A stretch of DNA of 64,000 nucleotides, taken from Fragilaria crotonensis (taxonomy: Eukaryota; Bacillariophyta; Fragilariophyceae; Fragilariales; Fragilariaceae). Positions 1-64,000 of the stretch are shown piece after piece (the first letter of the stretch is position 1; each line of letters opens with the position of its first letter). Position numbers and translations under genes: made by a program. The notes beneath the pieces were generated by a model. The model saw only the letters and a list, made by a program, of their open reading frames with translations. It ran no database searches and was not told the origin of the DNA. The stretch lies in the NCBI GenBank assembly GCA_022925895.1, contig JAKSYS010000322.1:1-64000 (forward strand). The letters are read 5' to 3'.

Positions 1-218
1 GGACGGTGGGCATAAAGGCAACGGCTTGCGTCCAAGAAGGACGGAATCCATTCGCAGTGTAGTGTGCGACTAATGCCAAAGGATAAATGTATTGAGAAAG
101 GTTCGACGTTGTAGGACTGAGCCCTTCAGAAGTCTGACAGATAACGTAGATAGTTGGTACCGGCGTGATAGAAGGCATACGTGATGAGTCCCATCACGAG
201 CCATGTTCCGGTGAGCAT
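1..218 (-). pseudogene. Decayed fragment of a fatty-acid desaturase gene
   Basis: This stretch aligns by eye along its whole length to 4313-4550, the N-terminal part of the desaturase gene at 3594-4700, in the same orientation. It has many substitutions and lacks about 20 bases that the complete copy has near 4465-4490. Similarity stops at about 218. The fragment starts at the window edge, so it may continue to the left. It keeps no open frame of useful length. It looks like a partial, relic duplicate about 4.3 kb from its parent; direction of copying is inferred from its decay. Confidence 0.85.
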
Positions 219-960
219 ACATCCAGCTTCATGAGTAAATTCACCGCAACTCATTCCATCCATGCACAAAAATGATACCGGTATTCTCGTGGAAATAATC
301 TGCATGAATGGTCAATGGAATAGCAGCTCAAGATGCAAGACCAGCTGCAGTGTTTCGGTAATCGGAAGAGTCAAACGGCATGCAATTCCCTGGCAACCTC
401 ATGATTAGAGGTTGGAAAACAAAACAACCACAAACTGACTCCGGCAACAAGAATCAAGAATGTCAGATGTAAACGAACGAAACCATCTTATCCAGAACAG
501 CAGTTAGTTGCAATCGATGACCAAGATGCGACACAATAGTCTGAGCGTGCGGCATCGCGTGTATCCGATACCAACAAGAATGGTCGCTGTGTTGCGTCAG
601 CTCTGAATCAGCGATTGCACCGCTACAACTTTCAGTGAAAATTTGCCGTGTTTGCTGTCGTCCGAGTTGTGTTCAAAAATACATCGCCAGCAAAGGATCG
701 AACGCATTTGCACACTCGAATAATGTCAGAAAACGCAGAACTGTTTTCCTTGACTTCAGGCAGGCCCGTCATACTGGTGACGTGCGGTATTCACTACAGC
801 GTAATCCTTGGGCTTTGAAAACATAATGAGGCGGATGCCTCATTGTCTTTTGATTGGCAAGTCCGCCATGGAACTAAGCGCATCCTTGTTCCTCAATCGA
901 AGTTTGGATATTTGATGTAAGATTCCACCGTCGCCTGTCACGTGGTTGGGACTGATCAGA
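219..960. other. Spacer without a recognisable gene
   Basis: No convincing gene seen. A 63-codon frame at 635-826 has no ATG context or domain I recognise and looks random. Confidence 0.5.
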
Positions 961-2307
961 TCATGGAGATAGCATCGCCGAGCGGGTTGATGGGCTTCCA
1001 CTGTTCTGGTCCATGATTTGTTGGTCTACCACCATGTAGGTCTCGGGATCCCACATCGGTTGGCGACAATTTGGGCACTCATCATGGTCGCATTGCAACC
1101 AATTCATGATGCACTCACGATGATAAACATGTGTGCATAAACTGGTCACAGTGTCATCCTCAGGTACTGCAAGAACACGAGAATTTGATTAAGAATTTTG
1201 TTGACAGTTGAGGCTTCAACACAAAAAATATGACGCTCTTCCTCCTGCTTACCAAGAAATTCCATGCAAATGGAGCACGTTGTAGCTTCTGCAGGGTCCT
1301 CGTAGAATACGTATTGTTTCGACTGAGAGTCATACTTTAAGCTACGCCCGCTAGTGGTCCTTCTCCGACGTCTCCTTCCGGCTTGTGAGTCGAAAAGAGG
1401 GTATGCGTCAGAAGTCAGATGAAAGCATCAACCTTGGACAAGGTAGTAGTAGACGCAGCCCGCCTAGCAACACGAGCGACACATGCGCCTTACCTTGCCT
1501 TCGTCGGGAAACAGTACCGCCAAAACTAGTGCGCGTCGTGCCATTGCCTGTTTTTGCAACGTTAAGGTCGATGGCGTTCCTTGAATGTGTCGACCGTTTC
1601 TCAGTGCCTGTAAACGCATGGCGCGAGTTTGGTTTCTATCGTTTATTGCGACTCTGCAGACGACGAGTGCGAAGAGACCCAAAGGAGCAAGAATTGAGAC
1701 AACAATAATTAGAACATGGTCGGTATGGGCTTCTGTTGGTGCTCGAACTGGCGGGGTGCTGGAACTGGGAAGATATTGGTTTGGAATTGGATCAAATGAG
1801 GGTGTGGACCCTGGACGGAAACCAAAAATAGGTTCGGAATTGTTTGGCGACTGGAGCAGCAACAGCTGCTGGTGCAGAAGTTGGAACAGAAGCACTGGGA
1901 TGACGAAAGGGTGCGCCAACTGGGGGTGAAGTGGTTAACGCAGGGGACACAAACCAGGTCTTTACTTGTCTCTGGGAGGAGTAACCTGATCCATGTAGGG
2001 AATCAGAGTACATATTCGTCCTCTGGGTAGGCCTACTTTCAGTGTTCTCCTGACAATCGCATGTCTCAAAAATCAATGAAGAAAGGGCAGAGCACTCTTC
2101 GCTTGGAATCAACCCTTCAAGTCCGGCGAACTCGAGATCGCTGCACGTATATTGATTTCCAACCTGCTCTGGAAAGCGGACTTTCGGGATGGCAGACGGA
2201 CTTCCAACATGGTATCCATCGCCACAAACTGAACAGCCTCGTGCGGAAGCGACACTGACCAGGAGTGATCCAGCCAAAAAACCGCGTAGAGTTGCTTGAC
2301 GCATCAT
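961..2307 (-). CDS. Secreted/transmembrane RING-H2 finger protein (putative E3 ligase), four exons
   Basis: The start chosen is the ATG pair at 2307. A signal peptide (hydrophobic run ending ASA) leads into a Cys-rich ectodomain beginning CSVCGDGY. A Ser/Pro/Thr-rich linker, one membrane segment (VLIIVVSILAPLGLFALVV) and a basic cytosolic stretch follow. The C-terminal RING-H2 has the order CSIC, C-T-H, H, C, CPNC, so it should bind two zincs and recruit an E2. The ectodomain/TM/RING order suggests a membrane-anchored ubiquitin ligase on the secretory route; substrate unknown. The last intron is clear (1167-1252, phase 1, joining EFL to VPEDD). The first intron has its donor at 1965; three in-phase AG acceptors are possible. 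The middle intron (donor GTAAGG near 1460, acceptor near 1380) does not keep frame exactly: one base seems to be missing or a site is misassigned. Confidence 0.75.
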
Positions 2308-3593
2308 CGTTACAGTACCTGATAGCTCGAAGTGGGTAAAATGGGCATACATACAGAACACTCTCAGACAAGCAAGATGGGCCAGAGGCCATATGGAATT
2401 TTTCGTTAATCTGTGCTATGCGAAGGGTTGATCGTTGATATATTTGTCTGTTCTTCAGTTTAGTTTTGGATACATTAATAATGTCATACTGGAATGCATC
2501 GTGTAGGAAGCTACGCGAGGGATTCACCTGGCAGCTGGCAGTAGATCTGAGAATAATTTTCAGTGCTTTGAAGATTCAAGGTCTATCCGTAGAATTGTAC
2601 AGCACGCCGGATCCTTAACACGGCGACTCGTGCTGTGAACGACGACGAGTAACAGTAACCCAAATTTGAAATTGGACATAGAAAAACGAAGTCCGACGAC
2701 GAGTTGCAATGTTGCGATTCGTGGTGACAATTGTGACAATGCTCTCTCTTGCTAAAACTCGTATTTTGTCTACCGGTAGTAGTACAAGACCGTACAAGCC
2801 CTGTTTGCCCGAATCATCGATCCTGCCTCCAAGTACAAGTACCCTCTCAAGTTTTATAGCCAGGAGGATGTGTTGTTAGTCCACATATGAAATCCTGGTA
2901 TGGTCCCTTCCAATATAGATACATCAAATGATAAACATCGTTTTCAAGAGTCTACATTTTGCGCCTTCCGTCGTGTGATTCTTACCTCTGCCAATTGTAG
3001 ATACACGTTGGTTGGTGGCAATGTTCTGGTCGTCGACCCACCCAGTGAAGAGGACATACATTCTTGTGCTGGTTTGTACGGAGTTCTGTCATGTCTGAGA
3101 TAACGTAGGTAGATTCTCACAAAGTTGATGTATCCCATTGTTGCCAAGGGGTGTGTATACTTGTGTGTGGTGCCGCCGTTTTGTCATTGCACTGAATTCG
3201 TGAAATGTCCGTAGGTGCAGCGTTGATGAATGACTGAGAGTGATTGATGCACACATTTTGTGCTTCGCATGATATGGGCAGTCAGTTATCGCTCACAACC
3301 CACGACGGGTGTAAGACAGGGACAACAGTCGAAAGTTTTGTCTCGAAACCTCTCGTCCATTCCTGTTTCCAGTCAGTTGTATGGATTGCAAATTCATCAA
3401 AATCAATCGTCCGGTCTGACAGTCCACAAGGGCGCTACGAAAAGTTGAAAAAGTGAAGTTACATTTAAGGGATGAACATGGTCCACAATAACGTTTGTGT
3501 CCATAGATTAACGTGTTCGGTGGAAAGCCAAAACTATGGGGCACAACCATAATCGTTGTTGCGCGGGGAGCATCCTGCATCCAAATTAATCAT
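2308..3593. other. Spacer without a recognisable gene
   Basis: Only short overlapping frames on both strands, none with domains or splice support. It holds the 5' flank of the RING gene and the 3' flank of the desaturase gene. Confidence 0.5.
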
Positions 3594-4700
3594 CTACCTG
3601 AGATCCCAAACTAATCCCAATGCTTCCATCCAGCTAAGACTGATCCAATCTGTTGTGAAATGTGTGAGTGACATGTCGATTCAAGCAATTTCAACGAGAA
3701 TGAGAAAAGGAGAACTTACAAGCGAGGTCCCAATCATTTCGTCGGCTCTTGGCAGGGGATTTGTGGTGCAAATCATGTTCACTCTCTCACCCACAATGAG
3801 GGCCAAGAGGCGAGGATTGTCAACGCTCTTGCACCTCTTGGTATCACTGATAGGGTGATACTCCACATTGAACAAGAGAGTGATCAAACGGCAGACAAGC
3901 ATAGGAAGGAGCAAGCTGTAGGCAATAAAGGAACGCTCGGTACCAACGTGTTCCAAATAGGTAAATGCCAGAGCGACGGGCATCAAATAACACTTGTCCA
4001 AGAAGAAGAGTTCTGGAACCAACAGTCTCTTGTCCACAAATTGCATGTCTCGTTCCTTGAGATTGATGGGATTCATCGTCCATCCGCAAAAGGCGTACAA
4101 GAACCCCTGCTGCACGACTGAATGAGGATCCTTGGGCTGATCGCAATGATGGTGGTGACGAACATGCTTCGCAGCCCACCAAAGACATCCGCCCTGGTAG
4201 GCAAAAGTCGAGACTAATGCCACCACGAACTGTCCAAATCGAGTTGTGGTAAAGGCGGCGTGGGAGAAGTAACGATGCAAGCAGACACTCATGGGAACTC
4301 CAATGAGAAAGAGGACGGTAGGCATAAAGGCAACGGCTTGCGTCCAAGAAGGACGGAATCCATTCGCAGTGAAGTTCGCGACCAATGCCAAAGGATAAAT
4401 GTATTGAGAAAGATTCAACGTTGCAGGACTGAACTCTTCAGAAATCTGACAGATAACGTAGATAGCCAACCAGTAGTAGGAATCGAAGACACCGGCGTGG
4501 TAGAAGGCATACGTGATAAGTCCCATCACGAGCCAAGTTCCGGTGAGTTCGCCGATCGGAATGTTGATGAAAGGCACTGGATTCGGTGGACCCTTGAGCG
4601 AAGACGGCGCATTCAATGATTTAGAGCTCGTTTCGTCTTTGCTTGTCAAGGTGGGAACGACGACATCTGCCTGAGATCCGCTTCGGGGAAGAGGAGCCAT
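3594..4700 (-). CDS. Membrane fatty-acid desaturase, acyl-CoA delta-9 type, with one frame slip
   Basis: A di-iron membrane desaturase that would insert a double bond in a fatty acyl chain, probably in the ER. Exon 1 (4700-3720) carries the first histidine box HRYFSH (residues 142-147) and the second, HVRHH (179-183), between hydrophobic segments. The third box, HDLHH, lies at 3763-3777 but in another frame, entered just after the GAGAGAG run at 3782-3788. That new frame runs to a good donor (intron 3650-3719, 70 nt) and exon 2 (3649-3594), ending in the family-like tail MEALGLVWDLR. So the gene is whole except for one slip before the last metal-binding box; the spliced length is 3n+2. It is either a very young pseudogene or a one-base consensus error. 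Without the slip it would be about 345 residues, normal for the family. The exact double-bond position is not shown by sequence. Confidence 0.85.
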
Positions 4701-6349
4701 GATTGTTCAATGCGGATCGTGCACAATTGGAAAATCAAATATGTAAAACATGGGTGGGTAGTCAGGAGGTTGTGGGTTCGGTTGTGTTGCCTTCGTTGAT
4801 ACCACGTGGCTGTAGCTCCGACGTCGTACTTATTCTACATACGATGTCCGACATCCTTTACGAGGATTGTAGTAGTGCTTTCCCGTAGACTCATTCGTGA
4901 TGGCATTGCTCCTCGTTGTACTCGTACTACCGGTAGTACTTGCTGCGGTATATGCACAGGTAGTGTATGAGCACACCAGTATAAGCTGTACTACTTTTTT
5001 CATTCACTTTTGGGCCGTACGCGTTTACAACATGCGAGAAGTACATACTGGCGTCAAATCAGGTACTAGTAGTACCTCGTACTGGGAACTACTGTACGTG
5101 CATTTCAAAAAAAAAACAGCCGAATCATGAAGACATAACAAACACGACTCGTTCGCCCCAAACATGTGTATGCTTTACGTCGTACTTAGTTTGTATGATA
5201 ATACAGTCCTACCACTACCGTTGTTTTTTCTTTACAGAACCATCTGTCAAACCTCAAACATCACCAGTGGCCGAGACGTTTACACTTCTTGTGTTCGCAT
5301 CCACGAAATCAACTTCTGATGTTTCATATCCTCAATCGTACATTCTCAAAACAAGTCGAACCAAGGGTGACATATTCCCTTAAATGGAAGTCGCGGGTTG
5401 CTGTCCCCAGAAACCGGGGTGGTGTATGTTGAAGGCCATCAAGGTGATACGACCGATTACCAGTTGTAGGTCCGGAGGTCGCACTGTCTTGGCCCCCCTA
5501 TTCTATTAATGCAATCCAAAACGCTCCACGCACGCCTTGATACAACGTTCGCACATTATAATATGTAGAAGTGGATCGACCAGAAAATGCGCTCTCATTT
5601 ACACAGAGCTTACAGATACAGTACTGCATCCATTTCAAGTCGCCAAGGATTTCAAGGTCCAATGCCCCTTGGACATCCCAGTCACTACCTGTACATGTAG
5701 TGACAAGAGACTCAGCTGAAGTGCGCCAAAAAGGGTGCAAATCTACAGTTCATTCACTTTTTCTACGAAATCGCATCGGTGTTCCTCGCACCTGGAGCAT
5801 CCTTCAGGGCGTGGGAGTGCAAAACGAAAATCCATGACATGGTGAAGTTAGATTCGCTGCCTCTTTTTGTATCTTGTCCACATCTATAGACATGGTAGTA
5901 CTTGTAGTACATGTAGCATTATTATGCATACGTATAAAACGTATAAAATAATGCATCACACAGATATGATCATAAAATCCTCATCCATGTACTCAGGTAC
6001 TACTACTGTAGTCTACTCCGGAGAACATAACTACATACTCTCTACTAGTAGAGAGAATGACAAAAATGAAACTATCTATTGCAGCAAATCCTGATTGCTC
6101 GGCGTTGTCAGCAGAGACAGGAACGCCATTGGGGTTGTTGACCGTTGTAAGTCAGTTTGTGCCGTTGGCGCCGATGAACGAGTACCACACTGTGCGGGGC
6201 GAGTCGTATGTTTGCGGCTGAGGGCGGTGTGCGCACATTGCCGATGATGATCGATGCCACTGTGGGGCGAGTCGATGTGCGGGCGTGATGTGGAAGCGCA
6301 ACTGCTGTGACCGGTCTGAATGCAGACGTGCGCGGCCACCAACAGAAAG
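4701..6349. other. Spacer rich in GTAC motifs
   Basis: No gene recognised. It holds several GTAC and CTAGTAG-like motifs (4905-5100, 5895-6050). The 6076-6415 frames on the minus strand overlap the tRNA, lack an ATG and are judged spurious. Confidence 0.5.
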
Positions 6350-6353
6350 AAAA
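6350..6353 (-). terminator. RNA polymerase III terminator of the tRNA gene
   Basis: A run of four T on the minus strand, 15 nt past the 3' end of the tRNA, as expected for Pol III termination. Confidence 0.6.
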
Positions 6354-6368
6354 TAGATAGTCGCAAGA

Positions 6369-6441
6369 GCCCAATCACGGAGTCGAACCATGGACCTTGT
6401 CATTACTAATGACATGCTCTAACCAACTGAGCTAATTGGGC
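6369..6441 (-). tRNA. tRNA-Thr (anticodon AGT)
   Basis: The 73-nt minus strand folds into a full cloverleaf. The 7-bp acceptor stem GCCCAAT/ATTGGGC is perfect. The D stem is GCTC/GAGC, the anticodon stem TGTCA/TGACA with loop TTAGTAA, and the T stem CATGG/CCGTG (one G-T pair) with loop TTCGACT. The loop places AGT at positions 34-36, which reads threonine codons. No intron is present and the CCA is not encoded, as usual in eukaryotes. Confidence 0.95.
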
Positions 6442-6700
6442 ACTGTACTGTAATCGAATGGCCCAACATGCAATAAAAATGCTGTGATGTACAGTAGTAC
6501 TTGTACTTCTGCAACAGTACACAACGGGAATTGCGTTCCTGTTACTATCATCATATTGATTATCCGATCGTGGTTGGTATGATACCTAGCCGAGACAACA
6601 ACATCTCGTCGATGTCAAATCCGATCTCTAGAGGCCGTGGATTGAGAGTTTAGAGTAAAAGGACTTCTGGCGTGCTTTGGAAAATTTAATCATAGCAACA

Positions 6701-7540
6701 ATGACTACGAAAGCAGTGGCTTTGTGGAGCCTCCTGCTTGCAGCGATGTCAGTCGTCAATGCCAATGTACAAGAGACCCTGATTGGGATCACAGGCAAGG
6801 ATTTTGTCATCCTTGGAGCCGATTCGTCGATATCGTCGGAAGGGTCTATTTCCTGGACTGCCCAGGTTGACAAGATTGCTGTTTTGGGACCTATCGCCAC
6901 CGCTACAGCTGGTGACATTGCCGATTCAGATCGTCTGGTAGGAATGCTGAGGGCTCATTATAATCTGCGTGAATTCGAAACAAGCATCGGATCGGATGTC
7001 GAGTACATTACAACAACTGGTCAAGACCAGCAGACGAACGAGCCTGTCGAAGCGTCACAGATGCACGGATTGACCGTCAATGAGGTCGCACATTTAGCGC
7101 GTTATCAAATTGCAGAGTCGCTTCGTTCGAGAGGGCGATTAAATGTCTGCCTCCTCATTGCTGGCATGTCGAAAGCGAATGCAGAGGATTTCAACATTAG
7201 TGATTATTTTACGGAACGGTTACAAGATCAAGTGCGGCAGGCGACGAATCAACCCTCAGAATCAATTGTGGCCTCGAATCAATTGGAGATTCGACCACGA
7301 CTCTATTGGGTCGACCAGTACGGTTCACTTCAAGCGCTGCGGTATGGCGCTCATGGGTTTGCTGCAAATTTTCTGCTTTCCGTGCTGGATCAAGGCTATA
7401 GAGAAGATATGACAAAGGAAGAAGCGATCGATTTGATGAAATCGTGTTTCAAACAACTGCGTGTGCGTTACATCATTCACTCGCCTTCGGAGCCCAATAT
7501 TAAATGTATCGATCAAGAGGGATGCCGAGTAGTAGCATAA
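6701..7540 (+). CDS. PSMB2: Proteasome 20S core beta-4 (PSMB2-type) subunit with an N-terminal signal peptide
   Basis: The body matches the Ntn-hydrolase fold of the non-catalytic beta-4 subunit: an opening LIGITGKDFVILGADSS, then LLIAG, a YWVDQYG strand, YGAHGFAANFLLSVLD, and a C-terminal helix with the YIIHSP tail. It lacks the N-terminal threonine of active beta subunits, as expected for this type. Two things are odd. Ahead of the fold sits a classic signal peptide (residues 1-24: short basic start, hydrophobic core, cleavage-like VNA), where cytosolic orthologues start directly with the first strand. A loop of about 25 extra residues (near 170-195) precedes YWVDQYG. The predicted +1 residue is Asn, not the Phe needed for stromal import, so ER or periplastidal location is possible. 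The ATG at 6701 is the first in frame; 279 aa. It converges on the next gene, 28 bp away. Confidence 0.87.
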   Translation: MTTKAVALWSLLLAAMSVVNANVQETLIGITGKDFVILGADSSISSEGSISWTAQVDKIAVLGPIATATAGDIADSDRLVGMLRAHYNLREFETSIGSDVEYITTTGQDQQTNEPVEASQMHGLTVNEVAHLARYQIAESLRSRGRLNVCLLIAGMSKANAEDFNISDYFTERLQDQVRQATNQPSESIVASNQLEIRPRLYWVDQYGSLQALRYGAHGFAANFLLSVLDQGYREDMTKEEAIDLMKSCFKQLRVRYIIHSPSEPNIKCIDQEGCRVVA

Positions 7541-7568
7541 CATTTGGGCTAGTATGTTATCAAAAGCA

Positions 7569-9011
7569 TCAAGATTCTGGGACTATTGCTATTGCACCCA
7601 ATTCCACACATGACTTGGCAAAGCTCAAAAGTGTCAAGTCGCACACCATCGTAGATAGCTTTGACGGGTGCACTAGTTCCCGTAAGTCCCTCACACGACA
7701 GGTAATGCCCTCTGCACTTTTCAGCCGTGCAAGGATTTCCATAACTGTATCGGCAATTGCTTCCCGTACATGCAATCCTCGAGGATGGCTGCCTGGCACA
7801 ACCAGAGACGCCTTTTCTTCAGGAGTTGCGGCTGTTAGTCGAGTTGACATTTGGACCAACGTGGCTGCCTCACGACCAACAACAACAACAACACTTTTCG
7901 CAACTGCGGTTGTGGTAGTGGCAGTACATTCTCGACTAGCGTCGGTCATAATCGCAAGTCGTATTGGCGAACTACGGTTATTGTGTAGATCGTGGCGATG
8001 TGTCAGATTGCGGATCACAGTTTCAGCCGTAATTCGAGCCTTGAGTTCGACAAACATCGCATCCAAGTGCACCTGGAGTGCCATGGCGTCCTCCTTGTTG
8101 TTCGTGCCCATCCGTCCGAGATGCACCGGAAGAGCCTGCCTGTAGGGGATGATGCGATGCAATGTGTGTTGGGTAGCAGTCGTCACAAGTCCAGCTAAAG
8201 TCCAATCGTGTGTTGCCAGGGCAATGGTAACATGATAGGAGGGCATATTCGACACGGTTTGTGCTTGATGGACGTAGCCGCGAGGCATGTACAAGACGTC
8301 CCCCGCTTCGAGGACGCAGTCAATTAAGCATGGTCCTTCTAAAACTTGGGGTGGAACTTCCAATCCGTCCTTGCCAACTTGCTCATGCGGATAGGGGTAT
8401 GGAATCGGTATTGTCTTGTAGACTTTCCACTGCTTCTTACCGTACACCTGCAATATCAAGACATCGCGATCGTCTGCATGTGGAGGGACGGCTTGCGAAT
8501 CAGGGGGTGTCAAATAGGTATTGGCGTAGGCATGTGGCAAAGATTTCTGCAAATCTAGGCAAAGAGCCGCGAGGTAGGGGCATGTTTCGTCCGCATGGTT
8601 GACAACTACCGAACAGCCGTTGAGATAGGCATGGAAGAGAGAATGATTGTAGGGGTCGGGCGAGACAATTTCTCTATCCTGAAACAGAAGTGGAAAGTCG
8701 TTGTCGACTAATGCGGTTGTCTCTGACTCGTCCTCCGAGTATCGTCGACGCGATTTCTCCAGCAACTGAACCAAGGACGAAAAATTGTTTCTGAGGAGCT
8801 CGTGGTAGGGTGATGCTTGAACTCGCTCCAACTGAAATGGGGCTTGTGCAGCGCAAGGATCATCGATGTTGCTGACACCAACCTCGACTTTGTTTGAGTA
8901 CAGTACACATGCTTTTTGCCAGATTTCTTCAAAAAATTGTTTTGTTGGTCCGCCAATTATCGATCGCAGCGCCGACGACTCTTCATGAACTGGCGCCTGT
9001 GGAGCGCTCAT
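7569..9011 (-). CDS. JmjC-domain 2OG-Fe(II) oxygenase, NO66/MINA53 (ribosomal oxygenase) type
   Basis: A single-exon 480-aa protein. The JmjC core shows the iron ligands H178-x-D180 and distal H248 in the context AGDVLYMPRGYVHQA, with GKKQWKVYK between them, which is typical of the ROX/NO66-MINA family. Members hydroxylate histidines of ribosomal proteins; some are also described as histone demethylases. The substrate here is inferred, not shown. After the core comes a helical and winged-helix-like C-terminal half (residues about 290-480) that in the family supports dimerisation. A low-complexity Thr/Val segment lies near 385-400. Start ATG at 9011. It converges on the proteasome gene. Confidence 0.85.
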   Translation of the reverse strand: MSAPQAPVHEESSALRSIIGGPTKQFFEEIWQKACVLYSNKVEVGVSNIDDPCAAQAPFQLERVQASPYHELLRNNFSSLVQLLEKSRRRYSEDESETTALVDNDFPLLFQDREIVSPDPYNHSLFHAYLNGCSVVVNHADETCPYLAALCLDLQKSLPHAYANTYLTPPDSQAVPPHADDRDVLILQVYGKKQWKVYKTIPIPYPYPHEQVGKDGLEVPPQVLEGPCLIDCVLEAGDVLYMPRGYVHQAQTVSNMPSYHVTIALATHDWTLAGLVTTATQHTLHRIIPYRQALPVHLGRMGTNNKEDAMALQVHLDAMFVELKARITAETVIRNLTHRHDLHNNRSSPIRLAIMTDASRECTATTTTAVAKSVVVVVGREAATLVQMSTRLTAATPEEKASLVVPGSHPRGLHVREAIADTVMEILARLKSAEGITCRVRDLRELVHPSKLSTMVCDLTLLSFAKSCVELGAIAIVPES

Positions 9012-9714
9012 TGTTCACTTCTACTCCTCAGTATTTGTTACATGCCAAGGTCGCTAAAAAAGGTATGATACTTGTAACTGCTCGATTAACGTTACAAACT
9101 CCGTGCAGCACGCAGCAGGTGCATGATGGAACTTGTACTTGTACAGGTACCTGGTACTGGCATCCGCCACAATCCACGATCCACAGCATCGTTGAACATC
9201 CACAGTCTACTGTCGCACTGTCACTCGTACGTGGACCATGCCGTACACAGTACGGACGATACACACTCGGCGGACTAGGGGTTGGAGATTAGAGTACTTC
9301 TTGTCGTCCCCTTCAAGCACTCATTGGAAACGGATAAGTCCCCAGATCTATCTTCTGGATTGAACGCTCAACTTTCTGTGCTGAGGTAAAGTACGCACTC
9401 GTTAGGATGTTTCTTGGGGATCGCACTTGTTGCATTAACAGAGGCGCAGTATGTTTAATTGTGGGCTGCATCGAGATGTGACTTATCATAAAGTGTATGA
9501 GCATTATTGCAACATTTGACGGCTGATAGATTGTAACGATCAGAAGCGTCCGACCGCCTTGATTCAAGCATGGGTACATACGTACATACTGCTCGACTGC
9601 ACCGCCCATGGATCACCGAATGTATCGTCATGTAGTTGATTGCTTGAATTGCAATAGCCGGATTAAGTAAACATTAATTCTTCCATGTCTACAGTAGTAG
9701 CAGTACGTCACTGA
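9012..9714. other. Spacer without a recognisable gene
   Basis: Contains GTAC-rich sequence near 9120-9290. The minus-strand frame 9313-9609 has no recognisable domain and is left unannotated. Confidence 0.45.
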
Positions 9715-10467
9715 TCATTGCAATCTATTCAGAGCGACGTATTCTGGATGTGTCTTGAAGTCAACTCCCTCGGCATCCCATCCCTTTCGCCACAGAGCGT
9801 CTGCAATGTAATTAAGTCGCTTCGCATTCACGCCAAAGTCAAGGAATCCTAGTCGCGATGAGGATCGGACCTGAATCCCATTCATTCCTTCGACAGTTGC
9901 AAACTCGACATCATCAATGTATCCATTCTTGAGCGATTCAAATTGAACATAAATGTATCCTGGTTTGCTTGTGATGATTTTAAATCCGCCTCCATCAATG
10001 TTGCCTTGACCAGGTTGATACTCTGAAAGAACAGTCTCCAACTGCTTAAAGGCATCTTCCTCGCTACTTACAGATGATGGCCACTTCCATGCTGGAATAT
10101 AGTGTTCTGGATCGTCTTCGTTGTTCGGATCGGTCGAACAAAAGCAATTGGGGCCAGGACCACACGGCTTCAGTCCAACATATGGTTCACCAAAGTTATC
10201 CTTTCTCTTCCGAACACCCAAGTCACTCGCCATCGAACCACGCTGTTTTGGACGATCATTGTAATTGTCGTTGATTCGATTGTCAAAGGCAACCGCAGAG
10301 GTTGTAGGCAATACAACGATGGACGCAGTCATGAGACTTTGGAACACATGGCGTCGTGTCAGACCTTCTCCTTGGTTCTGGTGGCTGGGAATCACTGATA
10401 AGGCTGAGATTGTGTACGTTAGAGACCAGAACACCAGAGCAAGGCTGAGGCGGCTAACAGTCATCAT
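9715..10467 (-). CDS. DUF1499 family protein, probably thylakoid-lumenal
   Basis: The start is the ATG pair at 10467 (frame open upstream but without ATG); about 251 aa. Residues 1-25 form a signal-peptide-like hydrophobic segment. Next comes a second targeting element with twin arginine, TRRHVFQSL, a hydrophobic stretch and an AVA-type cleavage site. This two-step layout fits passage into the plastid and then Tat export to the thylakoid lumen. The C-terminal half is the DUF1499 domain: PCGPGPNCFCSTD, YIYVQFES, DDVEFA, and SRLGFLDFGVNAKR. The domain's biochemical role is unknown. It is divergent from the plastid-type gene at 10941. Confidence 0.8.
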   Translation of the reverse strand: MMTVSRLSLALVFWSLTYTISALSVIPSHQNQGEGLTRRHVFQSLMTASIVVLPTTSAVAFDNRINDNYNDRPKQRGSMASDLGVRKRKDNFGEPYVGLKPCGPGPNCFCSTDPNNEDDPEHYIPAWKWPSSVSSEEDAFKQLETVLSEYQPGQGNIDGGGFKIITSKPGYIYVQFESLKNGYIDDVEFATVEGMNGIQVRSSSRLGFLDFGVNAKRLNYIADALWRKGWDAEGVDFKTHPEYVALNRLQ

Positions 10468-10940
10468 GGTGAACGCCAACGCGGAACAGTACAGCACAGT
10501 GTCGACTTTCACAATTTGTGACGATTCGTAACGATGTGTGATGTCGTGATGTCTGAAAATCTATGATGTGCGATTTCTGTGTGTGTGTGAGTGTGTGCAC
10601 TACGTTAAAGTACATTACAGTACTGTAGAACCAGTACTACCATTCTACCACTCTACTAGCTACGGTAGAGTTTCACATGAGATTATTGCACGAGGTGCTG
10701 TACTGGAGTATGCGTATACGTACGACATACTGGCGTACCGTATGAGCGGTGAGTCCTACAGGGCATGTCTACTGTCGCTCATCCGTACAGTATCGTGATT
10801 TGAACTCGACACAAAGATCTCTTCGCTGGAAATCTGATAAACGAAGATCGATGCCAATGGTTTTGTTTGTTTGAAGCTTGATACGTTGTTGTCAGGTTAC
10901 TAAAGAGCACGAACCACGAATTACGGAGTAACAGAGAACC
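10468..10940. other. Shared upstream region of two divergent plastid-type genes
   Basis: 473 bp between two start codons pointing away from each other. It contains GTAC-rich sequence at about 10600-10740. A two-way promoter is possible but nothing decisive is visible. Confidence 0.4.
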
Positions 10941-12350
10941 ATGAAAGCCATCTATCCAATTCTCCTAGTCGGATATGCGTCTCGAAGAGTCGATAGCTTT
11001 CAATTCAACGATTTCCGGCAACATACTCAGATCATCGGGCGACCCAATGTCCACTTCAGGAATCCATGCCCATCGACCGCCAATTCTATCGGTAGAACTG
11101 CATGTAGGCTGCACATGGTGCCCACTATTTCCCCTTTGGACTTCCTCCCGGCACAGTCTTTGTCGGAAGCTATCACATCAATGACTCAGGACCAAGCCGA
11201 AGCGTTGGCTGGACCCCTCTTCGGCGCCTCTCTCTTTCCCTACCTTGCTTTTCTCTACTTCTTGAATGTAGAGGAAACGGATTGTCCAAAGGGTGTCACC
11301 GTTGGCTTTGCCACCTGTTTACTCTTTGTATTTTTGACAATTCCCGCCGCAATTGTCGCCAAGCTTTGGTACGGCGTTTCGTTGGCAGACTCGGATTGGC
11401 TGCACGGTAGCGCCGAAAGCGTGCTCACAATCACGAATCTCGTTACTGTCGTGGCATTTCGACAAGCCCTCCAAGCCAAACAACAACAAGATGAGAACAA
11501 TCAATCCATGCCACTGTCAGCAACCTCGTTTGGTCCCATGATTCAGTTGGTCACCATCCTCACCGCCATTTCGAGTGTCACAATCGTCGTGCCAGGACTC
11601 ATGGGGGCCGAACAACACACACCCTACTTGAATGGCTTTATGGATTTCACAGGCATCGACTGGACTCAGTTCGGGGCTCATGCTGAACCGGACAATGCAC
11701 TAACCGTTGCAACGTGGATCATTCACATTTCCTCCTTGGTGGAGTTCCTAGTTGCCATGGGCTTTTGCTGGCGATGGGGTGACGTTGTAAAGAACCCAAC
11801 CTGGAAGGGCCTGACTTGGGGACTCTTGCCACTTCATTCGTCTGGTATCACTGCATGTACATACCATTTGTTTTACAACCACATTCCAGTCTTGGTTCCC
11901 ATACAGGCATTTCTCACTTGTGTTGGCAACACGACGGCAGCCTATGCCGCGCTTCGAATTGCGCTTTCGAATGGATGGAAAGTGCCGGAGGTCTTTGCCT
12001 TTCTCGACGTTTATGCCACGAGTCTTCGTGTTACTCCGACAGCTGCCATTGCATCTGTGCCGTCATTGGGACAGCAGGCGACACAACTGCCATTTGAGTC
12101 ACCATCACTTGTGGGGTTTGAGGATTTAGGCGAGACACTCCAGGATGACAACGATTACTACTTTCTGTTGAAACTGTTTGCAGGTTGCGCTGTCGCCTCC
12201 TATGCTATTAAGTACGGTGAACTCGGTTTCGATTTTCCATTCGAGGCCAACACCTATTTGGGTTTCACATTCATAGCGGTCCCGTCAGCTCTCAATGCCT
12301 TCAAATGGTGGAAGCGAAGTCAAGACCCAACATTTGAAGGATGGTTTTAG
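10941..12350 (+). CDS. Plastid membrane protein with DUF3593 and DUF2499 domains
   Basis: A single exon of 469 aa. The N-terminus is a signal peptide with the diatom plastid motif at DS/FQF (residues 18-21), so a stroma-processed preprotein is predicted. The first domain (about residues 90-190) matches DUF3593: LAGPLFGASLFPYLAFLYF and AESVLTITNL. The second (about 225-360) matches DUF2499: HISSLVEFLVAMGFCWRWGD, WKGLTWGLLPLHSSGI and ACTYHLFYN. Several membrane segments are evident. The same two domains are found in plant and cyanobacterial proteins of oxygenic phototrophs; their function is not established. The last 90 residues include another hydrophobic pair and end in KWWKRSQDPTFEGWF. Confidence 0.82.
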   Translation: MKAIYPILLVGYASRRVDSFQFNDFRQHTQIIGRPNVHFRNPCPSTANSIGRTACRLHMVPTISPLDFLPAQSLSEAITSMTQDQAEALAGPLFGASLFPYLAFLYFLNVEETDCPKGVTVGFATCLLFVFLTIPAAIVAKLWYGVSLADSDWLHGSAESVLTITNLVTVVAFRQALQAKQQQDENNQSMPLSATSFGPMIQLVTILTAISSVTIVVPGLMGAEQHTPYLNGFMDFTGIDWTQFGAHAEPDNALTVATWIIHISSLVEFLVAMGFCWRWGDVVKNPTWKGLTWGLLPLHSSGITACTYHLFYNHIPVLVPIQAFLTCVGNTTAAYAALRIALSNGWKVPEVFAFLDVYATSLRVTPTAAIASVPSLGQQATQLPFESPSLVGFEDLGETLQDDNDYYFLLKLFAGCAVASYAIKYGELGFDFPFEANTYLGFTFIAVPSALNAFKWWKRSQDPTFEGWF

Positions 12351-12499
12351 AATCGGTCAAAGACTGCTACACTGCCACGCAGCCAGGTAGTGAATAATAT
12401 TCCTTTGTTTCGGCTTCTAATTGTATGTACAGTATTACTAGTGAAGTATCCTGCTTCGACTTCTAAAGGAAGCAGACTGATTTTGGCGGGGATTCTTTG

Positions 12500-13818
12500 T
12501 TAGGTAACAACTGTCTTGATGCCATCCACCGCCTTGTTTAATTCGGTACAGAAGGACATGATGCCCCTGTTCCATTCGTCTTGATCATCCTCCTGTCCCG
12601 ATGTAAAGTACAGGATCCCATCTACTTGGTCGATCTCGCCGTGTAAGCTCCCGTCCATAATCATGGTCGCTGCCATCTTCTCGGCTGGTATACCACCCAA
12701 AATCTTGCTCAATTCCTTCAAATAAATACTCTTATAGAGTCTCGAGACTGCGATCATGTTATGTTCAATAACTGCGTGCTGAATAATGCTCAGACCGTCT
12801 CCTCGCACAGCCTTTTGATGTTCTGCCAGAGATGCTTCAAACTGTACCAACTCCTCTGGACGAATGACTTGAGTGCGGTACATTTTGGTCACCAGCGTCG
12901 CATGAGTCTGCATCGACAGTACGGCATCCAATTGATGAAGGCGTGGATCGGAATACAACAGGCCAAGGACACGCTGTTTTTGCGCCCCCGATGGGGCCAA
13001 GATGGCACAGGTTGCCGCGCGGCCCAACATTTGCAACAAATCGTCGGCATCAATTGTGTCCGTGCCGCTCTGACTCAAATCGTGATACCGTGTGGCAGCC
13101 TGCAGGAATTTGCGATTGGAGTCCAACACGCGGGCATATGTGGCCTTGTAACGGAGAATCAAGGTGGTGTGATTATCCGGGTCGGCAATGTTTTCGACCA
13201 CGGTTCCGGCCTTGGTGACAGCCGAATCAGCTTCGACAATTTCATCGTCCATCAAGAAACATTCGGAAATCTTGACATAGACTATGTGTATACCAGGTAT
13301 GACGTGAAATTATAGGACATGGGCATCGCACACAAGTGAGATCAAAAGAGAAGAAAGGGATAAGAGACTCGGGGGTGGTACACAACGACGCAGCAACTTG
13401 GATGAAGCAGTACTTTGAAACACAACGTACCATCACACATTTGAGCTGGAGTTTTGTAGTAGATGGAATTCGGTTCTGATTCCATTCTCATACCGCCAAG
13501 AATTCTTGCCGCACTAGAATACTCCCCCTTTTCGTTAACGAAATAGTCAAACATCAAGGCTCGAAGAGTCGAATCGGCAGCATTATCCACGACCATGGGA
13601 AGGTTTCCCAAACACGATGTAAGGACGGGAGTAAGAGAATCAAAGCCGGTACACAAAAATTCGGGAGATGTGACAGCCTTTTTGACTAGGTAGCCACACA
13701 GCGCACGTTGCTCTCCTTGACCAAGCGTAGGCATGCCTGTTGGAGTAAAAATCATGCAAAGTGTGGCGTAGTCGTTCGAAGCAACTGCTTCATCGACTTT
13801 GCGCATAAAGGCGTCCAT
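12500..13818 (-). CDS. CSN4: COP9 signalosome subunit 4 (PCI domain)
   Basis: Two exons (13818-13431 and 13281-12500; intron 13282-13430, 149 nt) join in frame to 389 aa. The COP9 signalosome removes Nedd8 from cullins and so controls cullin-RING ubiquitin ligases. Family landmarks are ATCAILAPSGAQKQRVL, VIRPEELVQFE, DGLSIIQHAVIEHN, and the PCI winged helix ending MDGSLHGEIDQVDGILYF. The junction gives QMCDVYVKISECF, matching the helical repeat region of orthologues. The start at 13818 leaves the protein about 40 residues shorter at the N-terminus than animal CSN4; an additional small upstream exon is possible, as an acceptor-like site precedes the ATG. Confidence 0.87.
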
Positions 13819-14421
13819 GACAAACAATCGCAGCCAACACCGACCTGAATGTAAAGATTGTCAACCTCTTGCACAACTCCTTTGAAGTCTACCGCGTGTG
13901 GATGCTAGGTCGTTGTTGTGTGTAAACTTGCGTCTTCTTAAGTGGTTCAACTGTAACGTTCCTATCCAACCTGAATGAAGTCAAGCGACAGTGCCGTTGT
14001 GTCATGAGTGTTTGGAGAGGCGACTGAACACTGGCGAACACATTGTACAGTACCAGGTACTCTTCCATACCACAATACAGTAGAAACTTGGTAAAACTTG
14101 TAGGGCAATCAGTATCGAGTACCTGGTTTTCAGTGTCAATAAACCGAAGTTGCGGCCTCTCGACGCCCTCCCACTTGTACCTCACAATCAACAAGTGACT
14201 ACGCGACAACTTGGTGAGGTGCGACCGGGTCAAAGCCGCCCGCGGCAGCAGTTCCTCACCTTACTAGGAAAAAGCAATTCAAATAAAGGGGGGATTTTTA
14301 CTCGTTCGGTACCTAAAGTGTAGTATCACGGACATCCAAATCCAATCTTAGTTCCAGACACTATGCACCACGACCGCCGCAACAATTCACAACCACAAAA
14401 CAGCGTACGTGCATGCATGCA
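13819..14421. other. Spacer without a recognisable gene
   Basis: The 114-codon minus frame at 13889-14233 has no ATG-supported domain and passes through GTAC-rich sequence near 14040-14130. I do not call it a gene. Confidence 0.45.
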
Positions 14422-14991
14422 TTAAGATATTAGCCATGATAGAAACACAGTGTTCAAAACAAGAGAAACAGTACTGATCGCAATTCTGAGTCCAGCACTT
14501 TCTTGGCATGTAATCGAGTCTCCGAGAGCTTTCTCAATCTCTGTTTTCGCCGTGTTGGTCACAACTGAAAAAACTTCCGTAACTGCAGTGGGAAGGTTAT
14601 TTGGATCACAGCTGGGTCCAAGACAGGCCGGGAATTTGTCGGCCGCCACGGAGAAACCGCCCGGGATTGGTACATTTTGGACCGACCCCTCGCATTTCAA
14701 GCGAACATCCTCATAGACAATCTGTCCACCCTCTGCCACGCAGGCATCTGTGAGGTTGACCGCTGACGGCAGGGTGCTGAGATCCTTGGCGCATCGACGT
14801 TGAAACAAATTGCAATTCTTCATGTAGTCTTTCAGACTGTCTACGGCTTCGGTCTGAAATGCCGACGTTAATTCCGAGATTTCGGAGTTTTTATTGAGGA
14901 GTGCGGATTCGATGGTGCATGTGTCGGTCGAGTTTTGAGCATTCGATGCTAACAGAAGAGTGAACAAGAAAAGGATTTTGAAGCCACACAT
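14422..14991 (-). CDS. Small secreted, membrane- or GPI-anchored protein of unknown function
   Basis: A 189-aa single-exon protein. Residues 1-18 are a signal peptide (FKILFLFTLLLASNA). The middle part has eight or so cysteines (TCTIE, NCNLFQRRC, ACVAEGG, LKCEG, ACLGPSCDP), consistent with a disulphide-bonded extracellular domain. The C-terminus ends in a hydrophobic run (ISTVSLVLNTVFLSWL) with almost nothing behind it, the usual form of a GPI-attachment signal, though a tail anchor is an alternative. I do not recognise the family. The clean architecture and ATG at 14991 argue for a real gene. Confidence 0.7.
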   Translation of the reverse strand: MCGFKILFLFTLLLASNAQNSTDTCTIESALLNKNSEISELTSAFQTEAVDSLKDYMKNCNLFQRRCAKDLSTLPSAVNLTDACVAEGGQIVYEDVRLKCEGSVQNVPIPGGFSVAADKFPACLGPSCDPNNLPTAVTEVFSVVTNTAKTEIEKALGDSITCQESAGLRIAISTVSLVLNTVFLSWLIS

Positions 14992-15384
14992 ATTGTTCTT
15001 GCCAACGAGACGATGCGATTATTTTGTGAGACAATGGTTGATCCGCCGTGTCGGTGGGAGTTATGTCGTTGCATGTTGTGAGGTTGTGTTTGATGCCACG
15101 TTGGCACGACCGGTTTCGTGAACAATGTGGATTCCCGCTTCAGTGTTGTACCTGGCAGCGTACTCGTACATGTATATCTCGAATATTCCATTGGTTCTTT
15201 CGAGGCGGCCAGGTCTGTTCCCTCAACGAAATTTTGAACGGTTCAGTGTACGCGTAGCAGTATTATACGATAGTACCTTCACAAATAAACATAAGAGCTC
15301 CATTAAACTCAGGGAACGGTTACGCATAACCGCAGAAGGACTCGGAGTGGCATGTGGCGTGTGACATGTGATTCACAACTACTT

Positions 15385-15655
15385 GTACTGCTGTACGAGT
15401 CTACTCGAGTACTTCCGGGGATGGGTGTGGGACTGTATGATACATGTAGTATGCGGTTTCCAATCTTTTGCTCCAAGTATACTCCAGTACCAGTACAATA
15501 CCAGGTAGAGTATTTCTGCGAGTATGCGTACGCCTTCCTCGCACCATGTGGTTCGCATTCCACGATACCACACAGAGTCGGAGAACATGTGCAATGTGCG
15601 GTGACAACCAGTTACAAGTACCGGTACTACACCTGTGCTTGTACGGTACATCAGC
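15385..15655. repeat. GTAC-rich intergenic island
   Basis: By eye about ten GTAC tetramers in 270 bp, often paired (CCAGTACCAGTAC, AAGTACCGGTACTAC), where about one is expected by chance. Confidence 0.7.
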
Positions 15656-15919
15656 AGGCGAGCTACCTGCATTAAAATGGAGACCTTGAGTAGATGTCAC
15701 TGGGATGACCAAGGACCAGGTTCTACTAACTTACGCGAGTGCTCACTCGCACTATCATTAATGCATAAATGTCCATTACTGAGTATTGTACTGTACCAGG
15801 TTTATTACGATGGCTCCGGATTCGAAATGCAGAGATTGTATGCCTTCAGGCCTTCAGAGTTCCGATGGGTCTTTAGTTCCTGTATCATTTGAATCCCAAT
15901 GCCAATTGCTACTAAGTAG

Positions 15920-16158
15920 ATTATATCGTCATCGTTAATGAAAGAGAAAGTCAACGCTAATATGCAAGTTAAAAGTATAACCCTTTCACGGCACTAATAC
16001 ATTATTTCATCATCGTTAATGAAAGCGAAAGTCAACGCTAGTAGGCAAGTCTACAAGTATAACCCTTTCACGGCACTGGGAGTGCATTATTTCATCATCG
16101 TTAATGAAAGAGGAAGTCAGCGCTAGTAGGCAAGTTTACAAATATAACCCTTTCACGG
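15920..16158. repeat. Three tandem copies of an 81-85 bp unit
   Basis: The unit carries CATCGTTAATGAAAG, then GTCAACGCTA (or GTCAGCGCTA), and ends at AACCCTTTCACGG. Copies start near 15920, 16001 and 16086. They differ by a few substitutions and short indels, so the array is not very recent. Confidence 0.85.
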
Positions 16159-16809
16159 TAATCGTTTGAGAATGCACCTCTTTCTGCGAGTTTATCATCC
16201 CGCAATGAATGCTCCGTTTTTACCCTCCACCTTACTAGAGGTCGCTGCACATCTGCGGATATCGACAATACCTTGGTCCCCAAGCGAGGCTTCCTAGAAG
16301 TAGACCTGAACTGACAGACAATACTGGCTCTCTGAAATTCGCGAGCCTTGACATGTGTTGAAAAGAGATTATCGATACGACACGAATAATCAAACGCGCT
16401 CACGTTAACCGACCGGCGAAATTCCTACTTTCCCAGTTTCCGCTTCAATAAACAGGTGATACCTCGGTATTCCTACTCGGATTATTACTTCTTCTTTGTT
16501 TGTGTTGTCAAGAGGCTATCTAGTACTACTAGTTTCTATCATACATTCGCTAAGATAGGCGACACCAAAATCATGTTAAACATGCAAAATAGATGTGACA
16601 CACGAACTATGTGCATGCGCGTGTGCACCTGGTATGTACCTGTACATACAATTCGTTTAAATGTTTTCGAGAAATCTAGCGATCTTTGGTTACTCACACA
16701 TGTGAGGATGCAGTCGTGGAACAGACACGAGCATTTTGGCCTTGAATCGATCAATTCATCTCACAAAATCTTCCTCCACCTTTTTAGCTTCCAACACTTC
16801 TCAAGGAAA

Positions 16810-17953
16810 ATGCCGTAAGTAGTACGCGTCGCCAAAACGCCTTCGCCACTTCTCTATATATCCATCTAACAGGTAGATCTTCTTGTGACGGCAACCAAAA
16901 TGCAGTGTCAAAGGAATTGGTGCTGTTGTGGCTGGGAGATTGAGCAAACCAAGTCAGGTGAAGGCCGGTACTGTCCAGCAAAGCGCAGAAGCGAAGATTG
17001 CGATGGTTGATGCCAAGGCAGTAAGCAAAGTTGCATCTATCTACCGCGAGAACAACATGTCGATGGAAACACGTTCCCCTACAACTGCCAAGATCGGCAT
17101 TACCACTATGTCTCTCGGTATTCTTGGAGCTGGAGCGTCGGCTGCCAAAACAAAAATGGGATCGATGGACATTGCACGAATTGTGAAGGTTGAGAAGGAG
17201 GCGTGTGAAGAGATCAAGGGTATCGATAACCAAGCTGCAGACGAACTGGCTGCTATTCACGAGAAGGAGGGTCTGTGGTTTGATCGTCCAGGTGGTTCGC
17301 GTGCTGCCGCAGCTGCAGCTGCTGCTGGCCTTGGAATCGATGCTGTAAAGAAGATTGCTGCAACAGAAGAAGGAGCAGAACGTCAGATTGACATGATTGA
17401 CAATACAGCAGCGAGCGAGATTACTGCCGTGAGCAAGGAGCATGCAGCACATATGAACGAATGCGCTAAAGCGTCGATGGCATTAGAACTCTGGGATGCA
17501 GAAGAAGAGTCCGCCGTAACGAAGTATTCCTCGATTGGAGATGCAGCCGTCGCCAGGATTGACTCGGTAGATCGGTCGACCGAAAAACAGGTCGCAGCCA
17601 TCTATAAGGAGAATGGAATGACGTTCGAGAAATCTAACGCAGGTCGAAATTATTTCACGGCTCGGGGTGCTACTGGAGCTATTGCGACGGGAGTAGCTAT
17701 CGCAGCAGCGACGAAGTTGGCTGTTCAGCGCAGGGAAAATTTGTCGAACAAAAGCCGCTCAGCAGCTACTGCTACTGGTCCTTCGTCGACAACCGATGAC
17801 GATGGATTCCTTGATTTGGGAATCTACGACTTTGGTGCCCGTGTCGCGGCCTTCGGTAAAGCCCTTACTGGAGTCGATTTTGAAGGTTCAACTGAAAACG
17901 ACGCCCGATCGCAATGGACTCCCGAAGACAGGGCAAGGACATGCTGCGCTTAA
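16810..17953 (+). CDS. Ala-rich repeat protein with glycine-zipper hydrophobic segments, unknown function
   Basis: The start is inferred at the ATG of 16810. Exon 1 is only five coding bases, followed by a strong donor (GTAAGT) and a 91-nt intron (16815-16905). The join gives MPVKGIGAVVAGRLSKPSQ in frame with the long exon; total about 350 aa. The protein has four loosely repeated units of about 70 residues. Each has a charged helix with an Ile-Asp pair (MVDAKAV, GIDNQAA, MIDNTAA, SVDRSTE), then a V/I-A-x-I-Y-KEN-GM-like stretch (IYRENNM, IHEKEGL, IYKENGM). Ala/Gly-rich segments follow some units (LGILGAGASAA, ATGAIATGVAIAAATKLA), which could insert in or pack on membranes. I do not recognise the family. 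No signal peptide is clear. Confidence 0.72.
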
Positions 17954-18570
17954 ACCACCTGAAATACCAACTTGCGGGTAAACATAAGTTGGGACATTTT
18001 AGATAAAGTATGAGGAAGAGGAGTATGTAACGAAGGAGAGCAACACTGTTTCCACCGAGAAGAAAATGCTCCACGTATTAATGGATAGTAAACGAAGATT
18101 TGTTTAAGTGTGAGACCCTGGTGTATCTGACGGTGTAGTCGATCCATTGCGTTCCACGATTACTCGAGATCGGCGCAATGCGTAGGCATCGTCGATCTTT
18201 GTTTTCTGAGCAAACAATGACACATTCAAGAATGCTTGTATACATAGGGCGTCTTACATGCCAATACCTGACGAACAGATCACGACTTGACTTCCGTGAA
18301 GGCGGGGTAGCTAGTGGCAGGGACCGCCTGTCGCGTGTGTTACATGGCACAACTAGCTGGACATACCTTTGTGCGATCTGCTAACCGCATGAGGATTTCT
18401 ACGGGATGGATCGGACGAAGCTTTGGCTCATAGATCCAGTGCAATATCTGTCTCTTGGTTGAGGGAAACGAATCTTAAGCGAAGCATTGAACTCCTTATG
18501 CTAGAGAACTTGTTAAAGTCATGCAAGACATGAAATGGGGCCACCGGAGCGGCAAAAGGCAAACACTCAT
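17954..18570. other. Spacer without a recognisable gene
   Basis: Short frames only; nothing supported. Confidence 0.45.
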
Positions 18571-19169
18571 CTAAGCCGCGGCTTTGGGGCATGCTACGAT
18601 CGTGAATTCTGCCTCGTGTATGACCTGAGGATTCGCCATCAGGAGAACGACCTGGTACTGCTCCCACTCCCTTGCCTCCTTGGCATTTCCATCAATGTTT
18701 CCGTTTTGATCCATCCTGACGAAGCCGCCTTCATGCACGGAACGGAGTGATATCCTTCCCCATCCCTCGTTTCGAACGAGAAATTGGTGCAAATCACTGC
18801 TCGCATCTTCAAGCTGTGACATGGCTCGCCCAGTCACCTGGCGGACATGATTCATGCACATGTATTGGCCATGGGGCACGCTGTAAAACGCAAAAGTATA
18901 TTCCGCAACTTGAACAACGAGGAACTTTTCCGATTCCCATTCCACGGGGAGTTTGTCGAAGTCTTTCTGTCCACCATGGCCATTGACGTTGCCATCATGA
19001 CACAGGCGAATGAAACGATTGTGGGACGGCGAATGCAAGGCGACAATGTTTCCGTGCGCAATATCGGAACACGAACGATTCTTCAGTTCGTTGTAAGCTC
19101 GCAGCTCTCATGAGGAAACTCGGGGCGGCCACCTTTAGTCAGCATGGGTGATGATGATGATGAAGACAT
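18571..19169 (-). CDS. Beta-trefoil (fascin/actin-crosslinking-like) protein with one frame slip
   Basis: The main frame (stop at 18571) shows repeated beta-trefoil strands: GNIVALHSPSHNRFIRL, EKFLVVQ, YTFAFYS, HQFLVRNEG, GRISLRSVHEGGFVRMD, and EQYQVVLL. Such folds bind actin, sugars or proteins; the ligand here is unknown. The likely start is the ATG at 19169 (MSSSSSSPMLTKGGRPEFPH), but that frame stops soon, whereas the trefoil frame opens with ELRAYNELKN immediately after the GAGAG near 19105. The two therefore need one frame change; length from ATG to stop is 3n+2, as if one base were lost. A very short intron is an alternative. About 199 aa if continuous. No signal peptide, so probably cytosolic. 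Confidence 0.6.
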
Positions 19170-19715
19170 TCGTAATCAAAAAAGAGTGTAAAATGTAAAA
19201 TGCACTCGCAGCTGAGGTCGTGATTTATGCGGCACAACAACACGAGCAACCGGTATAGTAGGTCCCACGTATCACAAACAGTGTCATGGCATGTCTCGTT
19301 TCGACACGGTTCTTCGTTGGATCGTGGATACTAGAAATGAATTTGTACGCATAGTCCCGTATTCCAGTACTTGTACCTTATGCCTGGTACAGCTGGTACG
19401 CAGCGTTCTTCGAGTAAAAACTTGTATGCTACTGCAACCGGTAGGAGCTAATCGACGTACGTAGGAGCCTCGACAAAAAGTATAAGAAAGCTTATATCAT
19501 ACAAGTTTTGTGGTCTGTCCAGCATCATGCATTTCTCAGGCCTTTCGAGTCCTAAACAACGCCTACACTAATCCCAGCCAACAGTACTGCTATGTACTCC
19601 AGTAATATTTGTCTGACACGTACTTGGTATTCGAGCACAAGCCCAAGGTGCGTAAATTGGTAAAGTTGTGTTGCACTTCACATGTGACAAAACTTATCTG
19701 ACCATCAGCGCAAGC
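19170..19715. other. Spacer before the Crypton
   Basis: No gene. Contains the short inverted repeat at 19481-19496 and GTAC-rich sequence near 19360-19400. Confidence 0.45.
19481..19496. repeat. Short hairpin TATAAG-(4)-CTTATA
   Basis: A perfect 6-bp inverted repeat preceded by AAAAAG. Similar hairpins lie at 23473-23513 and 23605-23621, on the other side of the Crypton. Confidence 0.4.
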
Positions 19716-22247
19716 ATGCCACGACATTCATCATCTCAATCACATGGGCGCATACGCCCACATCAGCGTGCCACCAATGATGTTGTCCCTATAATTGGGG
19801 AAAGCATCCCGATCAAAACACTCCACAGCATGGGAATGCTTGAAACGGAAGGACACGACCGACAGGCTAAAACAAAGAAGGATTATCGGAATCGAATCAA
19901 GCATATCTATGAATTTATGAAGAAGGCATATCCACAGTACTGTGAACTAGGAGGTATCAGGAAGCTTGGCAATGCTGACCTGGGTGTGTTTCACCATAAA
20001 AACACCCACGATTTGCGCTATGAGGGTTTGAACGTACAAATATTTAAGGCCTTCCTAACCACAAAGAAGATAAAGGACAACGGGAATACAAGCAGCTTTG
20101 AACAAATCAGAAAATATAATGATGCGGTTCTCTGGGGGGCTGAATGTTCAAAAGAGCAGCTCCCCACGTCTTACTACACGGAGATGGAAAAGTGGATGAT
20201 GTCGTATCGAAAAGAAGCTGCAACTGCAAAGAAGGATGGGAGGATTGATGAATGCGAGGCAGACCCTGTTTCGTTCTCTCTTTTTCGAATGTGGATGACC
20301 TGGGCACTTGAATTGAAAAATCCTTTTGTTTGGACTTTTGGATTGTTGCAGTGGTCATTTATGGCGTTCAATCAGTATTGGGACACTTGGTCTATAACTT
20401 TCGCCTTGAAGAGGATTCGATTGTGGGAGGTATGACAAACACAAGACTGATCAAACCGGGGATAGTGCACATGACAAGCATTTATTCTCAATCCATTCGA
20501 TGCCATTTTGGATCTGTACCTAGCACTCGGGGTTTGGTTTGCTCTGGACACTGCACGGTTTGGGGACAGTGAATATCTCTTTTTGACTCGAGACACTCTA
20601 GAGGGAGCAGCATCACAGCGGTTCTGCTCCCAGCTCAATGATATTCTCGATGCAAATACACCGGAGCTGTCGGCCTACATTCGACCTAAACATGCAAACA
20701 CGCATTCAATTCGCAAAGGCTCCGGTACTTATTCTCAGTCAGGTACAACCTGTCCACCACCTGCTACAGCAACAGCTGGGCGTGGTGAGTGGTCGCTTGG
20801 TCGAGTATTTGATTTGTATTTGTACTTAGCAGAACCTGCCGACACTTACCTTGGGCGTATCTTGGCCGGCTTGGATCCCCTTAATGAAAACTTTGCATCC
20901 CTTCCGCCTCATTTCATTCCTATCGATCCAATGGGAAATGCACAAATTAATGAGGCAATGCACCTTATGTACGGGCCAATCCTTCAACGCTGGTCAGGAA
21001 ATTCAATCAATCCCACTGGATTACTTCTTCGACTCCTTCCTGCTGTCATTCATCACTCTGAATTTCTGTATGATTGGATACGGAAGGTTCCGGGGCATCC
21101 ATTTGGCCTCATCCCACTGCTCCACGACAAGGATTTGCTGCTTAATTTAAAGGCTCTTGTCACGACAGAGCCAACTGAGTCAATGAAAACTGCAACAGGA
21201 ATTCCACCTCATATCCAAAGTGCGGTGATGGTGAAAAAGGTGTTGGAGATATGTACTACAGTTTTGGAAGAAGTTCGAGATATAACAATGCAGGTCAAAG
21301 AGTCTGTGGCAGAAGCATACGAGGCAAAAATGTCTGCAAATGGCCAAATGACAGCTGATCGAATGAATTTTATACTTGATGACTTCCGCAAGCACATGGA
21401 ACACCTGCTAGATTGTCGTATGTCAAAGTTGCATTCAAAAATTGATAGCATCCGCACCCATTTGTTGAGATATGGACAGACCAACAACACATCAGGTGAT
21501 GACATTTCAATCGGCAACAACACTGATGGAGGAGTTGACTTTGCAGGGGAAGAAGAGCAAATAAGCAATCATGGCGGTGGTGCCATTTATCGAGTGTATT
21601 CTCACAATGGTCACTTTTGGCAGGTACCAAAACCTTTCGAGTTCCCAACCCAGGTTGATTTGAGAGGTGCATTTCGTCTATGGTTGAAGGGTATGCCTGG
21701 CTATGAAATCGAGACAAAGGATTCTGTGTCAAAAGCTGCTCCAATAAGGCCATTCCGACTGCTCGACCCAAAAATGCTTCCAAAATCCGTGAGAGCAGTA
21801 TTCCACCTTCATTGGGAGCCAATACTGCAGATGATGTGTCAAACTCCAGGGCTCGATATTCCAAGGAATCCAAGTACTATCACTGCCACCCAATTTTTGG
21901 AGCTTTATAGTGTGGCATTTGAGTATCTGAAGACAAAGCGAGTAAGCTATGTGTTCGACAAAGGTCCAAAAGTGAAGCCACAGACATGGAAAATATCCAC
22001 TTGGTCAAAACATGCAAGGGCATCGGAGATCATCAAGCATGGAAAGCAAGTCGACAAGGACAATCTTCCACAAGCGACACGATTCAACCAACCCAGAACA
22101 CAAAGAGCAAAGAGAAAACGAACTCCGATTTCACGACCCGAAAAGCGTCATGCTGCAGTCATACAACACAATAACCATGAACGCAGATCCATGGTCCTCG
22201 GTCAGGAATTCACTGTTGAACAGGAAGTCTCCGTAAGGCAAGAATAG
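19716..22247 (+). mobile_element. Crypton-type tyrosine-recombinase DNA transposon, broken
   Basis: Two long frames, 19716-20435 and about 20508-22247, make up one recombinase gene. The first holds an N-terminal core-binding region (KKDYRNRIKHIYEFMKKAYP) up to FVWTFGLLQWSFMA. The second holds the catalytic region with the H-x-x-R motif THSIRKG, then a stretch ending in FDLYLYLAEPADTYLGRILA, where the nucleophilic tyrosine should lie. This arrangement is characteristic of Cryptons in oomycetes and diatoms, which use a tyrosine recombinase rather than a DDE transposase. A helical tail and a basic C-terminus (RAKRKRTPISRPEKRH) follow. Between 20340 and 20510 conserved pieces (GHLVYN, KHKTDQ, NPFDA) fall in different frames, so at least three frame breaks have inactivated it. 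Element ends are not defined: Cryptons lack long terminal repeats. Confidence 0.85.
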
Positions 22248-23472
22248 GAATGCAAAACCTCCACTACACATCTACACATGACAAACCACGTTGGACCCTC
22301 TGATTTTCAGGAATCGATGCTTCATAGGCCTGCATCAATTCCTTAGTAGTACTCTGAGTACTATACACTGCTGTCTAGTGCACCTTTTGAATGACATCTG
22401 AAATATTTGTGCTCGCCAGCAATTTGCAAGTAGTGATACAGAAATACCCAGAGTATTTACTAGTAGAAGCATTCGGCATGTTGCCACAACAGGTGTGCCA
22501 ACTCAAAAATCATTGTGGAATGGTGGATGCAGGATGCAACATCTGGAATTGGCAACATTGCTGTGAATTCAAACTTGATTTAGAAATTGTCGCTGATCAA
22601 CTTGGCCTCACATGTGCGTAGTACTTACCGAGAACAGGATCCAAGACAAGGCCTTAACAGAAGCTCCAAGAAAGAATGTCAAAAATGATTTATAACGATG
22701 TCTCGTTTTGTCCCCCTTTCTACTTGCAACGGTAACGTTGCGGTAAAAGATGATGTCTACCTTTGGCGAGAATGTTGAATTTTTTTCCGACATCACAAAA
22801 TCACCACCCCAAGAACAAACAGACAAGGAGGGATGCCCTCCCTCACCCTTCATGCACACTCCCAAGAAGTACTTTTCACTGGGTCCGGGGTGTGTGCCTT
22901 TTGCGGACAAGAATTTCTTCTTAGCAGGCGACAAGCTTCGAGTGCATTTGGATTTGATCAAACATGTCATACTAGTACTGTGTCATTTTTTGATGTTGGG
23001 AACACAAGTTAGCGACAAGCAAATGAGGTACAAGGCACATTGAAGTCACTGACCTTTCAGAGGGAATATGATCATGGATACTCCAGTATGATGAAGCATC
23101 ATGATTGCAAACATGTTTGACTTCAAAGTGTATGCAGTCGCAGCTTCACAATAAGACGCACTGTCAGAAGTAACACGTGAATAAACGATCTACGCAACAT
23201 CCTGGTATTGTTTGTTGTTGTAAGTTGCGGATGAAGGTCGTATTCCCAACATGCCGTAGGAATTAGGGCTGGAATTACTACAGTAGCAGTCGTATACTGC
23301 ATTACTGCAACAAACTGCCGTCAATTTCAGTTCAGTTCTGGTACCTTGTACGAGTACAAGTGCTATTTCCTAATCTCCAAGTTGCACCGGTATTTTTAAG
23401 TACTCCAATACGTCGCAGCGTCGTAGTGAGCACCGATTGCTGTCACGAGTTCACGAGTACCTAATCCTACTG

Positions 23473-23513
23473 GGAAAGTATAAGACAAAAAGCTCGAAGT
23501 CTTATACTTTTCC
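23473..23513. repeat. Strong 14-bp inverted repeat (hairpin)
   Basis: Left arm GGAAAGTATAAGAC (23473-23486) pairs with GTCTTATACTTTTCC (23499-23513), with one bulged T and a 12-nt loop. Shares AAAGTATAAGA with the hairpin at 19481. Confidence 0.7.
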
Positions 23514-23604
23514 AAGAATACCTCTCATGACTGGTGTGACTGAAAAATTGTGCGCAGAATCACCAGTAGAGGGCGCGCGGGGTACTTTCCGGACTACTTG
23601 AAAA

Positions 23605-23621
23605 TATAAGGTTTTCTTATA
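23605..23621. repeat. Short hairpin TATAAG-(5)-CTTATA
   Basis: A perfect 6-bp inverted repeat around GTTTT, about 90 bp after the larger hairpin; same arm sequence as at 19481-19496. Confidence 0.45.
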
Positions 23622-24049
23622 CAATGTGACGTCCGAGCTCGTAAAAGGCCTATATCTCTTATATTTCACCGGGTTATGTACTAGTACACAAGTCATGCCT
23701 GCGTCCGGAGTCCGGAGTACTATGACTTCAGCTGTGAAGGATTAAGAATTATGAAGGCTTCGCTACTACGGCGTGAATCATGCAATCTAGATATCTTCTC
23801 TCTAGAGTAGCCCTCCGGACAGTTGTTGGTGGTTGGTATAAGAACAATGCAAAGTACTGCGGGCAAATCCATGTGAAGGTCCGAGTTCTGAGTATGGTCT
23901 ACGGTAGTTTATTCGGTAAGCAGTATGAAAGTCTTTGCGTTTTAGGCGTTCTAATGTCGTTGTCGCTTCCAAAGAATATCGCGATTGTGACGTCCTCTCC
24001 AATAGAAGCACGGATGGCGACAATGCTTACACCATAGCGGACAAATCTG

Positions 24050-24721
24050 TCATTGGATGGGTGGTCGGTCTGTCGCGATTGCCGTGTCTGGTCGCACGTA
24101 GTAGAACCTCAAGGCCACGAGGAGAGAAACCAATGCGCATCCCCCGTAGATGTAAAATCTGCGCAAAAAGAACCTGCTCAACTCTTTCTCACCATCTATT
24201 CTGTAGGAATAGCTGTAGAGCAGAGCCAAGCACGCCGTCGAACTGAACAAGAGTGAAAGAAGTATCGACACGTACAGCCCGAGATCTTGTTTCCGCGCTT
24301 CCCTAAATGGCACACGAAGGCAGTAGAATATGACTACAACTCCTCCAAGAAAGGGAATGATGGTATAGTGCGTACTGTCGTTGAGCCATAGCTGTGAGAG
24401 GGCGAGCGTTGTCACCAGGATTCTGCACAGAATCATTAGGTAATGGATAACTCGAATCTCGTCACCGTGCTGCAATTTGTCCAGCTTGTAGTTAAGAGCA
24501 AAGAGACCACAGCAGAGAAGTAAGAATATAGCAGAGGTAATTGCAAGGATGAGATTGGATTGGTGCACCCCGATCATGATGACCGTCATGGATCGGTTGT
24601 TTTTCATAAGAAATAATGAGGCAAACTGCACGACTGAACAGTGCGTCGTTCGTCCAATCAAACGGTTTTTGTTCTGAAACTCGAAATCCGGATTTTCGCG
24701 CAAGGGCACATGATGTTTCAT
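24050..24721 (-). CDS. Multi-pass membrane protein of unknown function
   Basis: A single frame from ATG 24721 gives 223 aa; a downstream ATG at MKNNRSM is an alternative start. Five hydrophobic segments are visible: LILAITSAIFLLLCCGLFAL, YLMILCRILVTTLALSQL, IIPFLGGVVVIFYCL, VSILLSLLFSSTACLALLY, and YIYGGCALVSLLVAL. Loops are short and basic. I recognise no family signature. The hydrophobic periodicity through the whole frame, with nothing comparable on the other strand, supports a real gene. It is divergent from the PPR gene. Confidence 0.6.
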   Translation of the reverse strand: MKHHVPLRENPDFEFQNKNRLIGRTTHCSVVQFASLFLMKNNRSMTVIMIGVHQSNLILAITSAIFLLLCCGLFALNYKLDKLQHGDEIRVIHYLMILCRILVTTLALSQLWLNDSTHYTIIPFLGGVVVIFYCLRVPFREARKQDLGLYVSILLSLLFSSTACLALLYSYSYRIDGEKELSRFFLRRFYIYGGCALVSLLVALRFYYVRPDTAIATDRPPIQ

Positions 24722-24918
24722 GGTACTTCGTTGACCGTCTGTCCGCGTCGTTTGATTTCTGTCAGATCGAAGGTCACAGCCATCAAAAATTCCAGAAGTG
24801 TATCATCTCGACCTGCAGAATATTGGACTTCACCCATCTGCCCATAAATATCCGGTGATCTCCATCACGTCGAGGTTCGCCTTTCGTTCAATAGTGGAAG
24901 CATTTGTTATTTGTAGTC

Positions 24919-26555
24919 ATGAAGGTCCTCTTTGCCGTCAGCGTGGTAAACTTGATGGTCTTCGAGGCCAGAGTATCAAGTTTCGCCCCAATCGCAATCG
25001 TTTCGTCATCGGTGAGGCGTTCGTCTCAATCAAAGTTCTTGTCTTTTCTGTCTGCTGTCAACCCTGAAGATAGTGTTGCTCAAGACGAGGAATTGATTCT
25101 GCTAGATCTCGACGACGATGACTACGAGGAAGATACACGCACGTACGAGGACTTTTATGAGGCTTTCATGAAACTTCAGGGCTCCAAGAAACGTCGGCCC
25201 GACGTTGGCGACCAGGCCCAGGCTATCTTTGACGAAATGTACGAGGCCTACGTCATGTCAGACGATCCATCTCTCTGGCCCAATACCACCATTTACAACA
25301 TTCTCCTGGACACACATGCTTGGTCTCCGGCAGAAGATGGTGGTGACAAGGCACAGCATATTCTTGACCGCATGGAGGATATGACTGTGGAGACGATTGC
25401 GCGTCCCGACGTGGTGTCGTACATGCATGTTATGGAAGCTTGGGCGAATCGGAATGCACCTGAAAAGGCGAAATCTATTATGGAACGTCTCTTGAAGCGA
25501 TTTGAACTCACAGCTAACCCTGATGTGCGTCTAGATACCAAGGCGTACAATAAGTTGATCGGAGCATGGATGAAGAGCAATGTGGTTGATAATGCGGAAC
25601 AAGCCGAAAATGTTCTAAAGGACATGATCGATCAGTACGAAACGAGTGGGAATCAGTTGGTTCTACCAAACCAAAAGAGCTTCGTGCAAGTGATGAGGTG
25701 CTACGGCAAGCGTCAGACGCTAGATGGTCTGGAGAAAGTGCGAGAGCTGATGGATTCCATGAAGAGGCTGTACCGTTTGACCGGTAGTAAAGAGGTCCAA
25801 CCTGACACGCACGTTTACAATGAACTAATCGATGCTATTGCCCAGAATAAGGATATTGAAGGTGCAGCTCAGGAAGCTGAAGCCGTTCTATATGAGATGA
25901 TGGAGGCAACGAATATGGGAAATGATGCCTTGCAACCAAGTGCTGCGACCTTCCGGCACATAATCTATGGTTACAAGGGAGTGACAGATCCAGGTGCTGC
26001 ATACAAGGTGATGAAGCTACTGGAACTTACACAAAGCGCTGGTGTGGGAGTCAATGCAGGGCTTTACAACGCTGCCATCCAAGTAATTGCATGGACACGA
26101 GAACCTGAAAAGGCAGTCCTATGTTGGAAGTTACTTAATCAAATGAAGACTGATGGCATTGAACCAACCAAGACATCCTACAACAATGTGCTCAGTGCTT
26201 GTGGGCATACTTTCGAACCTCGGGATCCGAAAGAAATATTTCGAATCGCCATTGAAGCTTTCAATGAACTTCGCGATGCGCCGTACATGGGACCTGATGT
26301 CACATCCTACGGCCACTTTCTTCGGTGTTGCTCGGAGCTGTTACCGGAGAATGCAAAACGAGATTTGGTGGTGAAGAATGTTTTCTGAAATGCTGCAACG
26401 ACGGCCAGGTTGGACGCTTCGTCTTGGCCCAGTTGGTGGAAGCAGCCTCTGAAGAAATGGCAGAGGAGCTGCTAGGGGCGAAGCCTGGAGATGGTATTAA
26501 AATTCCACGGAAGTGGAGCCAGAACATCAAGGATTCCCGACAGCTGCTAAGATAG
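24919..26555 (+). CDS. Plastid-type pentatricopeptide repeat (PPR) protein with one frame slip near the end
   Basis: A signal peptide ending in VSSFAP (residues 19-24), the diatom plastid-import motif, is followed by an acidic linker and then tandem PPR units such as PNTTIYNILLDTHAW, PDVVSYMHVMEAWA, TKAYNKLIGAWMK, PDTHVYNELIDAIA, PSAATFRHIIYGY, PTKTSYNNVLSACG and PDVTSYGHFLRC. PPR proteins bind organelle RNA and act in its processing, stability or translation. The frame from the ATG at 24919 stops at 26388 (VVKNVF), but the family-typical C-terminus continues directly in the next frame: FLKCCNDGQVGRFVLAQL through 26555. The change falls at a run of four T (26381-26384) and total length is 3n+2, so a single lost T explains it. 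Complete length would be about 545 aa. The RNA target is unknown. Confidence 0.87.
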
Positions 26556-26826
26556 AATGATGCTTCGTAACACTTGCACAATCAAGTGCCATCCTATTGC
26601 TGTCAGCTCTACCTCCGCTCGGAGCTGATCTACGTAAGACTTCCGCAAACGACACAGCCATCCTACCACAGCTTTGGCAGATAAAGGCAAAATGAAGTTG
26701 GGTCTACAGGTCTGAGTGCGAGATTCCACATAGGCAGCAAGCGGGTGGAGTAGGTATCACATCACCTTTGTAGATTGTTCATTACTGTCATATGTTCATC
26801 AAAAAGTGTTTCCATCGCGTCGTTGG

Positions 26827-29800
26827 TTAGAAGAGCTTATACGAGGTGGGGCTGCAAATCACTCTCCAAGCCTTGTCATATTCGACCAACATCGTGTACC
26901 CCAGCATTTCCAGTGCTTCCGCCCGTTTGGTCAAAATATCAGCCTTTGCCAGAGGATATAGGCCTCCCTTACAATCCTTTTCGAGGAATGAGTTCAAAAG
27001 CTTGATCGTTGTGCCATATCGCTTGCATCTCTTCTCGCGCTCCAGCTGAACGACTGCAAACTTATCCTCCTTACCAAGGACTACCCACTTCTTCAATTCC
27101 GTCAAGGCTTGGTCAAACTCGACTCCCTTGTCCAAATCAGCAAACGCTTTAGCCTTACGAGCCCAAGCTTCACACAGTGCCATCTTCTTGTCGGTCATTT
27201 CCTTCCGGACCCGAACTGCGGTTGCATCATCCTTGTCGTGATTCTTCCCAAAATGGAGGGCCAATTCATCTTCCGATACTTGCGTAATTATTTTGTCGGC
27301 AGCGTCAATAACTTTCTGCAGCTGCTCCATACGTTTCTTCTCTTGGTCGACATGTTTCAAACCTTCCAGCAACAATGGGAGGTGATTGCAGTACTCCTTC
27401 TCCAACGATGAATAGACTTCTTCAAACTTCCCAGCATCCTTTTCTTCCTTTGTCAGCTTCCCCAGGTACTCGATTTTGCAAATGCGAACAGCTTCTTCTA
27501 ACTTTTCCTCAACCGTTCGTTCATCCTTCTCCTCTGGTGTCGAGATCGGGTCCTTGGCTTTCGGTGGTTTCGACGCTAGCATGTACGTAATAGGGTAGCC
27601 ACCGGGTCTTTTGCCATCTCCGGGCAATGTCGTATCACTTGATTCGAATGTCACACATCCAGTTAGGATGTCACCAGCTTTGTACCCAGAAGGAAGCTTC
27701 GAACTTGGTGGTTCCGCAAAGAAAACTGCACAGCTGCACCCCTTACGCAACCCCCGTTTCTGGAATGTGCCGTTCCCTAACATCATCGATTCTTTTGACG
27801 AATACGCAGAGAGCGCGAGCTCCTTCTCGAGCTTACGCTCGATCCATATAGGCACAGTCTTTAGTTTCTCTAGCATGTCAGGATTGTCGTGTCGTACTTG
27901 CATTCGAACAGTGACATTTCCCTTTGGCACCTTGATCTCGCTGGGCCACGCGTCAGCGACCCCAAGGTACTTTTTCTCACTATCAAAGAGCAGCATTAAC
28001 TGTGACTCGTAGGCCGACTCGTAAAGGAAGCCTTGCAGAGCTGGAGCGCGTGGCGTCACTGACCCTGCCTCCTCTTGCGTGAACTCGTAAGTCAAAATTA
28101 ATTCATAAATGCGTTTGTTCGTAGACGGAATCACATCCCGTTCATCAGGAAGGGGAGAAATGGAGCAATCACCGTCGGATTTGGGACGTATAGGAGTACT
28201 CCAGGCATTCAATTTGGCAGATGGGCTGATGTATTCGTTCAGAAGCTGACTTGACACACGAACGCAGGCTCCCCCGCCACCCGCCGTGAGTTCAATGTGA
28301 CTTGGTGATGCAAGAACTCCACGGAATTCAACCTGCACGTTGACCTTCGTGGCTCCAATTGCACTCCAATTGCGTGCAACGGCGAGCTCGCATGTGACAC
28401 CCCCATGAACTTTCAGTGACGCCACCTTTTTTTCGTTTTGAGTCAAGTTGTAGTACTTTCGAGACTCTGCTTGGCTGTACGGTGCGTGTTCCAGCAATTG
28501 AACTGCATGCAAGACGATCATTCTCGGCGACATATCACTCGCATCTGCTCGTGTATCCTGAAGCGTAACGTCCATCCATGCCGCACCCAAGGGAACGCTT
28601 AAAAGAATCGCTTCACTTCACTCGGTGCAAATTCCAAATCTCCGAATACCAGCTGTGTGTCTTCCTTCATCGGTTTTGCCACTGTGATGGGAACAGAGAA
28701 GACAACACCTCGGTCAGGTCGGTCGGTGTCGAACGCCGAAATCTTGGCTGTGTGCAGTCCTGATTCTAAATTGGTTGGATCGACATCAATCCCAAACGAC
28801 CTCCCATTGTGCATGAGCATGAAGAAGTCAGGTACCTGCACCCACGGTGCTGTGCTTTCGAGCCGAAACTTGATTTCCAAATTGCACTTGCGAACTTGAG
28901 TTTCCTCTTCCATATCGTCCATGCGATAGAGAGGATCGACATGGACGAGGTAGTTTTGTTTCACTTGGCACTCGTCAGGCTGTCGTAGATAGACACCTCG
29001 GGGTTTGCCCGCTTTGTTTTCGAGATAAATGTCGAAGTGCAAGTCTTCCGTCTCACACTCTATGTTTGATTGGAGGTACTCCCACGCTTTTTCAACTTGG
29101 ATCATGCCGCATCCCTGTTGCAAGGGCGACAAACTATCCATCAAATGAGCTGTATTCTCCAAAGCCTTCTGAATGCGACTGGGTGTATATGATATTCCCT
29201 GAGCTTTGCACGCGGATAACAATAGGGCGATACAGCCAGTTGCATGTGGACTGCTCATGGACGTGCCATTCATCAGCTGAGACTTTTGCAAGCAGCAATT
29301 GGGAACAGATGTTATGGCACCACCGGGGGCCGTTAGGTTTACTCCGTTGTCTCCATCGTGAGTGGGGCCGACGGACGACCACGTAAATGTTGTCCCAGGT
29401 TCGTTACCTTCGAGTCGTAGCGAGTAGTCAGCTTGTCGCATCGCGGGTGATACATATGCCGCGATTCCAAGGCAAGGTGTGGACGAACCACCAGGGGCTC
29501 CGACAGTCGATAGAGCTGGACCATTGTTCCCCGCCGAAGCAACAAATGTAATGTTGTGTTTGTATACCAACTCTCGCGCAATTTCCACAAAACGACCAGT
29601 GTTCGCCACGCTGCATCCTTCGCCATAGGATAAATTAATGACATCCACTTTCAAGCGAATCGCCTCCAACATGGCTCGGACCAACGAGGCGCCAGTCTCC
29701 ATGCTCCCCAACCTGGAGTCCCCAATCTTGAAGGAAATGAGCTTGGCACCCGGCGCCACACCACATTCGTTGTGAGCTGCGATACCCGCAACATGAGATG

Positions 29801-30686
29801 CATGGGCACCAGCATCAGCACAAACGTTGAGAATCGTGCCGTTGTTGTAAAAGTTGACGCAATAATTGTACTGATCTACTGTGGAGAAGGTTGCAAACTC
29901 CCTTTCAATGTCGAACGAGGTCATGGCCTTGGTGAAAACCCCTGTATCTGATAGCGCTGCGCGATAGTTCGTTCCATCGTAGAAGACAACGCAGTCGTAC
30001 AGTGGACCAGGATCTTCGTGCTTCGCTTGTAGTACTATCAAACGATTTTCTAATTCTTGACGTTCCAGGACTTGTTCAGGATTGGGCTTGGAGATGGCCT
30101 TGTGTTCAGCGAGTTTGTGACGAAGGTCTGCGATCTTGGGTGATAGGGATTGCATAAGCAGTTGCTTGCGATGTTCCTTGAGGCGCGATACAAGTTTTTT
30201 GGGAAAGAGATCGTATGCTCGAAGGATACCAAGCCTTACGGGACCCTTGACACCGTTCTTGTCACCATTCGCATCTTCTGTCTTTTCAGATAGCTTCTCT
30301 TGAATCTTGCTACTGTTCACATCTTCACGCTTTTCCTCAGTCTCCTCTTTTCGCGGAAACTCTTGTAGCTTCCAGTCTCCAGGAAGGACTAATGTTTTCC
30401 CCGAGAGTCCCTCCACAGTCCACACACTTAGCTCGCCGTCTTTCTCCAAAAGAACGGCCTGTTTCTCAGTTTCAACGCTAATATCCCCGCTCCCCGTACA
30501 ATCTACAACACCGATAAGTTTGGGGCTGCCATCTAGCTGATTGTACAACCCGGCAGCACCAGGATCGACGCCCGTATCCAAAATGCCAATCGTAACGTCC
30601 TTGCCATTGTGGTACTTTTGAACAAATTGTAAGGCCTGCGTTTCCCGACGAGGATTCAAGTCATCGATTGGGAAAGGAGTAGACAT
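26827..30686 (-). CDS. TPP2: Tripeptidyl peptidase II (giant subtilisin-like serine protease), one frame slip
   Basis: A cytosolic exopeptidase that removes tripeptides from peptides released by the proteasome. The first frame (30686-28599) has the subtilase triad: Asp37 in ILDTGVDPG, His near residue 296 in GAHASHVAGIAA, and Ser near 474 in NGTSMSSPHATG, with a long insertion between Asp and His as is typical of TPP II. It ends at SEVKRFF. The remaining 588 residues (28590-26827) carry the C-terminal TPP II domains: LHAVQLLEHAPY, RIYELILTYEFTQ, and a long helical tail. The two frames meet at a run of four T (28601-28604); with one more T they read SEVKRFFLSVPLG. Overall length is 3n+2, giving about 1286 aa, normal for the family. 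The start is the ATG at 30686; no upstream ATG is in frame. No introns seen. Confidence 0.92.
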
Positions 30687-31551
30687 GAAACTGAGCGATA
30701 ATGAAGTACGTAAAGAGGGGGCTTCGTCTCCAAGTGGTCTGAGATCGAAGTGTCTGATGTGAGAGATTGGTGACGCTGCAGTAAGATCTTCGGACTTGCG
30801 AGTTATGCAAGACAATACCACCCGTAGTCCCGCTACCTGGTAGTGTACTATGATACTGCAAGTTCCGGTAATATCCGTTCACGCACCTCTCCTTTGACCA
30901 ATTTATGTCATAATTTTCCGACAGAATCACCGCTCTTCGCTGGTGTCAGGACAGAACTTATCTGTACTACAGTAGTCTAATACAGTAACGCAGACGGATG
31001 TACTGTGTACTGTAGTCTGTAGTATTAAAAGTGCGGCTATGACGCTGAAATCTCTCTTGTACAAATGACAAATGGCTCACGGATTGGGAACTTGCTTTGA
31101 GTCGTGAGCCCCTCCAGCATCCACGCCGGTGGGTTCCCCAACCCCCAACCCTCCGATGTAGCAGCAAGTGCACAAGGATTTGAAGCATGCATATGCCATA
31201 TGACACATAATTCCAGTTTCGAATGGCCTACGAACTCGATCATGTCTCTCCGACCCCAAACGAAAGGAGGATACACGCTGGTGTTGCGAATTGCCCATCC
31301 TCCAAAATTTCAACGGCATAGGGGCTTCCGCGTAGGGAGCGATTGGCAATGACTAATCTTGAATACCAGTCCGCCTCCTGTTCAGCTTGGCCTGTTGCCA
31401 TTCTGAAGGCATAACTGGAGTATGGGAGCTAGAATTTACGACGTGCGGATACATTTGTTCCGAATTTTTATCGACGTGATGGAATGATGCTCCATCGCAA
31501 GGAGCACTTATTCTCTATGCACCCACCAAAATCCGCATCGCATATCTCAAG
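30687..31551. other. Upstream region between divergent TPP II and helicase genes
   Basis: Several short minus-strand frames overlap each other near 30967-31349 and none has domains. No gene supported. Confidence 0.45.
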
Positions 31552-33426
31552 ATGTTGGAACTGCGTCCCTACCAGGCCAGAATGGTCAACACAATCATGA
31601 ATCAGAATGCCATTTGCAAGATGCCGACTGGATCCGGCAAAACTATAGTTGCCGCAGCCATTGTCAAGCAGAAAATCGATATCAATGATGATCTCAAATG
31701 TCTCATACTGGTTCCGACACGTGAGTTAGTCAATCAACAAGCATTAGTCATGGAGCGGTGGTGTCCAGGATCAATAATTGGGAGATACCATGGTGGACTT
31801 TCCAGCGACCAAGGCACCTTCCATGCTCTCGTATCCTCACCTGCCGCCTTTCATGCATTGCTTGCAAACAATTCTACACAATATGCTTGGGAATCCTTCT
31901 CGTTGGTTGTCTTCGATGAGGTCCACCACGTACTCAAGGCGCATCCCTATCGCCTCATTGCCAAGAGTTTATCGACGTGGCATCGGGAAAATATTGGAAG
32001 AAAAGTACAGATACTTGGCCTATCTGCCTCTCTCACATACAATGTCAGTGAAGTAAAGATCAAGAATACACTTAATCAACTCTGCACAGATCTTGCGATC
32101 GAAATAATGTTGTCGCCATCGATGGAGGAATTGGAAGCTGATGGGTATACTCCTCAGCATGGTCGCAACGTCGAAGTCCTATCGGCAAGGCATTCCCCGA
32201 TAGGCGTGTTGCCTCAAACTTCGAGGACACCGCATTTAATGCGTGAAATCTTCATGAAACGAATCGAGGAAGGCAGTGCCACTGTCATCGCTGCAGACGT
32301 AATGCGAATTGTTGCCCTTTTGGAAGAACAGGCAAGTACGCTATTCCCCGCTTTTCAGTCTCCATTACCAAAAAGCACGCTATCAAAATGGGAAGGGTAC
32401 GCCAATGAATTGAGCAAAATACACACGTTAACAGAAGGACTCTTCGCTTCCCTGGAATGCTGGTACGTGGCTGCGCGGGTCCTTGTACAAACCTGGGAGG
32501 AAGAGGATCAGATCGTTCTGCATTGGCTGAAGATGAACAATGCCATAGCGCGACTTCCAACAGCATTGCAACAGGCGCCGAGCGTAGTTCGTATGCAACT
32601 TCAAATGGAAAACGAGCACCACCAAAGCAAACTATCATCTTTGCAAAGCCAGATCATGTTAAAGAAGGAGCAATTCGGGCCTCAATTTAAGTGCATTGTC
32701 TTCGTGCAGCAGCGTTTCACAGCAATGGTTGTGGCGAACTATTTGAATCAAATCGACGGGACTCTTAACGCACGATTCGTAGCATCCCGTGGATCAAGTG
32801 TTACACCAAGCATCAAGCTGACTGGTCAAGAAGTTGCCGCCACAATCGAATCCTTCAAAGCCGGCCGGAGCTTAGTACTTGTTGCCACATCGGTTATTGA
32901 AGAAGGATTCGATGTTCCTCATGCAAATGTGGTGATACTTTATGACCATTTGAAGGACTCAGTGGAATTGTGTCAACGCTTCGGCCGGGCTCGCACCACA
33001 AAGTGTGCAATTGTGGTGATGGTGGAACGACAAGACAGGCCTCTCGTGTTTCTGGAAAGGATTCGACTGGAACAAGACCAGATAGTACAAAGTTATGATC
33101 CTTCGAAATCCGTAGTCATGGATCCGGAAGTCGAAAGTGCTGTACAGCATCATCGGGAGCGGGCGGCCTTTCAGGCAGTTCTGAGTGACTGGGCAAAGTG
33201 CATAGACACCCCTTTGTTGGCTTTCAATGAATACGTAATAAAAACGAAGGCTGCAGTTGACGAAAAAATTGATTTTTCTACGAACGGCAAGTTCACTTGC
33301 GAACTCACGTATACGAGCATCCTTCAGAAAATCATCTCCAAAGCGACAGCAGGCAACAAGAAGGGCGCCAAGATTTTGTGCTGCAAGGATATACTATTGA
33401 GACTCAGGGACGGAATCCATCACTGA
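31552..33426 (+). CDS. Dicer/RIG-I-class dsRNA helicase ending in a dsRBD/DUF283-like domain
   Basis: A single-exon 624-aa protein. Superfamily 2 helicase motifs are present in order: Walker A MPTGSGKT (24-31), LVPTREL, the DEVH box (122-125), LSASL, ATSVIEEGFDVP, and motif VI QRFGRART (475-482). Between the two RecA-like lobes sits an alpha-helical stretch (about 225-380), as in the Hel2i insertion of Dicer and RIG-I-like proteins. The last 70 residues (about 555-620) resemble a double-stranded RNA-binding fold or the Dicer DUF283: KFTCELTYTSILQ and NKKGAKILCCKDILLRL. There is no PAZ or RNase III domain before the stop. It looks like the N-terminal half of a Dicer standing alone and may serve RNA silencing or sensing of viral dsRNA; that role is inference. 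It lies between TPP II and an ankyrin gene, which gives no functional hint. Confidence 0.82.
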   Translation: MLELRPYQARMVNTIMNQNAICKMPTGSGKTIVAAAIVKQKIDINDDLKCLILVPTRELVNQQALVMERWCPGSIIGRYHGGLSSDQGTFHALVSSPAAFHALLANNSTQYAWESFSLVVFDEVHHVLKAHPYRLIAKSLSTWHRENIGRKVQILGLSASLTYNVSEVKIKNTLNQLCTDLAIEIMLSPSMEELEADGYTPQHGRNVEVLSARHSPIGVLPQTSRTPHLMREIFMKRIEEGSATVIAADVMRIVALLEEQASTLFPAFQSPLPKSTLSKWEGYANELSKIHTLTEGLFASLECWYVAARVLVQTWEEEDQIVLHWLKMNNAIARLPTALQQAPSVVRMQLQMENEHHQSKLSSLQSQIMLKKEQFGPQFKCIVFVQQRFTAMVVANYLNQIDGTLNARFVASRGSSVTPSIKLTGQEVAATIESFKAGRSLVLVATSVIEEGFDVPHANVVILYDHLKDSVELCQRFGRARTTKCAIVVMVERQDRPLVFLERIRLEQDQIVQSYDPSKSVVMDPEVESAVQHHRERAAFQAVLSDWAKCIDTPLLAFNEYVIKTKAAVDEKIDFSTNGKFTCELTYTSILQKIISKATAGNKKGAKILCCKDILLRLRDGIHH

Positions 33427-33569
33427 CCATGATTTTGGTGACTCATTTTGCAGCAGCTTGTCATCCGAATGAGGAAACGCTCCTAAACAATGTCGTGTAA
33501 GGAGCTGTCAACGTCAAGGCTCTGCGGAAATATTCTTGCAAATGTGGTGCGCACATTGAACGTGGCCTA

Positions 33570-35210
33570 CTAACCGCGACTCGAGAAATCTAACTTGTTT
33601 TGCACTTGCTGGATAGCAACAGTCAGCCGCTCGCACTCATTTTTGGCTTCGTGCACCTCCGATTGAGCTCGATGTAAGTTTTCACGGGCGTTCCGTTCCA
33701 ATTCGCCAGCGATCTCGATAGTTGAGGACAAGGTGACATGGCTAATTTTCAAATCCTGTAGTTGCTTCAAGTAAACAATCCTTTGCGAACCTTTGCTGCT
33801 TGCTGTTGAGGCTTCTAACTCCTGAATGGCACTGGTTAATTCGTCACTTTCTTTGCGTGCTCCTTGAACCTCGCGCCTAGACAGATCCAGATCATTAATC
33901 GCTTGTCGCTCCATCTCAGACGCAATTTCAAACGAAGTTGAAGCCATGACGTGCTTAATCCTGAGCTCCTGACACTCCTTTATGAGATCGATTCGCTCTG
34001 AGCCTGATGAGTTACTTAACTCGCTCGACGACTTCGGGGGGCTTAACAGCACCTGCGGTGGTTGGCTTCCAATTTTGCGATTCAGACTTCGCTGCAACGT
34101 GATGCCTTCGAGCAGTTCGTCTGGCGATAACGACACCAAGTCTTGCATTGCCTCAAGGTTCGCTAGCGACGAGAAAGAATCCTCGTTATCTGCATAGAGT
34201 TGTTGGAGAATTGCCGAAGCGATCTTCTTCCTCATAGTTTGGGGCGTGGCATCTTCGTTCGATGAAGCACTTTCCCGTCTCCGTGCTTTGCTCTTTTTCT
34301 TCTTCTTCTTTTGAGCCATGTAATCTGAAATGATACGATCAATATCCTCCAAAAAAGGGAGTGCATGAAGAGGGGTAGTCCTACGTTCAGTCCTCGTGAA
34401 AAATACCCGGCGGCGAGGCATCACAGAACGGAGCTCCTTTTCGTTCAAGAACGTGATCCAGTCGCCCCACGTCTCCTTCGGCGCATAGTCTAGAGGCATA
34501 GAGCCACGCGCGTCAGCCACGAACAGCAAGTCAGGATCCTGTTGTATGATGAAGTCGACGAGATCAAACCAGGGTTCCGCTGAGTGACACCCAAAGTGGA
34601 GCGGCGTCCTTCCTTGCTCATCTTGTACCCACAGACTTACAGACGCCTCCTTCACAAGAAAAGTAACGACATCCAGGTATCCCCTCCGACAGGCAACATG
34701 CAACAGTGTGTCCCCAAAGGGACTGGAAGTCTGAAGCGGTCGCCCTTCCGCATGCCACGCTCGAAGAGTGTCGATATCCTTGTTATGTATAGCCCCAAGT
34801 ACGTCATTGTCGAAGTGGTCCATTTGCTCCGGAGTACACTTGTGAAAGAGATCCCTGTTCTCAAGAGCCATGATAGAGCAAGGAGCGCAGCCTTCCGGCG
34901 TCATTCTCCCCAGCGCCTGCATGAGATATGCAGCCGGAGCTGTGATAGGTGAAGTGGAAGAACCATTCGAAAGAGGCTGTGATGTCGTTGATATGGTCGA
35001 GGACGTCGTGGGCAAGGTGTTCTCGGTGATGCTTGAGTGGTTCCAGAGATCGGAGTCGAGATTTTCTCCCCCAGGAATGGATGCGAGACTTTTATACGAC
35101 TCTTCCATCATTACGATCTTGACAATATTCTCCGACAACAAAGCAGCCTTAGAAACAACGTCAACATCAACGTTCATATCACAGGGCGCGTTAATCACAT
35201 TATTGTTCAT
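33570..35210 (-). CDS. Ankyrin-repeat coiled-coil protein, paralogue A
   Basis: A 546-aa single-exon protein. After a Ser/Thr-rich N-terminus, a conserved core (about residues 90-305) begins AYLMQALGRMTPEGCAP and contains ankyrin units (FGDTLLHVACRRGYLDVVTF, GRTPLHFGCHSAEPWFDLVD). It ends in the segment RRRVFFTRTERRTTPLHALP and a poly-lysine tract that could act as a nuclear signal. The C-terminal third contains two long helices of similar pattern, IKHVMASTSFEIASEME and ISHVTLSSTIEIAGELE, which look like an internally duplicated coiled coil. The family seems specific to diatoms; function unknown, with protein binding as the general expectation. The core is nearly identical to paralogue B at 38285-40234. 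Confidence 0.85.
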   Translation of the reverse strand: MNNNVINAPCDMNVDVDVVSKAALLSENIVKIVMMEESYKSLASIPGGENLDSDLWNHSSITENTLPTTSSTISTTSQPLSNGSSTSPITAPAAYLMQALGRMTPEGCAPCSIMALENRDLFHKCTPEQMDHFDNDVLGAIHNKDIDTLRAWHAEGRPLQTSSPFGDTLLHVACRRGYLDVVTFLVKEASVSLWVQDEQGRTPLHFGCHSAEPWFDLVDFIIQQDPDLLFVADARGSMPLDYAPKETWGDWITFLNEKELRSVMPRRRVFFTRTERRTTPLHALPFLEDIDRIISDYMAQKKKKKKSKARRRESASSNEDATPQTMRKKIASAILQQLYADNEDSFSSLANLEAMQDLVSLSPDELLEGITLQRSLNRKIGSQPPQVLLSPPKSSSELSNSSGSERIDLIKECQELRIKHVMASTSFEIASEMERQAINDLDLSRREVQGARKESDELTSAIQELEASTASSKGSQRIVYLKQLQDLKISHVTLSSTIEIAGELERNARENLHRAQSEVHEAKNECERLTVAIQQVQNKLDFSSRG

Positions 35211-38200
35211 TTCGACTATCAGTCGTAAGTACTGGTAGAGGGGTACGATAACCAGTTTTCAAATGTTTTTGAACTCTATCTTGGCTTCGAGTACAAGTGC
35301 TTGGATTTCATGGCTGCGCTAGTAGTGTATGATAGGACTCGTTCTGCTTGCTTGCAGTGTAGTCCGAGTATAGTATTTAGAGCACCTATTCCCGATTCCC
35401 ATGACCAATTCGTACGTTGTATGCTTGAACGACTTTTGAGGGGTTTCTAGAGACCTGCATCCACAGTCCACAATGGTCAGTTGACACTCTGGTTGATAGC
35501 ATCACTTGAACAGTATCAGAACTAAGTGGCGCCATTCGTATAAGTAAATATTGCGAATACCGAGTATGACATTTGTCCTGGTTCTGTAGTACTCACGCGT
35601 TTGGGACGCTTTCGTGCTTGTTTCGAAACCGACTCTACTAGTAGACGATCTGATATATGTACATGTAATCGAAACATTTATGCGGTGAGGAATGTAGTCC
35701 GAGTCGATTCATACTCCGAGTACTCGTACTCCTGACTCCCGACTCCCGACTCCCGACTCCGAAATCAAGATACCGGCACAAAAGTACGGAAATTCCACCG
35801 AAGTGGTATTATGTACGGGGGGTTACGAGGGTCCCCGTGCAAATTTTTTGTACTGTAATTTTGGGGTGGGTATAAATTAGGTAATTTTTGTTGCACAAGT
35901 AGCGCTGTGAGTGGATTTTTTCCTTCGTAGAGTGTCCTACGGAAATTCCACTATTCCACTCGGAATGGTTGTCAGCATCCCACGCGCTTTTTTTTCAGTA
36001 GTCCGATTAACAAGGACGATGAAATTCACGAGGTATGACTCCTGCATCATCATCATGAAGCATGGCTGATCTTGTGGAGTGCACCAACAATCTGGTGGGA
36101 GAAATTTTGGGATGTTGCTTAGTTTGCTGGTGAGAGAGTTGGCAATGACATGTTGGTGCCTGATCAAAGTTGGCGCAGTGGTGAGTTGACGCGATGGTTG
36201 GCCTGTCGGCATAATGGCTGGCACTGTTGATGGGCTTGTGTTGGAGAAGTCATGGCCTTACCAGTTTGCAATCATAGTTGCATGCTGGTCAATGGGGATT
36301 GAATTTGGTGCTGGCTGCAACAACCGGCCAACAAGCAAACCAGCAGCCCAACCGGGTAGTATGCAGTCCCGACACCATGCCCAAGGACAACACGCACATG
36401 CCGGTGGATTTGTCGGGAAAACTGTGGGCTTTACTGTCTCCTTATCAACCGCGGGGATTGTTGTTTTCGTCATGGTTTTAGATGGTGCGTCATCAGGAGA
36501 AGTGTGTGCAATGGGCGTCACCAACAAGTAAACCAATCCAGCTCCTACTAGTAGAGAAGCAGGTGGGTGGCAAGGACCGACCCACAGATCAAACTTCAGA
36601 CAGTCAATAATGGATATCAATCAGCAGCAGCTGTCATGTGACCCATATGGGTGACAGCCGTTGGTGGGCTGGTTGGTGCAGTAGCTCGTTGAGGCTGCTG
36701 ACGGCAAAGGCATGTCGTGGTGATTAGGTATCTGATGTACCTTTGTCCGGGAATCATGGTATGTTTGTTGTCTTTGGACATGGTGTCAGGACTAGTCCAT
36801 AGGGATATTAGGCGGGCAGACTGGTGGGGGTTGTCATTCGGATGCCGTCAATAAAATGTGGCTTCATCTCACGCAGGCTCAGAAATCACTGTTGCAAAAA
36901 GCTACAATGCACACAGGCTGCAGCAGTTTTGGAGCAAGCATGCATGTAAAACGTATAGGTAATGATGTCATAGAGAGCTACTTAGTTGGATGGTGTTGTG
37001 TTCATGGTGAGCAATCAGCAGCCTAGCAACAAAGTAAGCAAAACGAACGTTTTGGTCCCTTGTCGGCCCTTCATAAAATGGGGCCCTACTCTAAAGTAGA
37101 TTTCAATGTACTACAGATCCTGTAGATGTTTTCGTAGCCGTAGCACGGTAGTCCAGGTACAGTACGACTATAAATGAACACTTGTAGCGCAGGCTTCACT
37201 GGGTGGTATAGAGAGTGGAATAAAAACGGACTACTATCACAAAAGTACGATATGCATATCACATATCAGAGGTAAGCTTCTAATAAATATGTACAGTAGA
37301 CAGTGCAGAGGTACCTTGTACTTTACCTGGTACAAGTACTACATTTTCTACCGGAAGAATATATGTAGCAGATGCTACAGTACATGCAGCACCCACACAT
37401 GTATACAATACATAAAATCGGACAACAGTACCAGTACCATATGTATGAGTACTGGGAGACCGGGAGCTGGGATACTCATTACTCCCACACTAAAATGCAT
37501 TGAACATTGTTCGTACAGTAATACTAGTCGTTTATTATGTATGCATACCCAAAACGAACTCGGAGTGTAGATGCACAGAATGGTTGGGCATGATGCGCAT
37601 TGGACATCTGGTACAGTAATCGTACTTCAACTGCCCTCCCAAGCACCAAGCACAGAAGGACAACGGACGTTTAACCAGTCACGAGTGAATGGAAATATGT
37701 TCAATCCGCGAGAAATGTCTTCATAGTTACCGTAGTTTATGAGACACCACGACACTAGTCTGAAAACAAAAAAATATACAATACGTGATGTCGACAATTA
37801 CTGATACATCTACCTTTACGGTACACTTGGTGGTCGGGGCCATCATTTCATGTCTTATCGCATTTAAGAGGAACAATTATGTCCAGAACTTACCACGACT
37901 AGAAGGGGCCTATGTTTGGGGCCTTGACACTTGCCATGCTTGAAACGCCATCTGCACGCTTAATCGACGACACTTAATTCGTTTGAAGACGGCTGCTGAA
38001 CCGGACTTTGTATCGTCGCTCGCTATCCTCGATCCGTTCGCTTATATAATTGACCTATCGGATTTAACTGTCCGCTGTCCACTGTCCACCCACGTGGGAC
38101 TCCAGCGTTTGCGTCATTTGCTATTAACAATGCGTCGTGCAGAGATATTAGAGACAATATTCTGAGTATCATGCCAGCAAACATCCATACTACATTAGTG

Positions 38201-38284
38201 CACCAAGCACCACCATCCCGCCTACCTAGAACGTCCTCTCAATACTCCTAGCTTTCGAAAACAATCAATATTCCGTACTTTCAT
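35211..38284. other. 3 kb spacer between the ankyrin paralogues
   Basis: No gene supported. It contains a small (CTCCCGA)n-like tract at about 35728-35760 and a 14-nt direct repeat TACGGAAATTCCAC near 35786 and 35938. Overlapping frames on both strands at 36214-36620 lack domains. A GTAC island is listed separately. It may hide a decayed transposable element. Confidence 0.45.
37289..37460. repeat. GTAC-rich intergenic island
   Basis: By eye about nine GTAC tetramers in 170 bp, where fewer than one is expected. Confidence 0.7.
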
Positions 38285-40234
38285 CTAGTCACATTGCTGC
38301 TCATCCCTCGTCGGCAAGCGGAAAAGTCGCATAGCGCTACCAATGCTTTGTCGACGCTTCGGAATTCCCAGGGATCGAGGAGCAGCGCCAGTCTTGTGTA
38401 TTGCGCCCAAAATGACACCCGACGCTCCTTGAGTCCATCCAGCCTGTGAATGTGGCAAGTGCAACTGCAAGTAGCAGTCGTAGTTCCCCGATCCTCCGCA
38501 GTGGCAGGAAATGTGGTTTGCAACCAATCTCTCATCACTTTCGAACGATGCTGCCAGCCGTTTGCATAAGCATAAGTCACTTCTGTCGTTATTTTGTATG
38601 CTTTGACACGTATCCCCATCAGTATCAGATTCAACCTCCGCCCGATCGCCAGCAATCACACAACTGATGTCATCTGCCGCAAGAAGTTTTGCTTGCCCAG
38701 CCTCACCGGCGTCTGCCATTGACCGGCCTTCCTCGGCAACTTGATTTCGTGTTTTTGAACCATGGAGGAGACCCGAATCCTCATTTCCATATGGAGTAGA
38801 CGTCAATTGTTCCAATTTCTTTTGCACTTCATTAATTTCTTTGGATAGCCGATCGCACTCCTCGCTGGCATCATTTGTACGTTGCTGGATGCCTTGACAT
38901 TGTTGTTCCATTTCGAGGGCGATCTCGATCTCTGTGGAAGCAATGATGTGCTGAATTCTGAGCTCTCTCAATAGCTTGAGAAGCTCAATTCTATCGCCAG
39001 CGCTGATTGACATGGTTGACGACGGATGCACGTCATGCGGAAGTGCTGCCGACGTTGATGACCTTGAATTTACGGCCAAAGAAGCGTTCATTGCAATATT
39101 TGTTGGTGCCTCGATTTCATGTTCACTCGAATCCAGGGCAACATGAGGCAAATGGTTGAAGCTCTGCAACACCTCCAGACTCAGAGGAGACGAGACAGAA
39201 CCTTCGCCGAAGAATCGCAGGTTCTCAAGGACCACCGAGTCAATCCTCTTCCTAATTCTCCGACTAGAGGCATCGTCACTGGAACTTGCTACGTCGTAAT
39301 TTTGAATCGACAATCGCTTTTTCTTTTTCTTCTTTTGAGCCATGTAGTCTGAAATGATACGATCAATGTCCTCCAAAAAAGGGAGTGCATGAAGAGGGGT
39401 AGTCCTACGTTCACTCCTCGTGAAAAATACCCGGCGACGAGGCATCACAGAACGGAGCTCCTTTTCGTTCAAGAACGTGATCCAGTCGCCCCACGTCTCC
39501 TTCGGCGCATAGTCTAGAGGCATGGAGCCACGCGCGTCGGCCACGAACAGCAAGTCAGGATCCTGTTGTATGATGAAGTCCACGAGATCAAACGAGGGTT
39601 CCGCTGAGTGACAACCAAAGTGGAGCGGCGTCCTTCCTTGCTCATCTTGTACCCACAGACTCACAGACGCCTCCTTCACAAGAAAAGTGACGACATCCAG
39701 GTCTCCCCTCCGACAGGCAATATGCAACAGTGTGTCCCCAAAAGGACTGGAAGTCTGAAGCGGTCGCCCTTCCGCAAGCCACACTCGAAGAGTGTCGATG
39801 TCCTTGTTGCGTATAGCCTCAAGTGCGTCGTTGTCGAAGTGGTCCATTTGCTCCGGAGTACACATGTGAAAGAGATCCCTGTTCTCAAGAGCCATGATAG
39901 AGCGTGGAGCGCAGCCCTCCGGCGTCATCCTCCCCAGCGCCTGCATGAGATAAGCAGCGGGAGATTGCCTGGCTGACTCCGACACCGCGGATGCAGCAAC
40001 CGATACAGCAATAGATGCGGCACATGTTGATGCCAACGTCGGCAAGGTCTGGCTACTCTCGCCTCTAAAATAGTCATCCAATTTCCCCCTCTGCGGGGCT
40101 GATGAGTGTTGTCTACCAATATCGTTCGTCGTTAACACCTTCACGATGCTCTCCGACACGAGAGCAGCCTTTTCAGCTGCAACGTGGACGGCATCACTCT
40201 CGACGCGCTGGGTCTTGCCATTGTTGGCACTCAT
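38285..40234 (-). CDS. Ankyrin-repeat coiled-coil protein, paralogue B
   Basis: A 649-aa single-exon protein, same strand and layout as paralogue A. The N-terminal 85 residues share only a short helix (EKAALVSESIVKVL against SKAALLSENIVKIV). The core (nucleotides about 39318-39965) is roughly 95-96% identical at DNA level to 34295-34940, including the MAQKKKKKK end. Behind it the sequences diverge: one coiled-coil unit remains (IQHIIASTEIEIALEME), followed by a different, Cys- and Ser-rich C-terminus of about 150 residues without recognisable domains. Start ATG at 40234. Role unknown, as for paralogue A. Confidence 0.83.
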   Translation of the reverse strand: MSANNGKTQRVESDAVHVAAEKAALVSESIVKVLTTNDIGRQHSSAPQRGKLDDYFRGESSQTLPTLASTCAASIAVSVAASAVSESARQSPAAYLMQALGRMTPEGCAPRSIMALENRDLFHMCTPEQMDHFDNDALEAIRNKDIDTLRVWLAEGRPLQTSSPFGDTLLHIACRRGDLDVVTFLVKEASVSLWVQDEQGRTPLHFGCHSAEPSFDLVDFIIQQDPDLLFVADARGSMPLDYAPKETWGDWITFLNEKELRSVMPRRRVFFTRSERRTTPLHALPFLEDIDRIISDYMAQKKKKKKRLSIQNYDVASSSDDASSRRIRKRIDSVVLENLRFFGEGSVSSPLSLEVLQSFNHLPHVALDSSEHEIEAPTNIAMNASLAVNSRSSTSAALPHDVHPSSTMSISAGDRIELLKLLRELRIQHIIASTEIEIALEMEQQCQGIQQRTNDASEECDRLSKEINEVQKKLEQLTSTPYGNEDSGLLHGSKTRNQVAEEGRSMADAGEAGQAKLLAADDISCVIAGDRAEVESDTDGDTCQSIQNNDRSDLCLCKRLAASFESDERLVANHISCHCGGSGNYDCYLQLHLPHSQAGWTQGASGVILGAIHKTGAAPRSLGIPKRRQSIGSAMRLFRLPTRDEQQCD

Positions 40235-40815
40235 CGTACTTCGGCTTATTCGTTTGTGTTATAAGTTGAGATGAGGTCAAAGGCTTTGAGGAAGGCCTTG
40301 AAGTGATCAGTGGGCGAGTGTGTGTGTGGAGATTGGATGCGCCAGTATGTAACAGAACCGGGTAACAATCATCACACGTAGACAAGTTTGCCATATAATC
40401 GGTACTGAATATGATACATAGAGTCATCCATTGACCAGGAGGTCATAAACATGGTACAGGATGTGTCAGTCCCGCTTTGCTATTGTCGCGATGTAGCAAT
40501 GTTCTCCGAGTGCTGCTTGTGAATCCTCTCTGTATTTATGCCGTACCACAGTAGCCATGTACGAAATACGAAGACATATGTCAATATGTCATACTTCGAG
40601 CCGGTACTAGTAGATTGTACTCGAAGTATTATGTACATGAAATACTTCAGGTATGCCTATATCTTTTAATCCACGTACGTTTAGCTTGTAGTTGCGATCC
40701 GTCCGGAATCATTTCTTGATTTGTCACCTCTGCATTCTGCATGGGAATCGACTGACGTGGTGCCTGCACCATTTCATGGGTTGATGCAAGTTTCGTGGAT
40801 GTCGGGTTCCGCAGA

Positions 40816-41194
40816 GAAGGCAATGGCCGACAGTAGTACGCGGATTATTTTGGTATATCGCTCGCTAACACCCACCAGCCACCTTGTCGATCACCTCCCT
40901 TAATTGTTGCTTAGTTTGACAATTCATCATCTCTCCACCGGTTGTGTCTCCCCCAAACTGATAGCAGAAGGCACCCTGAGCAGTTGCAATATCAGTGCAT
41001 GTGGTGAAGGCAATGGCCGACAGTAGTACGCGGATTATTTTGGTATATCGCTCGCTAACACCCACCAGCCACCTTGTCGATCACCTCCCTTAATTGTTGC
41101 TTAGTTGACAATTCATCATCTCTCCACCGGTTGTGTCTCCCCCAAACTGATAGCAGAAGGCACCCTGAGCAGTTGCAATATCAGTGCATGTGGT
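40816..41194. repeat. Tandem duplication of a 190-bp unit
   Basis: Copy 1 (40816-41005) and copy 2 (41006-41194) are identical by eye except for one T lost from TTT in copy 2. The near identity implies a recent event or an assembly artefact. Confidence 0.9.
40865..41065 (-). CDS. Possible small ORF crossing the duplicated unit
   Basis: A 66-codon frame from ATG 41065 spans the junction of the two 190-bp copies. It reads LLSAIAFTTCTDIATAQGAF, a signal-peptide-like segment, then a short Cys-containing tail ending KVAGGC. It may be the last exon of a small secreted protein whose upstream part I cannot find, or chance. No splice site decides it. Confidence 0.2.
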   Translation of the reverse strand: MGVSERYTKIIRVLLSAIAFTTCTDIATAQGAFCYQFGGDTTGGEMMNCQTKQQLREVIDKVAGGC

Positions 41195-42172
41195 CAACAG
41201 CAGCATGCTCATGGATCAGCCTTTATTCTGACTTGTGGTGTGCACTAGGTTTTCAGCAAGAAACACACTCCACACAAGGTTCTACCGGCTGAACAGCTTT
41301 GAATGCACATCCACATGAACTATGAAATTGGTAAGGACATCAAGTTCACATTAAGTATTACATGCGATGATTAGAGTGATCAACAAGGTGCATCCATTGG
41401 TGAGGAGCACGCTTTCAAATGTGGCTGGTTGAATTGCCGTGTGGATCACGCAACCTCAAGTTTTCCAACACTCCTCAAAATAGGACGAGAAAAAGGTATT
41501 AATTTTCAGGGTGACAGCAGATATTGAATTGATTCCATTTCTACCTTGCAGCTTAATGCAAGTGCATGGGAAAAAGACTTGACTTGTTGTAGGATCCCCA
41601 TATCAGGTGGTCATTGTAAACAACAAACACTGGTGAATGTGAACTTGTATGAGGAACCAGACCCAAAGCAATAGAAAAATTTGATCATGATGGCTGACAA
41701 GGCAAACTTCCACAATACAAAGCATAATCTGATGGGATGACAAAAATGATGATTCCAATACATTTCAATTTAGCAGTGCATTCTTCTCATCATCAACAAG
41801 AACAGCAGTGAATGATTCCTGGTGGAATCCGGTGATGCTAAATGTTGGTTTGCAGGGCTCAAGCATCACCACTCTACTACTTTGACTGTCATCTCAATGA
41901 AATATAACGGGAAGGATTGAGCTATCAGAGTCAGTAAATCAAGAGCCAGTGATTGAGCTGCGTTGTTGTAAGAAGTCTTGGCTGTGCAAAAGCAGTTGAT
42001 ATGACTTTAAAGCTCTTCATGAATTCTTTCAAGCCTGTGCTTTGACACTATAAAGTGAGACCGAAGTGAGGTGCACGTCAATCAACCCTGTCGGGAGGAT
42101 GAACGATGAACACCTTACATGAATTTACGGCAAAGTCCGGAAATGTAACGGGTGCGCACTGTATAGATGAAT

Positions 42173-42298
42173 CATGTACGGGAATACAGTATTTACAGTA
42201 CTGAGAGTCCTATTCAGTACTGGAGTCCTCCAGTACTCAGAGTACCAGGTACTGTAGTACCAGGCACCATGTATACGTACAGTTCAAGTACATCGAAC
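42173..42298. repeat. GTAC-rich intergenic island
   Basis: By eye nine GTAC tetramers in about 125 bp, mostly in CAGTACT or AGGTACT contexts. Confidence 0.75.
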
Positions 42299-42615
42299 TC
42301 TGGAGTTCTCAGCACATACTGTATCATAAATCATTTGTCATAAGACAAAAATCCCCTATATCCTCCTATTTATGATAGAGTTATACATAGTACCATACAT
42401 ATATGCATACCCATTACCCATGGTGCACTCCATTCTTTGGCGATGATATTGTCAGGCCTGCTCGCGTGCGAGCGAGGCAGCATTTCTCGCTCGCCGAAGT
42501 GTTACATCTCTCGTTTTTTCATACGCTACCGCAAGACGCAGTCAGACAACTGCAGCATGTCCGTGGAGATGAATCGAAGTGATCTGCGTATCAGATACCA
42601 TTACACTTAAACACA

Positions 42616-43224
42616 ATGGCACAAAGTTTAAGTCAACAGCTACGCGGTCTGCTGCAAAGAGTCGAGGAATCCGAGCATGAACTTCAAGTAGGACGATCCC
42701 AAATCAAACGGTTGACCGAGGAGCTTCTGGAGACCAAGCAACTGTTGGAGTTTTGGAAAGGACAGGCGATGAAAAAAGATGGCGATACAATACCTCGGCT
42801 GATTCATGATGATTATGGTGTCGGAATGTTCACATCGAGGACATCGTCAACAGAAGTCTCTGCATATTCACATCGAACTGACGTGTGTGAGCTTCATGAT
42901 TCAATTGACGAGCTTTCCCGCTTACCAGATGATTTCCCGAAGGTCCTCGTCATGATGGACAACATATTGAAGTGCCGGAAATACTATCAGTCGTTGTGGT
43001 TGGATGCTACCTGCGAAATAACGCAACGCTTTGGACATTGGACCAAGCTTCGACTTAAAGCAAAGAAGCTGAAAGGCGATCCAGCTTTAGCTTGGTACGA
43101 TGAACTTGGATCTGTCCCAACGACGAAGGAGGATTTGAAAAGGTTCACCTGCATCTTAGTCGAGCTCCAAGAAGAATTCGAAGCGCTATGTGAGTTTGAG
43201 CAGCTCTCGCCACCAGTCGATTAG
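42616..43224 (+). CDS. Coiled-coil protein of unknown function
   Basis: A 202-aa single frame with a clean ATG. Residues 1-50 form a heptad-rich helix (QLRGLLQRVEESEHELQ, RLTEELLETKQLLEFW). Residues 95-200 are charged and probably helical (KCRKYYQSLWLDATCE, LRLKAKKLKGDPALAWYDEL), ending in another acidic helix (LVELQEEFEALCEFEQ). I recognise no domain. Codon pattern and amphipathic structure favour a real gene. It is convergent with the membrane protein at 43360, with a gap of 135 bp. Confidence 0.6.
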   Translation: MAQSLSQQLRGLLQRVEESEHELQVGRSQIKRLTEELLETKQLLEFWKGQAMKKDGDTIPRLIHDDYGVGMFTSRTSSTEVSAYSHRTDVCELHDSIDELSRLPDDFPKVLVMMDNILKCRKYYQSLWLDATCEITQRFGHWTKLRLKAKKLKGDPALAWYDELGSVPTTKEDLKRFTCILVELQEEFEALCEFEQLSPPVD

Positions 43225-43359
43225 AATGCTATGTACTAGGGTAAACTATAGGGAGATAACTGGGGATTGGGACAATACCAAAAAAGTGGTACCTGTAGCA
43301 TCTACGTGATTTAGTTGGCACAGGCGTCAACGTAAGATCGACACCAGATACGACTCTCG

Positions 43360-45942
43360 CTATGTGATCACATCTTCAGTTCGTAGAGATTCGACGGTTT
43401 CCACTCGTGCGATTTCTTCAAAGCAAGCAACAACTAGACCGAGAGCAACCAGAAAAGCGAGCCAGGTTGCATAAAAGAGATCACCCACGCTCTGTCCAGG
43501 TCCTCCAATGCCTGTTATCAGTGCTACCGGAGGTCCAAACAGAAGAACCAGAAATACTGACGCTACCATTTCCACGTCTGCCATCAACCGGCCCTTGGCA
43601 TTCGGACAGGTGGTAGTGATAAGGACGCGCACCGCAGCAATCAAGCCCGATATAAGCATGCCAGCAAAGGCGACCGCCATCGAGATGACCGTTCGAGAGC
43701 AAAATGTAACTGCGCCAGATCTGATATAGTCAACAGTGCACACGTCGGAAATGTTGCGCCACACGTGGAAGCCGGCTGCAAGGATGACGAAGCAAACCTT
43801 ACATATTCCCGCCCAAATGGCAGTCACGTAGTCTTTGTCGTTAAGGCCAAGGTAATTCTTGGCGTAGGACATCATCAGCCAACCAGCGGTAAATACGGAT
43901 GCCCATGTGAAGTAATAAAGGTTCGCAATTTGAATCTCGCCAATGCCATTCACGGCCCATGATGATTCGGAATGCATTGTGATAACCAGTGTTGCAATGC
44001 ACACGCCACAAGTCAGGACTGAAAGGAGACCTCCGAGCCACATTTGAGACACTATTCGGTAGGTGCTGGTCTTCAAACAAAGCAAAAATAGGCAGGCACA
44101 TATCACAGCGACGATTGACGGAGCGGAAATGACATAACGCTGCTCAATCCTCAGCGCGTCAACCTGATACATTGCGGCATCAAATGCAGAAGCAGAACAC
44201 ACTGTCGACGCTATGCCAAGTAAAAGGTATGCTCGCCTCCTTTGTGATTGTTCGCTCGCAAAAGCTTCAGCATTCTTCAACGAGTCCGCTTCGGAGCATG
44301 CTTCGCTTCTCTTTGACGACGTGGACGGGGTTAAGGTGGGAGGGTCATAGTCACCTGGTTTAGTGCTCTGGAGTTGGGATTCGTCATCAATGTTACAGAG
44401 TTCCTCTAAACATCCGAGGCATATGCGCAGACATAGCAAAAAACTGATCCAGTTTGCGTAGTAAAGATTGCCCACAGTGGCAGCAGGTCCGTGAACAGCA
44501 GTGGCGACAACAGCGTTCAAACCCAACATGTTGGAGAGAATGACAGCCAAAATGAATTCGTACTGAAGCGGAAGAAATGTTCTTCGGAACGAACCGTGGA
44601 CGTTTGAAGGAAATCCCAATCTTGGGGCAGTCACGTCGTCCCTGCGTTCGGCCACTCGCGCGGCATCACGTCTTGCCAACATGTGAGTGACAATGGCTCC
44701 AAAAGAAAGACATGCCGCAATAATTCCAGATAAGAGTGAAAACGCTGTTCTGGCACATAAACTTGAAGGTATATCACTGCCTACAAGAACAGAGCAGACA
44801 TCTCGGTACTTGACATCAGGGTCAATGCTGGCGGCTGTAGGAATCAAGACTTCCTGCCAAATGTGCACTGAAGAAGCCATGACGAGGAGAGTCGCAAGGA
44901 AGGTGGATGTCCAAATTCCTGTCCGAGTGCGTAGACGATACAGCGATTGGTACCACATGGCCCGAGATTCTCTGTAAGTTTGCAGTTGGAAGACTGTGAG
45001 TGATGACAGCATTGCTTCGACGTCTCCAACATGAGCTGATTCCGTCATGCGCTCCATTTGTTTCCTTCCGTATTGAAGCGCAAGATCCCCAAATGCTTGA
45101 TACGCCAAAGCCATGGACAGCCCCAAGCTGATCCAGGTAGTATAGTACAGGTTTGCGTTGTCACCTACGTGACCCATGGAGTCTACTGCTGCGAGCGACT
45201 GGTATGGATTCGTCTGAACACTCCTTGGTCGCAGCATAATAGCGACAATCCCATAAACCCAAGCGGCAAGCATGGCCATCATGATAAAGGAAAGCTTGAT
45301 GAGTACAGTATAGTGTCGACTTTGACCAGAGTCGACCGAACCAAGTGTTCTCATATGACGTCGCAATAGGCAAAGGCCCAGCACGCCGCAAATTGATATG
45401 GTGCTGCCGACTGGAATGGCAACTCGTTGGAATATTTGTCGGCAGACTGCTTCTCCCTCCGATCGATCCGAATCGTTCGCATTGGACGCGTCATTGTCGG
45501 CAATGAACTGGTCGTAGACGTCGTAGGCATTGGCGGAAAGGCATTGGTGGTTGGCATCAAAGGCTGCACAGCACGCCAATAATGTCGATAACAGTAATGC
45601 TGCGAGAAGTCGTTGCATGTGGGTGAAGTCAGGTTCGATATCCTCCACCATGTAGGGTGGCATCAAGCGAAAGTTGGAAGCATGCGAGTGAATGACAGAG
45701 TGATTGGCAGAGGTCAGAAGCACTTTCTTGTCTTCGAAGAAGGACTGAGTGATCGAAAGCCAAGAAAGGGACGATTCAATGCGTCCATGTGAGGGTTGCC
45801 ATTTTTCGCATTCTGGTGCTAACGATCCGACTGCTGGGATAGCTGTTTGACGTAGTGACATCTCCAACTGGATCGCGATGAGATAAATGATGAATGAGAT
45901 TTTAGGGGAAGAAATGGTGCCTTGTACTAAATACAGTAGCAT
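43360..45942 (-). CDS. Multi-pass membrane protein built of four repeated modules
   Basis: The frame opens with ATG 45942 (860 aa). A second ATG at 45618 (MQRLLAALLLSTLLACCAAF) starts an excellent signal peptide and may be the real start, giving 752 aa. Four modules follow, each with about four membrane segments and each marked by a related motif: NLYYTTWISLGLSMAL, NLYYANWISFLLCLRI, NLYYFTWASVFTAGWL and DLFYATWLAFLVALGL. Each motif is preceded by a cysteine-bearing segment and a helix. About 16 membrane spans are expected. I do not recognise the family; the fourfold repeat of a four-helix unit recalls channels or transporters, but no ion or substrate signature is visible. It diverges from the glycosyltransferase gene. 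Confidence 0.75.
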   Translation of the reverse strand: MLLYLVQGTISSPKISFIIYLIAIQLEMSLRQTAIPAVGSLAPECEKWQPSHGRIESSLSWLSITQSFFEDKKVLLTSANHSVIHSHASNFRLMPPYMVEDIEPDFTHMQRLLAALLLSTLLACCAAFDANHQCLSANAYDVYDQFIADNDASNANDSDRSEGEAVCRQIFQRVAIPVGSTISICGVLGLCLLRRHMRTLGSVDSGQSRHYTVLIKLSFIMMAMLAAWVYGIVAIMLRPRSVQTNPYQSLAAVDSMGHVGDNANLYYTTWISLGLSMALAYQAFGDLALQYGRKQMERMTESAHVGDVEAMLSSLTVFQLQTYRESRAMWYQSLYRLRTRTGIWTSTFLATLLVMASSVHIWQEVLIPTAASIDPDVKYRDVCSVLVGSDIPSSLCARTAFSLLSGIIAACLSFGAIVTHMLARRDAARVAERRDDVTAPRLGFPSNVHGSFRRTFLPLQYEFILAVILSNMLGLNAVVATAVHGPAATVGNLYYANWISFLLCLRICLGCLEELCNIDDESQLQSTKPGDYDPPTLTPSTSSKRSEACSEADSLKNAEAFASEQSQRRRAYLLLGIASTVCSASAFDAAMYQVDALRIEQRYVISAPSIVAVICACLFLLCLKTSTYRIVSQMWLGGLLSVLTCGVCIATLVITMHSESSWAVNGIGEIQIANLYYFTWASVFTAGWLMMSYAKNYLGLNDKDYVTAIWAGICKVCFVILAAGFHVWRNISDVCTVDYIRSGAVTFCSRTVISMAVAFAGMLISGLIAAVRVLITTTCPNAKGRLMADVEMVASVFLVLLFGPPVALITGIGGPGQSVGDLFYATWLAFLVALGLVVACFEEIARVETVESLRTEDVIT

Positions 45943-46562
45943 CGTACTACGCTACATTAGTAGGTATTCCTGTATTGCATCCAGTACCCCACGCAAGTTC
46001 CAGTACCAGGAATAACGGCAGTGCACGTCTCTAGAGTTTATTACCGCGAGTTTCACGTTTCACCCACCAGCAATGAATACCACAAGTCTCAGAATATACA
46101 GTATGACCTTGTACATGTACAGAAGGTCCAGGTACAAGGTACTTGTACCTTGTACTCCAGTACACCCGTTGTCGATTTCTCATCGTTGGAACCCTCCTCA
46201 CGCGTTTCAACTTTTTAAACGTGTACTCCGTGACCTCTACCGCTACCTATCATTAGTACCAGAGAGTATGCACAGTCATCCTCCGACCACCGGATCAAGA
46301 CGTACTCCCGATAACCGAATCTTGTTTTGAAGCCGAATGCCTATGTCATAAGAACATAAGAACAACTGTCATCATTCGTGTGCGCGCAAGGTTGTTCTCG
46401 ACTCGTTCTCGCCTCTTCAACTACCATTTCACCACCCGTCATCTAGCGATTATCCAATTTAAGTGCAAGAGGACGTCTCTCTCGTTGGATAGATTATTCA
46501 ATTTGTGATCGGAAGTCTACTGTTGTTCCTACCAGCCACTCCAAACAGCAAATAGCAGACCT
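45943..46562. other. Shared upstream region of divergent genes
   Basis: Contains GTAC-rich sequence at about 46090-46170 (for example CAGGTACAAGGTACTTGTAC). No gene supported. Confidence 0.45.
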
Positions 46563-49230
46563 ATGAATTCGAACATGTTATCAGACTCCCGCGTTAGATT
46601 TCATCCGTCTGTCCTGGACCCAGAGCTCCCTCCCCTTGAGTTTTCTCTTCCTTCTCTCAATGTATGCATTCTCGTGTGTGGCACCTACGGCGATGTGCTT
46701 CCATTTTGCTCGCTCGCGAAGGAGCTTCAAGCACTGGGACATCGCGTCAGAGTGGCCTCTCATGACATTCACCGCGATGTCGTCATGTCCAAGAAAATAG
46801 AGTTCTTCCCACTTGCTGGCGATCCAAGACAGCTTAGCCAATGGATGTAAGTTGAAAAATTAGGGATCGCATACTATACCAGCGGCGTGATTTCCTCATA
46901 CAGAAACATTGTCCGGGTCATTCAGGGTTCAAACCGGCGGGTCGGTATGGGGAGAAGCAAGACATCCCACCACGCTTCCAAAGAAAACTGCAATGGTGAA
47001 TCGCATTATCAGGTCATGCTGGCCAGCTGTGTCGCAGCCAGACCCCGACGATCCTGAAGGTCGTCCGTTTGTTGCAAACTGTGTGATCAGTAATCCTCCA
47101 ACAATTGGTCACATTCATGTCTGCGAAGCTCTTGGCATTCCACTTCACATAATGTTTCCTCAACCATGGTACTACGGTAAGTATAGGGCCTTTTCTTTGT
47201 TAATGGTTGCTTCTGCGGTTGGCCACTTTTCCTACTTTGTCGCACGAAAGCTCATGACTTCTTAGGTACAAGAAGCTTCCCTCATCCAATGTCTGGAATG
47301 TCCTACAATAAAGAACGAGGCGCGAATTACCATTCATACAGTACTTTTGAGGCCCTCACCTATGCATCCTTTGAATTGGAAATCAATCGTTGGCGGCGGC
47401 GAACACTTCGGTTGCCAGTGATACCATTTGGAAGTGGAACTGCGCAAGCGATCACCACTTCTAAGATACCTTTCTCGGCCATGTGGTCATCCAGCTTTGT
47501 TCCGAAACCCGATGACTGGCCGGACCAATGTCGGGTCGTTGGAACTTTCAGCGGGGACCAAACACAGACATGTACCGTGGACGAAGTCAAATTCGCAGAT
47601 GTCATCAAGTGGCTACATGCCGGCGACATGCCTGTCTTTATTGGCTTTGGCAGTATGATGATCAGAGACCCGTTTTCACTCGAAAAAATAATCATGCAAG
47701 CTGCTAGAGCGACTGGCTGTCGCGTCATTGTTCAATCGAATTGGAGCAAGCTCGATGTTTCTGCGGAACCTCTGTGCCAGAACGTAGGTTCTTGCCCTCA
47801 CGACTGGTTACTACCTCAGTGTTGTGCAGTTGTCCATCATGGTGAGCCCAAACGGGAATGTGCGACGAGTGAAATGCAATTCAAACCATTTTTCAGACCT
47901 AACCGATGCTTTTGTAGGCGGAGCTGGAACGACTGCGGCAGGTCTTCGATATGGCCTTCCGACCTTTGTCTGTCCCTTCTTTGGAGACCAATTCATGTGG
48001 GGGGCAATGGTCCACCGGGCAGGTGTTGGGCCAGAACCGTGTCGAGTTGACAAGCTAACGGTCGAAATATTGGCAAAGAAATTCGAGGAATTAAAGGACG
48101 TAAAAGTACGCGAGCGAGCCGTTGAATTGTCAACGTCGATGAAACACGAGAATGGCGTTCTCGGTGGCCTGCAGCATTTTCTAGATTGTCTTCCTCGAGA
48201 TAATATGCTATGCGACGTAAGCCTACTTCTTGGCGAGACGAGCCTGGCCCGCTATCGAATCTTGAATTCTGACGTGAAGATTAGCTTGGAGGTTGCGACT
48301 ACATTGCGAGACCAACCCCTCCGGAAACCCAGATCTGGAACTGACTTTCTTGTTAACATACTGATCTCCGTGAACGTCGTTCTCAATTGGCTAAACCCTT
48401 CTCGCTCGACGAGGCAAACGAAGCACGCAGTACTCACATATGCCTTGGGCCGGGTCCGTTCCTTCAGCCAAGGTGTCGCGGCAGGTTGGTTTGGGCTTCT
48501 GAGAGAGTTGTTTCGAGGCTTGTTCGACACTTATCTGACTCCTGACAAATTTGCGAGGACCCACGGCGCCTTGGGCTGTCTTTTCGGTCTGCTCATTGCT
48601 CCTATGTGTATTGTGTATGATGTGTTTCGTGGTTGTGTTATATTTATGGATCGCGTTATGGTTGGGATTAGCAATGGTTGTTTCAAGGCAGACAAGTTGT
48701 TTTTGATCGACCCAATGGTCAGGGCGACTGTGTACCAGACGGAACATGATTTGAACGAACTTCTAAATTACGATACCCCAAGTGAATCTCGTCGCAATCA
48801 ACTTAAATACGCGGTTCGTATTGCCAACAACGCGAGTCAGTTGTTCAAGCTTTGTAATCCTAAGTTCCCTGAAGGGCACTGGCACTGGTTGGAAGTCGAA
48901 TTGAAGCTATTGACTGTGACTGTCATTCACCAGGGAAAAGACCGCCTTTCGTTGATGGATGAGGAACTTGAAGTGCTGGTGGATTGCTTGCGCCAATGCA
49001 CCCTCAGGAGAGTCAGTTTTAGTCGCTTCTGTCTCTTTCTTGGCGAGGCTGTCAAGGATCGATTAGGAAAGTTGCATCGACGCCATCACAAAATTCGTCC
49101 GGATTTTAATCCGGCGGCAAGCCGTGTTATTGTTCCTGTGGGTGATATGGACGATGACGAGGACTCGTTGCTGAAACCACTAACGGGCAAAAAGATGCCT
49201 TACATGAGAGTGCGCGCAAATACAACGTAG
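46563..49230 (+). CDS. Sterol-type UDP-glycosyltransferase (GT28/GT1 family), four exons
   Basis: Introns 46847-46925, 47177-47265 and 47842-47917 all have GT-AG ends and keep frame; 807 aa. The N-terminal lobe opens [20 protein letters not shown], the glycine-rich start of family 28 acceptors, then [20 protein letters not shown] and [12 protein letters not shown], typical of sterol 3-beta-glucosyltransferases. The donor-binding lobe has FIGFGSM, WLLPQC, and, across the third intron, [20 protein letters not shown] followed by [10 protein letters not shown], the nucleotide-sugar signature. The enzyme probably adds a sugar to a sterol or other lipid at a membrane. It lacks the PH/GRAM domains of fungal Atg26. 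About 400 C-terminal residues (from about 410) are unlike the family; they contain one hydrophobic stretch near [20 protein letters not shown]. Confidence 0.88.
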
Positions 49231-50244
49231 ATATCTGTCAGATTCCACTTGTTTCCCTTCAGTTTCTCTGATCTCCAAAATCTGTCTTCGTGCTGTTGCT
49301 TTCTGAACTGTGGGCATCGTCGTTTAATGATAGGAGATATGTAATTCTTAATGTTGTTGTAATTTAGGAAACGGTGCTGGGTGGGTTACAGTGCATTGTA
49401 GCATTTTGGAATGCTCCTAGAGTTCTGTGCTGACGACAATCAAGAAATTGCATGGGCTTAGAATTAGACAGGTAACACTGCGGCTACAGATATCGAGAAC
49501 CTAAAGAAAACGAAGTATGTGTCTTTGTGTCCATAAGCGGCACCGCTCTAGACTACGGTCGCTCTACAAGCTCGCTCTCAAGCTAACGATCTAGCGATCA
49601 AGGCTTAGAATTAGACAGGTAACACTGCGGCTACAGATATCGAGAACCTAAAGAAAACGAAGTATGTGTCTTTGTGTCCATAAGCGGCACCGCTCTAGAG
49701 TACGGTCGCTCTACAAGCTCGCTCTCAAACTAACGATCTAACGATCAATAGGATTTACTAGAAGAAAGAGAGTTCTAGTACATTCTTCATCGTGCCTCAT
49801 TTTTGAATTGTGTTGGGTGTGCATGCAATTGTAATTCTAACTCGGTGGGGGAATGCATTCAGGATTCAGAATACCCAGATCATACCTGGTGCCTGGTGCC
49901 TGGAGCTATAGATCATCGATCGTTCTCGGAGTATTGCGTATAGCACATCGTAGATTGTACAGTGCGCCAGTAATTTTAAATCCTGATAGCAATCCCTGCA
50001 TTCTTTCAGTACGACAGTATGCGATCGGCCAGTACGGATAGTATTCTCAATCCCGTAGCAAAGAGCCCAGACTTTGTTCTCTTGTACTCCTGTCAGTGCG
50101 CGTCGATGTCTCATGCAGCTGGCAGATTGGAGGTATCCAAAAAGGTCGAAGTTAATCGGCATGGCAATACTGGCCTCCAAGATCGACGACGCAGCAGCAG
50201 TTGTGTCCCTGTGAACAATCCAAAAGCATTTCAATTCTCTCGAC
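49231..50244. other. Spacer with a duplicated 147-bp unit
   Basis: No gene supported. The minus frame 49866-50255 (129 codons) has no ATG-supported domain and is not called. Confidence 0.45.
49455..49748. repeat. Tandem duplication of a 147-bp unit
   Basis: The unit starts GGCTTAGAATTAGACAGG at 49455 and again at 49602. The copies differ by about three substitutions (for example CTAGACTACGG against CTAGAGTACGG). Each contains GGTCGCTCTACAAGCTCGCT, which can fold back weakly. Confidence 0.85.
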
Positions 50245-51168
50245 ATGAATCGCAAGGAATCCAGAGAAGTCCTTCAGCGTTTCTTCAGTTGGCTGGAGCG
50301 TCGATACGGAGGAAACTTGCCGATCGATACCGGATCAACGGCTGAGGTGTTGGTTTCGAAGAGACTGTGCCACCATGATTTGGAGCGTCTCGTCACCCAC
50401 AACGCCCTCGCGTTGCATATTCCCCAATTTTATGATGAGTCGACGGCGGCAGACCTTGGAAGAGAAATCGCCAAGCTAGCGGAAGGGGGTCACGCGCGAA
50501 ATTGGAAAATAAGTACAAGCAAGGGATTGGAGTCAAGTGATGTGTCCACCATGGGAGCTCATGCTCCGTACAACGTTGCATGCGCCACTGGTGCTGTGAA
50601 TGAATACTTTGCCGGTGTCTTGCAAGAATTTCAGGACCGCCGAATGCCCTCGCAGCCACTTTGGCCACTTGACAAGTTGCGGTTGGAACTCGATGAGGCC
50701 TGGAAGAAGGGTGCTGGACTAGCCCGCGACGGCCCGACAGGGAATCCAATGGGCGGAGGCTTGGCTCGCATCATGATGGGTCCGACAAGATGGAAAAAGG
50801 GATACATTCATGTGGATGATATGGGCCCACTGAAGCTTACAGAAGGACTCTTCAGTGCGAACATTTACCTGCAAATGCCGCAACCGCAAGCCATGGAGAT
50901 ATGGCCACTGGGGGTTCGATCACGATGGGATTGGTATAGAAACGCTGTTCTTTTGTCTGGAATGGCCTCTCAGGATGCCGAAGCACAGGTTCGACTGCGA
51001 CATGCTTTAGGTTCACCTCGACGAATCGATGTGGAGCCCGGTGATCTAGTCTTACTATGCGTTCAAAGGCCTCACGCTGCTATTGGATTCTCTGAAGGCA
51101 CGCGAGTGTCACTACAATGTTTTATACAATTCAATGGACTAGATAAGCGACTGCTCATTGATTCGTAA
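50245..51168 (+). CDS. 2OG-Fe(II) dioxygenase-like protein
   Basis: A 307-aa single-exon protein. The double-stranded beta-helix core shows the expected ligands in order: H-x-D in [10 protein letters not shown], a [12 protein letters not shown] strand, [17 protein letters not shown] carrying the distal histidine, and an Arg in [12 protein letters not shown] that would bind 2-oxoglutarate. These enzymes hydroxylate or otherwise oxidise proteins or small molecules; the substrate cannot be read from the sequence. There is no signal peptide. Start ATG at 50245. Confidence 0.75.
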
Positions 51169-51309
51169 TGCCAGCACAATCTCAAATGCCGTCAATTTGC
51201 CATGTAGTTATGCTGTACTGCCTCAATCTGTAGACGACGAACGTAAAAGGATCTTGAGATTTGCTTTCACCAGATAGCGTTCTCCTCCATACTCCAAAAT
51301 AGACTTGCT

Positions 51310-51660
51310 CTACGCACCTGTTCCGGAAGGAGACCAGTCTCTCGCTTTGGCCAAATTATAAGCTGTGGCAGCGACAGCTACGGCTGCCACCAAACCAGAA
51401 GGCATAAACTTTCCGGTTGTAAAATATCGTTGGCCCATTCCAAATGCCATGAAACCAGCCGTTCCCGTCGCCAAGACATGTCCCTCGTACTCGCGATCGT
51501 TCGCAATCAAGTAGCCGCTACCCAAGAACAACGATCCAAAGGTCAGACCAGCAACCAAACTAATTTTGGACGATTTGCGCATAAAGCCAACGGCACCCCC
51601 CAATATAGCGAGACCCCCCAAAGTGAAGTTGAGATGCGCAGAGCCAGGGATTTTCGACAT
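51310..51660 (-). CDS. TMEM14/FAX-family small membrane protein
   Basis: A 116-aa protein with four hydrophobic segments separated by short loops: NFTLGGLAILGGAVGFM, ISLVAGLTFGSLFLGSGYLI, LATGTAGFMAFGMGQRY and GLVAAVAVAATAYNLA. The RKSSKISLVAG loop and GRYF-like MGQRYFTTGKFMPSG motif are typical of TMEM14 (UPF0136). Plant FAX relatives export fatty acids from plastids and animal TMEM14 proteins act in mitochondria. No plastid presequence is evident, so mitochondrial or ER location is more likely; the cargo is inferred only. Confidence 0.88.
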   Translation of the reverse strand: MSKIPGSAHLNFTLGGLAILGGAVGFMRKSSKISLVAGLTFGSLFLGSGYLIANDREYEGHVLATGTAGFMAFGMGQRYFTTGKFMPSGLVAAVAVAATAYNLAKARDWSPSGTGA

Positions 51661-53326
51661 GATGAGTACAACAAGCTGTCAGCGAAATAAAAATGGGAAC
51701 ACTTGTGCTCGGAGTAGGTGGTAATTGCATTAATAGTGCCGTACTGATAGCGTTCTTCAGAACCGGCGCTCCGTTTCCTGTTACGTTGCGTTGAAAGATA
51801 TCCAGCAGAAATCTTTCGATTGCAAACGTTTGATGTGTCAGTGAAGAAGCGAAGATGTGGTACTTGGAGTACAGTACTGGTACGAACCTCTGGTCCTCTG
51901 TGTCCCTGGCACAGTACCGCTTAGTACGTACATACTGTACTACCTATCAAGTTGCAGTAGTTGTAGTTGTTGCAGTACAGTTCCAGTACCAAGTATGCAC
52001 TACTAGTCTACTCGTAGCGCTTGAACTCATGTTTTTAGTACCAAGGACAGTACTACGAGTATACAGCAGTATGATGAACGATACATTGTACATGATGGGA
52101 GTACTGGTAGCGGATATTGATAGAACTTGTTGCTACTGGCGTACCAGGTATAGTACAAGCATAAACATAGTACCTGGACTAGTAAAATTATTCGTTGTGT
52201 CGGCACACTTCATACACAACTTCTAACGGCACCAAATTGTAGATCTCATAAAAGGCTTTCTTTTCAGCTACTCAAAGCCGTGATACAATATGTATTGATG
52301 GAGTTATGAGTGGTCTAATTTTATTTTTCGAGATTTTTTTAAACATAGTACCTGGACTTTCAGTCACTAGTGTGGCAAATTGAGTCCCTTTTGACAATGT
52401 CAAGTTGGAACAAGTTTTTTTTCACGTTACAAGTATATCACAAGGGCCTATTCTACAGTTCTGCCATCTTGAAATTTATGTATTCAGCAATAAATACACT
52501 CGGATTGGCATTGAGATGGACAGCAGTAAAATTTCGAAGTTCGTAATGAAACTCTTGCTTTGTATGCGATTAAATTAGTAGCATGCAATTTTTTGTATGA
52601 AACATATGGAAAGTGCCGTAGGATTAAAAAATTGCGACGTTGACGCACTTCAATGTTCAAAATTGACTTTGACCATGTTGATTTTGCAGTGGCCGTCAGA
52701 AATGCAAAAGTAAGTTATGTGACTGCAAATTTGACCGGACATTAGAATACCGGCATACTAACAAGTAATAACAGTGTCAAAGAAGCACTACTGTCGTTCT
52801 TTGCATCTGTTGACATGATACAAAAATGTGCAATTAAATTACGAAGCAAAACTTTACATTCGCCAAAAAAATCCAAAATTTTAACTCGCCGCATCTTTTG
52901 AACTGTCCCACCTCACCACAAACAAGCTACAGTAACCCCATATGTTTGAGGGCATAGGACAATTCTCTAGTTACTGAAATGCACAATCTTCGTGCATGAA
53001 TGTGGTGAAATGAGTGGTTTTAAAATCCGTCCAGCTACTCTCGTAATTTTGGTCGTCCAGATACTATGTTTATGCTTGTACTGTACCAGGAATGCTGTCT
53101 GCATCCCCGAATCTATGCATACCTAGATCTGCCGGTACACTTTCACACCTGCTCACAACTCACAACAGATCGCGGAGTGCGCTGTGCGCTGTCCGGATGG
53201 ACAATAATTCGAGAAGTCGTTCCGTTCCGATGCATGATTATATTCATAGTCTCGATCTTTCGTCAACCCCTCAGGTCAGAGTACAAGTACCAGAAAACCA
53301 TTGCACTGACTGGTAGGTGTGACAAC
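51661..53326. other. AT-rich spacer
   Basis: After the GTAC island, 52200-53060 is AT-rich with no open frames of note. A 5' extension of the next gene's frame reaches back to 53066 but lacks gene-like features. Confidence 0.5.
51860..52180. repeat. GTAC-rich intergenic island (densest in the window)
   Basis: By eye about seventeen GTAC tetramers in 320 bp against about one expected. Contexts include GAGTACAGTACTGGTAC, TAGTACGTACATACTGTAC and CAGTACCAAG. Confidence 0.8.
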
Positions 53327-54694
53327 ATGATGTCATTCATTCTGTACGTCATTCAGGCCATCGTCGCTGTGCTGAACTACCATGGTGTAGGGAAATCAAG
53401 AAGTGGAAAACGAGATGCTGCAGTTCGCGTTTTGAGATTGTCACTTTCCTCTCCTGATGCCAACATCACGGATATCTTCAACGACGCCAAGGTTCTATTT
53501 TCAGATGAATTGAATGAAGAAGAGATACTATCGATTATGCATGGCTCTTGCAGTGAGAATTCTGGGACGGACACTCCAAGCAAGCACGATTCAAGCGACG
53601 AAGCACCTCTCCCAAGCTTGGACCTTCCTGAATACGCCGATCGCCATTTGAAAAGGTTTGATGCCATTACCAATGATTACGACTGCATGGAACGCGAATT
53701 CGATTTTCAAGATCCCTCATTCGATATCACAGAAGCATCTCTCGTGTTGAGCAAGTGTCGTCTTTTGGTGGTTCGCAATTTCTTTCCTCAAGAACTCATA
53801 CACGAGTATCGAACCAATTTTACCAACTTTTTGAATAGACTACATACCGGATACTTTGACAACGTCAATGGGAAGACGACACTGGGAGAAACAGGACTGT
53901 CGATGCCTCGAGGAGCTAAGAGATACGAAGTGCTGTTGCCCAAATACCTGAGAAACAACGATGTGATTGCTAATGGTAAACTTCTAAAGGTACTGACACA
54001 CAAACAGGTACTGGGAGAGAATATGGTGGCCAGCGTTGTCGGGGGAGTCATTGTGGAGGCTGGGGCGTCTGTGGGTTACTGGCATGACGACGCGCCGTTC
54101 CTATACGAAAACGATGCCTTTGAACAATATCACATCAGCGGACATGATTTTCCACCCACAGCCGTCACCTTGTTTTTCCCCCTTTTTAACATGACTCGGG
54201 ATCACGGGCCGACTCAATTTTGTCTCGGTACGTCCTACTACCAAGGGCTGGGTCCGAGTCCGAACGTTCTGGATGAATCGTTGATAGACCGAGATACTCC
54301 CTTCGCCAAAATGGCATCGTTTATGAAGAGCTTCAACGCTAGTGACGTTGCGTGCCCGGACGGTTTGATGAGAGATCCTATTCTCAAGCTAGGCGACGTG
54401 GTATTGTTCGACTACACCATTGTTCATCGCGGTGGTGCAAATACGAGCCCCGACTTGAGGGCTATGCAATACGTGACCTATTCACGACCTTGGTTCCACG
54501 AACCCAACTGGTTACCAAAGGCGCAAGGCATGAGCAAAGTGGAAGAATTGACGCGCTCGACTCGATTTGCTCTCGTTGATGAGCCGATAGACAGTGAGGA
54601 CGACTGCCTTGAAGCTGTTCGTTTAGAAGACATTCAAAATTTCCTCAAGCCGAACGCTGCAGGAGATATTCGTACACGCAGTGCAGATATCTGA
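53327..54694 (+). CDS. PhyH-like 2OG-Fe(II) dioxygenase with signal peptide or anchor
   Basis: The ATG pair at 53327 starts a hydrophobic segment (SFILYVIQAIVAVLNY), so the frame's longer upstream extension to 53066 is not used; about 455 aa. The catalytic core resembles phytanoyl-CoA dioxygenase: H-x-D in VGYWHDDAPF, GPTQFCLGTSY, the distal histidine in LGDVVLFDYTIVHRGGANTS, and an Arg in DLRAMQYVTYSRPWF for 2-oxoglutarate. Residues 60-130 are acidic and disordered. The protein could act in the secretory route; substrate unknown. Confidence 0.8.
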   Translation: MMSFILYVIQAIVAVLNYHGVGKSRSGKRDAAVRVLRLSLSSPDANITDIFNDAKVLFSDELNEEEILSIMHGSCSENSGTDTPSKHDSSDEAPLPSLDLPEYADRHLKRFDAITNDYDCMEREFDFQDPSFDITEASLVLSKCRLLVVRNFFPQELIHEYRTNFTNFLNRLHTGYFDNVNGKTTLGETGLSMPRGAKRYEVLLPKYLRNNDVIANGKLLKVLTHKQVLGENMVASVVGGVIVEAGASVGYWHDDAPFLYENDAFEQYHISGHDFPPTAVTLFFPLFNMTRDHGPTQFCLGTSYYQGLGPSPNVLDESLIDRDTPFAKMASFMKSFNASDVACPDGLMRDPILKLGDVVLFDYTIVHRGGANTSPDLRAMQYVTYSRPWFHEPNWLPKAQGMSKVEELTRSTRFALVDEPIDSEDDCLEAVRLEDIQNFLKPNAAGDIRTRSADI

Positions 54695-57096
54695 CACCAA
54701 AATTGCCGTGCAGAGTTGACATGGCCGTTCTAGCTAGCGTGCTAATGCGAGTCCAAGAATGTTCATCTTGCATCTGTCTAGCGTAGACCGAGCTACATTT
54801 GGAGAATTGTGAAATATTTCTTCATACAACGTCCACCCGGAGATTCATTTTACTATGTATAACATTTGCTAGACCACTCGAATCTCCAGGCCGATGGGCC
54901 ACAGGGCATTGCCCAGCAAGTCCTCCGTTGTACTGTAGACGGTATGACATAGACGCCATTTCACGAGGTCATGGTCGCCGGCGGGGGTCGGGGGATCGGG
55001 GTACAAGTACTTGAATGTACTGTAGCAGGTCGTGCAAGTACTCCAAAGATGTACTCTGGAGTCTGGAGTGGTCTACCGGTAGTATAGACTCCAGTATTGT
55101 CGATTCTCGTCATGTGTGCTTATATAAACGCGTATACTGTAGTGTGCCGCTGTTCTGCTACCAGGTACCAGGCGAGTACTCTACTAGCGCTAGTATTCCA
55201 GTGTTTTGGTCTTCAGTAGATTGAGACGATGCCCCACAGTGCACACACACTGCACAGAGGAATACAAGAGAAAAGAGAACTGCTCAGTGCTCCAGTATAG
55301 TACTATTACATAACTCAGGAAAAGCAACCGAAGTGGATTTTCCTGGTATCTCTGTACTGCAGGCCTGTAGGACATTCTCAGTCCACTTCCGCGAAATAGC
55401 GGATTTTTCGGCAAAAAGCACAGAACAAAGGCAACCAGGGTTGCCTCCAGGGTTGCTTTTTCTGACATTTTTTCTACGTTACCTTCATGTACAAAAGAAA
55501 CCCAAATCGTCAAAAAGCAACTCGAATGAATCGGAAGTTGCGGGATTTGGGGGTGTTGCGGTGTCGAACTCCGAAGTACAGTACTACAGTACATGTACTG
55601 TGATACTACAGTACCAGGTAGTTCGAGCATGCTTGTACTTGTACGCCTTAAATTCATCGACCCCACAGTAGATACTATGGAAGATCAGAGTTGTCTGAGC
55701 ACAGTTTTTCTTGGAAGCAAGTGTTGTTGGCGATGAAGGACAACCTTGCACATTTCAAGTAGTAGTCTCCACACTAATAGACATGGAATCAGGGATGTGC
55801 ATGATAGTGTTATTGCTGTGGTGGTTCCAGATTTTAACAACAAGGCAATAATCATCAATCCAATACAACATACTGCATTATCTGCAATCACCAATACAAC
55901 ATCTTGGTATGATTGTTAGACAAACCAATGCAATACAACAAGACAATATATTGGTATGATTGTCAGACAAACCAATGCAATACACCAATACAATATATTG
56001 GTATGATTGTTAGACAAACCAATGCAATATAATGTCAACAACCAATTAACCTGAATTGTTACTCCCCACTATTGGATGTGCACATTTCATACAGAATGAC
56101 GCTACTATTGTACAAAATGTTGCTGTAGATTATAACATTAAAATTGTCAGACCTAGTTGAAATTTGCAATACTAGCTATATATTTCTACTGTCAGACTAA
56201 CCAATACTCAGAATAATGTCCTTGCAATGAAACCTTTTGTTGAGCATCCCTGGCTGCTTGGAATTCTCCATACCCTCATGCCTCTGAGTTCTTCACATGT
56301 ATCATGTGATCCTGTGATCCAAAATGGTGCTGCAATTATCCCTTCTTGATCAGCCAGATAGTCTATCCAAGCTTCAAACATGGTGTGAAGAATGGCAATG
56401 AAGGGACAACAATAGTCTGTGTGACAAACAAAATCTGAACTCCTGCTATGCTAGAAGTGATTCAGGTTGTTAAATAGGACAATTCGTTTGCTGTAGTTCC
56501 ACACGAATTAAATAATGCGTGTACTCCGTACTTGTGCTCCGTAGCCCGTGTAGACTACTACTACTAGTAGACTACTGTAAATCACGCTACGACGTTAAAA
56601 AGCGCACATACCCCCAACGTACTGGCAAACGTGATAGTGCACAACTACTGGTAGGAGCTGGTACAACAAGTACATCGCCGTGTATTCGATACTAGCGCTA
56701 CACGGTTTCCTTCAGAGTTGCCTAAAAAACGGATACGTGCACAGTATCACGTCGTAATAGTACTCCGTACTGTACAACATATCATAGGCGCTGGTATACG
56801 TGGTTGGGCCCTTGTGGGCGTCAGATTTTTTGCGCACACAAAAAATGAGGAAGCTTTGACATGACCGGATAACCAGGCATCGTTATGCGTGATGCGTTTA
56901 TGAATCAGATGTCGGATGTCAGGGTTCCTGTGCACCTATGATACGCACTGCCAGCTGCTACCAGGTACTAGAGGTCTGCATCGAGTACAGCTATGCATAT
57001 GCATACCTGGTACCCTTTGGATGTTGGATCCAAATCCTCAGACATCAGCACGATCTGGGTCCAACTATTGGACTTGCTTTCTTTCCCCACGCAACT
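54695..57096. other. 2.4 kb spacer with GTAC clusters and a 47-bp tandem repeat
   Basis: GTAC clusters lie at about 55002-55050 and 55570-55650. A stretch at 55430-55470 repeats CAGGGTTGC in near-inverted form. Frames at 55190-55671 on both strands pass through these repeats and are not supported. 56040-56500 is AT-rich with nothing recognisable. Confidence 0.5.
55904..56035. repeat. Three tandem copies of a 47-bp unit
   Basis: Copies begin TTGGTATGATTGT at 55904, 55951 and 55998, exactly 47 bp apart. Each includes the inverted pair CCAATA/TATTGG. Confidence 0.85.
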
Positions 57097-58759
57097 ATGA
57101 AGTTTGTGAACTCGATCATCTTGCTCTTGCCTTTCCACGCAGTGATCGGTCAAACGATCATGCAGGTTCATGGCTCCGGAACGACGAATCCATCCAAGTG
57201 TTATTGGCAAATCGTAAGTTTGTGGAGACCATCACGTTCGACTTGCGTTCATGGCTTGCACTAAACTGAACCCTACCCCCCTTGTTGTTGCCAGATGGAT
57301 GAGTTGATGGATCGAGCCAAACTTCCTTCCCGTCTCACGTACCGTGCTGTTGGATCTTCCACAGGCCAGGCGGAATTCAAGGGTAACGATACCACCAATT
57401 TCGTCCCAGAAAACGATTTTGCGTCTGGTGACATTCCCGTTACGACAGAAGACTACGAGCTATTCGAGGCAAACAACATTTCCATTGTTCATTTGCCAGT
57501 CATGGTTGGTGCTGTTTCACTGTTTCATTCTATCCCAGACGTTCCACAGGGAGAGAATGGTTTGAATCTTACGAGTTGCCTCATTGCCAAGATTTTTAGT
57601 CTAGAAATCACAGACTGGTTGCATCCTGATATAACAGCAGAGAATCCAAATTTGCGGAGCATGATTGGCCAGAATTCCTACCCAATCACTGTTGGTCGTC
57701 GCTCCTTGGGATCGAGCAGTACGTCCAGCGTCACCGCGGTAAGTCTGTGCTGAAGGAGTTTGAGGAATTAGATGTTGGTAGGATGGATCTAATCAACTTG
57801 TTTATGCGCTTTAGTATTTGCGCCAAGACTGTCCCAACTCGTGGCCAGAAGACATGGTCGGTAGTGTGGTTGAATGGGCCAACGGAACAAAGATTTGTGA
57901 GGGGTCTGCTGCCATGACTTCATGCATTCGTGATTTTCCAGGAACCATTGGTTACATTGACTCTGGCCACGGCCACGCCGAAGGCCTTGTTGAGATTGAG
58001 CTCCGCAATGCAAATGGTGTCTACCTTTCTTCTCTTGAATCGTCTCTCAACGGTGGTATTCTTTCTGCAATCACCAGTTCAACGTTTCCTTCCAGTGCAG
58101 ATGAAGACTTTGGGAGTGTCGAATTGCTCAACCAGCCAGGAGATTTCACCTGGCCTATTGTTGTCATGTCATACATTTATGTCCGCAAAGACCTGTCTCA
58201 TTTCAAGAGCGACGAAGACCGAGCCCTCTTCTTGGCTTTCTTGACGGCGCTCTATGATCCCACATTCATTGATGGCTGTAAGGGCTTTGGATTCGCCCCA
58301 GTGGTAGACTCGGTCCGTGACTTGGCGTTGGCAGGTATCGCCATGTTGAACATAAGTTCCACCGCACCTGCTTTCTTCTTCGAGGTCGATACGGCCTCCA
58401 TCACAGGACAAGGTGACTATGTGATTTCCAGCAAGCGACGCACCTACGCGGAACTGGAACGAGCAGATGCCGTCGCTGACTTGGAAAGTCTCGTGAAAGC
58501 CAATCAGATGTTGAGCGAGAGGATATCGTCTTTGGAAGGCAAGGTTGCTGGCTCGGGAAGTATGGAGGGTGCTGCCAATGGGGGTGTCAGCACGGACGAT
58601 GAAGTTATGAACGCTGCGTCGTTCAATTCTTTTGCTGTTTTCACCTCGACCGATCAACAACAGATCATGGCTGCCTTGGTCATGTCGTCAATCTCGATTG
58701 CCCTCTGGGGGTTGACTGCTATTTACTTGGTTAGCACTAAGTTGATGAATAAACAATAA
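57097..58759 (+). CDS. PstS-like phosphate-binding surface protein, C-terminally membrane-anchored
   Basis: Three exons (57097-57213, 57295-57738, 57815-58759; introns 81 and 76 nt, both phase 0) give 501 aa. A signal peptide ends at VIGQ, directly before TIMQVHGSGTTNPSKCYWQ, which corresponds to the first phosphate-binding loop of bacterial PstS. Further PstS-like pieces are YRAVGSSTGQAEF, HLPVMVGAVSLFH, and RRSLGSSSTSSVTA, where the oxyanion-binding loop lies. A coiled coil (ADAVADLESLVKANQMLSER) and one C-terminal membrane span (MAALVMSSISIALWGLTAIY) follow, so the domain should face outward and be tethered. No PstA/B/C genes accompany it, as expected in a eukaryote. Phosphate capture is inferred from the family. 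Confidence 0.83.
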
Positions 58760-59424
58760 ACTACCGGTACTCTGCTATGGCTGGATCAACAAGAGTGTGC
58801 TAATCACCGCCCCGCAGTAAGTGATACTACACACAGCCAGGCGTCAAGTGCATATCTAAGTGATGTTCTGAATCAAGACAAGCAGCGGCGTTGGAACAAC
58901 AACGGCGTATTATTGATCCTTGATGAGATGCGAGCAGCCTCACCACCTCTTTTCCCTCCACTGCATTAGACCTACTCGACACAAATTCCTTGCTCATACC
59001 GGTGTGTATCATACTGTATACTACTTCGTACGCCGAGTACAGCGTTCTGCAGATTACTGTACATACGCGCAGGAGTACTCCACTACAAGTACATGTATGC
59101 AGTATGCATACCTTGTACATAGTTCATGGTTGGAGTTTTTGAGTCCCACTATTAGCACGATGGTGAAAGATTAAAAAGGGTGACGTCGACCAGTTAGACC
59201 TGAAAGAATCAAGTCATCAAGTCCCAATCCCAACGCATTTAACGTATATGACTGGTCACATCGTTCACAGTTCACGACCTGGAAAGACACGCCCCTGAAG
59301 AAGAACCAGGTGCACATCCAGTTGTTCTCTGATTGCGTGAGCTCTTGACTGCACTGTTCTTTCCTAGCTCTTAGCATCGCTGTAGCTTCGTTTAATCTTT
59401 GTTGTCCAGCATTGAGGAACTGAG
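58760..59424. other. Spacer between the phosphate-binding protein and the proton pump
   Basis: Contains a few GTAC motifs near 59020-59120. No gene supported. Confidence 0.45.
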
Positions 59425-62400
59425 ATGAGTTCAAGTCTTAACCCTGGCCGAACGCCCCCAAAGTCGCCACGTAGCAGGACAGTTCCCGACATCTCGGACC
59501 ATGTCGTCGATCAGTACCTGCCTGCCTCGCATGAACAAAACCGGCGCCAAAAGACGTCAACTGATGTCATTGCGAAATCAGCAAACGCGACTATTCTCCA
59601 CCAAGATGACTTGAAACTCGCCGAACAAGTCGCAACTTTCGGAACTACCAAGGAACGTGGCGGCGACCCCTTGGCTCCCAGCGGAGAACCCTTTGAAGAA
59701 CCGGTGGCTTTCAAGTTCAACTCGAAAGGTCTCTCCTCGGCCGAGGCGGAGAGGCGTCTCGCCTTTTATGGTCGCAATGACTTACCTGAACGAACTGATC
59801 CCAAGTGGAAGATATTCTGCAGGCAATTCTCGGCTCCTATGCCAATCATGATTTGGGTTGCTATTGTTATTGAGCTCACAATTGGAAACTTCTTGGACAT
59901 GTTTATTCTCCTCGTCATTCAGTTCTCGAACGCTTTTATAAGTTACCATGAAATCACCAAGGCCGGCAATGCGATTGCCGCGCTCAAGTCGAGTCTCAAA
60001 CCCACGGCCACATGCAAACGCGATGGAAGTTTCCAGGTTATGGATGCCACCTTACTGGTCCCGGGCGATACTGTCTTGTTGGCCAGCGGATCCGCCATTC
60101 CAGCCGATTGTCGCGTAAATGACTCATCCATTGAGGTTGACCAGTCTACACTTACAGGAGAATCCTTACCGGTATCTTTCTACATGGGAGATTCGTGCAA
60201 GATGGGATCGACTGTGGTGCGAGGAGAAGTCGAGGTGCGTGTGCCGTCTTCTTTATCACTGTCTCGAATGTCATGATACTGCTCGAACTAATCTGCTTTT
60301 CTCGCCATGAACGTGTAGGCCACTGTGGAGTTTACGGGCGCAAACACATTTTTCGGAAAGACTGCGACATTGCTTCAAGAAACAAATGAACGCAGTCACC
60401 TTCAGCAGCTTCTTGTTACCATCATGTACGTGTTGGTGAGCTTATCAGTCGTTCTTTGTACCATTAACTTTTTCTACTTGATCGGTATGGGAGCGGACGT
60501 AAAGAAGGCACTTTCCTACACGATCGTTCTATTAGTGGCCAGCATTCCGTTGGCGATCGAGATTGTTACCACAACCACGCTCGCTATCGGCTCAAAACAG
60601 CTCGCAAAGCATGGAGCCATTGTCGCCAAGCTTTCAGCAATTGAGGGACTTGCTGGTATGTCTATTCTTTGCTCCGACAAGACGGGAACGCTGACTCTCA
60701 ATCAGATGGTACTTCAAGAAGATACTCCCATTTACTGCGAAGGTGAAACCCAGGAGTCAACTCTGGTTCTGGCTGCCATGGCTGCCAAATGGAATGAGCC
60801 TCCACGTGATGCGCTCGACAACCTCACTTTAAATGCCGTCAACCGAAGCCTCCTCAAGAACTTTGAACAGTTGGATTACATGCCCTTCGACCCGCTTGTC
60901 AAACGAACTGAGGGAACAATTCGCAACACAAGTACTGGAGAACTATTCAAGACTTCCAAAGGAGCGCCCCACATTATTCTAGGCCTCCTGCCTCCATCGT
61001 CTCAAGTAATTCGTGATGCCGTCGAGAACGATGTAGCTCGACTTGGTGAGAGGGGCATCCGTTCGTTGGCAGTTGCACGTTCAAAACCTGACACTGGCGT
61101 TTGGGAGATGGTTGGACTCTTGACCTTCTTGGATCCAGCACGTCCTGATACCGTCGAAACAATTCAGCAAGCACGCACTTACGGTGTTCAAGTCAAAATG
61201 ATTACTGGAGATCACGTCTTGATCGCACGGAACACTGCCAGTCAGTTGGAAATGGGAAATATCATCTTCACAGCGGAACGATTGCCCACACTAGATCCAG
61301 AGACGAAGGCTAAGCCCGAGAATCTCAGTAGAAACTACGGCGACATTTGCTTGGTTGCAGATGGGTTTGCCCAGGTTTACCCTGAGCACAAGTATCTGAT
61401 TGTCGAATGCCTACGAGGAATGGGCTACGTAAGTTGATCCAACCGTTGACAATGGTCATAGTTTTGTGTCCACTAACATCACATGCTTTTTGCTTGTGCC
61501 TGGCAGACTGTCGGCATGACTGGCGATGGTGTGAATGATGCCCCTGCCCTCAAACGTGCCGACGTTGGCATCGCAGTCTCTGGCGCGACTGATGCAGCTC
61601 GGGCTGCTGCCGACATAGTGTTGACCGCACCCGGTCTAGGATGCATCGTTGAAGGGATTGTCATTGCTCGAGAGATCTTCCAGCGAATGAGCAATTTCAT
61701 TACGTACCGCATCGCTGCAACGCTGCAATTGTTGATGTTCTTCATCATTGCCATCTTCGCTTTTCATCCCAGCGACTACCAGCAGCCTGCTGAATTGGAG
61801 CAGGATTTGCCTTGGCCAGATTTCTTCCACATGCCGGTTCTTATGCTGATGCTGATCACGTTGCTGAACGACGGGACACTTATTTCTATTGCTTACGATT
61901 ATGCTGATGCCAGTCCAACACCCAATAAGTGGAATCTTTCTGTCCTCTTTGTCATCAGCTCTGTCCTCGCGGCCGTTTCCTGCGCCAGTTCACTGTTGCT
62001 TCTCGATTTCTTGTTGGATAGCTGGAACCCTGATGGATTTTTCCAAAAGCTTGGCATCGGCGGGGTTCAGTACGGTCAGATCACCACTGCGATCTACCTC
62101 AAGGTGTCGGTTTCAGACTTTTTGACCCTTTTCAGTGCTCGAACGGGGCGTGGTTTCTTTTGGCACACAATGCCCGCACCAATTCTCATGGTTGCCTGTC
62201 TCGTTGCGCTGTCGTTGTCCTCTCTTCTTGCCATCGTCTGGCCGGACTCCCAACCGGATGGCGTGCTTACAGAAGGACTCCAAAACGACCTAGGCCTCTT
62301 TTTGTTCGTCTGGATCTTGTGCTTGATATCTTGGTTGGTTCAAGACTTATTCAAGGTACTCGCTTATCGTGTAAGTTGGTGCATTTGACGGCATTTGTGT

Positions 62401-62616
62401 CGTTGTGTTTGTCAATATTGGTCATTTTCTAATCCGATTGTTTGTTTGCAGCTCATGTACCTTGTCAACTTCAACAACATTTCCGCAACTGGCGCTGTTG
62501 ACTTGCCCTTGTCAGCGAGAATGATGTTGGAAAATTTGGATCAGGCGATGGCGGATGGTGGAGTTCATTCTGTGAAGGCCCTTGACAGACAAATGAATCC
62601 ATCACAATTGGTGTAA
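59425..62616 (+). CDS. P3A-type plasma-membrane proton-exporting ATPase
   Basis: Four exons (59425-60234, 60319-61428, 61507-62370, 62452-62616; introns of 84, 78 and 81 nt) give 982 aa in one frame. The pump uses ATP to expel protons and so powers secondary transport. Landmarks: GLSSAEAERRLAFYGRNDLP in the actuator N-part, LTGES near residue 243 (dephosphorylation loop), PLAIEIVTTTTLAIGS in TM4, the phosphorylated Asp390 in SDKTGTLTLNQM, KGAPHIIL in the nucleotide domain, MITGDH, and the hinge TGDGVNDAPALKRADVGIAV. Ten membrane spans are expected. The N-terminus has about 70 extra, Ser/Pro-rich residues. The C-terminal tail after TM10 is about 50 residues, shorter than the autoinhibitory domain of plant pumps. 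Sodium transport is less likely, as the body matches P3A rather than P2D. Confidence 0.93.
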
Positions 62617-63213
62617 GAGAGACCCAAATAATGTGATGCACAGGTTACCTAACAACTCGAATCCTTCAAGGGTTGCTGCCCTCTACCGTAGTACGGCACT
62701 CTATTGCTGGCGTTGTTCATCAATATAAAGCAAATTGTTTTACGCGCATTCATCATTCATGTCAAGATTTTCTACTTTGAAACTAATAATGGAATAGGGT
62801 ACAAGTACTTCGAGTACTCCAGTACGAGGTACAGGTACAAGTACCGGCGTATGTCATACTTGCGGTTATCAAAAGATTCATTCAGTATGGCACATGTAAC
62901 ATGTAGTATGGAGTATGGTAGTATGGAGTATGGTAGTATGGAGTATCGAGTATCTGGCGAATACTACAAGTACTACCGGTAGTAGTAGAGCTAATAGAGT
63001 AGCATAGTATTGCGCAACAGCAAGATACAATTGTACAAGTACAAGTAAAACGCAGTGGAATGCAGAATTCAGTCTGTCACCCAATGACGAAGCGTGTGAC
63101 TGTGACTGAAGTCTCACATCTCACCCATTAATCAGCATCAACAAGTTTATATCTCTTGCATCGCGCCGCCATAAGCTGAACGGTTGTCGACGAACGAAAA
63201 GGTAGTATCAAGT
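62617..63213. other. Spacer between the proton pump and the LOG-like gene
   Basis: Contains a GTAC island and, at 62905-62950, a short tandem of TATGGAGTATGGTAG-like units. No gene. Confidence 0.5.
62797..63050. repeat. GTAC-rich intergenic island with small tandem repeat
   Basis: Seven GTAC tetramers in the first 50 bp and about ten in 250 bp by eye. The middle has three copies of a 15-16 bp unit GTATGGAGTATGGTA. Confidence 0.75.
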
Positions 63214-64000
63214 ATGAATCTTGATCGCATTGATTCCTCCGTGCAACAGTCGGCTTTTGTCTCGGAGCCTGCTTCGTCACCTCTGAGAGTCTGTTGTTAC
63301 GGATCCTCATCGTCGTTGACACCCGAGAAGTACATGTCGGAAGCCCGGTCGTTGGGATACATTCTCGCCAGACGAGGGCACACCTGCGTGAATGGAGCTG
63401 GATCCTTCGGATGCATGGCAGCCATGAACGACGGTGCTGCGATCGGCAATGGACACATTGTCGGCGTCATTCACGAAATGTTTGTGGTGGATGGAAGCGA
63501 TTGGTGCGTTCGCGACGGAGGAGCTCATGAAGTGTTTCAGAATGCATCATCAGCGGCCCGAGAGGGGCCTTTACGGGAAATGATTGTTGCGGGCGGTGAT
63601 GATTTGCAAGAACGTAAGAAACTCTTGGTAAAAGGGGCGGATGCGTTGGTGGTGCTGCCAGGTGGGCCTGGAACGTGGGATGAGGTGAGTGATGTTATGC
63701 CTCTACCATTGCGCTTTGCTTTGCTTTTCTAGTTCAGCGGTGGTTCTTTGCATAAGTTTTACTCAACTAGTTCTGTTATTTGCTGTGTAGCTCTGGGAAA
63801 TGGCGTGTGCTCGAAACATTGGCTTGAGCAATCTTCCGATTGTCGTTGTTAATGTCGATGGCTACTATGAACCATTCAAACAAATGTTGGATCGAGCATA
63901 CATCGATGAACTGATCAAGCTCCAACCGGAAAATATTGTGCACTTTGTGCCTACGGCCGAAGATGCTGTCAAGTGGGTGGAGGAGCAGGGCAAGGCCAAA
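63214..64000 (+). CDS. LOG-family (lysine-decarboxylase-like) nucleoside-phosphate hydrolase, 3' end cut off
   Basis: The first ATG in frame is 63214. Exon 1 (63214-63684) and exon 2 (from 63791; intron 63685-63790, 106 nt) are in phase; the stop lies beyond the window. Family features: the Rossmann opening RVCCYGSSSS, GHTCVNGAGSFGCMAAMN, and the signature PGGPGTWDELWEMA, which spans the intron. Family members release free cytokinins from riboside monophosphates, or split nucleotides more generally; the older name lysine decarboxylase is misleading. About 227 residues are visible, and the family is usually 190-230. Whether diatoms use it for cytokinin is unknown. Confidence 0.87.

Follow-up and report, generated by a model that had tools for sequence, protein, structure and literature searches.

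Does the helicase gene at positions 31,552 to 33,426 of the Fragilaria crotonensis DNA presented here encode the front half of a Dicer that has parted from its nuclease, or a protein of a kind of its own? The original prediction, made on the 64,000-nucleotide stretch that we refer to as the window, took the gene for the front half, and imagined a helicase subunit working in trans with a split RNase III enzyme, or a dsRNA sensor. We examined the gene product and its relatives, and searched the genome (62.1 Mb in 881 contigs, the window lying on contig C250) for silencing machinery. The reading that we favor, with a probability of roughly 0.45, is that of a complete stand-alone SF2 helicase with a C-terminal dsRBD, serving RNA silencing in trans.

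An intact gene without a nuclease

The gene (31552..33426, plus strand) is one open frame from ATG to stop, encoding 624 amino acids. Over 30 simulated sequences of 64 kb sharing the window's dinucleotide make-up, no stop-to-stop frame was longer than 242 amino acids, and the translation matches the Pfam families DEAD and Helicase_C over their cut-offs; the frame is therefore not a product of chance. It is a real, intact gene, apparently of a single exon. Upstream of the ATG at 31552 the frame stays open for 24 further codons that hold no other ATG, and the N-terminus (MLELRPYQ) is directly the start of the helicase.

No nuclease domain was matched by Pfam in the protein, Ribonuclease_3 and PAZ being unlisted at E values up to 10, and the frame ends at 33426, as expected of the stand-alone helicase that had been predicted. 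A join to downstream RNase III exons would have spoken against that prediction. A search of the genome for RNase III, run exon by exon so that very short exons could be missed, gave five matches; these lie on contigs C544, C658 and C437, whereas C250 had no match.

An ankyrin-repeat ORF on the minus strand (33570-35210) converges on the gene, the two stop codons lying 143 bases apart. A further ankyrin-repeat ORF (38288-40234, minus strand) has its repeats at matching residues, about 140-225; the pair probably arose by tandem duplication, and about 3 kb lie in between.

Two helicase lobes and a helical insertion

Lobe 1 matches DEAD at residues 5-167 (31564..32052, E 1e-23), and lobe 2 matches Helicase_C at residues 376-480 (32677..32991, E 5.2e-16). 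Motif I reads PTGSGKT (residues 25-31, 31624..31644), motif II DEVH (122-125, 31915..31926), motif V EEGFD (450-454) and motif VI QRFGRAR (475-481, 32974..32994), the last being of the Dicer/RLR type. As read from these letters, the catalytic motifs are intact. The residue by which Hef/FANCM proteins extend motif VI is absent here and present in all 25 archaeal Hef-type rows of our alignment.

An AlphaFold2 model built from the protein and the 25 archaeal rows (mean pLDDT 62.2, pTM 0.52) draws lobe 1 with a pLDDT per block of mostly 81-94 and two blocks at 62. Between the lobes it places an insertion at about residues 200-360 (32149..32631, limits approximate), predicted with low confidence to be mainly helical. 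Structural alignments to RIG-I, MDA5, LGP2, DRH-1 and Dicer-2 span the insertion and cover about residues 1-508. These results agree with the SF2 motifs and, at low confidence, with the helical insertion of the original prediction.

A probable dsRBD at the C-terminus

The segment behind the helicase had been described as a dsRBD/DUF283-like domain, and the first half of that description fared better than the second. A Pfam scan of the whole protein gave a dsrm match at residues 560-618 (E 0.014, under the cut-off). Scanning the last 95 residues alone gave dsrm at residues 559-618 (33226..33405, E 3.8e-4, 21.4 bits against a cut-off of 23), over profile positions 6-66 of 66. Among nine shuffled tails none matched dsrm, and three matched other families at E values of 0.008-0.15. 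The stretch KKGAK (residues 603-607, 33358..33372) fits KKxAK, which we take to be the RNA-contact pattern of dsRNA-binding dsRBDs. Dicer_dimer (DUF283) was unlisted for the protein at E values up to 10, and a search of the genome placed no Dicer_dimer outside C544.

The tail is drawn all helix at low confidence in both AlphaFold2 models, and modeled alone from the single sequence it has a mean pLDDT of 44.5. A phmmer search of the tail against the PDB gave no dsRBD chain and one irrelevant match (E 0.98), and comparison with the genome's own DUF283 and with a dsRBD on contig C12 gave no meaningful similarity. Together, the profile match and the pattern point to a probable dsRBD. The tail does not resemble the zinc-binding end of an RLR, since the four cysteines after residue 500 (at 550, 583, 610 and 611) form no CxxC pattern, a pattern absent from the whole protein; the RIG-I C-terminal domain families were unlisted by Pfam at E values up to 10. 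The prediction that such a tail is missing was thus borne out.

Placement of the helicase core

Among the best 60 of 136 matches in a PDB sequence search, the ancestral Dicer helicase came first (102.9 bits), followed by LGP2 (83.3), DCL1 (78.5), Dicer-2 (77.1), DRH (76.2) and RIG-I (71.1); Hef (69.0) and FANCM (43.6) stood behind these Dicer and RLR entries. Foldseek returned DRH-1, ancestral Dicer, DRH-1, LGP2 and RIG-I as the first five matches to the model. A structural aligner ranked Hef first.

The phylogeny comprised 19 rows, including 10 of the 25 archaeal alignment rows; RIG-I, MDA5 and the human and mouse sequences were left out, and Dicer-2 and DRH were represented by lobe 1 alone, filling 31% and 37% of the columns. 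The window helicase formed a long branch, and its grouping with Dicers and RLRs against Hef/FANCM received a support of 92/97, not starred. A position of the core as sister to the Dicer helicase of this genome, or to its FANCM, was rejected by AU tests (p 0.0085 and p 0.029, respectively). A grouping with Dicers was not rejected (p 0.117), yet was not recovered in the tree, and the same holds for a grouping with LGP2 and DRH (p 0.117), in a tree from which RIG-I and MDA5 are absent. Membership in the Dicer/RLR helicase group in the wide sense, whose defining features, an SF2 core with a helical insertion and a motif VI of the GRAR type, are found here, is very probable.

Searches for closer relatives yielded none among viral contigs, the genome-contig matches listed and phage records. 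In viral contigs the window helicase alone gave four pattern matches, none of them confirmed and none a relative. An alignment of the window helicase with Dicer and FANCM retrieved 79 distant helicases from viral contigs and, from genome contigs, 227 matches of which 80 were kept; among the matches listed the titles were nearly all archaeal and of the Hef type. Because this alignment mixes Dicer and FANCM with our protein, such searches lean to that family. Phage records gave 17 matches, whose identity lay under 60% and whose coverage did not exceed 32%. In its own genome the helicase matched six places, namely itself, the Dicer on C544, a fragment on C438, FANCM on C244, and sites on C712 and C162.

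Silencing machinery in the same genome

As the prediction had led us to look for, profile matches to RNase III and Argonaute co-occur with the helicase in this genome. A Dicer on C544 (frame 1-5247, minus strand, within C544:1-8000) carries DEAD, Helicase_C, Dicer_dimer and two RNase III domains, both of which keep the RNase III signatures; PAZ gave no match at E values up to 1. The frame runs off the end of the contig, beyond which a C-terminal dsRBD might follow. A look for a methyltransferase fusion like that of F. cylindrus gave no methylase match at E values up to 5 in the 496-amino-acid ORF upstream of this Dicer. A Dicer with DUF283 is thereby found in a diatom; a review of 2011 states, in the text available, that diatoms lack canonical Dicers (PMC3145265).

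A second Dicer-like protein, on C658, is encoded by a 1720-amino-acid frame (1431-6590, plus strand, within C658:218500-228400) with two RNase III matches, the second of which has an altered first signature. Its PAZ match is weak (7.5e-4, under the cut-off), and neither a helicase nor Dicer_dimer was matched in it. Besides a long repetitive N-terminal part, it has a hydrophobic stretch around residues 965-1042 of the 1715-residue product, ahead of the weak PAZ match, and is possibly, to judge by this stretch, a membrane-bound Dicer.

Argonaute/Piwi matches lie on C239 and C335, and RdRP matches on four contigs (C335, C239, C199 and C34). At C335:23466-40076 and C239:7002-23819 a Piwi match has one RdRP match within about 2 kb and a second some 11-13 kb away. 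These two Argonaute-RdRP clusters are mirrored, with equal Piwi scores, and are perhaps two haplotypes.

A layout shared with another diatom

The order of domains seen here is already known from protein 20605 of T. pseudonana, of which the F. crotonensis protein is a further example. The available description of 20605 lists DEAD, HELICc, a weak PAZ match and a dsRBD, with neither DUF283 nor RNase III, and proposes that it acts with a helicase-less protein bearing RNase III and PAZ (PMC3155517); a DEADc/HELICASEc protein with a C-terminal dsRBD in T. pseudonana is also stated in the part of a review accessible to us (PMC3145265). The likeness is drawn from this published domain description and not from the sequence of 20605. 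It covers DEAD, HELICc, the C-terminal dsRBD (here just under the cut-off) and the absence of RNase III, whereas the weak PAZ match has no counterpart in our protein. A later survey of this type of protein was not found in the literature searched. Occurrence of a helicase with a C-terminal dsRBD in a second diatom speaks for a lineage and not an oddity.

The two genomes differ, in that T. pseudonana is said in the text available to be without a canonical Dicer, while F. crotonensis has one with DUF283. Since the Dicer of this genome brings a helicase of its own, the window helicase cannot be a mere substitute for one that Dicer has lost, and there is no sign of a Dicer having been split. With a tail that matches a dsRBD and not DUF283, and with sisterhood to the genome's own Dicer rejected, the "Dicer front half" is not supported; with this layout reported in another diatom, we see in the protein not a broken-off half but another member of a little-studied kind. 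We keep the trans-acting idea in view of the helicase-less protein on C658, though it is not new, having been printed for T. pseudonana in the section available (PMC3155517).

Other systems resemble the protein in part. The Dicer helicase module is its closest sequence match among the best 60 of 136 in the PDB, but neither DUF283 nor PAZ nor RNase III was matched here. LGP2 likewise begins at the helicase itself, and RLRs and DRH-1 share the core with its insertion; RLRs end in a zinc-binding domain where our protein has a dsRBD-like tail. According to the portions available of the respective papers, the F. cylindrus Dicer-like protein 242149 has a DNA methyltransferase, a helicase, a dsRBD and two RNase III domains in that order (PMC4156623), thus sharing helicase then dsRBD and adding the methyltransferase and RNase III, and the stand-alone DExD helicase HelF of Dictyostelium carries a single dsRBD at its N-terminus (residues 2-76), the end opposite to ours (PMC4894637). 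The P. tricornutum Dicer is described there as a dsRBD with two RNase III domains (PMC4247016) that makes 26-31-nt small RNAs (PMC11910954), the latter paper calling the silencing effectors of diatoms diversified. In fly Dicer-2, as the accessible text has it, dsRNA is encircled by a ring made up of the helicase and DUF283 (PMC10328071).

A proposed function and its rivals

The domain order, the intact motifs and the absence of a nuclease are observed. A role in silencing in trans is put forward tentatively, because the genome has RNase III, Argonaute/Piwi and RdRP matches and the T. pseudonana layout is alike. To judge by its domains, the protein is most likely a translocase that binds dsRNA and is driven by ATP. 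Its lobes, together with the helical insertion, would close around dsRNA, and the duplex would be gripped by the dsRBD, which would stand where Dicer has DUF283 and RLRs have their C-terminal domain. ATP hydrolysis would move the enzyme along the dsRNA, or strip it. The enzyme may prepare or clear RdRP-made or viral dsRNA in trans, and on this reading it is no fragment of one divided Dicer. The question raised is what role a free dsRNA helicase has in a cell already able to dice.

HelF of Dictyostelium is reported to be a damper of RNAi, and in C. elegans DRH-3 is the helicase partner of an RdRP; both suggest rivals to the silencing role proposed above, beside that of a split Dicer. A helicase subunit feeding dsRNA in trans to the double-RNase III protein of C658 would suit the make-up of that protein, and joint action has been suggested, in the text at hand, for the comparable pair in T. 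pseudonana (PMC3155517), but we consider it unlikely: the genome also has the C544 Dicer with its own helicase, the hydrophobic stretch of the C658 protein means that the two may sit in different places, and P. tricornutum dices (PMC11910954) although the portion available of the review reports no helicase-dsRBD protein there (PMC3145265). A bolder version, in which a third, diatom-specific lineage of the Dicer/RIG-I type pairs with the helicase-less, possibly membrane-bound Dicer, so that two-part dicing runs beside a one-piece Dicer, is improbable. Slightly less likely than the split Dicer is an LGP2- or DRH-like sensor or regulator of dsRNA, or a HelF-like damper, acting with no Dicer partner. 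The start at the helicase itself, the place of LGP2 and DRH among the best sequence matches (best 60 of 136 in the PDB) and fold matches, and the existence of stand-alone helicases with a dsRBD such as HelF (PMC4894637, in the part available) agree with it; the lack of an RLR-type zinc tail, the absence of any signaling domain found in the protein and the opposite position of the HelF dsRBD do not.

A helicase partner of an RdRP, comparable to DRH-3 and to the fused helicase-RdRPs of oomycetes and Dictyostelium, also seems improbable. In its favor, none of the four contigs with RdRP matches gave a match to the window helicase, so these RdRPs seem to have no fused helicase. DEVH at motif II also speaks for it, being reported for Dictyostelium helicase-RdRPs in the source as available to us, but it also occurs in one of the 25 archaeal rows and is therefore a weak sign of that type; RdRP-fused helicases are absent from the tree. 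A DNA-repair helicase of the Hef/FANCM kind, a grouping that would have contradicted the original prediction, is very improbable, even with Hef at the top of the structural aligner's ranking: a separate FANCM is encoded in the genome (408.6 bits to human FANCM) and sisterhood to it is rejected, motif VI is not of the GRTGR type and lacks the extra residue, and Pfam gives no nuclease match. Least likely of all is a gene on its way out. The fragment at C438:80236-80511, 47-49% identical to our protein (47% over 95 columns), has lost motifs V and VI and is probably a dead copy, and the branch of the window helicase is long, but the window copy keeps its full-length frame and motifs.

Other features of the window and genome

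Upstream of the helicase gene, tripeptidyl peptidase II is encoded on the minus strand (26830-30821) in two adjoining ORFs, 26830-28590 and 28602-30821, and is thus interrupted by an intron, a frameshift or an assembly error. An 860-amino-acid ORF at 43363-45942 (minus strand) has no Pfam match at E values up to 0.001. Elsewhere the genome holds 19 silicic-acid-transporter matches, which mark it as that of a diatom, as the original prediction had it; some of them are concatenated, with three in a 1456-amino-acid frame (C97:29749-33762) and two in a 1008-amino-acid frame (C771:21664-24330); concatenated silicic acid transporters are described in Synedra in the text available of PMC6114903.
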